From Asterella californica (Eukaryota > Streptophyta > Marchantiopsida > Marchantiales > Aytoniaceae), in contig JAYKYS010000145.1 in the NCBI GenBank assembly GCA_036924285.1, positions 1 through 64,000 on the forward strand: DNA of 64,000 nt. Reading direction: 5' to 3'. The translations under genes were made by a program, and so were the position numbers. Shown here piece by piece: positions 1 through 64,000 of this stretch (positions within the stretch are counted from its first letter, which is position 1; the number at the start of each line of letters is the position of its first letter). Below the pieces are notes generated by a model. It made no database searches and was not told the origin of the DNA. It saw only the letters and a list, made by a program, of their open reading frames with translations.

Positions 1-233
1 GTACTGCCAAGAGCTGCAAAGCAACAACAGTCAGTATTGCTGCACAGTTATGTCACTGTCCAGAAAGAAAGTGGGTGACTCTGTCAATTTGGGCAATGCA
101 GCTCAAGATTGTTCAAGCTATTGCTTGGGGCTGTGAGGCTCAACAATGCTTTGGACAATGCAGCTCAACAGTACACTGGACTATGCCTTAGCCTCATCAT
201 GGTGTTCAACTGCTTGACCTACTGCACAAGCAG

Positions 234-3200
234 TGCACCTGAGAGCCTTGCCACATGGTCAGTAAGTGTGTGGCTGGCAGTATTGTTGCACATGCATGCC
301 ATGCTGAACTCAGGAATTGATTGATCGTAGTCGCTCTGTCATTGTATGTTGCGCTGTCTATAGTCCTTCAACAGCTTGTTGTAGCTTCAATACTATCTTA
401 CACCGTCTCAGCAGTGGCTACAACAGCCAGTCCTTTACTAATGTAGCTACACATGCTGATGGGTTCACACACATGCAGGAACTTCATGTTGAGGGCAACA
501 CAGATCTTGCCCCACACGCGTTACAGTGATACAGAGGCGCGAACCTACTGCAGCTTGGGTGCTCATGCTCGCCATGTCATGAGCTTTAAGCTGACCTCTG
601 CTTCCACCCTGGAGATCACGCTCAGCCAATTTTGGAGCAGCCTGGGTGAGGGGAATCTGGATGTGGAGGTGGCCTTCCATGGGGTGGGTGTGGATCAAGG
701 CAGTGGGGTCATTGCTGGACCCTCCAGAAGTGCAAAGGTCTCAATCAGGTATGTTGGCAGCCACTGCTGGTCACAGAGCATGTATTGAGGTTGGCAACAA
801 TGCTTTCTCCTAGCTTGACTAGCTTGACACATTGCCCTTACGCATAACCATGGACCTGTACCCTCGCCCCGTCTCTCCTCCGTTTTTCAGGGCACACCCA
901 CTCATGTGCCCCCCTACCCTTTGATGCTTTCCACCCACCCAACCACCCTCCTCCCCTGCCTCCCGCCCCTCCCCGGGGCTGTAGCCCAGCACATTTTGAT
1001 GAAGCCCTTGTCACTGCATATGGTGTGTGCCATCGCACTGCATCACCTGCATACCCTGCCATGGACATCTAGCCTCACCACATTTCACGATTTCCTTGAG
1101 CCCAAGCCTGAGCATACAATCAAGCAGCTTTGAGACAGTATGTCTGTTGCTTAAGGCGGCAGGAGCCATCACAGGTGCCAGCTACAAGGTTGTGAGATCA
1201 AAATGCTTTCACATGATGCAAAGACCATCTGGGTGTCTGCATAGGTCAGCCTTGCGTACAGAGAAGATCAACCCCAGCGCCAAGCTCCACACATTTCAGA
1301 TTCCTCTGAGGCCCACAGACACCCAGATGCAGCCCCTCAGCAGTCAAAGAGACCAACTGCCCCAGGGCAGGATCATACATGCCCTGATGCTCACGTACAA
1401 ACTGAGCCTTGAGACTGAGGGCAAGCACCGAGTCACTGTACCTATGCTCAACAGGTCAGGCACACACTCAATACCAATACATGTACTGACCTGTAGCACC
1501 TTGGCGAAACATGCTTATTCCTGAGAGAGCAGAGTTGAGATAAAACATCAGGTACCAGTACCCAGTGATAAGCTGTCAAGTCCCAGACAGCTTCAGGTGT
1601 GAAGTGGTCAGAAGTGCAGTACAGAAAGCAGGAGTCAAGACAGTCTGAGCCCATGAAGTTTTACTGAATGGCTGTCCACCTTCCGTAGGAGTAATGCAAT
1701 GGTTGCAGTTACCATGTAACAGCTTCATGGCATTACACTAGAAGTGTTGTCAATCTTCATAATCTCTTGGGTTGATCAGTTCAAGCCAACTGCCCATGTC
1801 CATATGGCAAGCCTATATGTTACGTGCAAACATTTTGCATGCCTCTCACGCCCACCTGTTGACATAAGTCATAGCTTAGTCACAAGCCTTACACAGCAAG
1901 CATGCCAGGTGTTGGGCCTGTTGCCCCTAGTCTGCTCAAATTCCAATGCAATGCAGCACCAGCATCTGCCAACACCCACTGACAGCTATACAGAGCTGTT
2001 GGTGGTGGATGACAGTACTCGGACCCTTCCCCACCCCCCTTGCGCACCTACCCCACCCCCTTCCTTCCGCCCCAACACCTGTGTTCCCCGTGTAATGAAC
2101 CCCAACCTGCCAATGCCTCAGGTATGTGTATGACGGGGAGTTTGAGGGTCAGATGTCCATGCTGCATGATGCCAACAAGCGCCTCATCAAAGTGTCAGAC
2201 ATCTACCCAGAGTTCAGTGACCTCAAGAAGGGTGACTACACCATACGCCTGCAGCTGCGTCATGACGATGCTGTGCTGCTGGACAAGATGAAGGACGTGC
2301 CTGTGGTTGTGGAGCGCAAGCTGAAGGAGCCCTTGACAGTGCCAGTGTATGCCACTGTTCGCGATGCTGTCAAGGGCGCCAAGCCTGTCAAGGAGAGGTC
2401 AATGTATGCAGGCAAGTCTTGCAGCTTTGCCTTTTGGGTGTCAGTACATGAGCACGCAATTCCTACAGTTTAGCCAGAGTTGTGCTGCATGATGCCAAAC
2501 AGACATGGCATAGTAGGTCTACGATGGGCCTTAGTGTCATGTGTGAATGCATCTCCTGCCCCCAACGACCTTCCCATTCTTCCCATCAAACCCCCTGCCT
2601 CCAGCCAAACAATCGAGCTGGTGATGCCAGCATATGTGTGGCGTCATACAGGCGCTTCAGCTTGCCTCCATAGCTGACTGTGCTGTTGCAACTGCAGGCG
2701 AGAGGGTGGTATACTTTGTGGGCCCGGTGCCCCAGGACAAGCTACCCAAAGATGCCACTCCCGGCACCAACCTAGCTGGCAGCTTGAAGATAGGGCTGCT
2801 GCAGGGCAGCAAGGAGCATGCCCCTGGGGCGTTTCCAGTCTTCTACAGGCAATCCTCTTGCTATTGCTGGCACACACACTTGGATGCTGTGTGCCACCAT
2901 GGCTGCTGAGCTGTTGCTTGACCAGCATGGTGATTGCAATCGCCCAGACAGCCCATGCAGGGCCTTAGCAAGGGCTGTAGCCTGATCACTTGTGTTGCAT
3001 GTAACGCAGAATCAGGTGCTAGATTCTTTGTGATGCTGCAGTTTCAGTCAGGTACATATCAAGGGGTGGTACACAAGGTGCCCCCACAGCACAGCATCAG
3101 CAGCATGTAAGAACTTTTGAAGTGCATCTGTCCGGCCAACTGATGGCCAACAGGTGATCTGAGTTTCCAGTGTGCTGCAGCTGTGGTTTGAAAAGCAAAG

Positions 3201-5843
3201 CGCCGTCAGACAAGGACGGTGGCCAGGAATCTGACAAGAAACAGGAAGAAGAGCCCCAGCTAGGGAATGCTGTCTGGATGGCAAAGCTCAAGTTCCTACA
3301 GGTGGTCACTTGCTACTTCCTGGTTTTGTCGGTTTTTCGTGCTGTAGTCCATAATGTCACTCTATGAACAGCATGCCTACAGCAGCAGAAGTATGCAGCA
3401 GCACCATACATCAGCTTTATTGCACTTGCATGCCTGGAGTACTGCTTTTGGCTCTGTACATTGGCTATATCGTTCCTTTCCCTGCATAACGCAGATTGCC
3501 AGGCAGCAGCAACAGGTGTTCTTAACAGCAAATTCTCATGTGCGCATTTGTCCAGCAGAAAAACAATAAAGGCTTGTCACTGCAATAGTTGCCATCAAGT
3601 CAAATTCGTCAACAAATCAGATTTACGATGACACATTGCAGCAGTATACATCCTCAAAGGCATCAAATAGAAGAAGCATTCAGATGCACAGGGACCACGC
3701 ACAATTGGCGCTCTTCAAGAACACAGCATTTCACTGGCATGTGCCTGCCTTTTGATGCAGAGCACAAATTCCAAAGGCAAGGCACAGAGCCAAGAGTCAA
3801 GCGGGGACAGCCAGGCAAAGGCTGTAGAAGATGAGCTGTTGCAAGATCCTCCCAAGGGAAAGCTGGACAAGATGCGAGTGCTGCGCTCAAGGCTCAAGCG
3901 TTTGAGCAGCAAGCTGCCAGACAGAACCATTGTCAGCTCGGCAGGCGCCAAGCAGACCCCTGCCCGGGGGGCTGGGGGGGAGGATCTGCAACAGGTAGGG
4001 TTGGCTCTCCCCCGCTGATGTGTCTTTCCCTCAGCGCTGCAGCCATGCCCTACTCAAGCTGCCAATGCGAGTCACATTTGGGTGATTGGTCTGTGTGCAA
4101 TACTTGGCGGTGCCATGGTCAACCTTCTGTACTGGCAGTGTCATAAGAATCTGCCATACAGTGTATGGAAGTTGACATGAGTATTGCAGCACACTGTTCT
4201 TTAGGGCTCCTTGCTGAACCTGGTTCAGGTGAAAATAGGTCTGTGAGGTTTTGCATGCAGCAGCAAATCATGTACAAACACACACAGCTGCCAGCACTTC
4301 CGTTGTGCTGCCTGGCAGCTGTTCCAAGCATGGACTAGTGTCACTCCACTGTCAGCAGACAATGGCGCAATCATGTTCTGGGCAAACGCCGACTTACAAG
4401 GTAAGTGTAGCACTGGAATGCCTTGCACTGCACTCAATGCTCAGGGGTTGCACATGAGATGTATATGGGGTTGAACTCGAACACTTACACTGTTTGTCAC
4501 AGGGCTCTGCTTGTAAGCGCCATTGTGGAGTCATGGGACATTTGTCTCTGCTGACAAATGAGTTTGATGCATGTAGGGTACTCCAGCAGCAGCCATCCAG
4601 GATGTGGTGGCTGCTGCGGATGAGGCAATAGCATTGGTGGATGTAGCCAGCATGCATCAGTTTGTGGCCTCAAAAGCGGCTCCCCTGAACACTTTGAAAG
4701 GCTCCACGATGAGACAGAAGCCAAGAAGAAGAAAGAGCATGACACAGTCCTTGATGAGATGAAGCAGGGGTTGATAGATGCTCTGACCAAGAAATGCTTG
4801 GCCCTTTCTGTAGCCGTAAACAAGGTAAACGTCTTTGCTGGACATGTAGGCTTACTGCAATCTGGCAACCCACAAGTCTCCCCACTCCCCCGCCCCCCCA
4901 CTCTAACTCTAAAATGTCTGTTGCGCTTTCAGGAGTCTGGTTTGCCAACACAGCCGGACACAGCTTCGGACCCACAGTTAGCTCAGTCTTCCTCTTCCAC
5001 TTCGGCTCCTCAGCAGACAGAAGCACAGTCCAGCACCGTTGAAGAGGACCAACAGGAGGCTGCTAATGGAGATGACAGAGAGGCAGGAGCAGAGGCAGAC
5101 ACAGATCCCCGGGATCAGCAGCAAGGCATCCACCATGAATTCAAAGATGCTCTGCATGACCTGCTGATGTGGGTTCCTGCCAAGGACCCCCAGGTTGCGG
5201 CGCTGTATGCCAGCTATGAAGCCAGCCAGCAGCGGCCTGCCTCTGCTATCAAGTGAGACATAACATCTGCACAAATAGTTTTGCGTGCTGGCAATGGCAT
5301 GAGTGATGGCTGGCATGAGCTGAATGTGACTGGTTGTGAGTTTTACATGCTAACAGCATAAGCCGAATGTGATTGGTTGTGGGTACATGTCATGTGCTGG
5401 CTGACGTGCATGTTTGTCACGAAGACGGGCATAACAGCTTACTGCCAACAACACGGGCCTGAATGTGGTAGGATGGTACATGCCTGTAATGCATCTCAGA
5501 TTCTCATTTTGAGATTGACGGCATCTTGGCAATTAATAGGGGAAGTTGAGTCTGACAAAAGGGTGCATAAATGACATGATCGTGAGTAGGTGTACTTGTA
5601 AGGAGCTCGTGGGGCGCTCCTTGACACCCACTGCCCACAAAGCAAAGCGTTTACAATGCTGCCTCACACTGTTAACTCGCCTGCAGGGCGCTGGCCAAGG
5701 CTGATCCTGAGGGCAAGCCACCAATCAAGAAGGATTTGGTGGCAAGAGCAGAGCTTTTTGCACAGCTGGGTTGGAAGCACTGGCATCTGTACGAGATGTC
5801 ACGCATCAGGCTTTTGTTCCCCACAAGCTATCCCCTGTTTTAA
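234..5843 (+). CDS. TPP2: Tripeptidyl-peptidase II, C-terminal part (5' end outside window)
   Basis: Large cytosolic serine exopeptidase that removes tripeptides downstream of the proteasome. Only the non-catalytic C-terminal half lies here; the subtilisin domain must be upstream. Readable exons: 234-261, 447-748, 1245-1454, 2122-2411, 2698-2848, 3181-3301, 3761-3994, about 4580-4824, 4933-5252, 5687-5843. Phases agree across most joins. Family landmarks seen: ATWS then FMLRATQI, ITLSQFWSSLGEGNLD with AFHGV, KGDYTIRLQLRHDD, VVYFVGPVPQDKLPK, DEMKQGLIDALTKK, LFAQLGWKHWHLYEM, ending SYPLF-stop. The introns after 2411 and 2848 have GC donors. One exon is probably missed between 3995 and 4580. The 4580-4824 exon changes frame near 4682-4685, where a CCCC run would need one more C. 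TGTAA, a usual green-algal polyadenylation signal, occurs near 6228. The family call is secure; the small exon 234-261 is tentative. Confidence 0.9.
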
Positions 5844-7349
5844 ATCCCATGTTGCTACTCGCACTCTTCACCTTTGCATGCAATCACAGTTTGGAGTTTA
5901 TTGCTCGAAACTGTTTTTATTGCTGGTTTACTGGCTGGCTTGCCAGGGGTGTTGACCTTTGGCAAACACTTACGCAGTGCATTGCTGCCCTGTACTTGCC
6001 GTTCCTAAAGTGCTGCTATCTCTGCAAGCTTAGCTGCACATCAAGCTGATAACTTAAAGGTGTCTGACAGCAAACCTGTGTTCTAATCACTGCAACTGCC
6101 AGCATTGTACAAAGCAACTGAAGGCCTCAGATACCGGTGCCAAATTGAGTCAGCATTCATTCTATGGATCTTGTGACAGCAGACTCTGCTGTCGAGTGAC
6201 ATACACCTGGGTCTGACCCACAGTGGGTGTAAACTGCTCCCACCTGGAGCCTAGCACTGTATCTCGGCTTGACAGATTTGGTCGTTATGTACCTGGTGGG
6301 TCATACCGCAATTAAGCAAGACAGACCGGTCACTGCTCAGATCCAGATCTGTCAGGTCGTGATGCAGTACCATGTTGCGTTCTTCTATGATATTAATGGG
6401 ACTGTGAAACTCAAATGCGTATTAAATTCGACTGAATTACTGTACTACACTTCTGAGACCTTTTTCCGTTCAGAAGATTGGTTTGGGAGAGGGGGGGCAG
6501 GGGTGGGGATAGTTCGAAAAATATGGGCTGGAGTTGCGCTGTGGGACTCGATGGGCAAAAGACACATTTTTGACGGTGTCATGACTGAGTCTCATGTCAT
6601 GACCGAGTCTCGTGTCATGACTGAGTCTCGTGTCATGACGCTGATCCTTAAATACAACATATCAACTGCCAGTGCTGGCAACTGAGCAGCCACCACTTAT
6701 AACGAAAACACACAATGAGAGGATGAGATCATCAAACACCCAAATAGCTTGGGAACATGCTAGGAGCAGCGGGTATCCTCAAACAGCACAGCACAGGACA
6801 TAGTCTATGACCACAGCATGGTGACAAGTGCCAGCTATAACACTGCACGGCACAAATGCAAGCTTGATATTACAATGCAAAGTGATTTGTGGGGTGCATG
6901 CAGGAACACATTGTCAGATGTGATGAAGTGCAGTCTGCACCCACTCATCCCATCCAGTCATGTGCTGCAAATCCACACCTCGTGTGGCACTGCATAGTTA
7001 CATATGCAAAGGAGGCTGGTGCTGCTTCTGCAATATTGATGCCACAGCTTTGGAGATTCAATGCAAGGCGAGGAGACGTTGTGGACTGACTCGCACTCGA
7101 CTTGCCCATTGAGACCCTCATGTTGCTGATCACAGTGTTGGTGTGCAATGTGCAGACCAAAAACATCAGCAGGACAACAACGTATTGACCTCACTTAGCC
7201 AGCTTTTGACAGGGCTTTGAAGATCAGTACAAAAAGGAATCATTGTAAACGGCATACAGCTGCATATGTCATTTGCTAGCAAAGGATCACGTCAAAACCC
7301 AGAATGTTGTATAGCTGTGCTGCTCCTACAGAACAGCCCATCTCTCATG
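5844..7349. other. Intergenic / 3' regions between TPP2 and COX19
   Basis: No convincing exon on either strand. It holds the 3' end of the TPP2 transcript and, on the other strand, the 3' region of COX19, so the two genes converge here. The only structured feature I see is the 18-bp tandem repeat at 6578-6640. Confidence 0.5.
6578..6640. repeat. 18-bp tandem repeat, 3.5 copies
   Basis: Unit GTCATGACTGAGTCTCRT repeated three times with one or two substitutions, then a further half unit. Each unit contains the palindrome TCATGA. It lies in non-coding DNA after TPP2. Confidence 0.85.
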
Positions 7350-7944
7350 TTATCGTCTCACCCCAGCAATGAAGCCCTGCTTTTGCTTTTCTGCATTGCT
7401 GTCCGGCTTGCTGGGCTGCGCAGCTGCTGTTTGCTGCTGCTCTTCTGATCGGAACCCCAGCTCTTTCAGGTCCTGTCTAGCCATCAAGTTCCTGCAGGAG
7501 ACAGCATGCCCAGTGAATTTGCAATAACATTCCATTGAGGTAGCATTTTGACAAGCTCAAAAGATGAGGAGGCATACTGGGCTGGCCGCCATGTCAACCA
7601 CTATTATGTCAGGAATGTACAAGCGCATGGCCTGCGCTTTGTTCAGCAGACAGGTTTGCTGCAGTATGGCTGAAGACTAACCTGTCCATCCGACACTGCA
7701 GATACAGCTTGGATAGTTCTCTGCACTTTGCAGCATCATTTGCATTGTCTTTTAGGCAGGCCAGGTATTGCTGCGAAATCTGCAAAGTCAGCAGGCTATT
7801 CAAGCAGTGCAAACGGTGCATGCACGCACAACACTCAAACCAAACCTGCTTGCACTCGCCGAAGTGATCCAAAGGGAATACGCCTTTTTCAGGTGCTCGC
7901 GGCTGATAGCCTCTGGATCCTCCGAAGGCTCCACCAGCGCTCAT
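7350..7944 (-). CDS. COX19: Cytochrome c oxidase assembly protein COX19
   Basis: Small twin-CX9C protein of the mitochondrial intermembrane space, needed for copper delivery and assembly of cytochrome c oxidase. Exons on the complement: 7846-7944, 7682-7779, 7350-7491; phases join cleanly, giving 112 residues. Seen in the product: start MSAGGAFGGSRGYQPRAPEK, then GVFPLDHFGEC; first pair C-KQISQQYLA-C (nine between), second pair C-RELSKLYLQ-C (nine between), then RMDRNLMARQDLKELGF, the usual COX19 C-terminal block, and a short Gln/Ala-rich tail. Length is close to the family norm. The cysteines form two disulfides through Mia40 import in characterised homologs. Nothing is broken. Confidence 0.95.
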
Positions 7945-8444
7945 ACGTGCTGGCTACGATTCTGCATTCTACCACCCCACTTGTCGCAGAAGCTCATGCG
8001 GAAAGCGTGCGCTTCAAGTCGGGAAGGTGACCGACAAGCTAGCTTTAGCTGAAGCTATCGCACGGTAGCCCTTCCTCGACAGTATTACTCTGGTTGCTGG
8101 CCTGGTCAACTCGAGGAATCTGGGCTTCACTGGCATTAGGTTGAACTCTTTCAGTAAGCCCAAAAGCACCCGCAGCTGCGTTGCCAAGCACCTTCAGCAG
8201 GAATCTAGCCGAAGCCTACAAACTTGCCCTTCACGGCCGCCATTATTGGCAGCTTCCCACCGGACTGACAGGTACCTCGACGCAATAACAGTGTGCGGCA
8301 AGGCAGGCATCCTGTCCTTCGCTTGTCAATCGCTACAAGATGGGGATCGGTTGCAGCGCGCAAGACTAGTCTGCGCCTTTTGCCGCTCGCAAGTGGTATG
8401 CCGACATCGGCTCGGTAGCTACTGTGTCAGGTGACATCAGCAAA

Positions 8445-11400
8445 ATGAGGGTATATGCAGCAGTCGCCCTGGTGCTGTGCATTGGCCCATATGCACGTTC
8501 CTGGCATCGATGCACGTCGCCGATTGAGCGCCACGGCAATGGTGTCCGCGACAACTTCTCCGACATCACTCGACCTGGGCTACATATCCGGCAACCTGAC
8601 CGGCTTGAGCGCTCTCCCCAATGCAACAGCTGCGTCAACGGCGATTGTCTCGCTTGCTGAGATGAATTCCACATCGACAGTACAGACCATCGCAACTGGC
8701 TTTGCAGCTGTATTGATCAACGGAACGCACGGCAACGCCACAGGAGAAGCCTTGAGGTATGGCGCTGGCGAACACAACCAATTCTACTCAGCAAAACGTA
8801 GCACAGGGGTACGCCACAGCAATTCTGGCGTACTATGCTGCCAACTACACAAGGTAGTGCTGGTGAAGGAGTCGCTGCTTGATTGAACTGCACTGGTGTC
8901 TAATATCTGCTCTTGTTGCTTGCAGGCAGCAGCAACAGCAATTGAGTCCTCACTGAATGTTGGACAGACAGGAGTAGTGGAGGCTGCCAACTCTGCTGCC
9001 TTTGGCACATCCAATGCCAGTGCCATAGCAACTGCAAACGCCACTACTATCGCACTTGCTGCAGACAATGGCACATGTACTTCCTATCCAGTTGGGAGCT
9101 ATGGCAATGCCTTAAGCTCGGTCCTCAGTGATAATGACACAGAGGCTGCTGCAGCCGGCATTGCTGCAGGCTTTGCTCAGGGCTGCTGTGTATCTTCAGT
9201 TACAGCTCTGTCAGTGCTGGACCTTATTGCCCTTGATGGATGTACCAGCATCATTGGCGGCATTCTTCTCCGTGAGTTTGCTTCCTCAGCTTGCGTCAGT
9301 TTGACATCATACTGAACGTACAACTGTATGCACTGAATCATTTGTTTGTTGGACTTCTAAATCGCCAGTGTTTGAGAAGTCCTGCAGTGCAGTCTTGGTC
9401 ATCTGCCTTAGTGGACTGCAAACATCAGACGGGTGAGAGGTTTTACTAAGTGAAAACATGGTTCAGGGCATTCAGTCCGCAGCACAGTTGTACACTGGTG
9501 GGAAAGATAGGTCCTATGCCACCCTCTCGAAACCAAGTTGCAGGATCCACACGGCAATCATCCTTCTGCCAGCTATGACTGGATCATGATCAGTCCCCAC
9601 AACCCATGTTCTCTGTCTACCCCACACACGCAGCCTTTCTGCCTGTCTAAACCCCTTCCAGCCTGACCGGTTGCTTGTACCACCCCTTGCAGGAGCACAA
9701 ACTCTGGCAGGCACAACAGCACTGGCTATGCCGGTGGCTCTGTGCAGTTCACCACAGCAGCAGCCCAGTCAGTCGCCATTCAGCGGTGCCTGCAGGAGGC
9801 AAGAGTGAATGCAAGCATGCCTGCTGCTAGTGCCGCCACTCAGGCTAGAACAGCTCTGCTGGCTGGCACGCCACAGCTGCTGCCGATGCAATCCAGGCGC
9901 CCTGTGCAGTGCAGACACAGCCAGCGCCACAGCTGAAGCCTTTGCTGAGGTCATCATCAGCAGTTGTGGGCTGCAATGGGACAGTGCGGGGGAGCGCTTC
10001 TATGTACGCCTTCTCCTGTAAATCTCATGTTGTGCTCATGCTTTACGCATACTATTTGTGTTTCGCTGCATGTTGTTATTCTACTTGGCTGATTTTGCTG
10101 TGTGCATCATCACTTGATTCACAATTCACGGTGCAAATGCTTACTAGCTCATCTGCAAAGCAGCTAGAACTGGACAACTTATCTGCAAACTTGCTTGAAA
10201 GGAGTCTTTGGATGCTCTGCAGTCGCCAGTGCCAACGTGGAAGCCAGTGACACGATCTGTGGAGGGAGCTTCACATCCAATCTCACCGCCACCGCCATCT
10301 ACAGCGATTTCTTCAACTACCCATCCATCAACCAATGCCTCAACAGCCAAACACAAGCAGTCACTGTCAGCACCGCAGCTGTGGCAGCTGCTGTCCCAAC
10401 CCCACCCCCTCCTGGGACCACCCCTGCCCCTGGTGCCACCCCCGCCCCCACCATCATTCCCGCCACGCCAAGCGTCACTCCCGCCGGTCCTGTGGTGCCA
10501 AACACCCAACCGGCCCTGTTGCTTCAAGCAGCCAGACCCTACCCCAAGCCCTACTCCAAGCCAACAAACTCCAGCAGCAGCAACAGTACCGCTAGCAGCA
10601 GTGCTGCTGTGGGTGCAACCACCCCTGCTGCTCAGCAGCCTCAACCCCCTGAGTCAACCCCTGCAGCTGCACCAGAACCCAGCCCTGGTACTGCCCTGTC
10701 CCTTGCTTCTTCTTGTGCTGTTCTCATGGATGATCTGTGCCTGCATCTGTGTCGTCTGCATACTCGGTTGTGTTTGAGCTGTGTTGTGTCAACCTGTGCC
10801 ATTTTGGACGTAATACCGTGTGTACTGCAGTAACTGCGCTCTCCCCTACGCCCCCAACCCCTGCTTTGCCTCCCCCACCGGCAAGCATCCCTCCACCCCA
10901 GACCCCACTGCTGCCCCCCTCCAGCACACCCCGGCCCAGTGGCAGGCTTACCCCTGCAATAGGGGACAGCTCTGCTGTTACAGCCCCTAGAGCTACTCCC
11001 AGACCAGCTCCCCTACCCCCACCCCTGCCCCCCTGGGTCAGTCCCCACCCAGCGCCCTGCTGCCAACACCGCCACCACCCCTTGGCACATCCCCACCGGC
11101 GTGTTGCAGCATCCCCAACACCTGTTGCAGCATCCCCACCGCCTGTTGCAGCATCCCCATCACCTGTTGCAGCATCCTCGCTCCCCTCCCCACCATCCCC
11201 AAGCCTTGGTGGGGCATCCCCGCTCCCTTCTTCACCATCCCCAACCCTTGGTGGGGCTTCCCCATCTTCCCCTGCTTTAAGCCCTGTTTCAGCTCAATTA
11301 CCTGAGCCTGCATGCTTGAGCCTTCCGGCATCCATTCCGACCCCAACCCCAACTCCAGCCCTCGTAGCGGCAGGTACCAATGCTGATGCCACAGCATCTT

Positions 11401-14155
11401 TGCCATCCCCATCCGCATCCCCTACGGCTAGAGTGTGTCATTGCCAAGCTATCCTCAAACCCCCTCTTATACAATGTTTCTTCCCCCCGCACACCCGCTC
11501 TGCTGGCCCCAAAGTATCCCCTCCTGGCCCCCCTAGCATACCCGCTACACCCCCCAGCATGTCTCCTCCTTTCCCTCCCACCATTGCTACCACACCAGCT
11601 GGCAGCACACTGTCACCCCAACAGCACCTTCCCGTACTTCTTCCCCTCCCCGTCCCCAACAGCATCCCAAGGCCTAGTCGCCACCCCTTCCCTTTCCCCA
11701 GTTGGCAGCCGTGCTGGCTCAGTCAGTGCAGAGGCAGGTGAAACCTCAAGCTGGGGTATACACATCCTTTCAGCCACTCTTCATTGTGTTAGTTTTAGTA
11801 TCATTGACAAGGTGTGTATTTTCAGTATTGTTGAAAAGGTTTGGTAAATGGGATCAGGTCCTAGCTAGGTGCGTATAGCGGCAATCAACTGTCGGTGGGG
11901 CTGACTTGACTTGGGCTTGTATCTTCATCACTGAATTACATCATCAGTACATGCTACCCCGAAAAGGTTCAGTCAAGTGCATGATTGCCACATTTGGGTG
12001 TCAAGAGTTTCAAGGGCATATACTGGCTCACTGTTTGGCTGGTCCTTCAGAGATTTGGGTATCAAATTTTTGCGCACATATCTGCAGCTGCCCACGTCTT
12101 GTTTGTGACAATCATAGCAGCCAATGCTGATATTGCTGTTCCATACAGGCCGCAGAAGCAATAGTGTTCCGTACCCTTGCGCGCATCTCTTTGTTTGTGG
12201 GGTTGTTTGCAGTGTTGACATAGAGTGATCGCACTGCATGTTTATCAGGCATCTGTAGCCAGCACATGACAACTGACATCTACAGCAGATGGCTGGCAAT
12301 GCTGTCTGCATGTCACCACTACACAAGTGCTGATGATACATAGTACTAATGATACATAGTGCTGATGCGTGGTGTTTTGTATTTGCAGCAGCGGCACAGG
12401 CTGCAACCCCATCCCCAACCCCAGCCGCCACCCCTGCTCCGACAACAGCCCCCACATCAGCCCCCACATTAGCTCCCACCCCAGCTGAAACCCCAAGCCC
12501 GACCCCAGCTACCACAGCAGCCCCAAGTGTGTTCCCTTCATCTTCGCAGTCTGCACCCCCCATACCCACCCCCATTCCAACCCCAGGAGCCACTGCTACA
12601 CCCCCCGCCCCTGTTGCAAGCCCCTCCTCCAGCCCCTCTGCTGCTTCATCTCCTGCTGCAACTCAGGCGCCCATCCTTGTCCCTACCCCTGTCCCTACCC
12701 CTACCCCTGTTGCTACCTCTGACCCTAGTCCAGCTTCCCCTACCCTCCCCCCTCCCCCTACCAGTGCTGTTGTGGCCACACCCAGCCCCAGCCCCCCTCC
12801 CAACCCCATAAGGCCCCCTTCCAGCCCCAACCCCCCTCCCAGCCCCCGCTCCGCCCCTGCTCCATTCCCAAGTACTACTGTCTGCTCCAACTACCAAGCA
12901 TGTGTCACACACACACTCTTATGTATTTGCATTGGCTTACTGCCTTCTGGCTGTGCAAGTGCTGTGCCACAATGTTCTTGGTGTTTGATGGCAATTTGCT
13001 GAAAAGTGAGATGCTTGCATGTAGCCACAATGGCCAGTACGTTGCTTGCTGGGCTGTACATGCATACAGCTGCTGTTACATATTTTGGCATGCCCAATGT
13101 ATTAATGTGTGAATGGCTGGTGTACAGGTGCTACGCCTACACCAGTTGCAGCACCCACTGCTGCACCCACTGCAGCAGCAACTGCAGCAGCGACTACAGC
13201 AGCAACTGCTGCACCCACTGCAGCAGCCACCCCATCTCCCACGCCTACTCCACAGGTAACTGCTGCACCAACAGTGGCACCAACCTTGCCCCCGCCTCCA
13301 CCCCCCACCCCAGCTGCCACCCCTGAGCAGATCCCTAGCCCTACCCCTACCCCAGCCCCTAGGCCCTCCCCGACCCCAGCTTCAACCCCAGTTCCAACCT
13401 CCACTCCTGAAGCTACGCCGCCGCAGACTTTGGCTGCCACGCAAGCTCCAGTGGAAACACCATCCCCGACCCCACCCCCAACCCCATCCCCATCCCCAAC
13501 ACCATCCCCAACTCCCTCACCCACAAGTGTGGCAACGCAGGCAGCAACCCCAACCCCGACCCCGACCCCCAGTCAGACCCCCCCAGCAACTGCAGCCCCC
13601 ACAGTGGCTGCCACACCACCTCCAACCACAGCTCCAACCCCCCAGCCCACTTCAGCTCCAGCACCCGAGGTAACACCAGCCCCAACCCCAGCCCCAACCC
13701 CTAGCCCCACCCCAGCAGAAACACCTGCACCCGCCCCGTCCCCCGAACCTACTGCGGCTCCCACAGCTGCACCCACCCCATCTCCTACTGAGAGGCCTTC
13801 CCCACCCCCAACCCCAGCAGCTACCCCAGCGGCCACGCCAAGCCCCGAGGTAACCCCAGCAGCTACCCCAGCAGCTACCTCAGCACCTACTCCCGCTCCG
13901 ACGCCCTCCCGTACCCCAGCCTCCACCCCTCCTCCTCCCCCTGCACCCACCCGGGCGCCTACCCCCCAGCCAACGTCTACCCCAACCCCCTCTGTCAGCA
14001 AAGCCCCCTCGCCTCCCCCTCCGCCCCCAGACTCCCCACCTCCATCCCCAGAGCAAGCTACACCCCCTTCAAACTCTCCAGCTGATTCCTCGGCTTCCTC
14101 TACTTCAGCTTCATCTGATTCCCCAAGTTCGTCCTCGGCAGCATCCCCCACTTAG
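8445..14155 (+). CDS. Secreted Ala/Asn-rich and Pro-rich (hydroxyproline-type) glycoprotein
   Basis: Probably a wall or extracellular matrix glycoprotein. The start [14 protein letters not shown] looks like a signal peptide; the mature frame is reached only after a one-base shift near 8466-8487 (for example one C fewer in a CCC run). Exons approximately 8445-8850, 8926-9275, 9692-9990, 10195-10710, 10840-11740, 12390-12890 and 13127-14155. The N-terminal part is rich in Ala with many N-x-S/T sequons (NLT, NAT, NST, NGT). From about 10390 the product becomes (S/A/T)P dipeptides such as [14 protein letters not shown], typical O-glycosylation substrates after prolyl hydroxylation. The end is Ser-rich ([13 protein letters not shown]). 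No catalytic domain, GPI signal or membrane anchor is visible. Resembles algal HRGPs in composition; I do not assign a named family. Internal exon borders are uncertain because Pro-rich DNA is open in several frames. Confidence 0.75.
11850..11887 (+). repeat. Dispersed repeat copy A (core CCTAGCTAGGTG)
   Basis: GGGATCAGGTCCTAGCTAGG followed by TGCGTATAGCGGCAATCA, within an intron of the Pro-rich glycoprotein gene. Two similar copies in the same orientation occur at 19955-19994 and 32193-32232. Confidence 0.6.
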
Positions 14156-15505
14156 ACAACTCAAGTAGAGTAGATATAGGTACTATGCTGCTGCAACTGA
14201 GGTTGTATTGCATGTCAAGAGTCAGGACGTCATGCACATTAGTTAGCAGCAGACATTGCTGTGCCTTCCTACCTGTGTTGTCAATTCCAGTGGCATTAAA
14301 TGGCATGCATCATGTGGGCGATCAGCTTCTGCTCAGGTAAGCATGTTGTCCCTTGCATGGTGTGCGCTATCATAGTCAACATCATTCACAGCATTTGCGG
14401 CTTGGCCGAGCCGTTTCGCCACAAGCTGTGGTATCTGAATATGGGATCTGGTTGTGCTGGTTTCTGAAGATGGTTGTGTTCACTTGTGTGGTGCAGGCAG
14501 AAGCCCCAGCCCCAGTTCCCTCCCCTTAGGTTGAGCAAAGATGTTGGCAGGTTGCATTTGTAGCACTTAGAGTCACAAGTTGCTGTTGAGTTGGAATCCA
14601 GAGGGTCACTGAACCTATTCAACAGCATTTGCAGAGAATTCAACAGCGTTGTAGAGAAGCAACTACACAGAATAATTCCTTGTTTGAATCATAGTATTAT
14701 GAGCTGCCTGGCACAGTAATAACAGTTTTAGATGTGAGCAAGAGCTGCAGTTGTCATGTGTTGAGACTGATTGCTGTTTCATGATCAGCTGTTGGTATTT
14801 CCGGCTGCACCGTAGTATCTTTGCGTGTTTGATTTAGATGTCATTGGTGAGGCTAGGCTGCTCCTTCTGGTGAGGAAGGAACGTTGTGCCTGAGAGTATT
14901 AGACATCTCCTGCTGGCACTAGACCGCTTGTGAGTAAGTTGTTGTGAAGGCTGTTCGCGCTGTTAGAGTGACAACAGTAGAGACCATGAAGATGTGACAA
15001 GCTGGCTGATATTTATGTGCTTGGTACAGTGCCATGCCTTGTGACAAAAGGCGATGCGTTTCTGATAACGTCCAAGAAAATTCTTCTCTGCAGCATCTTG
15101 TTCTGCACCAAACCCACACGCGTGGCCATACAGTGTCATGATCTTATGCGCAGACAAATGAAAAACACTTCTGCTCAGTCAGTACCATATTACTCAGTGC
15201 AAAAAGACGGACACCACTGTAGCATGAATACCTCTGGCTGTGTGCACAACTACCATCAAAGCTAGCGATCAGCCTGAGCATTTTGTGCACTGAGCCACAT
15301 AACAAGTAGCTCTTCTGTCAGACTAGATCCATTAGGCACAGCTCTTGGAAGCACAAGCAAGAGAATATAGCATGGGCCCTGCAAGTCTGACCACATTGTC
15401 ACCCTTGCTTTCTGCAGCAATATGCCTCCATCAACAACACCTGACAGGCAGTCGGGTGGCGTCTGTTTCGAAAGCATTTGACAAAGCCTCGATGTCTATT
15501 TTGTC
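14156..15505. other. Intergenic, converging 3' regions
   Basis: Between the stop of the Pro-rich glycoprotein gene and the stop of Psb27. I see no exon with coherent splice sites and no RNA gene; the sequence reads as UTR and spacer. Confidence 0.5.
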
Positions 15506-17122
15506 TCAGCTGCCCTTAGCCAGCAAAGCTTTGGCATCCTCAATGTCACCCAAAAGTTTCGCCATCTTAGTCTTGGGGAAGGGGGCAAACCTGCAATGCA
15601 GCCAGCTGCAGCATTCAGGGCGGGCATGTCCAAGGGGACTAGCAAATACTAGCCCTGATTTGTTTCCAGAACCTAGCATCACTTGCGGAAGGGCAATGGC
15701 AAACGCTTAGCTCATGTGAAGAGGGTGAGTCCATCACAATACGACAGTCCTTTGCAAGCAGTGCAATGCCATGCTACAACAGGAACTGGATGGCGTCTGG
15801 CTAACATGATCAGCAGCAGTGAAAGGCATGCAATGTGTGTAGAGTCTGAATTGCCATGCATGGTCATTGGCATAAGCATGGACAGCTTTTGGGCACAGAA
15901 GCTCCCGCTATGATTTCATTGGGCATACGCCTTGCTTTTCTTTCTCACTGGTGTAAGATGCAAAGGCTCACCCATTGGAGGTGAGGTGACCTTGCAGGGC
16001 GTCAACAACAATGTAGATTTTGCGAGCGCTGGGCTTCCTGACACTGCCCCCTCGAGCGTACTTGCTGGTCCACTTGCGAGCATCCGTCTTCAGAAGCTGC
16101 ACCAACAGCAGCACACATTGCACTCACACAGCATCAGCAGAAGCCACAAACATGCTCAGCAACGGCCCTCAAGCTCACCCATCAAAAACACACACCCAGT
16201 ACTGTATTGGGTAGCGACTGACCATTCAGAACAAGCTGCGCCAGAGGGCAAGTCCAACTGTGGGAGCAACCAGGGCCAGAGCAGAGCAGGGCAGGGCAAG
16301 GCAGGGCAGGGCAGGGCCGTGCAGGGCAGGGTGATTGCACATGTCAGCCTGACAACATGAGTGCAGACTGTGTCTTGATTGCAAGCAAGTGTCTTGATCA
16401 AACAGCTGTCAGGCAGTGTCTCGGCGTGGACTCTAGGCAAAAGGAGGGCTGATGTTGCAAACAAGTTGTGATCGTATAACATTGGGTGAACAAAAACAGG
16501 AACACGATGTTGAGGGCAAAAACAGGGGGGCAAAACATAACAGGTGGCTACTGTGACCGACAGAAAGTTGGTCTGTTTGATCCAGCTGGTACCAGCATTG
16601 ATACTAGCAGCAAGGCTTGCATTCCATGAATGGCAGCTTAAAGGCAATGGCCAGCAGCGGCCTTGCTGAGTGTGAGCTTACATTGATGACCTGTACTCTC
16701 TGAGGGTCATACAGGTCCAAGGTGCCATACTTGATGATTGCTTCACTGAGAGTTGCAGACTCCTTCACATAGGTGTCGTCCATCTGAGAAACTGGCACCC
16801 CTACATGGGCTGCAATCACACCAACCAGGATCAGATAACACCCCTTTCACTGACAGGTGCAGACCAAGATGCAAGTCTACAATGTCCACTTGTGAACAGT
16901 GGTTGCTGCGGCAACTACCAGAATGGCTGCAACAAACATCAGGGTGTGCTGTAAAGCCTACTTGCCAAAGCTGTTTGGCAGCTCTGTTGGCAATGCTGGG
17001 TGATGGAAGGCAGCTCTGTCTGAAGAGCAAGAGATGGTAGCAGGGCTTGTGCCTGACCGACTCACCTGCTGACGCTGCTTTTTGCGAGCCTTTTGTAGTC
17101 TGTTCTTGTAGTGCTGTCCTGC
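15506..17122 (-). CDS. PSB27: Psb27 family photosystem II assembly factor (5' exons not resolved)
   Basis: Thylakoid-lumen protein that binds CP43 in assembly/repair intermediates of photosystem II and assists Mn-cluster maturation (family knowledge). Four complement exons with matching phases: 17066-17122, 16682-16809, 15972-16096, 15506-15590. Recognisable features: MDDTYVKESATLSEAIIKYG, then KTDARKWTSKYARGGSVRKP (family W-V-x-x-Y-R-R), then IYIVVDALQGHLTSNG (family ALNxLAGHYxSxG), then FAPFPKTKMAKLLGDIEDAK and a short LLAKGS end. The first resolved exon reads like the end of a transit region (TKGSQKAASAAHVG). Exons for the rest of the bipartite targeting peptide should lie upstream, between about 17123 and 18000, and were not identified. 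The sequence is divergent from land-plant Psb27 but length and block order fit. Confidence 0.85.
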
Positions 17123-18629
17123 CTGCAGTAACATAACCTGCTATACAAAATGCACAGCGGAAACTCTTTGGTGTTCAACCCATTGGCAGACAGTCACGGA
17201 ATACTTTGCAGGCAACAAAGTGAGGATTGATGAACACGGCAACAATGTGGGCGTGACCGTCGCACATCAAGACATTGCGTCTGCATTCATCTCCTGCTTC
17301 CCTAATGCACACGAGCCTAAAGCAGCTGATTCACCATCCCATCCAGCAAATCCTGCATGCATCTCTGCATTGTTGCACCCAGAGCGCAAGTTCTTGGTGT
17401 CCAAGGTGCATGTGCTGCTCTCAGAACTGTGCCAACGCCCAGTACATGAGACATGATGATGCTTGTTCCATGCAGGGCTTGCCTTTGGCTTGCTGCACCG
17501 GCAGGATCCAGGTCGCTGCAAGGTCTGATCAGTATAGCCCTTCTAGGCATGAGGCTGCTTTCTGTCCCGAGGGTCTGGCACACACTGCACATGACGCAGG
17601 TGTGCCTCAGTGATCGTATGTTGCTGCGGAGGAGCAGTGTTCGCGAAAACTCCAGTTGAGGGTGGCAAGCCGGTTTAACAGAAACAGCATTCAGTCATGA
17701 AGCCTTACAACGGTTGTGTTTGCCGCTGTCGAGCTTCCCTGCTTGGTGCATTTGTCGGTAACGGACACAACCGGGAGCCGGGCAAGACAGCGCTCTTCAT
17801 ATGCATGCAAGGCATCTCTCGCTTAGCGCCCCGGGTGTTTTATTGGCAGTGCTTCCTCCTTCCGCCAAGATCAAGGCACCTGGTCTGAACGAACCAAAAG
17901 ATGAACGAAGCTGTGACGCAAACAGGTATGTGTGTACAGTATTCAGTTGACCTTGGAATTCCAAGGATTGACTTCTGCAGCTGATTCTCAATGCGTGGCG
18001 AAAAAAGTTGCATGATCAATGCTCGACCCAACAAGAGTCAATGGGTGACCTTCACAATTCGCAGTAAAACTGCAAGTTTCACACTACCTAGCATACAGTG
18101 ACATCAAGCATGCACAGACAGTATGTCAAGCATGCATATGAGCAGCAGCTTTTGTGCCCACAGCAACAACATTTGAGAGTTACCGTACTACTGGAAGTTA
18201 CCCGACTTGAAAGTGTCTATTCTTGGTACCTTTCTACCAATACAAGACTCGTGAACCTTAAAGCTGAAAACTAGTCATAAATGCCACGGAGCTTTATATG
18301 GAAGGTACTGTGGGCAGAAGAGACTGATCTCGCTGCCTAGGACAAATGGACTCAACACATATGTCATGACCTGACAGTTGTGAAATCCTGACAGGCATCA
18401 AAAAAGAACAGTGTTGCATGATCATTCTGCTCAACACACAGACTTGCAACAGTTGCTAGCCATTACTTCTACTCACAAAAAACCTTCAGACCTGATGGCA
18501 ACCCACGAGAGGGCCTTGCATGGACCAGCAGACTCAATCAAATGTCTATCATATCATCATCTAAATGTCCTTAGAGGGACAACTTGGTCTGGAGCCTCTG
18601 CCGCCCAGGCTATGTACAAAAGCAGTCAC
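17123..18629. other. Probable 5' exons of Psb27 plus intergenic DNA
   Basis: The transit-peptide exon(s) of Psb27 on the complement are expected here but I could not choose among several short open stretches. The rest, up to the stop of the pseudokinase gene at 18630, shows nothing recognisable. Confidence 0.35.
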
Positions 18630-21600
18630 TCAGACCAGCGCTGCATCATGTCTGGAGCCATGCTGGGCAGAGAGCTGGGTATCAGCCAACTGCTGCATCA
18701 CCTGGGCTGTCTTCACTGACACCTCTGCAATGCCCTTGCTGAATGCAGCCGAGATGGCCTCAGACCTGCCTTTCAGGCCTGCTTTCCACGACCAGGAGCC
18801 ATCACTTGCAGAGTCACCCCTCTTTGGAGGCAACCTTCCAGCATGAACTGCTGCAATGCCTTCCCCCGAGACCGCCCCACTGCCAGCCAGTGCGCTGTTG
18901 CTACTGCTGTGCATGCTGTGCACAGACTGCACATCAGGGGCAGTCCTCTCTGCAGCATTGGGCATGTGGAGGATGGAGGGTGCCGGCATCCACTGGTCCA
19001 GCCCTTGCAGCAGCTTGGGCAGCACAACAGGCCGACCAGCTCCAGCAGCAGCATCAGCAGCAGCAGCAGCAATGCCGAGTGGAGCTGCCTTGGACCTGGT
19101 CATCATGCCAGGGTGTGAGGGTGAGGGCGGGGTCTCAGACCTTGAACCAACAGTAGCACGTGAAGCCTTGAGGCTCTGCTGAAGGGTGCAGATCTGGTGC
19201 TGGAGCTGACAGACTGTGGGTCGGTCCTCGGCTTGGCTGCCCAGCAGGCAGCAACCAGGGCTCGCCACTCCTCAGGCATCAAGCCTGGCTGAGAACCTCA
19301 GCGATTCCTGCACAGGAAAGCAATGTGCCTCAGGAACACCAAGCTAGCAGCCTCACGAGCTGAAGTTGATGGTCAGGGTGTAGCATGAGGTTGAAGTGTG
19401 AAGTGAGAGAGCACGTCGTGTAGCAGGTAATGCCTTCAAGCAAGTGCTTGTGCAGCAGAACAGATTCGTATGCTTGTGACTTGTAGTTCCCATTGCTTTC
19501 TGAGCCATGGCAGTAATATGATTAACTGCCATGGAAGTGAAGTGGGTGCCTGTAGTGTGGTCACGGGGGGTGGGTGGGATGGGGGGGGGGGTGGGGGAAA
19601 TGAAGAGGGTACCTGTAGTGGGGTCAAGAGGGGTGGGGGGTGGGGACCCCATTGCCATGAAGTAGCATAGTCCACCAAACTGGTACACATCTGCTGCTGA
19701 GGTGAGGGGGTGGCCCTGCTGGGCCTCTGGGGGGGTGTAGCCTTCCCACACCTGCAGCAGTATATTCGTATTCAGCCATGGGTTCTCATTCAGAGTCATG
19801 CGACCGTGCTTGACAATCATAATACCCAGCATGCATGACTGGTGCATTTTGAGTCACGCTCACTGCTTAGCCAACTACACTCACAAGTTGTACCGTGTTG
19901 ATCGGCACCAGCACCCATCTTCCCCCATTGTTATCTTCATAAAAGGTAGTTGGTTGGGTCAGCTCCTAGCTAGGTGTGTGCAGTTGCAGTCAAATGTGAT
20001 GGTGGCAGGACTGCCAAAGGCACTAATGCATGCAAGAGAATGTGAGGAAAGGATGGATGTAAGATTGACCTGTAGGGGGAGTAGTCCAGGGCGCAGCCCT
20101 CATCATTCAGATGCATTGCAGTGCCAAAGCCACCCAGCTTGAGGTGGAACTTGAGGGGGGCGGGGGCCCCTGCCCCTCCAGCCCCCCTTGATGCTGCTGC
20201 TGCACTCTGCTGACTGAACAGCTGCACACACCAGCCCAACATTGCTGCCGTGTCACCACAAGCAGCATGACGCAAGCACTTTATGAGCTCCAATACCAAG
20301 CACCATCAGCATGAGACTACTCCTTCATAAGCTCAAGAAACATGCAATATCATCTCAACCAGCATGACACAACAGCTGAACATCCTCTCAGTCACATGAC
20401 AGACATACAGTGCTGTGCCATTGCTGCCATGTGGCACAGGGTGAGCGCAACATCATGGTCAAGCAGGCAGCAGCATGTGGGGGGGGGGGGAGGGGGGGGG
20501 GGGAAGTGCAATTGGTTAGAGCGGACTGGGGGGAGGGAGCAGCGGTGGGAGGGGGGAGTAAGGGCTGAGGGGCGGTGGATTGGAAAGAGGGCTCAGGGAG
20601 GAAGGCTGAAGAGGGAAGGGGTGAGGCAGGGTGAAAGAGGGAGGGGGGTTGCTTACCAGCAGGTGGTCAGGGGTGAGGCCCCGGTGTAGCACCCCACAGC
20701 GGTGCACATGGGCTAAAGCGTGCAGCACTGCCTTGCCATATCCCAGCAGGGTGAGCAGAGAAGGGCCCTGGGCAGCTCCCCTGGCCCCCCTGAGGACCTG
20801 CTTTGGGGTGCACCTGCCCCATACCTCCTGCCTGCATGAATGCATGACAGCTGTGAGTCTCAAGGTGCATGCACCTCTGTGAACATGCTGTCTGCTTATC
20901 GTGTTGGATGTGTCGAACAGCGCTGCTGTGCTGCAAGGCAACTTTGCCACAAGTGAAAGCAGCTTGATACCAAAGTGGTACAAGCTAACCCAAAATAGAC
21001 TAGCCTGACAATTGACCGTGACTGTATGCACCTAGCCAGGATCTCATCCCAACTAACACACATGTCAAAGCAACATCAAAGCGGCAGCTTATGAGTAACT
21101 TCATGAGTAGCTGCGACAAACAGTCATGCAATAAACAGCAAAGTGTAAGGACTACATGTACCTCACAAAGCATGCAGACCATAGCAAACAGCAGACATGT
21201 TGAGCTCAATATCAAAACAAAATACACACAGCAGAAACAGGAGGGGGGGGGGGGGAGGAGCAGGGGGAGAGGGGCTGACCCCATTCGTTTCTCCAGTGAG
21301 AGGTCTGCCAGGGGAAACCCAAGTACACCACCCTGGAGGGGTCAGCAGGGGTGTAAGTTGAGCAGGCAGCTGCACCCCTACAAAAGCCAAGGGGATCACA
21401 TTGGGGTGGGCACATTGGTGTATGATGACCGCCTCCTGAGCCATGAGCCTACTTGTGGCCACACTCTTGTCTGCCCTGTCCATCTGCCAGCCATCACAAG
21501 AGTATTGAGTAAGGCAACATGCAGAAACAGCAGGAAGAGTACTACATACTGCTATACGGCTGCCTTTGGAATGTGCTCCTATGCTTGCATACATGGCCGG

Positions 21601-23580
21601 GCAGTGTCGTCAGTGCAGTGCCGAGGAGAGGGGCCTTCTAACAGATAAACTCAGGCATGTTGCAAGACAGCTGCAGGCATGCAGAGACAGAGCATCCACA
21701 GGCCATGTACAGTGCCACAGGAGCCTTCTGAGCAATCACAGCCAGCTGACTCCTCCTGAATGCATGTTGCTAAGGCACTCCAATACCACACAGACTTTCC
21801 CAGCATGGGCTGAGTCAGCACTTTTGTGTCAGTCACGCACTATGCAAGGTCATCTGTGTGGAACTAGAATATGCGGTCATTAACCATGGACACAGCTGAA
21901 AGTGTCTACAGTGACTGTGTACTCCTGTGACATTGCTCAAGCAACACAGTGCTCATGTAGTCCAGACAAAAGGGTGAGGGTGAGGGTGAGGGAGTGGGTG
22001 AGGGTGGGGGGTGAGGGTGAGGGCGTCACTGGGAGGCATACCAGGGCCAGCTTGAGCACAGTGGGGAGGAGGGTGTTATTGGAGGGGGAGCGGGGTGGTG
22101 AGCCGGGGCTGCAGGGGAGGGCAGCAGGATGAGAAGGGGGGTTGAGGTGGAGGCCAAGGGGTTGGGGGGAGCAGACAGGATGGTCATCCAGTGTGGGCCC
22201 TGCCCTAGGGTCTTCACTTGTAGTTGACCCACTCCTCCTGCATGACCACAACAAACATGCTCAGCAACATATCGCCCCAAACCTGGCACACCAGCAAACC
22301 CAGCTTCACATACAGCAGCAGCAGAAGCTGGCATGATGTTGCCCATGACGTGAGAAGGTTGAAAAGTTTCAGCCACAAGTGGATCGACTTTGCAATGGCA
22401 AGTGTGAGAAAAGGATGGGTACCTGGTATGTCTGGATACTGATGCTCCTGCTCAGCAGCTCCATTTTCCTCCTCAAGTGCTGCACCTTCTGTCTGGCCTG
22501 CAGCCTGGTTGCTCCAACATCGTCATGCTGTAAGTAGGAGGGGTGTGGGCCCACAGCCTGGTGAGCTTCAGCCATGCTCTGCATGCTGAGCTCCTTGCTC
22601 AAACTGTCACCTGGCTCACCAGGGCCGTTCTGAGTAGTCAATGGCTGGCACACGGCTGCTGTTGACTCAGCCCGTACTTCTTCACTTACACTGCTGATGA
22701 CCTGCTCCAACACTGTATCCACTGCTTGGGAAAGTTTATTGTCGGACAGCAGCTCTGCTTGTGCAGCCCGGACATCAAGAACTGCATTGCTGACGAGGTC
22801 ATGAAGCACAGTGTCAACTACCTCGATCTGTGCTGCTTCATCATCTGCTACAGCATCGTTGACTAGCTGATCAAGGATGGAATCCGCTGCCATGGTTGCT
22901 TCTTTTCTCTGGTTCATGGCATAGTTGGCTGCCTTGCTGTCAGAGATGGCCTCGCTGTCAAAGATGGCCTCGCTGTCAGAGATGGCCTCGCTGACAAGCT
23001 GCTCCACCACAGCATCTACTGCACAGGTTGTCGCCATGTTGTGATACAACAGGGCGTCCTCAACGAGGTCATCCACAATGGTGTCAACAATACCAGCAGT
23101 GGCTGCCTGCCACCAAGCTGTCAGGCTGGACATACTCTAGATGACTCATGACCTGCTTGCGGTTGCCCTCACTGTGTAGAAATACACCAGTTGATGTCGC
23201 TGCAGACGCTGTCACCAATGATGGAGGGTCATGTGGGAGGATAGGGCGTAGGGGAATTAGCTCTGTCCTGTGCATATGGAGGATACCCTGGGAGCAGGTA
23301 TTTCCGCGGTTGTTTGAGGTGGGCATGGCTGCCAGTTCAGTGGGAACCAGGATGGCACCATCAGCAGGGCGAGGGGCCTTAGTAGCAGGTGTGTCTATAG
23401 CCTGCAGCACCAACACTCTGAGCCAGAACAGTGCAACGCAAGGTACACAGAGGCGAAACCCAGCCGAGGCAGGCACATACAGCCCAAAAAGCTCATATGT
23501 GTACCAACAAGCATCGACTTGTATGAGTTCAGGCTCCGGAGCTGGGCAACAGGTAAGAGGTCCACTGTCAACTGTCAACT
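18630..23580 (-). CDS. Kinase-fold protein lacking HRD and DFG aspartates (predicted pseudokinase)
   Basis: Multi-exon complement gene with all later kinase subdomains recognisable. N-terminal part (22369-23133): five amphipathic helix repeats such as VDTIVDDLVEDAL and VDTVLHDLVSNAV, then a basic helix RLQARQKVQHLRRKMELL. Kinase part: helix C region MAQEAVIIHQCAHPNVIPLA (about 21470), HVHRCGVLHRGLTPDHLL (about 20660-20700) where HRD is HRG, LKLGGFGTAMHL (about 20130) where DFG is GFG, PPEAQQGHPLTSAADVYQFG (about 19700), and the terminal PEEWRALVAACW...DRPT block (about 19220-19280). The block is split by one base near 19225. The C-terminal tail is Ser/Ala-rich, ending HDAALV-stop. The end resembles tyrosine-kinase-like kinases (CW...P...RP). 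Loss of both catalytic Asp predicts no ordinary phosphotransfer; scaffold or allosteric role is inference. 5' end and the ATP-binding lysine were not pinned down. Confidence 0.75.
19955..19994 (+). repeat. Dispersed repeat copy B (core CCTAGCTAGGTG)
   Basis: GGGTCAGCTCCTAGCTAGGT followed by GTGTGCAGTTGCAGTCAAAT, antisense to the pseudokinase gene and in an intron. Related to copies at 11850 and 32193; with copy C it shares GTGCAGTTGCARTCA. Confidence 0.6.
20476..20520. repeat. G-homopolymer tract in a pseudokinase intron
   Basis: Two runs of ten or more G separated by one A (about 20479-20503). Similar G tracts occur at 19564-19592 and 21242-21255, and (GGTGAG)n at about 21970-22025. On the transcribed strand these are C-rich intron tracts. 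They could form G-quadruplexes and are error-prone for sequencing. Confidence 0.7.
22925..22997 (-). repeat. 18-bp coding tandem repeat (EAISDS/EAIFDS)
   Basis: Three near-identical 18-bp units, on the + strand of the form GATGGCCTCGCTGTCARA, inside the pseudokinase gene; in frame they encode repeated Glu-Ala-Ile-Ser/Phe-Asp-Ser. The unit is a multiple of three, so copy number can change without breaking the frame. Confidence 0.8.
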
Positions 23581-24159
23581 GTCTTTACCTGACTGACGTC
23601 CGCAGGGGACGGGTTTGCAACAGGCAGGAAGCAGCACCTGAAGGGCCTCGCAAGCACCTTGAAAGGCCGGCAAGCCCTCTGCAAGCAAGGACGGGTTGGC
23701 ACATAGTGCGCGCACACGTGCAAGTTGAAGTGGCTTCCGGCATGTCAAACCCTCAAACGACGTATTACCTTCAGGAAGGGCTTCATACGCCCGCAGCGGT
23801 CACGTTGCTGACGTGGGGGCTGACTTTTGAAAGCTATGCAAGGCAAAAGCATACTGACGGGCTATACCCGACGACTCGGCAGTCTTGCAAACCCTGTAGT
23901 GAGTCAATCCCATAGACGACAGAGCAAAGTCGTCACTGCTGATAGTGCAGATTGTACCAAATATCGCGGCAAGGTTCAGCGCAGTTTGCTTCAGCGTTGT
24001 GCCGTTGTGTGGAAGGCTCCACCCTGACCTACCTGTATGGCGAGCGTTGACGTTGACTAATTCAGGAAATAAAAGACAAATTGTGATTCGAATTTGCGGT
24101 TCTGACATATGCACAGTCATAAGTATGCGCGTGAGTGCACATACTTGTGGCTAACCAGG

Positions 24160-24433
24160 GTTTGTTTGGCTTGCAACAGTGGTGCTATTGGCGATGAAAA
24201 GCATATGCTTTTTAAGTGTGCTGCCCTGGCTCCTTTGAGGCAGCAGCATGCAGACCTGTTCACACCTTGCACTGACACCATGCGCTCCTTTTTCGCTCAG
24301 CAGGACCAACTTGGGGTTTTGAACTATGTCATAGACTGTCTAGACTTCATGAATATATGACATTATTGCCATGATTGGCACAAGTGATCAGCCTTGTTGG
24401 CTGCCGGAGCTTGTAAAATTCTTCTTCTTCTTC
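24160..24433 (+). mobile_element. 5'-truncated LINE copy with (TTC)n tail
   Basis: The last 66 or so codons of the reverse-transcriptase ORF plus a short 3' region. It reads VCLACNSGAIGDEKHMLFKC and ends LDFMNI-stop at 24358-24360, and is nearly identical to the end of the longer copy at 42917-44473, including the 3' UTR and a terminal CTTCTTCTTCTTC. The upstream flank is unrelated, so this is 5' truncation as expected for target-primed reverse transcription. No clear target-site duplication seen. Confidence 0.85.
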
Positions 24434-24742
24434 AAAGCTCTTATGTTGTAAAAGAACAAGCCCCAAGGGGTTGATACCTGATAAACTGAGGCTTGGTGCT
24501 GTTGCCTCTGCTGATCTCACACTATACTGAGAAACGGTTTTTGACAGTAACTGTGAAGCAACTATTGCTGAAGTACGAACTTGAGCTTACCCAACAAAGG
24601 CACTATTTACCCGACAGTCTGGTATTTACAGCAGGACCTAGACTGTGCTACTTGTGCTCGGAAAGGATTTCAACCGTGGCCAACTGTACTTTTCACTTTG
24701 ACAAGCCGGGCTCCCTACATTGTTCAACGGCAGTAGTGCAGA

Positions 24743-27700
24743 TCATGAGTGCTGTGGTGTCAACTGCGGCCATATGTACTCATCACTCTGAGGTACGAGG
24801 CTGTCTATCCTACCCATTGGGAGCAGTGAAGCTCCTGAGTACTGTGGTGTCAACATCTGAATTTCCTGCACCTTGGCTTCTTGTGATTGTCCTGCCTCCC
24901 CAGACAGTGTTGTCTTGCCTTGCAAGGTGCTCCCAGCAAGCAGACTGATTGCGTATGTAATGGGATTGATCTTCTCCTTCTGTGCATGCCATAACACCAC
25001 CACCAGGCATTTCAGCATTGCTAAATATGATGCTATGATGGCAGCCACAAAAAGGTCTGTTGACAGGAAAATGCCGTGATCAGGTTTGTTCCCAAGGGAA
25101 AACAGAACAGAGTTCAACAGGACTGTTGGAAAACTTTGCAGCACAGCAGCAACTGTATTGTGCATGCGTTCATAGTTGTTCAGATCTATCCAACCTAGAC
25201 CAACGCCACCTAGAGCTTGAACACTACGCTGAATTTGATGAGCACAACTGTACACACCCTGCCAGTAGGTCCATGTCTGCACTTTGGTCACCACTTTCAA
25301 GCACACCATGATTTCATGCACAAAAGCAATTGTATCTAGCAAAAGCACCACCGGAATAACGCAAGGAGTCAGAACAACAGCCAAAGAAAGTCGGAGCCAA
25401 GTAGAGCAAAGTCTGTCGCTGGAAAAGTATGGCATTCTTACGAGGGCCTGAAATGCAACAATGCCGCCTGTTGCGGCAAAGTGAACCAACAGAATTGTAA
25501 GCAACACTGCAGCTGGCCACGTGCCCCACACTTGCACGTGCCCCACACTTGGACCAGCACCATAATGCTTGTAGTCAGATCATAATAGTAAAAGGATAGC
25601 CCACCAAGCCCATACAGTGCTTTGTACATGGTGTGTGCAAGCATGGAGGCTCTGACAAAGAGTGCTGACTGCTGAACTTTTGCAGACATGACAGACTGGG
25701 ATGCTGATTTGTGCCTCAGCAGCAGATACCCACCACAATGATCACACAGCAGGCAACAAACGTCAGCCACAGGGCGATGACAGCTTTCCGTGAGCTGGAG
25801 TTTGCACACAGCACTTGCACGGATGCAAGCTGGTTATGATACAGCTGCAGGAGTTGCAACACAACATCAGCTGTGACATCAGAATTGTTCTGCACCCATT
25901 TGGTCCAGTCAGTGAAGTTAGCATTGGTGGGATCCAGTTCGTGGGTGGACAGGCCACCGACAAGCTCTGGGATTTGCAGCAGCTGCTGGCCAGTGACATC
26001 TGCATTGTAGAGGTCTTTCTCTAGGCACAGTGTCTGCCTCCAGCTGTTGAGTGCTAGGGACCTTCCCCACATGCTGCCAACATTGAGGAAGGTGACGTGT
26101 GACAGGAACTCGCCCAAATGCAGCCAGGACAGCGGCACTGTCCCCTTGCAGAGGGTTTCCATCCAGGTTCAAAAGGTGAGCTGGTCCAGTGTTGTAGGCT
26201 GATCAGGCAGGAAGCTGGCGATGTCATTGCCTGAGAGTGACGCTGCGAGCAAGGTGGACGTGCTGTTCCAGAAGCCGCTCAAGTCTGCGCTGAAGTGGGC
26301 ATTGTCCATCTCGATGACGCTGAGGTTTGTGTTGTGGAAGGCTGGGATGGGGCCGCTGAGCTGGGTGCTGGCAGTGTGCAGGCTTGCAACCAAGGGAACG
26401 CACTTGCAGAGCTCCAGCTTGCTGGGATGCTGCCGCTGATCAGTGTTGCTGACAGCTGCAGCTCCTTAAGGTGTGGGAAGGCCCCGACAGCCATACCCCA
26501 GCTATCAGGCAGAGTCCCACTGACAGTGGTGCCATACAGGAACAAGTTCTCCAGCACAGGGTAGGCAGTTGGGCTGCCCCAAGCGGCTGGAAGGGGTCCA
26601 GTGATGTTCAGCCTGTTGCAGTCTAGGTAGAGGAGACATGGGAAAGCACCAGGCGCCGCCCAAGCGGCAGGCAGCTGCCCAGTGAAGGCATTGTTGCCCA
26701 AGGCTATGGCCTGCAGCTGCTGCAGCTGGCCAAGCTCGCCAGGCAGGGTGCCGGCCAAGGAGTTACCATTGATCTGTAGTAACTGAAGCTGGGAAGGCCA
26801 TGTGGGCGGTAAGGTGCCAGAGAGGCGGTTCTTGAAGAGGAATAGCTGCTGTAATCCAGGGGCAGAGTTGGAGAAGCCCATCCAGTGGGGATGGAGCCGC
26901 TGAGTTGGTTGTCTGACACGTCAAGGACTTGTAGTTGCGCTGGCAGGGTGTAGGGTAAAGAGCCTGTGAGCAGATTGTGTGATATGACCAGGGTTGTAGC
27001 GCTGGAAAGGCACCTGCAGGTAGCATTTGCAGTGTCTGAGGTTGTACTGCAATGTTGAGCAGTGACTTGAACATATGATGAGAGACATATGCTGTAAGGC
27101 ATCGTGACAGAAGCTTTTCTATGCGAGATACTTAGCAGTCTTCAGCAGTGCAAGAAATCAGAGGCAGCTGTCGACACGAAATGGCTGTACCTGATTATGA
27201 GTAGCAAATGCATCATTACGACTTACCCAAACCCCACACAAGAATGGACAAACCTGGACAAGTTGAACAAATCTAGCAAAATTCCACAAGCAAGACCTCG
27301 ACAGCTGCATCAGGCTGCATAGGGAGCAGCATGAGGGAGCAGGACACGGAGATACCTGACTTGCCCCAGGATGCTGGGACATTGCCCCTCAGTGAGGAGT
27401 TAAACATAATGAGTGCTTGCAGTCTTGGCCAGGCCCCTTCGTGCTGACTCGCAGAGTCATTCGTGGGTCTGTCTTGTGGGTACAGGCTCTGCTGCTGCTG
27501 AGCAGGCTGGTCACGGCTTGCTGAAAGAGTGTTGGATTGTGCTGTTTGCTGGCCAGAAAGCGGCCAGTTGTTGATCAATGCCAGCTCTACTAGCTGTGGA
27601 AACGCCGCCTTACTCCCCCAAGCAGTCGGCACAGCAGCTGAGATGGCTGTGTCGTGGATGCGCAAGGACTGCAGCTGTTGGAAGGAAGCAGGGCTGGCCC

Positions 27701-30370
27701 AGTCTGCCGGCAGGGCTCCAGTGAGAGTGCTGCTGCCGCCCAACTTCAGATCTACGAGCGAAGGCAGGTTGCCCCAAGAGGATGGCAGGCTGCCCTTCAG
27801 CAAGGGGAGCCAGATAGGTCTAAGCTGGAGAGGGCAGGGAAGGCGCCTGCCTGCGCCCATGCAGCTGGCAAGGAGCCTATAGGACACAAACAAGCAGCAG
27901 AATTAGTCTCATTGTGTGAGCTACATAGCGTTTGTGTGTGTGACAACATGCGCATGATTGTGAAAGGTACCACATCATAAGTAACAAGCAGCTGCATTAA
28001 CACCTTGCCTGAAGTGACAGTGATAGCAACAGTGACAAACGAGAGAGTAAAAGCTCTGTGCTTAAGTTGTGGCCTCAGCAAGGATGAAGGACAGTGCGTT
28101 CAGGAGCTCCTTCAGCCAAATGCATGTCATGCTCAAACATAGCCATTCCAAGACAGAGGCAGGCTGATGGGGTCATACGTCCAGCAGCCGTGTCACTACT
28201 CAGTATTCTGCAGCTACACAATTCAGTATCGCAAAGTCAAAGCTATGAAACAAGTGAATGTACGTTCAGACCTTACAACAGCATACCTGTGATGTTGCAG
28301 TTGGTGAGGTGCAGGTAGAGTAGGCGCTGGAAGGCAGCAGCAGTGGCCCATTCAGCTGGTAGGGGTGCCATGGAAATTGCAGCCGCCCAGTTCTAGGCTG
28401 GTGAGCGATGGCAAAGCTCCAGCCCTGGCCCATGACACAGGCAGAGTGCCATTCACAGGTGAGTTCCAAATTGACAAGGATGATAGGGCAGGGAAGGCAC
28501 CAGTGTCTGCCCAAGTGTCAGGCAGGGTACCTGCAACAACACTACATGTCTGACTGTAGGCATTGGAAGTGGGTGCAGAGCTGTTGGCATGGCTTCTTGA
28601 AGCGTCACCAAAATTTGGCAACGTTGACTTGCTTGTGATGTTCGCTGTTACATGTCATTGTGCCTGGTAGCGCAACACTGCTATAGCTCTGGGTGCAAGG
28701 TGTCCCTACGCTACCTGCTTGTCACCCAAAAAGATGTGCAGACACTAAACTCCCTTGTGTTTGGCACTAAGCATTGCATTCACACACACCTTGATTGTTT
28801 GTGCTGAGAATGGTGAGGCGCTGAAGCCGCTGAAAGGCTGCTGTGCTGCCCCACTCAATGGGGAGCGTTCCTGATATGCTGCTCAAGCCAAGTTGCAGCC
28901 ATGTCAGGGATGGGAAAGCCATGCTGCCCCAGGAGGGCGGTATGCTGCCCGACAATGGCATCCATACAGGATCAGTATTGACAAGGATTGAAAGCTCCAG
29001 CTGCAGCCAGGGAATCTGGAAGAGACCCTGAATGATGACCACAGCAATGAAAAGCCAGCATGATGAAAATAGCAACAATGATGTGTTCATAGCGATAGGA
29101 ATGGTGTAAATAATTGGAAAACTTGAGCAAGAACAAGCTTGGCGTGTGCAACACAAAACCTTTATGCTGCACAAAGACCCATTCAAAGCAGAATTTCACT
29201 GAGTCGTTGTATATCTGCTGGGTGACTAAAGTAACATCAAGTTTACCAACTTGTTTGTTGACAGTGTTGACGGCATATGAGGGAATGAATTCAATTCAAT
29301 GAGTTTTACTGAGCTCCATATGGCAGTGATTCATGTCAGGTGCACCTTGTCTGACAGTCAAGACATGTTGCATGCATCAATCGTTGTACCTGAGATGCTG
29401 CAATTTACAACAGACAATGCCTTCAGGCGCTGGAATGCGCTTGGACTACCCCATTCTGCTGGTAGCGGTCCAGTCAAATTGCTGAGGCCTACTTCCAGGA
29501 CGGTCAGGGACGGCAGGGAATGGTTGCCTGCCCAGGAGGCTGGTAGGACTCCACTCAGCAGTGTGTCTACCAGCCGTAGTGATGAAAGCGATGCAAAGGC
29601 TCCGTGATTACCCCACTGCACAGGCAGCGTGCCTGCATGGACAGTCAATGGGATCATTTTTCCTAAGGAAACACAATGAGTTCTCCAGCAGAGATCCTTG
29701 GAACACTGAAACAGGCCACTTGACAAGCAGCAGCTGGGATTCTTTGATAGACAAAGCATGTTCAGGAGAATGGCAACGCTATACCGTGTAAGGCAGTGGC
29801 AGAGAGATCAAGCTCCAGGAGGGCAGGAAAGGCATGGGCTGTGCCAGCTTGCTGGTAAAGTGCCAGACAGCTGTGTGAGACTAAGGTTCAGGGTCCTCAG
29901 TTTGGAAAGGCTGTGGGTTGGTGCCAGCTGACGGGAAGACTGCCATTAAGGCCGCTGGCAGCAAGTGTGAGTGACTGCAGGCGGGGGAAGCTGCTGCTGT
30001 TACCCCATGCATCTGGTAGGTTGGGCATGCTTCCAGTCAGCGTCAGGTTGTTAGGGACTGCAGGCATCCAAGGACCGCCATGATTCTGCAGTGAGGTTTG
30101 CTGGCAGTTGGGTGCTAATGGAGTAGCCAGAAGCGTTGTACTCTTTCAGCCATCCAGCATGTTTAGAATTCCCAGCTCGCAGCTGATATTAGCTGCTAAG
30201 GGTCAGGGCGCAGCATAGTTGCTGCTTCTGGTGGGACGCCACTGCTAATGCTGTTTTGCAAGTCTGTGCTGAAAGCTGGTGCGTGACAGGCAATGTAGGC
30301 AGCCAGGAAAGCAAAGCTATGCTGACTGCCTGACAGTATGATAGCATCGTGTGTCTGACACCTGCAACAT
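24743..30370 (-). pseudogene. LRR protein with multi-pass C-terminal region (many frame lesions)
   Basis: Complement gene. Many plant-type LRRs with a G-[ST]-[LI]-P-x-x-W signature, e.g. LSGTLPPTWPSQLQLLQING, TGPLPAEWGSPSAFQRLKAL, SGVLPASWAGNHSLPSLTVL. The start may be MLSYCQAVSIALLSWLPTLP, a signal-peptide-like stretch near 30350. After the LRRs comes a Cys-containing linker, a membrane segment (VIALWLTFVACCVIIVVG, about 25740-25800), then several further hydrophobic segments to a stop at 24743. The multi-pass part (YYYDLTTSIMVLVQVWGTWP ... YERMHNTVAAVLQSFPTVLL) reminds me of XK-related proteins; that is a weak assignment. At least eight frame lesions: near 25518 (17-bp duplication), 25729, 26142, 26859, 27804, 28362, 29836 and 29901. 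Either a decaying gene or a badly called consensus; single lesions in TPP2 and EHD argue that some are errors. If intact it would be a surface receptor-like membrane protein. Confidence 0.6.
25518..25551. repeat. 17-bp tandem duplication inside the LRR gene
   Basis: CACGTGCCCCACACTTG occurs twice back to back. Collapsing one copy restores an uninterrupted reading on the complement (VLVQVWGTWPAAVLL); with both copies the frame is lost within a predicted membrane segment. Confidence 0.85.
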
Positions 30371-31433
30371 GCAGTTGTTCCCGTGCAACAGCTGCCAGGC
30401 GGCACAAAATTTGCCTAAAAGCGGCAATCTGTGTGTATAACACGGTCGACAGCATCGGCAGCAGTTGCAGGGGCTTCTGACTAAGCCACTGTGCAACAGA
30501 TACCTTGATCAAGATGGTCCATCAGCAGCAAGCAGCCGGTAGGTCGATGATAAAACAGTGACGTAATGAAACGGACAGCACGGCGTTGCAGAAGAATGCA
30601 TACCCAAACCAGGATTCACCTGTGAGCCTGCAGCGCAGCCTGCAGGAATCGACCCTCCTGAGTCAGCCAGCTGATAGCTGACCCAAGTGCAGCCTGTTCG
30701 TCTTACAGAACTGCCAGATTGCTGACGGTTGCAGAGACTTCATGGCAAGTCGCGCGGTAGCTCTGCGCGACTTCAGCCAGTCCAAGCTATTGTCCAAGAT
30801 GAACATGTCTCCGGAATCGAAATGTGTGTCACCCATACTACTCAACACCCCTGTCTTTATGCCTACACCTTGCGGCTTGATCAAGCCAACGGAACGAGTT
30901 TCAGTAACGTGATGTGCAAAGTTTGTGCACTCATGTCAAAATTGCTGATCGTTGACCAAGCTATAACCAAAATGTTGCTGCAACATGGTTGATTGTTGAA
31001 TTAAATGTCCTCATATCGCCATTCAAAACCCTAGTCATCACGACGACCGCCTTGTCGCCCTCACGTTATTGTAAAGCAAAACACAAAACAACACTGTGCT
31101 GCATCTGTACAGTCATCAAGCAGGAAACGTGAACAGGACCTAGGCACAGGCACAATGTTGTTGGGACGTGGTGAGCACACGCAAACATGTTCAGTGTTGC
31201 TGCAGGTACTCAACAACGAATTTGAACATTTTCAGCGCCTGGATGTAATGCACTGTAGTACAAGTGACTACTAATGGTTCTCAGCAATGGACCTCAGACT
31301 TTGCGGCTGACCGGGACAACTGCCTGCTTCATGTTGTGCTGCTGATAGCACTTCTCTGCTGCAGGACAACCAGAACACGCAACTGATGCAGCACTGATTA
31401 CCTTCTGCAGCTGCCAGACCCTTTGTCACCTTC
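30371..31433. other. Intergenic region between EHD 3' end and LRR gene 5' end
   Basis: Both flanking genes are on the complement, so this should hold the LRR gene promoter and the EHD 3' UTR. No clear exon or motif found; an open stretch at 30663-30884 on the complement has no splice or homology support. Confidence 0.4.
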
Positions 31434-34400
31434 TCATGCATATGGATTGTCAAACTGACGGACCAGACTTGGAATGTCAACTGACAATGAATCCTCAATG
31501 GCTTTGAGCATGCTTTCCTTGAGCTTAGGAAATGTAGTGATATCATATGCCTGTATGATCTCCCTATACCTAACCACATCTGGGAAGTCTCCTGCAGGCA
31601 GTTGGTGGCGAATTTGTTTGCTGCTGCATAAAGAAAACTCTGCAGCTGTTCAGAGCTGTACAGACCTATTGTCTGACAGATAGCGATGCACCACCGCCCA
31701 TTATGCTGACGCAAAGGAATGTCAACACCAGGTTATGAATCATGATAGCTGCATGATGAGACACATGCATTGATACTTGCAGCAGCAGAACCAGAGAAGT
31801 AGACAAGTTGTCTTGTTGCTGCAGCAAACAAGACTGCAGGACTCCTACCAGCGGGTAAGTGGTATTCCCTCTGAACCATGCCAAACTCTGCCTGCAGGTT
31901 GGCCAGCAGCTTCTCTTGCGCTTTTCTGCTTTCCCATCATGGCAGGCATCTTCTTGCGCAGATGGCCCATGATAAGGATATGTATCTTGGCAGCACGCAC
32001 CCTCTTCACAAATTCATTCACCTGATCAGCAAGCAGCAACAGCTGTGACCGCACTCACAAGCAAACCAGAGCTGGCTAGATCGCTGCTTGCAGTCTGCTG
32101 CGCAGGCACTGCCCCAGCTGCATGGCGTTCAGGGTAAGTCTCATCTGTTCTACATGCAGCGAAATGGTTATCCATAAAAACTGCATGCTGCTTGGGATCA
32201 GGTTCTAGCTAGGTGCGTGCAGTTGCAATCACTTGTCTCAAGGCTAGCCTGTCTTGGGGCAAGCTTGTACCCACTTGCACTCAAACGTGAGAGCAGACAA
32301 GGCCTTATGGCAACTGTCTGCCATGAGCTATTGGGGCATCCTTTGGTTCCTACACCTGATCTTTGCCCTCATACTACTTTATTTTGGCAGCGTACCACCA
32401 GACATGCTAGCTACAAGTCCCAACCACCAAAGTCGCTTGAAGGAGATGCAGGTGTTAGTTTGACATTAAGCTGACTTGCATGCATGCCTCTGACTAGCGT
32501 TCATGCAAGCCTGCACAAAACCAATGACAACTGATGCGTGCACGCATGTGCCAGAAATGTCTTTGCAATGTCAAGGTCAGCACTGGTGACAGTGACAAGC
32601 TGCAACTGACAGCGCCGCCACATACCTTGCGGTCACAACTCCTCTGGGGAATCTCAAAGAGGTCCTGCAGCAGGTCTGACTGCTCCTTGTTGAACAGCTC
32701 CTCACCCGAGGGGTTCATGTCAGTCCTGATGGGTTTATCGGCATTGAAGGAGCCAATGTACACTTTGCACACCTGCATCAGCCATCGCCTGTTTGCATGA
32801 CCATGTTGATGATGGTAACTACCCTGAGCGCATCTGAATGCACATCGGGGGGATGGCTAGGGCTGCAGCTGAAGGCCAATGGCCCTGAGTCAGATGGGTG
32901 CCGCTGAGCAATGTGAGGGTGATGCAGCTTGTGCGGATAGACTGGGGGTAGCTGTAGCTGTGAGCAGATCCTGCCTGACTGCATGCACTGAGTATACAGC
33001 TATAGGTGTGACGCAGTGCTTCACCCTAGCTGCCAGCGCAGGGCAGGGCACCACAAAGTGCATGTGCTAGCATACCAAACCTGCACACTGAATTGCAATA
33101 AAGCAGTGCAAAACAAGGGTACGCAAGAGAATTTGGGTAACGATGTCTGTGTTGCAAATCCCCATGCGCTTAGCTTGGCCTTTGACAAATGCAGGTTAAG
33201 CGTATTGCTTGTCCAACTGCAAAACCACTGGTGTGAGTTTCTGCATGTGTCTTTGATATTTGATATGCTTCCATGACGAGTCGTGTGCAGTGTCAAATGT
33301 CAGGATCATCAGTCCAAGCTGGTGAGCCCGTGACTCATTGAACATTCACATGTATAAGTACAGGTGAGTGCAATTATACCTCAGGTGACTTGAAAACCTT
33401 CCCAAGGGACCACATGAGCGCCCCATAGACACGCATCAGCTGCTGCTGGTCCACTTGATCTGCTTTGTTCAGCACCACCCGGACCTTGTCATCATGGCCC
33501 CTCAGTGTGCTGATGACCTGAAGTTGCAAAGCTGCTGAGGATTTGCAAGACAGTTGGTGTTATGCCTTCGACAGCCCTACATGCATGTGTACTTCAGCCC
33601 TCAAAAGCCCAAAAGGGATCAAGCAAAAGATGATCAGAGTATCAACACAGCTCAAAAAACCTGTGTTGATATTTGAACATCTCTTGCTTAATCGCTTCTG
33701 GGTGTCTCAGGGCTGAACTATACATACATGTAGGGCAACACAAGATGGTGGGCAGGAAAAGCAACAAATGCCCACAGCAGAGCAGAGCTGAAACAGCATC
33801 AGCAGCAGGTGGAAGGGATGCAAGCATGGCTGCTACAGCATGCTGCATGCTGCAGTAGTATACTGGGCAGACAGCCTGTGAAGCAGCCTATTGTCCTGCC
33901 AGAGGCATGTCCTTGTCAAATAGCAGAAGACTCTTGGGGTGGGGTGTGATCAACACCAGCATCCTCCACACATACTACTTGGCATTTCACATTACATGGG
34001 CCACTTTGTTACATGGGGCTTGGCATGTTGCTCTGCAGAACATAGCACGCAGAGCATGCACATAGCTACCTGCACCCTGTTCCAAAACTAGGGTGGCAAA
34101 GACACTGGCAGAGAGTCGCAGCGCTTGTCCTCTCTCACTGCATACCTGATGCCCAGGGTGGGTCATGTTCATTGCAGGGCCAGCAGTCTTTTTGCCAACC
34201 TAGTCAGAATGTTGTACAGGCACCTGTGTATGATGGTCCGTCAACAATCGCATCTCAGTTGCCAAGTGTAGAGCCAAAAGTTGAACGGTACAGAGACAAG
34301 GGAGTGACTGCAAACCTGCTTGAACTCATCACTGATGTCCAGCTTGTGAGGATCAAAGAGCAGCAGGATGAGGTCACACCGCGCAGCAAACCAGCCGCAC

Positions 34401-37400
34401 ACGTCGATGAAGTTGTAGGTGCGCTCTATGCGTTGCTTCTCGCCTGACAGCACTCCTGGGGTGTCCACCAGGGTCACTTCCTCCAGAAGCTTGTTGGCAC
34501 AGCTGGCTGCTTCAAACTTGGCCAGGAAACCATTGCCGTACTGTGCTAGCCCCTGAAGAACAAAGACAGCATAGTAAATGGCAAGCAGTTGACAGGCAAC
34601 AGAATCTGCACTGGGCAGACAAGGCAGCTACCTGGCTGCATGCCGCTTCACCAGACTTCTGCCATGAGGGTGGGCCCTATGCCGAGCATGACTTCACAAA
34701 AGCAGCCTCGGGAGAAGATCACCAGACAGGTGTGGACGCATGCGCCCAAGGCATGCCTGGTGATACACATGATTGCCTCATTGCAATAGCAAAGTTGGAT
34801 TGCATCGTAAAGCAATCCCAGTGTGGAGCAGCGCGGCAGAAGCATGGAGGAATTGGTGGGCTGCCATGCAGTTTGAGTGTGTTTGCCTGTACTTGCATGG
34901 CAGCTCAACCTCAGATTTATGCCCTTCCACACTTCGACTGCACTGCTCCGCAATGGAGCTGGTTGCATTGCATCCACAAAATCATATTCATGTTGAATTC
35001 GTGAAAACACCAGTATCAGAACTGCCCATAAACTCTGCATGTACAGCTGTTCTGTACTGCAGCATGCAAGCCTGACACCATATGGCACACCCAATGAGCA
35101 CAAACGTGTGATGTCCTACAGTAAAGACTGGCATACCTGCCAGGGCTGATCAGGTTGTACAATGAGGGTGTTGCCAGGGGTACGCCTCTCCTCCAAGGCA
35201 TGTGTCACCACAACAAACCGATCTGCATGCACCACATCACATCAGCATCGTGAGACACCTGTTTTAGGACAGCAACGCACAAGCTGCTTTGGGGGCCAGA
35301 GGCCGCCTGTATGATCTCTCACGGCGTGCACGTTTTTTTGCCTTGCCTTTTCTTTTCATCACAATATTTTGCAACCTAAGAGCCATCCACAGGTTTGTAC
35401 ACATGAAAGACCAGTCACACTTGGTCATCTCCAGCAACCGCACATTGACTCTGGCAGTGCAAGTTCCTGGTGTTACTTATCTGCAACATATACATCATGT
35501 GACAGGCAGAAGGCTGGTCAATGCACTTCTGCAGGTACTGTTGCAAGCAAAAAGCCAAGAAGGATTGGAAAGCAGATCAAGCACTTTCTGCATGGGCCAA
35601 AAAGCAGGCTGACCTGTAGTGGGCTCAGGCCCAATGTGAATGCCAGGGTAATCTCTGCCCAACAAGTGTTTGATGAAAGTTGTTTTGCCAGTGCTGTACT
35701 GCCCCAGCAGTAGTACCGAGGGCTTTGCCTCAAAGTCTGACTCTGTCAGAAGGGACGAGAAGAAGCTGCCAAACTTGTATGCTTCCTCCAGGGGGCGGAT
35801 CTGCAACCAACCAGATTGTCCATGTTAGCTGTGATGCTAGCATTGCAGGGCAGCCCGACACGGTGCATCTTTGCATTGTTGCTAAAATGACGCCAAAACG
35901 GACGAACAGCACTCACGATTTTGATGCTGTTGCAGGAATGGTTGTAAAGGGTCAGCATGCGTTGAAACGCTGATGCAGATGCTGCCTCTTTGTTGTACAG
36001 TGCACAGCACAGCACAGCAGTGCACAGCACAGCACAGCACAGCACAGCACAGCACAGCACAGCACAGCACAGCACAGCACATCACAGCACAGCACAGCAT
36101 AGCACAGCACAGCACAGCACGCATGCTGTTGGCGCCTGATCGTGGTGCGACATACTGTTGCCTTCTGCGCTCATGTCATTGCCTCATGTTGAGCTCATGT
36201 CACTGCACCAGGCACAGACAGGAAGTGCAACTGCACGATGAAAAGGCATCAATGCATGGCACCCAAGGGAGGTAAAAAATGCCACAGAAGGCCTCTCACC
36301 TTGTTGAAGTATATGGTCTTGAGGCCATCTATGATACTGGTGCAGTGCTTCATAGACAGAGGCTTGCGCGCCCGCCGCATAGCTTCCTTGGCTGTCTGCT
36401 TGCCAGGGGACACAAAACTGGACTGTGCCCCCCCACTGTTAGTTGCCCCCCCAGCAGACTGGGATGACCCCTTGTAGGTGTAGCTGTTGGAGGGAGTTCT
36501 GTTGATGCCCCTGGGCTGGACAAGAGGCTCACCTGCACTTGCAGGCACCTGATGTGCTGCAACACAGCTGAACAGGGGGGCGAGGAAGGTTGTGGGGGGA
36601 AAAGGGGTTTTGGCAGACACTTGATGTCATCACAAACTTGCCGGGCTGAGTAGAGATTGCAACAGTGACTTTGCTTGAAGCCATGAGACTTGCCTAGCTG
36701 ACTACAAACTGCAGCGTTTAGTTTGCTTAAAGCCACTTGAGTGATGCAACCATTGAATTGCTGCTTGTAACGCCTCCAGGAAACAAATTACATGGCTGCA
36801 CACAATCAGCATGCAAAGGTGCTCAGGCACTTTGCATTGCATGAGATTAGACTGCCTTCCAGATATATCTGTGGAGTACCACTGTGTGATACGACTTCTG
36901 AGGACAACACAAGCAGCAACCAGCAGCAACCGAAATTGCAGAATGCTGTCTCACTGGCATGTTAGTATAATGGTGACACACCATTGGGCACAGTGGGAGC
37001 TGAGGTGCTGGTGCCATGTTGAAAAGGGTTCTGTGCTGCTTGCATTTCCTCCTGCAGTTTCTGGTTGTGCTTTTCCAAGCCAGCTAACTGAGGTGTCGCA
37101 ATGGGTTTGGCGGATTTCTGTCGGTAGACGTCTGCAGAGATGTCGCCTGTTGACTGAGCTATGGAGATCATGTCCATTGCCTGCAATACACCGCTGCTGA
37201 TGAGACCACAATTGCACTGTGTTCATTGCGAGCTTGTTGTTCTTGGCTGCTGTCTTTGCACCATCCTGTTGAAACAAGTGGCTCTAGCAGCTTGTGACCG
37301 GGTGGCAAGGCTACTGTGCAGTATCTGTCTGATAGAGATCACAAGCATGCAGTTTGCGGTCACTTGGTTTACAAAACTGATCATGGAGCCTGCTAAAATG

Positions 37401-37883
37401 CATGTTGTTGCAATGCAAATGGCCTTCGGGCTTTGGGCGTGCGGCTCACATGATACAGCATTAAGTAGTTACCTTTGCAAATGTGGATGGGTCCAGATAC
37501 CCTTTTCTTGCGCTGTCTGCCAAAGCCCACACTTTGGCTAGCAGTGGCCGTGGCAGCTGACTTCGCTCAAAGAACTTGACCGCATCTGGCCCAGTCAGCT
37601 TGTTATCGTGATCTGAAAGCACCAAAAGTTCCACTGTGAAGGACAGAGCTTACAGCGTGACACGCACGGGTAAACCTACTGCTGTAGCAGGGGAGAATTT
37701 GCAGTGGTGCTGCAGGTGCGACGTGAGACATAACGAAGGGAAGTAACCTGCGTCTGCAAGCTGGAACCACGATGAGTACAAGGTGTCCCGGTCCAACGTT
37801 ACGGAAAACCCCCGCGGGTCAAGCTGTTGTTCGTCCTCGCCAAAAGGATTTCCACTTTGTTCTCTGTGCATCGCTAATGACAA
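31434..37883 (-). CDS. EHD: EHD family dynamin-like ATPase, N-terminal EF-hand/EH domain
   Basis: Membrane-remodelling ATPase of endocytic recycling. About eleven complement exons. Start [20 protein letters not shown] at 37883. EH domain with a complete EF-hand loop [12 protein letters not shown] across the first splice, then [20 protein letters not shown]. Linker with Ser/Gln-rich segment; [13 protein letters not shown] then [11 protein letters not shown]-loop GQYSTGKTT (about 35690), switch region [14 protein letters not shown] (about 34450), [13 protein letters not shown], the NKAD base-specificity motif with [20 protein letters not shown] (about 33400-33500), VYIGSFN (about 32750), helical [20 protein letters not shown] (about 32020), and the end [20 protein letters not shown] at 31434. 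EH at the N-terminus is the plant arrangement; animals carry it at the C-terminus. One frame break at TTTT 31922-31925, where three bases would restore [17 protein letters not shown]. Exon borders approximate. Confidence 0.92.
32193..32232 (+). repeat. Dispersed repeat copy C (core TCTAGCTAGGTG)
   Basis: TGGGATCAGGTTCTAGCTAG followed by GTGCGTGCAGTTGCAATCAC, antisense within an EHD intron. Best match to copy A at its left and copy B at its right end. Confidence 0.6.
35998..36120. repeat. (CAGCA)n pentanucleotide microsatellite
   Basis: About 24 imperfect copies of the pentamer AGCAC within an EHD intron, between the exon ending IYFNK and the P-loop exon. It is open in all frames on both strands, which produces artefactual Cys/Leu-rich or Gln/His-rich open stretches. 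Confidence 0.95.
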
Positions 37884-38527
37884 TGTCCACCAAAAGGAAA
37901 GTCTCCAGCAACTCAGGCAGCGAGGGAGTCCGCTGTTTCACTGCAAGTCGCTACAACTCCCTCGTTTATGGGTATATTAGGCCTCGCTGTTGCAGCCAAA
38001 AAGAGGTGGATGGTGATCTAAACAACCAATGCACCGCTGCTTCGATGTCGATGCCCCTGCACAGGTAGACCAACCAGGCGCCAACGCTGCGCAACAAGTG
38101 CTTCACCATGCTGGATCAACAACATACACGTGACATACATTTTACTAACAACTCTAGACTTTTAGCAGGCAGCAATTCAGCTACCTGTATATATTTATGG
38201 TAATTCAAACTTGGAGCTCACAATCTACCTACATTGGCCGGTTTGCCAGGGATTCCCTAACCTGATCAAGGGAGAAAGCAAGACAGGGTACGTATGCACC
38301 AATGGCATAGCTGTTGCCTGTGAGTTATATGCATGGTCACGAATGCTAGCTCCTCAGCCACTCAGGCAACCGCATGCTGCTCTTTCCAGAAACACTGACA
38401 CATCAATCCTGTGTCGATGCAGGTTTGCAGCTTTGTCTGTTTTAGAAGGTCAGTAGGCTAGTCGTGGATGGTATTTCTTTAGTGAGAGCATGATCTTTAT
38501 CTAAATCTGTTCTTCAATTTGTGACAA
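37884..38527. other. EHD upstream region
   Basis: Promoter-side DNA of EHD, up to the left terminus of the 6.2-kb TIR element. No second gene start or recognisable control motif found. Confidence 0.4.
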
Positions 38528-38720
38528 CATCCCTAATTTTGGGGGGGCGTCATGGACGCTTTGGGAGCGTCCCCTTCTGAAGACGAGAATTGGGACGCCC
38601 CGTTTTTAGCCAGACGGTCCAGGGACGGTGCTTTCCTGGAGCGTCTGCAAGACCGAGCGTCCTACGACGCTCAACTTTGACGCTGCGCCATGCACGCTGC
38701 ATTTCAGACAGTCCTTTTGC
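38528..38720 (+). repeat. Left TIR and subterminal GACG array
   Basis: Eleven GACG/CGTC words in about 170 bp, several paired as short inverted repeats (for example GGACGCTTTGGGAGCGTCC). Counterpart at 44493-44688. Confidence 0.75.
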
Positions 38721-39499
38721 AGACATTTTTTCCGAAACGCTCGAGTAACGCCTATGAGTCTCTGACTGATTGAGGAGTATGTTACTACTTTGTGTTATGA
38801 CTGGACCTTGTGCAGCATCTGCCAAAAAGTTCTCTCAGGTTGCCAAATTACTTGACAACACAATTGCAATACATGTACAGTATTTTACAAACACCTGAAG
38901 CACAGCTCTGTATTATGAGCCTAACAGTCCTGTGCATCAACCTAATTTTGACCCACAAGACTCATTGCAGCGCTGCTAGCTAGCCAGCATGTGCAAGTCA
39001 AGATTCCTGAATCCTGCTGTAGACACTGCGGCACTTCACAAACTGAACACTGGAAGTATGTCGCTGGATTGCATTGGCAGCTAAACTTCCTCTTTGATTG
39101 CAAATTCCAAGCACGAGACATTCTCTTGCAGCTCTTATACCTGCGAGTGTGCGTAAACTGCAGTCTCGATGCATACACGGCACAGTTGCAAGTTGTGTCT
39201 ATAAGTCAAACAGATTGTTTGTGTTACTGCTGCAGAATTGCATCACGGCCTAGTGCAGATACTGAGCAACTTCAGAAAGCGCAACTGCGGTGTAGAACAC
39301 TTGAATGCATAACCTCTTGCTTCTTGTTCTACAGTCACGACAAATTCAATTTGAGCATCAAATGCTTAGTTATGCCCAAGATGCTGAAAACCAGCATGGT
39401 CTTGGGTATGCTAAGAGGAACCAGCCTGAACAGGCCATAGTGTGTTTGAGCATCAGCAACATCAACAAAGCATCAGCTGGAAGCAATGCATTATAATTT

Positions 39500-40015
39500 G
39501 AGAAATCACCTTGGCTGTCAAGTCTGTCAAAAGCTGTGGGGTGCTACGTTTCCCGGCGTGCTCTGGGGCACGCTTGTCGACAAAGCTTTCCTTGCTGTTG
39601 CACTCTGCATACTGGTTCACCGCCATATGAATGTCCTTTGTATCAGGCTAGGGGCGTAGGTGGAACACGGGCTTGAGAAGTGGGTACAACTCCTTCTCGA
39701 TCTTGCTGTGTAAGCGCAGATCCTCAAGCCCCTGCACTGCAGCCTCCTGCAAAACAAGACTTTGCATGAGTTTGCCACAGCAACACTCGTTTGCAGCACA
39801 GCGGTTTTGGTTTTCATTGCAGCCTCCGACAAAACTAGACTTTGCATGAGCTTGAGAGCCTCACCTGACCAATTCAAGCAATCTGTGATTTGTCGCAGAA
39901 TGCCAGAAATGTCAAAATCTGCAAAGCTTCAGTGTGCATTGACTGATGTTGTATCTAGCTAGCTCTGAGGGCTACCTGCAGGTCGCTCCAGAGCCTTCGC
40001 ATCAGCCTCCGCCAT
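39500..40015 (-). CDS. Candidate exons, unknown product (low confidence)
   Basis: On the complement, a possible first exon 39976-40015 (MAEADAKALERPA then a GT donor) and a further open stretch after an acceptor at 39746 reading VQGLEDLRLHSKIEKELYPL, an in-frame TAG, then DTKDIHMAVNQYAEC and on. The phases of the first two pieces do not match and the TAG follows a CCCC run, so the model is incomplete. I recognise no family. It lies inside the TIR element, so it may be cargo or a remnant. Confidence 0.25.
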
Positions 40016-41092
40016 TGAGTTTGTTCTCTTTGTCGCCTGTCTCACTGGTGCCTGCAGCAAGACTACTCAGATGCACCCTATCATAGTTCTACTGTATAGG
40101 TCGACAAGCTGCACATACCTTGAGCATTGAAAATGGTTGATCTGAGCCTCTGCATTGCCCTGCAATCAGTCCAAAAGTGATTTCCTGCAGGAAATCCCTG
40201 ATTGTGTTGAGTTTTTGCAACACCTTCAGAATAGTGGACCTTACCAGTGGGCGTCAGTGCTGGGGGGGGGCTTGCTGGCCATCCTTTTGCTCTTGAACTG
40301 CTGCTCAGGTTTCTGTACTGGCAAACACTGTATTGTTGACATGCTGGAACGCTGCTAGCAAGCGCTTGGCTTGTACATGGCCTTCTGCTGAGACTGCGTG
40401 GCCACAAAATTAGTCTGCTCTAGCAAGACACCTGCCTGTAAATCCTCTATGAACAGCAAGTTTTCAATGCTTAAAGTCAAGTATACATCTGCGACAAGGT
40501 TGTGTCATTGGAACCACAGGACAGGAAGATGCATTTTGAATGAGCTGTTCAACACCTACTTGAGGGCCTCTCAGGCGATGGTTGACTGAATAATCCTGGC
40601 AGTTGTTTTGTGATCAAATGATACGCTATGGTTGGTAACGATGGTTGGTAACAGTGTTGCTGAAGATGAGTGGCTCAAGAACACGCAAAGTCAGCTGATC
40701 AACCTCCATCATGGTGAAAGTGCCAGAGTCCACTCGCTCGGGCTGTGTGCCTCAAAACAAGATCCTGCATTCAAAGTCAGCTCAAAGCGAATGTTTGGAT
40801 TGCTAGAGCCTACACAACGACAGGAACTTGCAAGTCAGCAGGAATTTCCTTACAGTATAATGAGTAGTCCAACTGCCAGGCAGCCCTTTTGTTTTTATAG
40901 CTGCTGTTGTGTGAGACTTCAGCCATGCATTCCAGCCAACACTCAGTGTTGGAAGCAATGGCTGTATCTAGTTGTTCCCGCTCCTGCATTGCACATCAAA
41001 CTGAGCTGATCCACTTCATGGGAGAGGTTGTGCAGGCTGCAGACACAGTGCTGCTGCACCATGCGACTGAATGACAGATGTTGCGTGCTTAC

Positions 41093-41308
41093 CTCTGCCA
41101 AAGTATCTAGCCTTTGAAAGAATTTCTGTTCGTGATGCACAGCGATCAGCACCCAGTGATCTCGAGGGCCAGAGCCCCTAGCGCTGATTAGCGTTGGAAG
41201 AATGCCTGCATCAAATATGCTCTTTCTTGACCCGGTGAGCGCCAGAACTTCTATGTCAGTGATCGATGGGGCCTGGTCAGCCCAAATGCCCTCCTCACTG
41301 TCGTCGTC
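41093..41308 (-). CDS. Candidate internal exon, unknown product
   Basis: A 216-bp open exon bounded by a good acceptor (CAG) and a good donor (GTAAGC) on the complement, in phase at both ends: DDDSEEGIWADQAPSITDIE ... SRKSIFDAGILPTLISARG ... FFQRLDTLAE. No family recognised. Position inside the TIR element makes it a candidate transposon gene. Confidence 0.4.
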
Positions 41309-41935
41309 CTGACCACGATGTGCGGGGGGGTGGCAAGGGTGCAGTGAGTCGTGTGTAGTACGTGATCGGCAGTAGCATACACATACATGATACAGCAATG
41401 TTGCTTGCAGAGGCAGAAAGCTGTTCGGTCAGGGGAGCACACGATTTCTCAGCGACCAGCCTCCAAGCTGTATTTTGGATCAGCAGAGAAGGAGTTCACA
41501 GGTACAGATCTGTTGTCAGCAAGATACCTAAGCCCTTGATGAAAACCCTGCATATTCTACATATCTGTGCACACAGGTAGCACAACTTCCATCAGAGACA
41601 AGGTGGCATCAGTTCCATCACTGCAGCACTTTGGCTAGCTGGGCAGCTTTACAGGGTCTACAAGTGCCTGTCATGCAACAGGTCCTTGCTACGGCTGTTG
41701 CATATATGTGCAAGCTGACAATGTCAGCAACACACAGCTGAATTCTTGAGAGCTGCCTGGCAGCATGTTTTGGTCAGAATTATTGGAGTGAGTGATACTT
41801 GTCATATTCATTCTGGAACAACAGTCGTCGCACTGTAGTGTCTCGATACTGATCATGCCTTCTTGTCCAGTTTGCCCAAGCTTGTGTCTGCTCTTTAAGG
41901 GCTTGTGCAGAACACATTTTGATGTTCTGCTTTAG

Positions 41936-42127
41936 GTTGATGTTAAGCGCACACTTGGTGTGCCCTCTGCTTATGGCACAGCAGATGTAATGCGGGGACG
42001 TCCTGACCTTGTTGGCCGTGAGCGCAAATACGCATACTATGGTGGAAACAAGCACTTGATCCTGGATGATATCCAGATTCAAGGCACTGCAGCTGATGGA
42101 CCAGGTCTGGAGACATGGTTTGGGCAG
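41936..42127 (+). CDS. Candidate internal exon, unknown product
   Basis: Exactly 64 codons between a TAG acceptor and a GTCAG donor: VDVKRTLGVPSAYGTADVMR, then RERKYAYYGGNKHLILDDIQ and GLETWFGQ. Composition looks strongly coding. I recognise no family. Partners may lie at 42513-42761, where both strands are open and I could not decide between them. It is inside the TIR element. Confidence 0.4.
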
Positions 42128-42916
42128 GTCAGTCTGCTTGCGCCCTGGTCTATGCTTTACAACTGGTGGATTTGTACCTCTGCATTCTGATTTCCTTGTC
42201 ACAATGCCACGATGCAAGGCAGACTTCTGTAATCTCAGCATGCAGATTTGCCCAGTGTGTATCAACAGGATACTTGGGTTAACATTGTATCCCCTGCACT
42301 GATGATGCAAGGCTGCATTTCAAGATGCAATTGCTACAATGGGATTACTGGTGTTGCAGATGCAGCCAATAATGATATCATTGGTCGCAATATGCATGCA
42401 AATCTGTAAAAGATATTTGTGTTTCAGAGCCATCCAATGAATGCAGGTACATATGCTGTTCTCTGTTCCAATGGCACACAACCTTTAGCCGCAAGAATCC
42501 TCTGACCAGCACTTGGCTTTTGTCTGGTTTTACAGCGACAATGATCATGTTCAAATCAATAGCAAGGCTGAGGACCTGAACATGCTGCACTTGAAGTGGG
42601 AGACTATCAAAGTCAAGCTCGGAGCTTATTGGCGTGTTATACCAAGCTATGTTGTGGTAGACGTTACTCACATTGTCCAAAATGTCTGTGTATGCCCGCA
42701 CTTTGCATTGTGGAGGAAGTTTGATGAGGACCCAAGGAGTTTCAAGGAGTCTCTTGAATGATGTTTTGGACTTGTGGCCCAATCTGGAGCGCATCCCCAG
42801 GGATCAACTGCAGCCTCGACAGCAACAAGCAATGGAACAGCAGTACCAGACAAAGGGGCAGAAGCAGTACAAGCAACCTGATGATTCTGTTGCAGCAGAA
42901 TCACAACCAGCACACT

Positions 42917-44473
42917 ATGGGATCTCCTTCGCCGGCTGGGGGTGCAAGGCGCCATGCTGGGCGCCATACAGTCCTTATATGATGGGTGCCTGCTCTCCAT
43001 GAGGGTCAATGGAGTCACTGGGGACAGCCAAACCCCCTCCATGGGGTTGCGGCAGGGCTGCCCCCTCAGCGCCACCCTGTTTGGCCTCTTCATTGATGGC
43101 CTGCACCGCTACTTGGAGACTGCCGTTCCTACGGCTGGAATCCAGATTCTGCAGATGCGGCTCAGGGAGCTAGTTTATGCTGATGACATTTGTCTCTTGG
43201 CTTCCTCGCCGGAACAACTACAAGCCCTGATTGATGCCTTGGCTGCTTACTGCGCTACTCTGCAAATGGAGATTAGTGTGCCGAAAACAAAGGTCATGGT
43301 GGTGTCAGTCATGCCTGCACCAGTTGCGGCCTTCACATGCAATGGCAATCCTGTTGAGCAAGTTGCCACCTTCAAGTACCTGGGACTTCATTTCCACCAG
43401 TCAGGCTCTATTGCGCACCTTATCACGCCAATCAAGTCGAAGGCTGGTGGCTCTTGGGCGGCTGTTCAACGGCGACATTCCTTGCTTCAATGTGGCAACA
43501 CCATCAGCCTGCATTTGCATTTGTTGCAAGCTATCCTGGTGCCTGTTTTACAGTATGGGTGTCAGGTCTGGGGTATGCATAGCCCACGTGTTGCTGCTGC
43601 TAATGATGCTCGAGCTGCATTACAACGCTTGAATGATTACTACCTCAGGACCATTTGCCGTCTTTTGCCATCCACTCCTCGCAAGCTTTTGCTCACAGAG
43701 TTGGGCCTCTTGCCTTTGCAAGTGTTTTGGTGGCGCCAAACTCTGCAATTTTGGAATAGTTTGGCTGGTCTTCCTGTTGGTTCCCTCTACCATACTGTCT
43801 GTCTGGACAACCTTGCCGATGCCTTTCAAGGGGGTGCTTGCAATATGGCTGGCTCATTGGCAGCATGTTTACATTCAGTGGGTTTTCAGATGCCTCGCGT
43901 GCATGATGTGGTGCCATTGGTGGATGTGGATGGTATTGTTGAGGCATTGACTGAGCGGTTGCAGAGTACAGGATCCGGCGGTCTGTATTGTCCTCGTGCA
44001 GCCCCCACTCAGGGTGTTGTCTCATGCACATACGAGCAGTGGTTCAGGCCTTTCAGCCCACGTAGAAGGTATTGTCAGCTTCCTGTTTCTGGAAGGCGCA
44101 TGCAGCGTTTTTTGCAGTTTAGGCTGGGCTGTCATGGCTTACCGGTTGCTACTGGCCGTTTGGCTGGTGCTGGCCATGTAGACAGGGCTAACAGAGTTTG
44201 TTTGGCTTGCAACAGTGGTGCTATTGGCGATGAAAAGCATATGGTTTTTGAGTGTGCTGCCCTGGCTCCTTTGAGGCAACAGCATGCAGACCTGTTCACA
44301 CCTTGCACTGACACCATGCGCTCCTTTTTCGCTCAGCAGGACCACCTGGGGGTTTTGAACTATGTCATAAACTGTTTAGACTTCATGAACATATGACATT
44401 ATTGCCATAATTGGCACAAGTGATCAGCCTTGTTGGCTGGCCGAAGCTTGTAAAATTATTCTTCTTCTTCTTT
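42917..44473 (+). mobile_element. Non-LTR retrotransposon (LINE), 5'-truncated, with reverse transcriptase
   Basis: One ORF open from before 42942 to 44396. Seen: SMGLRQGCPLSATLFGLFID (RT motifs 3-4), YADDICLLAS (catalytic motif with two Asp), KTKVMVVS and a FKYLGLHF block (thumb entry), then a C-terminal CCHC-type knuckle CLACNSGAIGDEKHMVFEC. The RT fingers, endonuclease and any ORF1 are missing, so the copy is 5' truncated; the left border is approximate. The 3' UTR ends in ATTCTTCTTCTTC, a (TTC)n tail shared with the copy at 24160-24433. The ORF has no stop, suggesting recent insertion. Clade not assigned. Confidence 0.85.
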
Positions 44474-44688
44474 CAGGCGCAGCGCCTTTCAGGCTTCCCG
44501 TTGGACGGAGCGTCTTGGGACGCTGCCTAGCAGGACCGTCCCACGAAAAGGTCCGTCCCAGGGACGCTCAAAGGAAGGCCTGTCCTATAACGTCTCCAAG
44601 ACGGGGCGCCTACATAGCGTCTGAAAAGCTTGCCAAAGACGGGGCATCCCGTTACCCTTCTTGAAGACGCTTGCCAAGAATAGGGATG
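44474..44688 (-). repeat. Right subterminal GACG array and TIR
   Basis: Eleven GACG/CGTC words in about 180 bp, followed by CCAAGAATAGGGATG, the inverted counterpart of the left terminus. It directly follows the (TTC)n tail of the LINE copy. Confidence 0.75.
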
Positions 44689-45264
44689 AAGGTTGGCAAA
44701 AGCTTTGAACTTCCTCTCCCTCTGTTCTGTCAGCATAAGCCCAAAGCATGCAATCTCCCCTCCTCAGAAGTATTGCTGGCATGTTTTGCTCAACACAAAC
44801 CTTGTACACTATTTACAGCAGAGTCAGAGCTACACCTATGTCAGTCTCTGCTTCACCTGTTTGAGGGGCGGGTAAGGCCTGTCAGACCCTGATGCGATGT
44901 CATGCACTGCTGACTGATCATCATGATCAGACCGTGACATGCTTTGCAGACAATCAAGTTATGCAGAATGAGTATCAGGCAAGTTAGTCAGAACAGACAA
45001 GATAGCTGTATTGGCCTCTAAGGAAAATGCCCCAAAAAGCGCCATGCTGAACAGCCTGAGGATATACGATGTTGCCGCTGGCAAGCATGCAAATCTGTGA
45101 GTCGAGATGTGTAGCAATGATAGAAGGTATGATCAGATGATGACTTGAGACAGTTGCTGCGGACACGTGTCAGGCTTTGCAGCTGCAGGTGCCTTCAGCA
45201 AAAGAGTTGCTTTGCAGTGTCCGGCATCATCAGCCTGGCATCACATGCCAGTACTACAAAGCTT
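44689..45264. other. Spacer between TIR element and UBL-LRR gene
   Basis: No exon with support. It should contain the 3' UTR of the complement UBL-LRR gene. Confidence 0.4.
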
Positions 45265-47711
45265 TTAAATGGGTGCCCAATGCTGCCATTGTGCCGCATC
45301 TGCACCCTCGTTGAAGCCGTCTGATGGAGCCATGACATGCATATCCATCTGCGCTTGCACAAGCAGTGTTATTGCCCAGTGAAAAGGCCATTGGCAAACA
45401 CTAGACGGTTTTGGTACTCACAATGGCCAGGGCAGGAGTTGAAGCACTGCAGGCCCAGTTGGCTAATATTTGCTGAATTGCTGTGCTGACAACAGCAGTG
45501 GCTGTGAGTGCCCCCACCAGTAACGCATGCAACAAAATGAGTGTGGTTAGTACAGTGAGTCATGCTTAACACAGGACAGGGCCTCTTACTTGTTTGCTGT
45601 ATTTGCCACGCCGTCGCTCATCAAACACATTGAAGCCTTTCAGGTCACGCAGAGCAGCAGCTGTGATGGGGTTGTTGTGGAGAGACAATGTGAACAGCGA
45701 GGTACATTCCAAAAATATCTGTGGCGGCACAGAAGACAGCCTGCGGCGCATGCAATCAATATGGGCTGTACTTGTACTTTGCTGATTACATCAGTGTTCC
45801 CAGCAGAGGTTGTTTCAGCATTAGGAACAATAGCCTGCAATGCTGGAATTGCATCATTGCCCAGATGATCAGTTGCCACAATCAGGGGCAGGAGAGGGGC
45901 GTCACGCTTGAAGTGTTACCTGTTGCTGTCAAGCATAAGAGTCCTCAAGCTGTGCAAGTGGCAGAGCTGACTTGGCAGAAATGCAAGCTGGTTATGAGCA
46001 GCATCCATCTCTGTCAAAGCCTGGCAGCAGCTCAACTCCTGCATGTCATGATTGCATGCCTAATCATCTGGATCATATGCATGATCCTTTGCCTTCAGTT
46101 TGTCCCCCCACAAATGTGCAGATCCTTGCGTGCCCAGCAGCAATGTTGTTAGTTTGCACAATTTACTTTACGATTTACGGCTTGCTAATGAAGTTGCTAG
46201 CATCAGCAAGCCGTGTGAATCGACTCTGATGCTACTATGACATGCTTCTCATGCCAGCTCAGCACACAAACCCCTGATACGTTAAGAGATAAGTGTGCAG
46301 AGGGTGTGAGTGGGTGTGTACGAATGGTTTGACAATGATAATGGTCACAAGAGTTAAGATGCATCCCTGACCTGTGGAAGCTCTTGTAAGGAGTTGTTGC
46401 GCAGATCCAAATGCTGCAAACTGGTCAGCTGGCCGATGCGGCTGGACAGCCCCACAATGGCATTGTGGGAAAGACACAGCTTCTGCAGATGCCCTAGCTG
46501 CCCTACAGCATCTGGCAAAATACTCAACCTGTGGAAGAAAGCAAGTCTGACATTAGAAATGCTACAGTTTATTACACCTCACACAAAAGTGGTGCACATG
46601 GGCATGTGAATGACCTGACATTATGTACATGGCAGATAGGTGCATATTTGATGCCTCAAAGACAATACTAAACTTAGCATAGTCCTCAGCTAGAGAGAGA
46701 CCAATGACAAAGCATAAGCAGATTGAACAGTGTGACTTGTGAAGACCACAGAGGGTAGCAATATGCCATGCTGTAGTTTGATGATGACCAGTATTGCCTT
46801 ACACAATGCATAGAGCAGACCTGTTGTGATCCACAGCCAAGACCGCAAGCTGAGGCATGACAGCCAGGGCAGGCCATGGAAGTCCATCATCAGATAGCTG
46901 ATTGTGGCTCAGCCTGAGTCGCTGAAGGGCTGAAAAGGCTGTCAGGGATGTTGGGATTGACATCAACTTGTTGCCACCAAAGTCTGCAACTCGAATTGAC
47001 GGCCCTATGGACCACAGCTCCTCCGGCAAGCTGCTCAGCCGCTCATCACGCAGTGATGCGATGCCCACTGCAGCCCAGCGCAAAGCTCTGTCCTGACACG
47101 GAACAAATGTTGATTGTAGGCTGCCAAGGCTGCCAGATTGATTGTTGTTTGAGGGCAGTCAGAGAAGCCTGCTGCGTTATACCTGCACAGTCATAGCTGG
47201 AGCAATCTTGTCGATCCTGTCTTGCTTCTGCTTGAACACCTCTGCCCGTTGCTGTGCTGCAGCAGCTTTCTCTTTGATAACTTTCTGCACAGCATCTTGG
47301 CCCTGCAAATGTGCAGGCGCTTTTGATGACAGGTGATGCAACCAGACTTGGTGTTGTTGCAGCAGTGACTAGGATCAGGAGCTGTATCTGCCTCACCTGT
47401 GTTTGACCTCCGGCTGTCATCAGCATGAGCTTTGAGCCTTGTTTGAGATTCAAACCCTCGACAGTGCTTTTTGAGTCCAAGACTCTGCCTTGACAGATGA
47501 GTTTCTGCTGCCGTACGGGGACTCCAGTGAGCTGTTCGGTGATCTGCAAAATTTCCAACATCCTGGTGTCTTGTTTCACCGTTACTTGATGTGTACACTT
47601 GCCATGCTTCACGTGTAGAGTCAGCATCATTCGGTACGCCTTTGACTTTGCTTGATCAATCTGCTGCGCAGCATGCTGGCTGGAACTTCCAACGCCAATG
47701 CAATGAGTCAT
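45265..47711 (-). CDS. Ubiquitin-like domain plus leucine-rich repeat protein
   Basis: Matches the plant family annotated as LRR and ubiquitin-like domain-containing protein; the function is not established. Start MTHCIGVGSSSQHAAQQIDQ at 47711. N-terminal ubiquitin-like fold: MLTLHVKHGKCTHQVTVKQD, PVRQQKLICQGRVLDSKSTV, GLNLKQGSKLMLMTAGG. Then a helical exon (DAVQKVIKEKAAAAQQRAEV, about 47200-47310), then LRRs on successive exons: LSSLPEELWSIGPSIRVADF and LQRLRLSHNQLSDDG (46799-47083), LSILPDAVGQLGHLQKLCLS (about 46390-46530), LPSQLCHLHSLRTLMLDSN (about 45920-45990), LSSVPPQIFLECTSLFTLSL ending FDERRRGKYSKQ (about 45590-45740). The last exon reads MDMHVMAPSDGFNEGADAAQ, matching the family tail, with stop at 45265. 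Starts 294 bp from the divergent ZIP gene. Confidence 0.9.
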
Positions 47712-48005
47712 GAAATGCCAATCGACACCCGCAGAAGCGTCACTTTCGCAGACATAGCGTGAACTTCATAGCAGATCTGACCCCAGACAGTTCGATCGGC
47801 GCTTGCAGCTGCACTGCCTATGGCGCTGAACATGTGACCATGCAGCATATATTTCTTAGACATATATTTCACAGACCATGCATGTAGTCCATCGACCATG
47901 CAGCATATAAAGCACCATGTAAACCAGACCCTTGCGTTAGCCACTCTGCGGAGACTCACATAGCGATACAGATAGCGCGGCATGGAATGAGTATTATCTA
48001 AAAGC
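47712..48005. promoter_or_regulatory. Shared divergent promoter region (UBL-LRR / ZIP)
   Basis: 294 bp separate the two start codons, so both 5' UTRs and core promoters must fit here. It contains a near-duplicated segment, GACCATGCAGCATATA at about 47839 and 47894. No TATA-like or other core motif can be assigned with confidence. Confidence 0.5.
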
Positions 48006-49346
48006 ATGCGCCTCACAAGCTTCTCCTCCTTGGTGGCAATCTGTGTGGCACTGTTTGTGGGCTCCATGCTGTCAGGTCTGAGACTGTCTGTGCCACTGCG
48101 GCTCAGCCTCTGATCTACAAGGAGGTTAACCCAAGAAAGTGCCTGCAGGTCTTGCGCCTTTGTTCCTGACAGTGTCTGAATCTCAGCTGCACACCATCTC
48201 CGCTGTGGGAGCTGGATTGCTTATTGGCACTGCGCTTGGAGTTATTCTGCCTGAAGGCTCAGAGGCTTTCCGGGCAGCTCAAGAAGAAAATGGTATTTAG
48301 CTATGCATCCCGCCGGCGCATGACCCTACCTTGCCCACCCAGGTCTGGCACAAGTGTGAGGCTGTAACCCGTCACCCATGCTCAGCACTGCAGGCGGAGA
48401 GCGACGCTTACCTGACGGCTTGTTTGGGGGTGTCTTGATTGGAGGCTTCATTGTGATGCTTCTTTTGGATCAACTACATACTGCTGTTGCCAGAGGCAAA
48501 AGCTTTCAGACCTCCCCACCACCATTAGACAATGACCCAGAAGATCCCTGGAAAGTGCAAGTGGCCAGGGCAGGCCCACCCAAGAAGCATGTATGGGTAA
48601 GCACAATAAAGGAACCATGCCAAGCAGCTAGCATGCATATTCTTTGCATGATGACAGAGCGTCGTAATATCTGTATTCAATGCTTGGCAGATGTCAACTA
48701 TGTTCGGTCATGCAGACCAAGACTGGGTCAGACCCGGCCGCAAGGGCCTTCCTTGGGCTTTTGGTACATTCTGCAGCAGGTGACAGCATTGATGATATGC
48801 TGCAGATGTAACTTTGCCAAGTTCAGTGCAAGTTCAGGACTGATTTTCTATCTTCCATACATGCTTTGTTCAAAAATGCATCTGCTCTGAATTCACCTGG
48901 CATTCGACCTTTTGATTTGGTGTACAGATGGATTTGCAGTTGGAGCTGCTACCAGATCCGACAGCAGTGCCTTAGGAATCACAATTGCCATTGCCATGGT
49001 GCTGCATAAGGCTCCAGTTGCGTTTGGCCTCGCAACCAGCTTCATGACCGCGAAATGGCCTTGGCAGAAATCACAAAAGGCCCTGCTGGCATTTTCATCA
49101 GCATCTCCAATGGCAGCGCTCATTACCTACGGTCTGATAGGGGTCATACCAGCCCTGTCTTCAGCATCTTCTACAGCCTTGTGTGTTTTGTTTTCTGGTG
49201 GTACATTCCTGTATGCAGCATGCATGCACATCCTGCCAGAAGTGGTTGGCCATGATGCTTCATTAAACATGATTCAGCTTGCAGCTGTACTCTGTGGCTC
49301 CGTTCTGCCACTGCTGTTGAGCCTGGCGATGCCTCATGCGCACTGA
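48006..49346 (+). CDS. ZIP-family zinc transporter, ZIP9 (SLC39A9) type
   Basis: Multi-pass metal transporter; ZIP9 homologs sit in the trans-Golgi and move zinc into the cytosol. Exons 48006-48075, 48149-48292, 48394-48596, 48716-48779, 48928-49346; every phase agrees and the total is 299 residues, the usual ZIP9 size. First membrane segment MRLTSFSSLVAICVALFVGS continues across the splice to LAPLFLTVSESQ; second AVGAGLLIGTALGVILPEG; third FGGVLIGGFIVMLLLDQLH. The metal-site helices read LGLLVHSAADGFAVGAATR and IAMVLHKAPVAFGLATSFM, giving the H-x-x-x-D and H-K-A-P motifs of this subfamily; then FSGGTFLYAACMHILPEVVG. The His-rich loop common in animal ZIP9 is absent and replaced by a Pro/Asp-rich loop. 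A TGTAA sits near 49506 as a likely polyadenylation signal. No lesions. Confidence 0.95.
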
Positions 49347-49655
49347 GTGTTGCAATATTGTATACAGTGACATGAGCCAAATTCATTTACCTAGTAGCTA
49401 GTTTGTGTGAAGAATCTCCTACGCTTCTGAAGGCTGTGCATTCAGAAACATGTTCATACTAACACGTACCTTTGCAATGTACGGGGCCTGTCATGTGTTC
49501 TATATTGTAAACACCTGTTGAACATATGACTGGCATGGGAGTACAGCTCAGGGAGCATCAGCACAACTGTGAGGATGTTTACACTGTTTTCAAGCATTGT
49601 AAAACATCTCTATGCTGGATTGCTGCTCATGAAGTGCGGCTCTTCACTGACCGAA

Positions 49656-50014
49656 TCATGTTAATGCAAAACCATCATTCAACCTCAGTACCAACATCCA
49701 CATGTCAGCAAGGCGCTGCTCACCGCTCCTCAGTTCCTGCAAGGCTTCCACCTGGACATTTGTGATAGGCTTCACCGCCAGTATGCCTGTACAGAGTGAC
49801 CGCATGGCAGCTTCGCCATTGTCAGGGTCATTATGCTGGTGGACCCAGCCATACTTTGCCATGGGTGAGATTAAGTTGTATAGTAACTGTTCTGCCTCCA
49901 GTCTCAGCAGCTCTGCCTGATCGCCTTGTCATTCATGAATGTAGGATGCACTGACTTTGATGTCTTTGCAGAGGGTTCGAGAACATGCATGAATTCCTGG
50001 CTATCAATCGCCAT
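49656..50014 (-). CDS. Small protein of unknown function
   Basis: On the complement, 49656-49925 reads LLRLEAEQLLYNLISPMAKY then GWVHQHNDPDNGEAAMRSLC, VKPITNVQVEALQELRSGEQ and MWMLVLRLND, with coding-like composition throughout. A natural start MAIDSQEFMHVLEPSAK lies at 50014, but joining the two needs one extra base near 49920 (ATCAG to ATCCAG) or an unseen intron. Product about 120 residues, soluble, no signal or membrane segment. No family recognised. It is convergent with the ZIP gene and diverges from the Ariadne gene, whose start is 342 bp away. Confidence 0.5.
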
Positions 50015-50355
50015 TGCACGATCTGCTGCTTGCACCAGCTATGCAACTGGCTGTGCAACAGGGCAGAACTCGGAACGCCCCTAGGGGCCTGACACGTTTA
50101 TTCAAGGCTTCTGCTACTTACAGCAGGCACACTACCAGACATCCGCCCTGATCAAGATTGAATGACTGCATCACTGGAGCCGAGTGAGACTTTTCCCTGA
50201 CTGTGGTCTTGCGTGTCGCTGCATCGGCTGTGCCGTTTATATAGGACCTGTCTTGGTCAAATCGACCTCTTGAGCTCGAGCATAAGGACAGGCAGAGCTT
50301 GGCCTCAGCTATCGCCCGATCTGGGCAGGTCTGTCACAGGCCAGCCCAGGCCGGA

Positions 50356-53300
50356 ATGGACTATGACAGCTATGATAGTGCTTCAGAGATCGCTTACAGT
50401 GAGGACAGTGGTGACACTGGAGACTATGGCTTTGACGGGGGGGCGGACGAGCAGCCTCGGGCTCGTCAGGTGAGGGAATGACATTTCGGTTTCTCTCACG
50501 CGACTACTTAAGCTAAATTCGGCTACTTTGCACAGGCTGAATACGTGGTCTTGAGTGAAGACCAGCTCAGGGAACGGCAACAGGAGCTCACAGAGACAAC
50601 TCAGGCTGTGCTTGGCTTGGATGCTGGCAGTGCTGCGCATGTCCTCCGGTTCTGTGATTGGTAATGTCTTGCAGCATGCATGCCTGTGTTGCTGAACCTT
50701 TCCTGCAGCTGCCTGACGTGGCAACAACGCAGGGACGCAAATCGAGCACAGGAGGAGTGGTTTGGCAATGCAGCAAGCTTTCAGGACAAGACTGGCTTGT
50801 TTGATCCTCAGCCCCCATTGACAAACCATGAGGTAGCATTTGTCGCTAGTCCTAAATGCTATTTGCAAGGAGAATTGCATCGCTGCACAATGTATGCTGC
50901 AAAAGCGTTGACACCATGCTGTGTGCACAGCTTGGATAGCCTAGTGCACCATGCAAGGGTCGGCGTTTGTACAATAGCATCATCACAGCTGTGTGCTTTC
51001 TGTGACCCAGAACAAACAACTGAGCTGTACTTTGAACTAGGCCCTATGTAGAATCTGCTGGAAGGGTCATCTTTGCAATTGTGCAGGTCACCTGCCAGAT
51101 ATGTTACGAGAGCTATCCAGTGAAGAGCATGCATGCATCCATGTGTGATCATTACTTCTGTAGAGAATGCTGGGAGGGCTACGTGGCCAATGCTATCAGT
51201 GAAGGGCCTGCTGCCCTGAACCTGCGTTGCCCTCTTCCAGACTGCAAGGCTGTGGTATGCCTGCCGTGTGTTGCCCCTGCAACCACTCCTTGCTGGTTTG
51301 CCGTTCTGTTGCATGGCAGAACTTGAGTTCAATGCAAAGTGGCTGCCAACCTATCTGATGCAGGGGCCTTCATGTATCAGGATATCGTCTGCAAAGAGTA
51401 TGCATGAGTTGTGGTTTCATTGCGCCAAGCATGGTGTCATTGTTAGAGCTTGCTCAACAGCCAGCCATCAACCTAGTAGTCATGCCTGCACCTGTGAGAA
51501 CAGCTGATTGTGGACCTGCACTGCTTCCTTGCTGCTCATGTCGAGCCTTCGCAAGCTTGGTTGCAGGTTCCCAGGGCTGTCATTCGCCGGGTATCATCAG
51601 ATCAGGACAAGCAGAAGCTTGAGCAGTATGAGCTGCGTAGCTTTGTTGAAGACAGCAAACGCTTGACCTGGTGTCCAGCGCCGAACTGCGAGCACGCTGT
51701 CGAGTGTGTCAAGGATATTGGCGCTGATGAGCCCCTTGACGTCACCTGCAAGTGTGGCTCCTCCTTCTGCTTCTCTTGCAAGGAAGAGGCTCACCGGCCG
51801 GTATGCTCTAATGATCACATAGCAGCCTTTTAGATGAAGCCCCTGTAACAGTATTTATACACCGTGTGCTACCTAAACAAAGGTCAAGTGGTAGCATCCA
51901 TAGATGAAGCTCCTTGGCATAGTATGCATTCACAGCGCGTTGTGTCGTCTGGTCACATGGCAGCTGCACTCACATGCACCAAGAATCTGTTTGCTACAAT
52001 GTTCGGACAATTCATGGCCTGAACCATTGACAGGTGCAGTATGTGTGCACAGTGCAGCACCTTGACTAGTCAAATCGCAGCTGCACTTAGAGCAAGGTGG
52101 CTCAATGCGGCACCTCATTACTGTGTTGGTGCACAACGCAATCTTGAACTAGTCACAAGGGCAGCTGATGTGCCCAGCCACATGCAGGTGTCCAAATGAA
52201 GCTCCTGTGTTGTTATGCACCTTCAAGTGCATCAGTTGCTGCGTCGTGTGTTCCATGTTACTGAATCAGCATCAGGCTGCATGCGCAATCCGATGTGTGG
52301 CCAGCATCTGAACTAAGTATGTGTCAATGTCAGCTCAAAATGCACTTTACCCAATCCACCCAACCTCCTGGCAGCATCTCACCATCCTTCACCTTTGGCC
52401 AGCGTCTGAATTGTGGTGCGTGGCTGCTGCATAGGTGGACTGCGCAACTGTCAACATGTGGTTGCGCAAGAACAGCGCAGAGAGCGAGAATGCCAACTGG
52501 ATCCTGGCAAATACCAAGCCCTGCCCCAAGTGCAAGCGGCCCATAGAGAAGGCTCAGGGGTGCATGCACATGGTGTGCAGCCAGTGCCGCAGCGAGTTCT
52601 GTTGGCTCTGCCTTGGCAACTGGGCAGACCATGGCGAGCGCACTGGTGGCTACTACTCCTGTAACAGGTACCCCTTGACCCCTGTAACACCGGTCTCACT
52701 ACCCCTGTAACAGCAATGCACCCTTGTCATAGAAGTGCATTGATCCTGCAAGGTAGGGCTGTCACTGATGTACAATCACAGTAGCACACTCACAGTAGCA
52801 CACTCACAGTAGCAGGCAACAGAGGATTTGGTTGCTCTCAGTTGGCACAACTTCTCTGTCTTGCCAGCTTCATGCACGAGTTTGTGGCAGAAGACACTTC
52901 AGACTTATGCCTGTCATGCTGCCACTCAGATGCGCAAAGGAGTTGTGAAGCGATGCAGCATGTGCTGTGATGGCATTTTTTTGCCAGCCTTGTCTATGGT
53001 GTAACATGTGATCTGTACCTAATCAGTCAATGCTGTAACGCAGATATGAAGTTGCAAGGAAGAAGGGTGACTATGATGAGGAGCAGATGAAGCGCGAAAA
53101 TGCTAAGCAGGCTCTGGAACGATACATGCACTACTATCAGCGCTGGGCAGAAAATGATAAGGCCAGACTGCAGGTAGATTTGCAACATGTTGAGGCCACG
53201 GGAGTCACTGCATTTGCAGCATGTGTAATGTGGTCAAGCATCCTTGCAGCCGCTGAAGCTGTTGAGTGCTTGGCTGCTTGATGCCAGTTTAGATGACAGT

Positions 53301-56300
53301 GTGGCAATGGCAACAGCATGCATGCTGATGCTGAACAAGACATTTGTCTAGTCCTTGGGACGCTCTCATACCCCTGTTGGCCACCCTCCCCTTTGCCTCA
53401 CCTCAGTAAAGTCTCTTGCAGTCCCAGGGTCAAGCCTCATGTTGTACTGCCACATGATCAAAAGAAAGTCAGTGAGAGTGGCAACTCCTTCAGCAATTGC
53501 ACAGTGACCAGTATGTGCGCCAACAGGTACTGTTTGTATTGCAGGCACTGCAAACGCTGGACAAAGTTATTAGCGAGAAGCTGGAGGATTTGAGTGAGAT
53601 CACAGCCACGCCCACCAGCCAGCTGAAGTTTGTGACAGATGCCTGGTCCCAGGTGGTGGACTGCCGCCGCATGCTCAAGTGGACCTATGCCTTTGGCTAC
53701 TACCGCTTTGCAGATGACTCTGTCACTAACAAGCCTCAGCAGGAGTTCTTTGAGTTCAATCAGGTAGACATGCTGCTGATGCATGTGATGCTTTCAGAGC
53801 CATGCAGCACAGCATGCAGTGCATTGCTCAGCGTATGGCTCAGATTTCAGCAGTGCCACAACTTTGACATTCAGTCAAAGGCAGGTTCACGAGTTGTTCA
53901 GATCTACACGATTGCATCTAGATCGCAACATGTCTGAAGAAATGCATTTGCCCTGAAGAAACATATTCTGCCACAGGACTGCAGCATAAGAGCTTCATGA
54001 TGACAACACGCAATCTGCAGGTAGCCCAAAAAGTACCTCCTGGTATTCATGGCATCATTTTCTGGTTGTGGAGGGAACATGCATTTCAGAAGACATTTGT
54101 TGGTCTACTTGCTGTTTGCATCTGAACATCATAACACTCTTGACTTTGGAGTCTGCAGCACTTATCTGCCAAGATGGCAAGCATCATCCCTGCAGGCTCT
54201 ACTGGAACATGTCATTACTGGTGTGGTGTGTTAAGGGTTCTTCTGCTGGGGTTAGCTGTGCTTTGTGTGCAGGGCATGATCTGACATCTTTGGTGTTGTC
54301 ACAGTGATTTGCATCTCTCATATCAGCGTCCCTTCTCTCATGTCTTTGCTGAACCCCCAAGGCCATCCAGTACGACTCTCACCAGGCTGCGGCGCTGGTG
54401 ATGGCCTTGCAGTTGTCCTTGCCAGCATGTAGATACAGCCCTTCTTGATATATATCAAGTGTTGTACTACAGGGGCCATGCACTGGTAGTGCCAGACCTT
54501 CCTGAACTCAAGCGAAATATACTGCGCGAATTGCGTGATGCCAAGTTCCACTTTCCCTTTTGATATAGCTTTAAAGCCAATGGCTCCAAAGCTATATCCA
54601 AAGGCAAAGTGGTAGTTTGCATCACACAAATCGCGCAATACATTACGCTTGAGTTCAGGAAGGTCTGGCACTACCTGTGCATGCCCCCTGTAGTGCAACC
54701 CTTGATATATTTCAAGAAGGGCTGTGTTGCTTGCAGATGCAAACCAAGGCTCTGTCCCCTAGCCTTGGATGATTTGGCTCAGCATGTCGTTGTCAGCGTC
54801 AGTGACGGAAGAGAGTGATAGCTGGGAAAGATGGGCATTGTCAGCAGTGGCCCCAAAGTTCTGTGCAAACACACAGCGAAGTTGCTTCCTTGTTCTGAAC
54901 ACCCTTTTCCTGCATCTTGCTTGTACCTGGGGTCTACATGCGCCTTCATAAGACGTGTGTGACGGGCAGGGGCAAGCTGAATTCTACTTGGAGAAGCTGC
55001 ATGGAGAGGTGGAGAAACAGCTTGAGCCCTTCTTGAAAGACCAGAAGAGCCCGGAGGAGTGGAAAAAGTACCGAGAGACCCTCATTGGTCTCACAGATGT
55101 CACACACTCCCACTTTGATAAGCTGGTTCAGGTGAGCCACACCTCCCTACCCCCTGGTTGCTTGCATGACCGCAGTGTCACGCTTCAGGCAGGCAGGGTC
55201 ATGCTTCAGCCCTCTACCATAGTTGCGTTGTGCGCGAAGTGCACCTTAGAACCTCACTTTATGCAGATGCAGTCATGGCCAGTGGGCCAAACTACCTTGC
55301 TGTATCTGTGTCTTGATTCAGCTGTCTTCAAGCTTGCGTGCCTGCTAGTCAAGTCAAGCACTGCTGTAGCGATCCATAATGGGTTGTCAGTGAAAGCTCT
55401 CAGCAGAATTGCAACCATTATGTGGTGTGCAGGAGCTGGAGAAAGGGCTTGGTGGCATGCTGGAGCAGTATGGGGGGATTGAGCAGGAAGAAGAGCTGCA
55501 GACTGCAGCCCAGACTAACAGCCGCACCAACAGCAAGCGCAACCGCCAGACGGTGAAAGGTGAGGATCCCTTTGCTGCTCTTTTATCTCCAACTTAAACC
55601 TCGTCGCGTGGACTTTTGCTTCACAGATAGTAGCTCTCACATTTGGGGTAGAGCAGCTGATGCAGGTATACATACCACTGTTACCAATTTGTTACACATA
55701 CTCACTTCCCAGAACCAACGCTTTATTGTATACAAGTCAAGCAGTGCGATACTTTTGAATAGCTCTTCCACTGGCACACATGCAAAGCTTACTTATTTGC
55801 TAGGTTGGGATTTTGTCCACGGGATGCCAATTTGGTAAGATGCCTGGAACCATGCAAGAACACAATATGTCAATGCAGCCGATTTCTACAGGATGAATTG
55901 TGTCTCAGCTGTTAGGCGGCCTGAGCTGACTGGTTGTAGTAGCTGCTGAACTGAAGATCGCTGACCGGCCACGAGTTTACTTGTTGCGTGCATGAAGCTT
56001 CGTGACCTGAGCGTGGTGAACAAGCTCGTCAGCAAGTACAGAAGCATCAGCGACAGCAATAAGGTGTCATTGCTGTGACTGTGCGTCCTGCTAATGCTTA
56101 GCCTACAGCGTAGGACATGTGGCAAACCATTGGCGCACTTGTCATATGTCACCTCCTCAACAGTGCACTAAGTCTTGGCTGCTGTAGGCACAGCGACGTC
56201 ACAGTCTGGAGCCTCGGCACAAGAGCTTGAAGTCATTGCTGGCTACTGGCAGTGCCAGCAGTGTACCTCAGCCAACACAGACTTGAGCAGTACCATATGC

Positions 56301-56336
56301 AATGTCTGTGGCAACTCAAAGCAGGCAGCAGCGTAG
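50356..56336 (+). CDS. ARI: Ariadne-type RBR E3 ubiquitin ligase
   Basis: RING-between-RING ligase that takes ubiquitin from E2 onto a RING2 cysteine before substrate transfer. Exon 1 50356-50469 (acidic [20 protein letters not shown]), exon 2 50536-50660 ([20 protein letters not shown]), then [14 protein letters not shown]1 about 51087-51255: [20 protein letters not shown] then [14 protein letters not shown] about 51570-51800: [36 protein letters not shown]2 52436-52668: [20 protein letters not shown], with the catalytic Cys encoded at 52561-52563, then [14 protein letters not shown]. Ariadne helical domain about 53043-55131: [69 protein letters not shown]. Final exons: [15 protein letters not shown] and a RanBP2-type zinc finger [23 protein letters not shown] ending at 56336. 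The terminal zinc finger is the plant ARI arrangement. Introns are long; one carries a foldback element. Confidence 0.93.
52786..52818. repeat. 14-bp tandem repeat in Ariadne intron
   Basis: AGTAGCACACTCAC repeated twice, followed by a partial third unit, after RING2. Short microsatellite-like array, non-coding. Confidence 0.75.
54436..54724. mobile_element. Foldback (inverted-repeat) element in Ariadne intron
   Basis: Two arms of about 135-140 bp in inverted orientation, about nine in ten bases identical, meeting at AAAGCCAATGGCTCC (about 54573-54587). Outer ends are CAGCCCTTCTTGATATATAT (left) and, inverted, the same start at 54724. Almost no loop, so the transcript would form a long hairpin. 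Both strands are open through the arms (reading [20 protein letters not shown] on the complement), which could be a captured exon or chance. Confidence 0.85.
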
Positions 56337-56813
56337 CCACAGGTTTTGTGGTGGTAGTTTTGAACATGTGTTAACATTACCCACCTATGTTAGACTCTTA
56401 TGTTCTTGATAGATTATGAACTGATTGTTTTGGAGCCATCTGCAGTCGCAGGTGAGCTGTGTAGCATAGTGTTTTGCTGTGTACCTTGCTTTCGTCTACA
56501 CACTCTGCCATGCTCTTCTCTGTATTGACCCAGTTTCCCCAGAATGCAGCTTTTGCATTAGCAGCCGACATGAATGAATTTCAAGTCTTGTGTTCCTTTA
56601 ATGCATGACTCTGGTAGGATTTGCTGCAGTAAATCTTCCGCTGGATTCCCAATCAACAGAGAAAGAAACATATGACATCTGGTAACATAGCCAGCAACTC
56701 CCATACCAGACTATTTAAGACAAGATCAAGGTTACTATGAGCATCAACCCTGCAAGATTTCTGATATGTGTAAGCTTTCTCTGAAATACACGACATAGTG
56801 CAGTATCAGTAAA

Positions 56814-56823
56814 CATATATATA

Positions 56824-56863
<40 letters not shown>
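56814..56863. repeat. (AT)n microsatellite
   Basis: About 24 AT dinucleotides with a single GC interruption, in the spacer between the convergent Ariadne and PC-esterase genes. Confidence 0.95.
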
Positions 56864-56867
<4 letters not shown>

Positions 56868-56991
56868 ACGCTTTGCATGAACAAAGTGCATTGTTCCAGC
56901 CATCTCAATGGTAGATATGACCATAAACAGCCTATACTGTCATATGCTTTCTCTCCTAATTGCACATGTACTCATGACAAAGCTGCATAAA

Positions 56992-58706
56992 TTAGACATC
57001 AATTTCAAAAGGATCTGTCTGTACTGTTTCCAGAAAATTAAACTTACCAGGTGGCTTGTTATGCGCCTCTACCTGTGGCAGTGTTGCTCTCAAAACAAGC
57101 AATGTATCGTAAATCCACATCTGATAAGGGCTGGGGTGGCACCAGTGGGTACAGTCATTGTGACCAGGGTTTTCATGGTAATGATGATGGTACTTCCAAA
57201 CAGGCAGCGTTTTGTTCCATGTTTCCACCAGTGGGATTCCAAGGTATTCCATCATAGGCCTGGCAGCCTTGTTCCTCCATCCCCCTTCAACAATCAGCTC
57301 AAGCTCCTCTGGCCCATTTCGGTGAACAATGTTGTCATCATCAATGGTGATAGAACCTAGCCCCCCCACCAGGGTCCCAAGTGGTAGGCAATCCCAAGAC
57401 ACTGGATCTGTGAAGTAGTTCCCAACTGGCGTGTTGAAATGCTGTACTGAGCTGTCTCGCCAGAGGAAAAACGGCAGCCGTGCCTTGTGCTCGTGATGGT
57501 AGTCCACAAACTCCTGCATCTCCCTTGTGTAGGTTTCGACATCATTCAGCCACAAGCCGACATTGAAGACAACGATGTCACTGCGGTTCATGGTCAGCCT
57601 CTCATAGTCAGGCAAAAGCCTGACCATCTCTCCCGGAAAGTTGACACGTAGATGGCAGAGGCGAGTGTCTTCAGGCAAGTGCACACACCAACCACCAGGC
57701 ACCCTGTCACGCACATCTTCCAGCTCCTCTGCTGCTAGATACTCTCCTCGAATGTCATGCACGGTCATGTCCCAAAACTCCATCATGAAGCATTGCAAGC
57801 CCCTCATGAACTCCTGACTAATGGAATCTCCTGCCACCCACAGGGTGCGTCCTCTGAGGTATGGCCAGATGTCACATGGGGTCATGGTCAGCATGGCTTC
57901 ATAGCCAGGTGCACCTGCCTCTGCTCGGGAAACCAAGTAGCGCCAGAAATGCTTCTGATCATGTGCTGGACAGACAGGGCCATTGCTGAGGTACTGGCAC
58001 ACATTCTGCCAGACCCCCTCTGGTTGGCAGTTGGTGCACTCTGGCTGCCTCTTCCCTCCAAGCAAATATGGCTTTTGCTTGAACCTTCTGATGTGTGAGT
58101 ACCTGCACACCATGCAACACACAACAGTGTTATAATTGACATGCAGATTGTGCAGCACACAACATAATGGCAACAGCTGTGCTGAAGCACAGCATCGGAA
58201 GAAGAACCTGCCAACACGTGTATGTGTGTAGCTGTTCTGGTTGTTGACACGGAGCTGACAAAAGGTAAGTGCAAGCAAATTGCATCTGAGGTCTGCAGGG
58301 TGAACTTAGAACACTGTGCCATCAGATGACCCAACAAGCCAGGGAAGACAGGTATGCAAACTTACTTGATGCGATTGTACTTGACAGGGCAGGAGCTATT
58401 GACAGCAGCTTCATCGTGCTGCCAGCTTGCACGTGACTTGGCATTGGGTGCATAACTCTTGAGCTGACTGAACAAACTGTCTGTAGGGAAGACCTCATTG
58501 GCAAGCACCACATTCACCAGATGGCCATAGTCTGTGACATCTGGTTTCACATGCAAGCTGTTCACTTGGGCTGTGTCTGTATATATCCAGCCAATCAGTG
58601 CCAAAACCACAGCTGCTATTAGTGCAAAAAACACCATCAGCAGTGTCTTCCTGCTCCGCTTGCCCGCCGGGGCACCTTTTGCTGGACGGGCCAGCAAGCG
58701 ATTCAT
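56992..58706 (-). CDS. PC-esterase / TBL-like Golgi membrane protein, copy 1
   Basis: Type II membrane protein with an SGNH-type esterase domain; plant relatives (TBL/PMR5) O-acetylate wall polysaccharides, so glycan acetyl or ester transfer is likely but the substrate is unknown. Complement exons 58366-58706 and 56992-58102, phases agree, 483 residues. Start MNRLLARPAKGAPAGKRSRK; membrane anchor TLLMVFFALIAAVVLALIGW; Cys-rich entry PYLLGGKRQPECTNCQPEG; nucleophile block TLWVAGDSISQEF (GDS); DIVVFNVGLWLNDVETY; LPFFLWRDSSVQHFNTPVG; catalytic dyad block HNDCTHWCHPSPYQMWIYD. The sequence before the ATG ends in CATTACAG, so a 5' UTR intron is possible. Same fold, motifs and intron position style as the gene at 60565-62109, transcribed in the opposite direction. 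Confidence 0.88.
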
Positions 58707-58733
58707 CTGTAATGAGATCGATGTGGGTATCAC

Positions 58734-59982
58734 TTGTATGCAGCTATCAGTATTGGATCATAGCCTCTTCAAATACAGCATGCGACAGCAACTATACATC
58801 ACTGCCTTACTGGTACCTGTCAGCAAGCTTCCGGGGAGAGGCATGGGTCAAGGCATGCAGGCACCCAGGGCAGCCAGCCTTGGCGGACAGACCGTTCGAA
58901 CCGACAGAACTTGGATAGTACTAAATGACAACCCTGAGCAGCAGCTGCTGTCTGGAAGGGTGTATCTGTGGCGAGACGGGAGCGCAGCGCAGCTTGCGAC
59001 CTAGGCTGCGTCCTTGAAGACCCGTCGAGGAAATTGCGCAAACATGCAGTGACTTGATGCTATGCCGTGCCGGGGTTGTAGGAAGCTCAGCTTGGACTTT
59101 CCCAGAACTGAAAGTTCTGCGAGCTCAACTCAGAACACCATGCACTCAAATTCTCCGAAACAGTCTCAGGGAAGGGGCAGCTTCCAAATAAGAGCATTTT
59201 CATGAGGATGGCTTGATGTGGCGCCACATATTGCAGGCAGCCTGTCCACAAAGGTGGAAGGCACCGGTTGTGTGCCTGCAAAAGTCCCGTTTGTACCATC
59301 TTTGCCTTACCACTGAACCTCATGTGGTTCTCAGTGCACCATGCCACTGTTGGAAGACATTGAGCTGTGAAGATGCTGGTGATTGTGCATGACACAAGAG
59401 GTGGCAACACTGACTTGCAGTACGAACACTGATATCTTACTGGGACATGTTGACTAAGCTCATGCAACTAGCTGGTGCTCATCAGTCACAAGATACCCCT
59501 CAAATCATGCATGTACATCAGTAAGATGACATTTACCACGGATTCGGTTCACTAAACAATGCATGCTTGTACGGTTGTGCATTCAGGTGCTGAGCGCGTC
59601 TGTCAATAGTGATACAGAAAAGCGCTATTGTAGCAAAAGCCGAGCCTAAGCTGAAGGACTTTGAACTCTGTCAGAGTGTACCAGGATTGTGTTTCACAGC
59701 TGCGTTGACATTGGGAGCTACTGGTCAAGCATGCAGAGCAGAACATATCACAAGACCTGCTTGCTGCTCTCGACGCCTTCTTGGCTGCGTGGTTTGAACA
59801 GTACTTGCAAGCACTGCTTTCTGTGAACCTGTTCCTCCTGCTGTCCGAATTTTGGTAGCTCATGATCAAATGTGGTGCTGATCATGTAACACGTTGGCCA
59901 ACTAACAAAACATGATTGCACTGCTGACTGTGTGCTACCGAATGCTGTTGTCTGCCTGTGGACTGGTAACAGTCCTGCATAC
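58734..59982. other. Spacer between PC-esterase copy 1 and STMP1-like gene
   Basis: Contains the upstream region of PC-esterase copy 1 and the 3' region of the STMP1-like gene. Open stretches here (for example 59087-59467 on the complement) have no splice or family support. Confidence 0.4.
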
Positions 59983-60220
59983 TTATTTCTTGTGATCCTC
60001 AGCTGCATTATTTGCCTTCTTCGTCTGCATTTTGCACAGAATGTCCGATGCTGATTGCACGGTCTGGGAACAAAGTGAAACAGTTCGAACAACATCAACC
60101 AAAGCTTACCACAGCTGAGACTACTGCTGCAATGTCCGGCATCCTATAGTTCTGCGCCAAATACACCCCGAAAGCAGTCCCGGTACCAAAGACGAAGCCT
60201 GTCCTAATCAGTTTGAACAT
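59983..60220 (-). CDS. STMP1-like / DUF4535 small mitochondrial membrane protein
   Basis: Short single-pass inner-membrane protein family linked in animals to respiratory complexes. Complement exons 60110-60220 and 59983-60063, both phase 0, giving 63 residues. The first exon reads MFKLIRTGFVFGTGTAFGVY then LAQNYRMPDI, matching the family signature G-x-Y-x-A-Q-N-Y-x-x-P; the second is TVQSASDILCKMQTKKANNA then a Lys-rich end and TAA. Size and layout match the family. It is too short to be found by length alone; the splice agreement and motif make it convincing. It lies between the two paralogous PC-esterase genes. Confidence 0.85.
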
Positions 60221-60564
60221 CTTTGGGATTGCTGGGCTCAGCTTCCACTGCTCGACAGGTCTCGGCCCGCGTCTCAAGCTGTTCTGCTAGCCAATTTCGT
60301 GCTGACTGCATGAGGGTGGCTTAGTCATCTATCACGTGCATATTACTAAACATCCTGTTTATGCTCAGGAAAGTCAGCGCTGTCGGAGCTGCACTGCCAG
60401 TCGCCCGCGATGATACTGTGAGGAGGCTTGGCGTCGTAGCGATATTGTAGGTGGGCACGCCACTTGCAGCAAAACCAGTCTCACTTTCAGAAGCCACACT
60501 CAGCCCAGGACTCCGAGGACATACTTTCATCTTGACAGTTGCAAAAAGACTCTACGTGCTGCAG

Positions 60565-62109
60565 ATGCTGAAGCGACATAGTGTGGCACCAGGAAGTCCA
60601 GTCAGTCCGTTGAGCGAACAGCGCAGGAGCAACACAAAGCAGGCTCGAATCAAAAGCTGGTGGCTCCGACTGTTATTGGTGTGTTTAACTGGCGTAGTCG
60701 GCTGGCAGGCCTGGAGGCTGTTTGTAGCAGGCCACCAGCTCAATCCATATTTCAGCCAACTAAGTCACGAAACCGTTCACTGGTCCTGGCGCAAACCCAC
60801 TTGTCCTTTGGAGTACAAGCGACACCAGTGGGCTGACATTCAAGCTGGCAGAAAGCGACCCTACTTGTTTGGGGGTCAACAGGAGCCAGAGTGCACGAAT
60901 TGTGAAGTGGACGCTCTTTGGTCTCACTTTTGCCAGTTCAAGAGCCATGTGGGTTGCCAGCAGTCTTCACCCTATTCATCTGTATACTTTGACTACCAGT
61001 TGCCAAGGCTTACTGCTCAGTCTACAAGGTTCAGCACAGATCTATGTCTGCAAGACCTTTATAAACCAAAGTGCATGTGCTGCTGCTTCTTGCATCTTTC
61101 CTGCAGCACACCCCGTTGTGATGCATGCTCTTGAGGACTCTTCATGCCTTTGATCTTACATCGCTGCTTGCCTCAGGGACCTGTCTGTGCTGAGTGGGAG
61201 CAGAAGAAGGTCATCAAACACATGGTCAACAGAGCCAAAGCACATGCGCCAGGCATGGAGGAAATGCTCACTCTCACACCATGTGACTTGTGGCCATGGC
61301 TGCGGGGTCGGACTCTCTGGCTGGTCGGGGACTCAATGATGCAGCAGATGACCAAAGCTGCCATTTGCTTCATGTATGAGTTTTGGGACCTGGACATCAA
61401 GTCTTTGGACAAAGTAACCAAGGCTGCTGGTCTGTATCAAGATTACCTTGGTGAATTTTGCGTTGAGATGCCAGAAGAAACCAGAATTTGTCATTTGAGA
61501 GTCAACACTGTGGGCAACTTGACCGAGCGGGTGTTGCCCAACTTCAGAAAATTCACTGGAAAGCCAAGTGATGTGATCGTTGTCAACATTGGAATCTGGT
61601 ACAGCATACCTAGCCAGTATGAGACAGACATGGCACACTTTGCGGAGTACTACTCTGCTCATAAGTATAAGCTACCATTTATACTTTGGCGTGACACTGC
61701 AGCGCAGCATTTTGCCACCCCTACAGGGGAGTTTGGTTTACGCCTAGCCATACCTTTTGTTTGCAAACCTTTAAATGTTACTTTGCAGGATGATAACTCA
61801 CTGATACCACAAGAACAGTGTGACGCAGCTGCAGCTCAAGATATTGTGCATGGTGGGTTTAGAAACAGTATAGCTAATCCCATTATTTCTTCCCTTGGGA
61901 TTCCTATTATTCACACCTGGAATCTGTCAGTACCTTTGTGGGAGTACTACCACCATGTGGCAGAGAAAGGTGACTGCACTCATAGCTGCCACCCTAGTGG
62001 GTATCAGGTGTGGCTGTATCAACTGCATGCTGCAATGGTGGATGTTGCAGGTGATCTGCAAAGACATATGCTTGCCAATCGCAACACTAGCAGCGTAAGC
62101 AAATTTTAA
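60565..62109 (+). CDS. PC-esterase / TBL-like Golgi membrane protein, copy 2
   Basis: Paralog of the gene at 56992-58706. Exons 60565-60948 and 61177-62109, both phase 0; 438 residues from MLKRHSVAPGSPVSPLSEQR. An in-frame ATG at 60451 is possible but the downstream one fits the copy 1 layout. Membrane anchor LRLLLVCLTGVVGWQAWRLF; entry PYLFGGQQEPECTNCEVDAL; nucleophile block TLWLVGDSMMQQM (GDS); DVIVVNIGIWYSIPSQYETD; LPFILWRDTAAQHFATPTG; catalytic dyad block KGDCTHSCHPSGYQVWLYQL. All predicted catalytic residues are present. Shorter than copy 1 mainly in the stem. Wall or matrix glycan ester modification is inferred from family. Confidence 0.88.
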
Positions 62110-62407
62110 ACAGAGGAGTATCAGGTGTTCAGGCTTGACTGTTCATGTATCCACATATTCAGCTGTGACAGTAGGACCTTAAGTTGATGGTCACCATTGC
62201 TTTGCAGACACAGTCCGCAAGACTCCATCAGGTCGCAAAAGGGCGGGATGAGCACCCAGCTATGTGGGACACCATTGTGTGGCAGATGCAGCACTCACTG
62301 CGCGATTCGTGCTTGTGTTGCTTCTGCATGCTCAAGCTTGCGGGCCTGCAGCCTTGTACATGTATGTGCAGCTGCTGCTGGCGGTGCCGCAGCATTTATG
62401 CATGCAA

Positions 62408-63327
62408 CATCCTTAATTTCAGGGGGGAGTCTCAGGCAGTAAAAAGACTGTTTGCTAGACTAGGGAGTCTCAAACGCCGCCAACACTACTTTTTCAGACG
62501 TCCTTAAGACTCGTCGCTGCATGTGTTGAAGACTGCCAGTCTGGAAGACAGCCCAAAGTCGCTGTAACACCAGTCTGCAAGACACACAGAATTTTGCCAG
62601 CCATCAAGACTGGCAGTCTTGCAACTTTAAGGTTAGGGATTCCCATCTGAATCCTGGATTCCCAACCGAGTCCTGGAGCAGAAGCTACTCACATCCCCAC
62701 CCCTGCTTTGACCTCGATTCTAGCCAACATCCCACCCCCTACTTGGACCTTAAATCGAACCTGTGACCCCTGGAACATGAGGCAACCGCATGTAAGCAGG
62801 CTATGTGGAAATCAATGTCAAAGTGCTCTGATCCAATTCTTTCGAAATCAATGTCAAAGTGCCAATTCTGCTGACTGTAAGACATATGCACAGGCTGTTG
62901 CTGTTCTTCAAATAAGTGCAATATATGGTAGACGATCAATGGTTGCAGTGTATGCATGCAGACTGAGTATAATAATTACTAATCTGCTAGGTGTGTACGG
63001 TGAGTTGCTGCTTTTCTCCTCATGTACAATAGCAGACTCAGACTCTGGCAAGTCAAGGTGTCTTAAGACAGCGCTGCGGACACTGTGTCTGCAAGACTAG
63101 TGGTAGTCACAGAGTCTGCGAGACTGGGCCACAGGCAGTGTGTCAATAGACCAGTACTAATCAAGGAGTCTGTAAGACATGCTACCAGGCTGTCAGCCTA
63201 AGACTGAGGTACAACAGTGAATCTGCCAGAAATCTTCAAGGCAAGAGTCTTTTGCCTTCTTTTTGGAGTTTTTCAGACACCTGGCCTTCGGCGCAGTCTT
63301 CAAGAATGGTTTGAAAAAGAAGGATGA
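62408..63327. mobile_element. Short non-autonomous TIR element with subterminal AGTCT/AGACT arrays
   Basis: Left end CATCCTTAATTTCAGGGGGG; right end, read on the complement, begins CATCCTTCTTTTTCAAACC. Two inward arrays of AGTCT/AGACT in both orientations: about ten at 62428-62615 and about eight at 63040-63300. The left 20 bases match 17 of 20 at the left end of the element at 38528, but the subterminal word differs by sequence (AGTCT instead of CGTC/GACG). AA flanks both ends. No coding sequence inside, so mobilisation would need an enzyme in trans. Confidence 0.55.
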
Positions 63328-63850
63328 AAGCGGGACTGCAGCCCCGCTTGTGATGTTGCAGCAGCCGGAGTTGCCGCTGCAGTTCTGCATACACTCGTGA
63401 GGGCTGATGGTGACCCCCTTCTGCACTGTTAGAGGTCAAAATGTTAAGGGGTGTGACCGTTATCCAAACCTGTTGGCTGGGTTGTTTTATTCAACTCATC
63501 ATGAGTCAGATTGAAAGCACATTCAGGGATGGGTCCTCTGATGCATCAATGTATTGCATGCTGATTATATAAGCGCACCTACAGCTAGTGTTTGATTATT
63601 GCGGGCACTGTACTGGTGATACCAAAGTATCCAGAGATGCAATTTCAAAGTTTTCATCTACAGGTTAAATTTGGCCTTAGTAATGGAAGATGAACCGGCT
63701 TGTGATGCATAGAGACCTTTGCAGGACTGTGCGTCGGAGCAATCGCGGCCACGTCTGAGCTTAGAAATCTTTGTGGGATCCGGGTTGCGGACCGTTTGTT
63801 CAGATCTTTGTTGTCTTGGCCATCCGCCGTTCGCGCTCTATACATAAACC
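63328..63850. other. Upstream region of the cytochrome b5-domain gene
   Basis: No exon found. Should hold the promoter and 5' UTR of the gene starting at 63851; no clear core motif recognised. Confidence 0.4.
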
Positions 63851-64000
63851 ATGAGTGTCGAGGAGGCTGCGCCAGTCCAAAAAGACAATCAGCCATCCAA
63901 AAAGAAGATCTCCCTACAGGACTGCAAGTCGCACAACAAAGAGGAAGATTGTTGGCTAGTGATCAGTGGCAAAGTTTATGACGTCACTGAATTCTTAGAT
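63851..64000 (+). CDS. Cytochrome b5-domain protein, N-terminal fragment (runs off the window)
   Basis: Open from ATG 63851 to the window edge: MSVEEAAPVQKDNQPSKKKI, then SLQDCKSHNKEEDCWLVISG and KVYDVTEFLD. The last part is the start of a cytochrome b5 haem-binding fold (S/W-xx-hydrophobic-x-G-x-V-Y-D-V-T-x-F); the haem-ligand His residues lie beyond the edge. A free microsomal b5 is most likely from the short N-terminal tail, but a fused b5 domain (desaturase, reductase) cannot be excluded. Confidence 0.85.
   Translation, partial: MSVEEAAPVQKDNQPSKKKISLQDCKSHNKEEDCWLVISGKVYDVTEFLD

What the first reader, a model, noticed from the sequence alone, without database searches (positions are those of the whole stretch)
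38528..44688. 6.2-kb TIR element with mirrored subterminal GACG arrays
Seen: imperfect inverted termini (CATCCCTA... at both ends) and 11 GACG/CGTC words within about 180 bp of each end, a density far above the surrounding DNA. Subterminal word arrays are known transposase-binding platforms in CACTA and hAT elements. No known transposase was recognised inside, yet there are three well-formed exons of unknown family. This could be an undescribed transposon family.
Basis: partly seen in the sequence, partly recalled or inferred. Interest (0 to 1): 0.75.

Follow-up and report, generated by a model that had tools for sequence, protein, structure and literature searches.

The report
Broken algal-type DNA transposon family
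The 6.2-kb stretch is a real but damaged jumping gene of a small family not recognised here, probably moved by an enzyme made elsewhere, and it sits on a contig that seems to come from a second organism in the assembly.

Summary
CATCCCTA (38528) and TAGGGATG (44681-44688) each occur once in the window, with 11 GACG/CGTC words beside each end; outside the element, and in 200 Markov-1 simulations, no 180-bp stretch exceeds 6. It is a mobile element: the own genome gave 3 left and 5 right ends with CATCCC borders and differing flanks, including a second two-ended copy (C29, 3753 bp). Both two-ended copies have a 2-bp target duplication (AA; AC). That argues against hAT and KDZ and fits the CACTA/EnSpm-Plavaka (CMCT) clade, nearest PlavakaB (CATCA..TGATG, 2-3 bp). 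One 'exon' is a later LINE insertion (about 42914-44470). The element's own coding parts are remnants: a plus-strand gene end with relatives in other assemblies and a stop shared by three copies, and a minus-strand exon whose homologue matches Peptidase_C48 (Ulp1). No DDE transposase was found. Best reading: a non-autonomous family moved in trans; superfamily unproven. All six copy-bearing contigs are under 84 kb. Fetched small contigs resemble the window in composition and the chromosome-scale contigs do not, so the window is probably from a contaminant or symbiont.

The parts
38528..44688 (.). whole element, 6161 bp, including a later LINE insertion
   Evidence: borders fixed by 3 left and 5 right ends
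38526..38527 (.). target-site duplication AA, left
   Evidence: 2-bp match; 3 to 9 bp do not match
44689..44690 (.). target-site duplication AA, right
38528..38542 (+). left terminal inverted repeat, CATCCCTAATTTTGG
44674..44688 (-). right terminal inverted repeat, CATCCCTATTCTTGG on the minus strand
38548..38682 (.). left subterminal array, 11 GACG/CGTC words
44504..44669 (.). right subterminal array, 11 GACG/CGTC words
41090..41308 (-). minus-strand exon-like ORF; its homologue P0007 matches Peptidase_C48 (Ulp1), the window exon itself does not reach a Pfam match
41936..42127 (+). plus-strand exon A (64 codons), relative P0005
42441..42914 (+). plus-strand gene end, relatives P0001-P0004 and P0006; contains an in-frame TAG shared with the C29 and C770 copies, and a frameshift specific to the window relative to those two
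42914..44470 (+). 5'-truncated LINE (reverse transcriptase end) ending in a CTT-rich tail, inserted into the element; at this place C29 and C770 have 539 and 561 bp of other sequence

Best explanation
A decayed, non-autonomous copy of a cut-and-paste DNA transposon family with CATCCC..GGGATG termini, 2-bp target duplications and dense subterminal (A/G)GACG(C/G) words at both ends. A transposase made by another element, not found here, most likely binds the repeated words at each end, brings the ends together, cuts at the CATCCC borders and inserts into a new site, duplicating 2 bp. [quoted passage not shown] Shown: copies, borders, 2-bp duplications, arrays, broken genes, LINE insertion. Inferred: movement in trans, word binding, CMCT kinship.
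For: Multiple copies with sharp CATCCC borders and differing flanks; second two-ended copy on C29 with matching interior; 2-bp duplication in 2 of 2 two-ended copies; flanks single-copy in the assembly; word arrays above chance and kept in copies; no Pfam match in all six frames of 38528-42914 with stops read as X; the same TAG in the window, C29 and C770 copies, so the break probably predates their spread; dN below dS in only 4 of 15 exon comparisons between copies. PMC12730594 (passages): CMCT lineages mostly have CA..TG termini and 2-5 bp duplications; PlavakaB has CATCA..TGATG and 2 or 3 bp.
Against: No transposase was found in any copy, so the clade is unproven: own-genome searches gave 0 Plavaka and 0 KDZ matches, though no control rang in either; 150 scored Transposase_21 matches all lie on contigs far longer than the element's. 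The C460 copy, with only 13 bp of left end inside a palindrome, has no matching 2-bp duplication (GC / GT). C770 and C100 lack a recognisable left end. Two 2-bp matches can arise by chance (about 1 in 256 before choosing the length). The fifth terminal base is C, where PlavakaB has A. dS and dN rest on few changes (0 to 15 per comparison).
Confidence: 0.55

Rival explanations
1. The family belongs to a superfamily other than CMCT, for example a distinct lineage of algal TIR transposons that carries an Ulp1-like protease on the opposite strand; the resemblance of termini to PlavakaB is convergence.
For: No known transposase domain in the element; 0 Plavaka and 0 KDZ matches in the own genome; the plus-strand protein has no Pfam family and only 6 relatives among 172 candidates.
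Against: Absence is weak evidence: the copies are broken, the second organism is represented only by small contigs, and the family controls did not ring. Termini and duplication length fit CMCT.
Confidence: 0.3
2. A hAT, KDZ (Zisupton) or Mutator-type element.
For: Subterminal word arrays also occur in hAT elements (reader; general knowledge); Ulp1 domains occur in Mutator and Ginger1 elements (PMC2836005, passages).
Against: Duplications of 3 to 9 bp do not match in either two-ended copy, whereas hAT makes 5-8 bp and Zisupton 8 bp (PMC12730594 passages); KDZ gave 0 matches in the own genome, with no control ringing.
Confidence: 0.07
3. Not a transposon: a segmental or tandem duplication of host sequence with chance termini.
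For: Low copy number; C770 and C100 copies are one-ended.
Against: Sharp borders at CATCCC in 3 left and 5 right ends with differing flanks, two two-ended copies with 2-bp duplications, arrays at both ends far above background.
Confidence: 0.03

Closest known systems
PlavakaB lineage of Plavaka DNA transposons (CMCT clade)
   Same: CATC..GATG termini, 2-bp target duplication (PMC12730594 passages)
   Different: CATCC instead of CATCA; no Plavaka transposase found; Ulp1-like remnant on the opposite strand, not mentioned in that paper's text (0 occurrences of 'Ulp1')
CACTA/EnSpm elements
   Same: CA..TG termini, short duplication, subterminal repeated words (the last recalled)
   Different: CATCC not CAC(TA), 2 bp not 3 bp; no Transposase_21 in the element or among 150 scored matches on small contigs
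Ginger1 and Mutator elements with Ulp1 domains
   Same: an Ulp1-like protease in a DNA transposon (PMC2836005 passages)
   Different: there, for Ginger1, Ulp1 is a C-terminal domain of the transposase; here it is a separate minus-strand exon and the duplication is 2 bp
EnSpm-Plavaka elements of the green alga Auxenochlorella
   Same: shows that this lineage occurs in green algae (PMC12636532, one passage)
   Different: sequences not compared here

Membership tests
[quoted passage not shown]
   CATCCC..GGGATG in 3 left and 5 right ends
[quoted passage not shown]
   2 bp in 2 of 2 two-ended copies; the rearranged C460 copy does not show it
[quoted passage not shown]
   none found in the element in six frames, but the copies are broken and an autonomous one may be missing from the assembly
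PlavakaB | termini CATCA..TGATG | tested here: not met
   CATCC..GGATG, fifth base differs
PlavakaB | Plavaka transposase (PF18759) | tested here: inconclusive
   0 matches in the own genome; no control rang
hAT | 5-8 bp target-site duplication | tested here: not met
   no match at 5-8 bp in either copy
KDZ (Zisupton) | 8-bp target-site duplication | tested here: not met
KDZ (Zisupton) | KDZ transposase (PF18758) | tested here: inconclusive
   0 matches in the own genome; no control rang
Plant CACTA (Transposase_21) | Transposase_21 (PF02992) in the element | tested here: not met
   no Pfam match in 38528-42914; none of the 150 scored own-genome matches lies on the element's contigs
LINE (only for 42914-44470) | reverse transcriptase RVT_1 | tested here: met
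   60.5 bits against cut-off 29.6; 95% copy of its 3' end at 24149-24433

The most novel reading that the evidence does not exclude
A superfamily-level new lineage of TIR transposon in an alga-like organism: 2-bp duplications, CATCCC ends, GACG platforms at both ends, a transposase-associated protein with no Pfam family and an Ulp1-like protease read from the other strand.
Probability: 0.15. Interest if true: 0.6.

Novelty: new member of a known kind. Interest (0 to 1): 0.35.

Why it matters
It adds a well-bounded family with two-sided subterminal word arrays to the small set of DNA transposons whose ends could be tested for transposase binding, and a CMCT-like set of ends from an alga-like organism. 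It also flags that this contig and its like probably do not belong to the organism that the assembly is named for, which would mislead any annotation of that genome.

Tried and rejected
Transposase searches in the element and nearby: Pfam on single ORFs, on relatives, on six frames of 38528-42914, and on six frames of L036:2900-7400, beside the C770 copy: apart from RVT_1 no match reached its curated cut-off. Own-genome family searches: Plavaka 0, KDZ 0, Transposase_21 150 scored, none on the copy-bearing contigs. A search for long relatives of the plus-strand protein gave 51 candidates and no match; viral contigs none; the PDB gave no relative of P0007. The structure model of the plus-strand protein end was worthless (mean pLDDT 38), so no fold search was made. 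A TIR 15-mer pattern with up to 1 mismatch gave 94 hits against 112 for the reversed control, so the 15-mer alone finds no further copies; the 24 hits fetched from large contigs have no similarity to the element and no array like it, at most 7 words in 180 bp. An empty site was sought with the joined window flanks; only the window's own two flanks matched. A paper search for CATCCC with 'terminal inverted repeat' and 'transposon' listed one bacterial paper, so this set of ends was not found in print; Repbase could not be searched. The likeness of the plus-strand protein end to Plavaka transposase ends is from memory only and was not tested.

Full report
WHAT IS THERE. The finding's coordinates are exact. 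The termini CATCCCTA (38528) and TAGGGATG (ending 44688) are each unique in the window, and 11 GACG/CGTC words lie beside each end. The densest 180-bp stretch outside the element holds 6, and 200 Markov-1 sequences of the same length reached 3 to 6. In context most words read (A/G)GACG(C/G). The arrays are alike in density, not in order: only the outer 15 bp or so form an imperfect inverted repeat.

IT IS A MOBILE ELEMENT. The own genome gave 3 matches to the left end (window, C244, C29) and 5 true matches to the right end (window, C770, C29, C460, C100; the other 26 of 31 rows match only the LINE tail included in that query). All start at CATCCC, and the sequence outside differs between copies. 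C29:63685-67437 is a second two-ended copy of 3753 bp with matching interior but without the LINE and without 38935-40194. The C244 copy runs off its contig (97.8% over 38528-42146). Duplications: AA in the window, AC on C29; no match at 3-9 bp in either. The window's flanks are single-copy and no empty site was found.

WHAT DOES NOT FIT NEATLY. C770 and C100 have right ends but no left array in 29.7 and 18.9 kb. C460 keeps 13 bp of left end in the middle of a palindrome and has unlike flanks, GC and GT. So ends do occur alone in this genome, presumably through decay or rearrangement.

WHAT IS INSIDE. (1) 42914-44470 is a LINE end: RVT_1 at 2.4e-16, a CTT-rich tail, and 539 or 561 bp of other sequence in C29 and C770 at that place. 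Its 3' end has a 95% copy at window 24149-24433. (2) A plus-strand gene end, exon A 41936-42127 and the stretch 42441-42914: 6 relatives among 172 candidates from other assemblies, no Pfam family. The window, C29 and C770 copies share one in-frame TAG, and the window also carries a frameshift that C29 and C770 lack. (3) A minus-strand exon, 41090-41308: one relative, P0007, 73% identical over 85 residues, which matches Peptidase_C48 at 22.5 bits against a cut-off of 20.7. The window exon alone gives no such match, and the PDB gave none for P0007. In the own genome this exon is found in the same 4 copies only.

IS IT ALIVE? Between copies, dN is below dS in 4 of 15 exon comparisons, equal (no change) in 1 and above in 10. 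Counts are small: 0 to 2.5 synonymous and 0 to 15 non-synonymous changes. There is thus no clear sign of selection on the proteins between these copies. With the shared stop, this suggests that already broken copies were moved by a protein supplied in trans. That step is inferred.

HOW IT PROBABLY WORKS. Repeated subterminal words are known in CACTA and hAT elements as transposase landing sites (reader; general knowledge). By analogy, a transposase would bind the GACG words at both ends, pair the ends, cut at CATCCC and insert with a 2-bp stagger. Which transposase? PMC12730594 (passages seen) says that CMCT lineages mostly have CA..TG termini and 2-5 bp duplications, PlavakaB having CATCA..TGATG and 2 or 3 bp, while hAT makes 5-8 bp and Zisupton 8 bp. 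A CMCT, Plavaka-like mover is therefore likeliest, but no DDE domain was found in the element, and Plavaka and KDZ searches of the genome gave nothing, with no control ringing. EnSpm-Plavaka elements are reported in a green alga (PMC12636532, one passage).

WHERE THE WINDOW COMES FROM. The assembly has contigs of up to 54.8 Mb and many small ones. The six contigs with copies measure 36.6 to 83.7 kb, and all 26 LINE-tail rows are on contigs of 23 to 98 kb. Loci from small contigs (25 loci, 75.5 kb) have 49.3% GC, CpG o/e 0.44 and tetranucleotide correlation 0.97 with the window. Loci from large contigs (24 loci, 72.4 kb) have 41.6% GC, 0.79 and 0.15. The sample is biased: the small-contig loci were chosen by a shared LINE tail, the large ones by a TIR-like 15-mer, and one large-contig locus (L052) is intermediate (0.56). 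All 150 scored Transposase_21 matches are at positions beyond 200 kb in their contigs (150 of 215 candidates were scored). The simplest reading is a land plant, by Transposase_21 (recalled association), with a second, alga-like organism in the small contigs. The alga label rests on the look of the window's genes and is not tested. It follows that copy number is a lower bound for that organism and that the missing autonomous copy may lie outside this assembly.

VERDICT. Real, a new family of a known kind, broken in the copies seen; superfamily open.

Noticed in passing
window 1-64000 (contig G000:C64): The contig's composition matches other small contigs and not the chromosome-scale contigs; probably a contaminant or symbiont in the assembly.
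   Followed up: partly
window 24149-24433: 95% identical copy of the 3' end of the LINE that sits in the element; short tail matches on many other small contigs.
   Followed up: partly
L037 about 7990-8700 (G000:C460): A large palindrome whose centre holds 13 bp of the element's left end, joined to element interior on both sides.
   Followed up: partly
L005 about 2728-2910 (G000:C29): The C29 copy has about 180 bp of extra sequence just after exon A that the window lacks.
   Followed up: no
window 10168-14152: Long proline/threonine-rich reading frames with strong GC skew; no Pfam match for the two ORFs tested.
   Followed up: no
window 47049-47765, 56995-58305, 26282-26920: ORFs with Pfam ubiquitin (44.7 bits), PC-Esterase (25.2 bits, just under its cut-off 27) and leucine-rich repeats (46.1 bits).
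   Followed up: no
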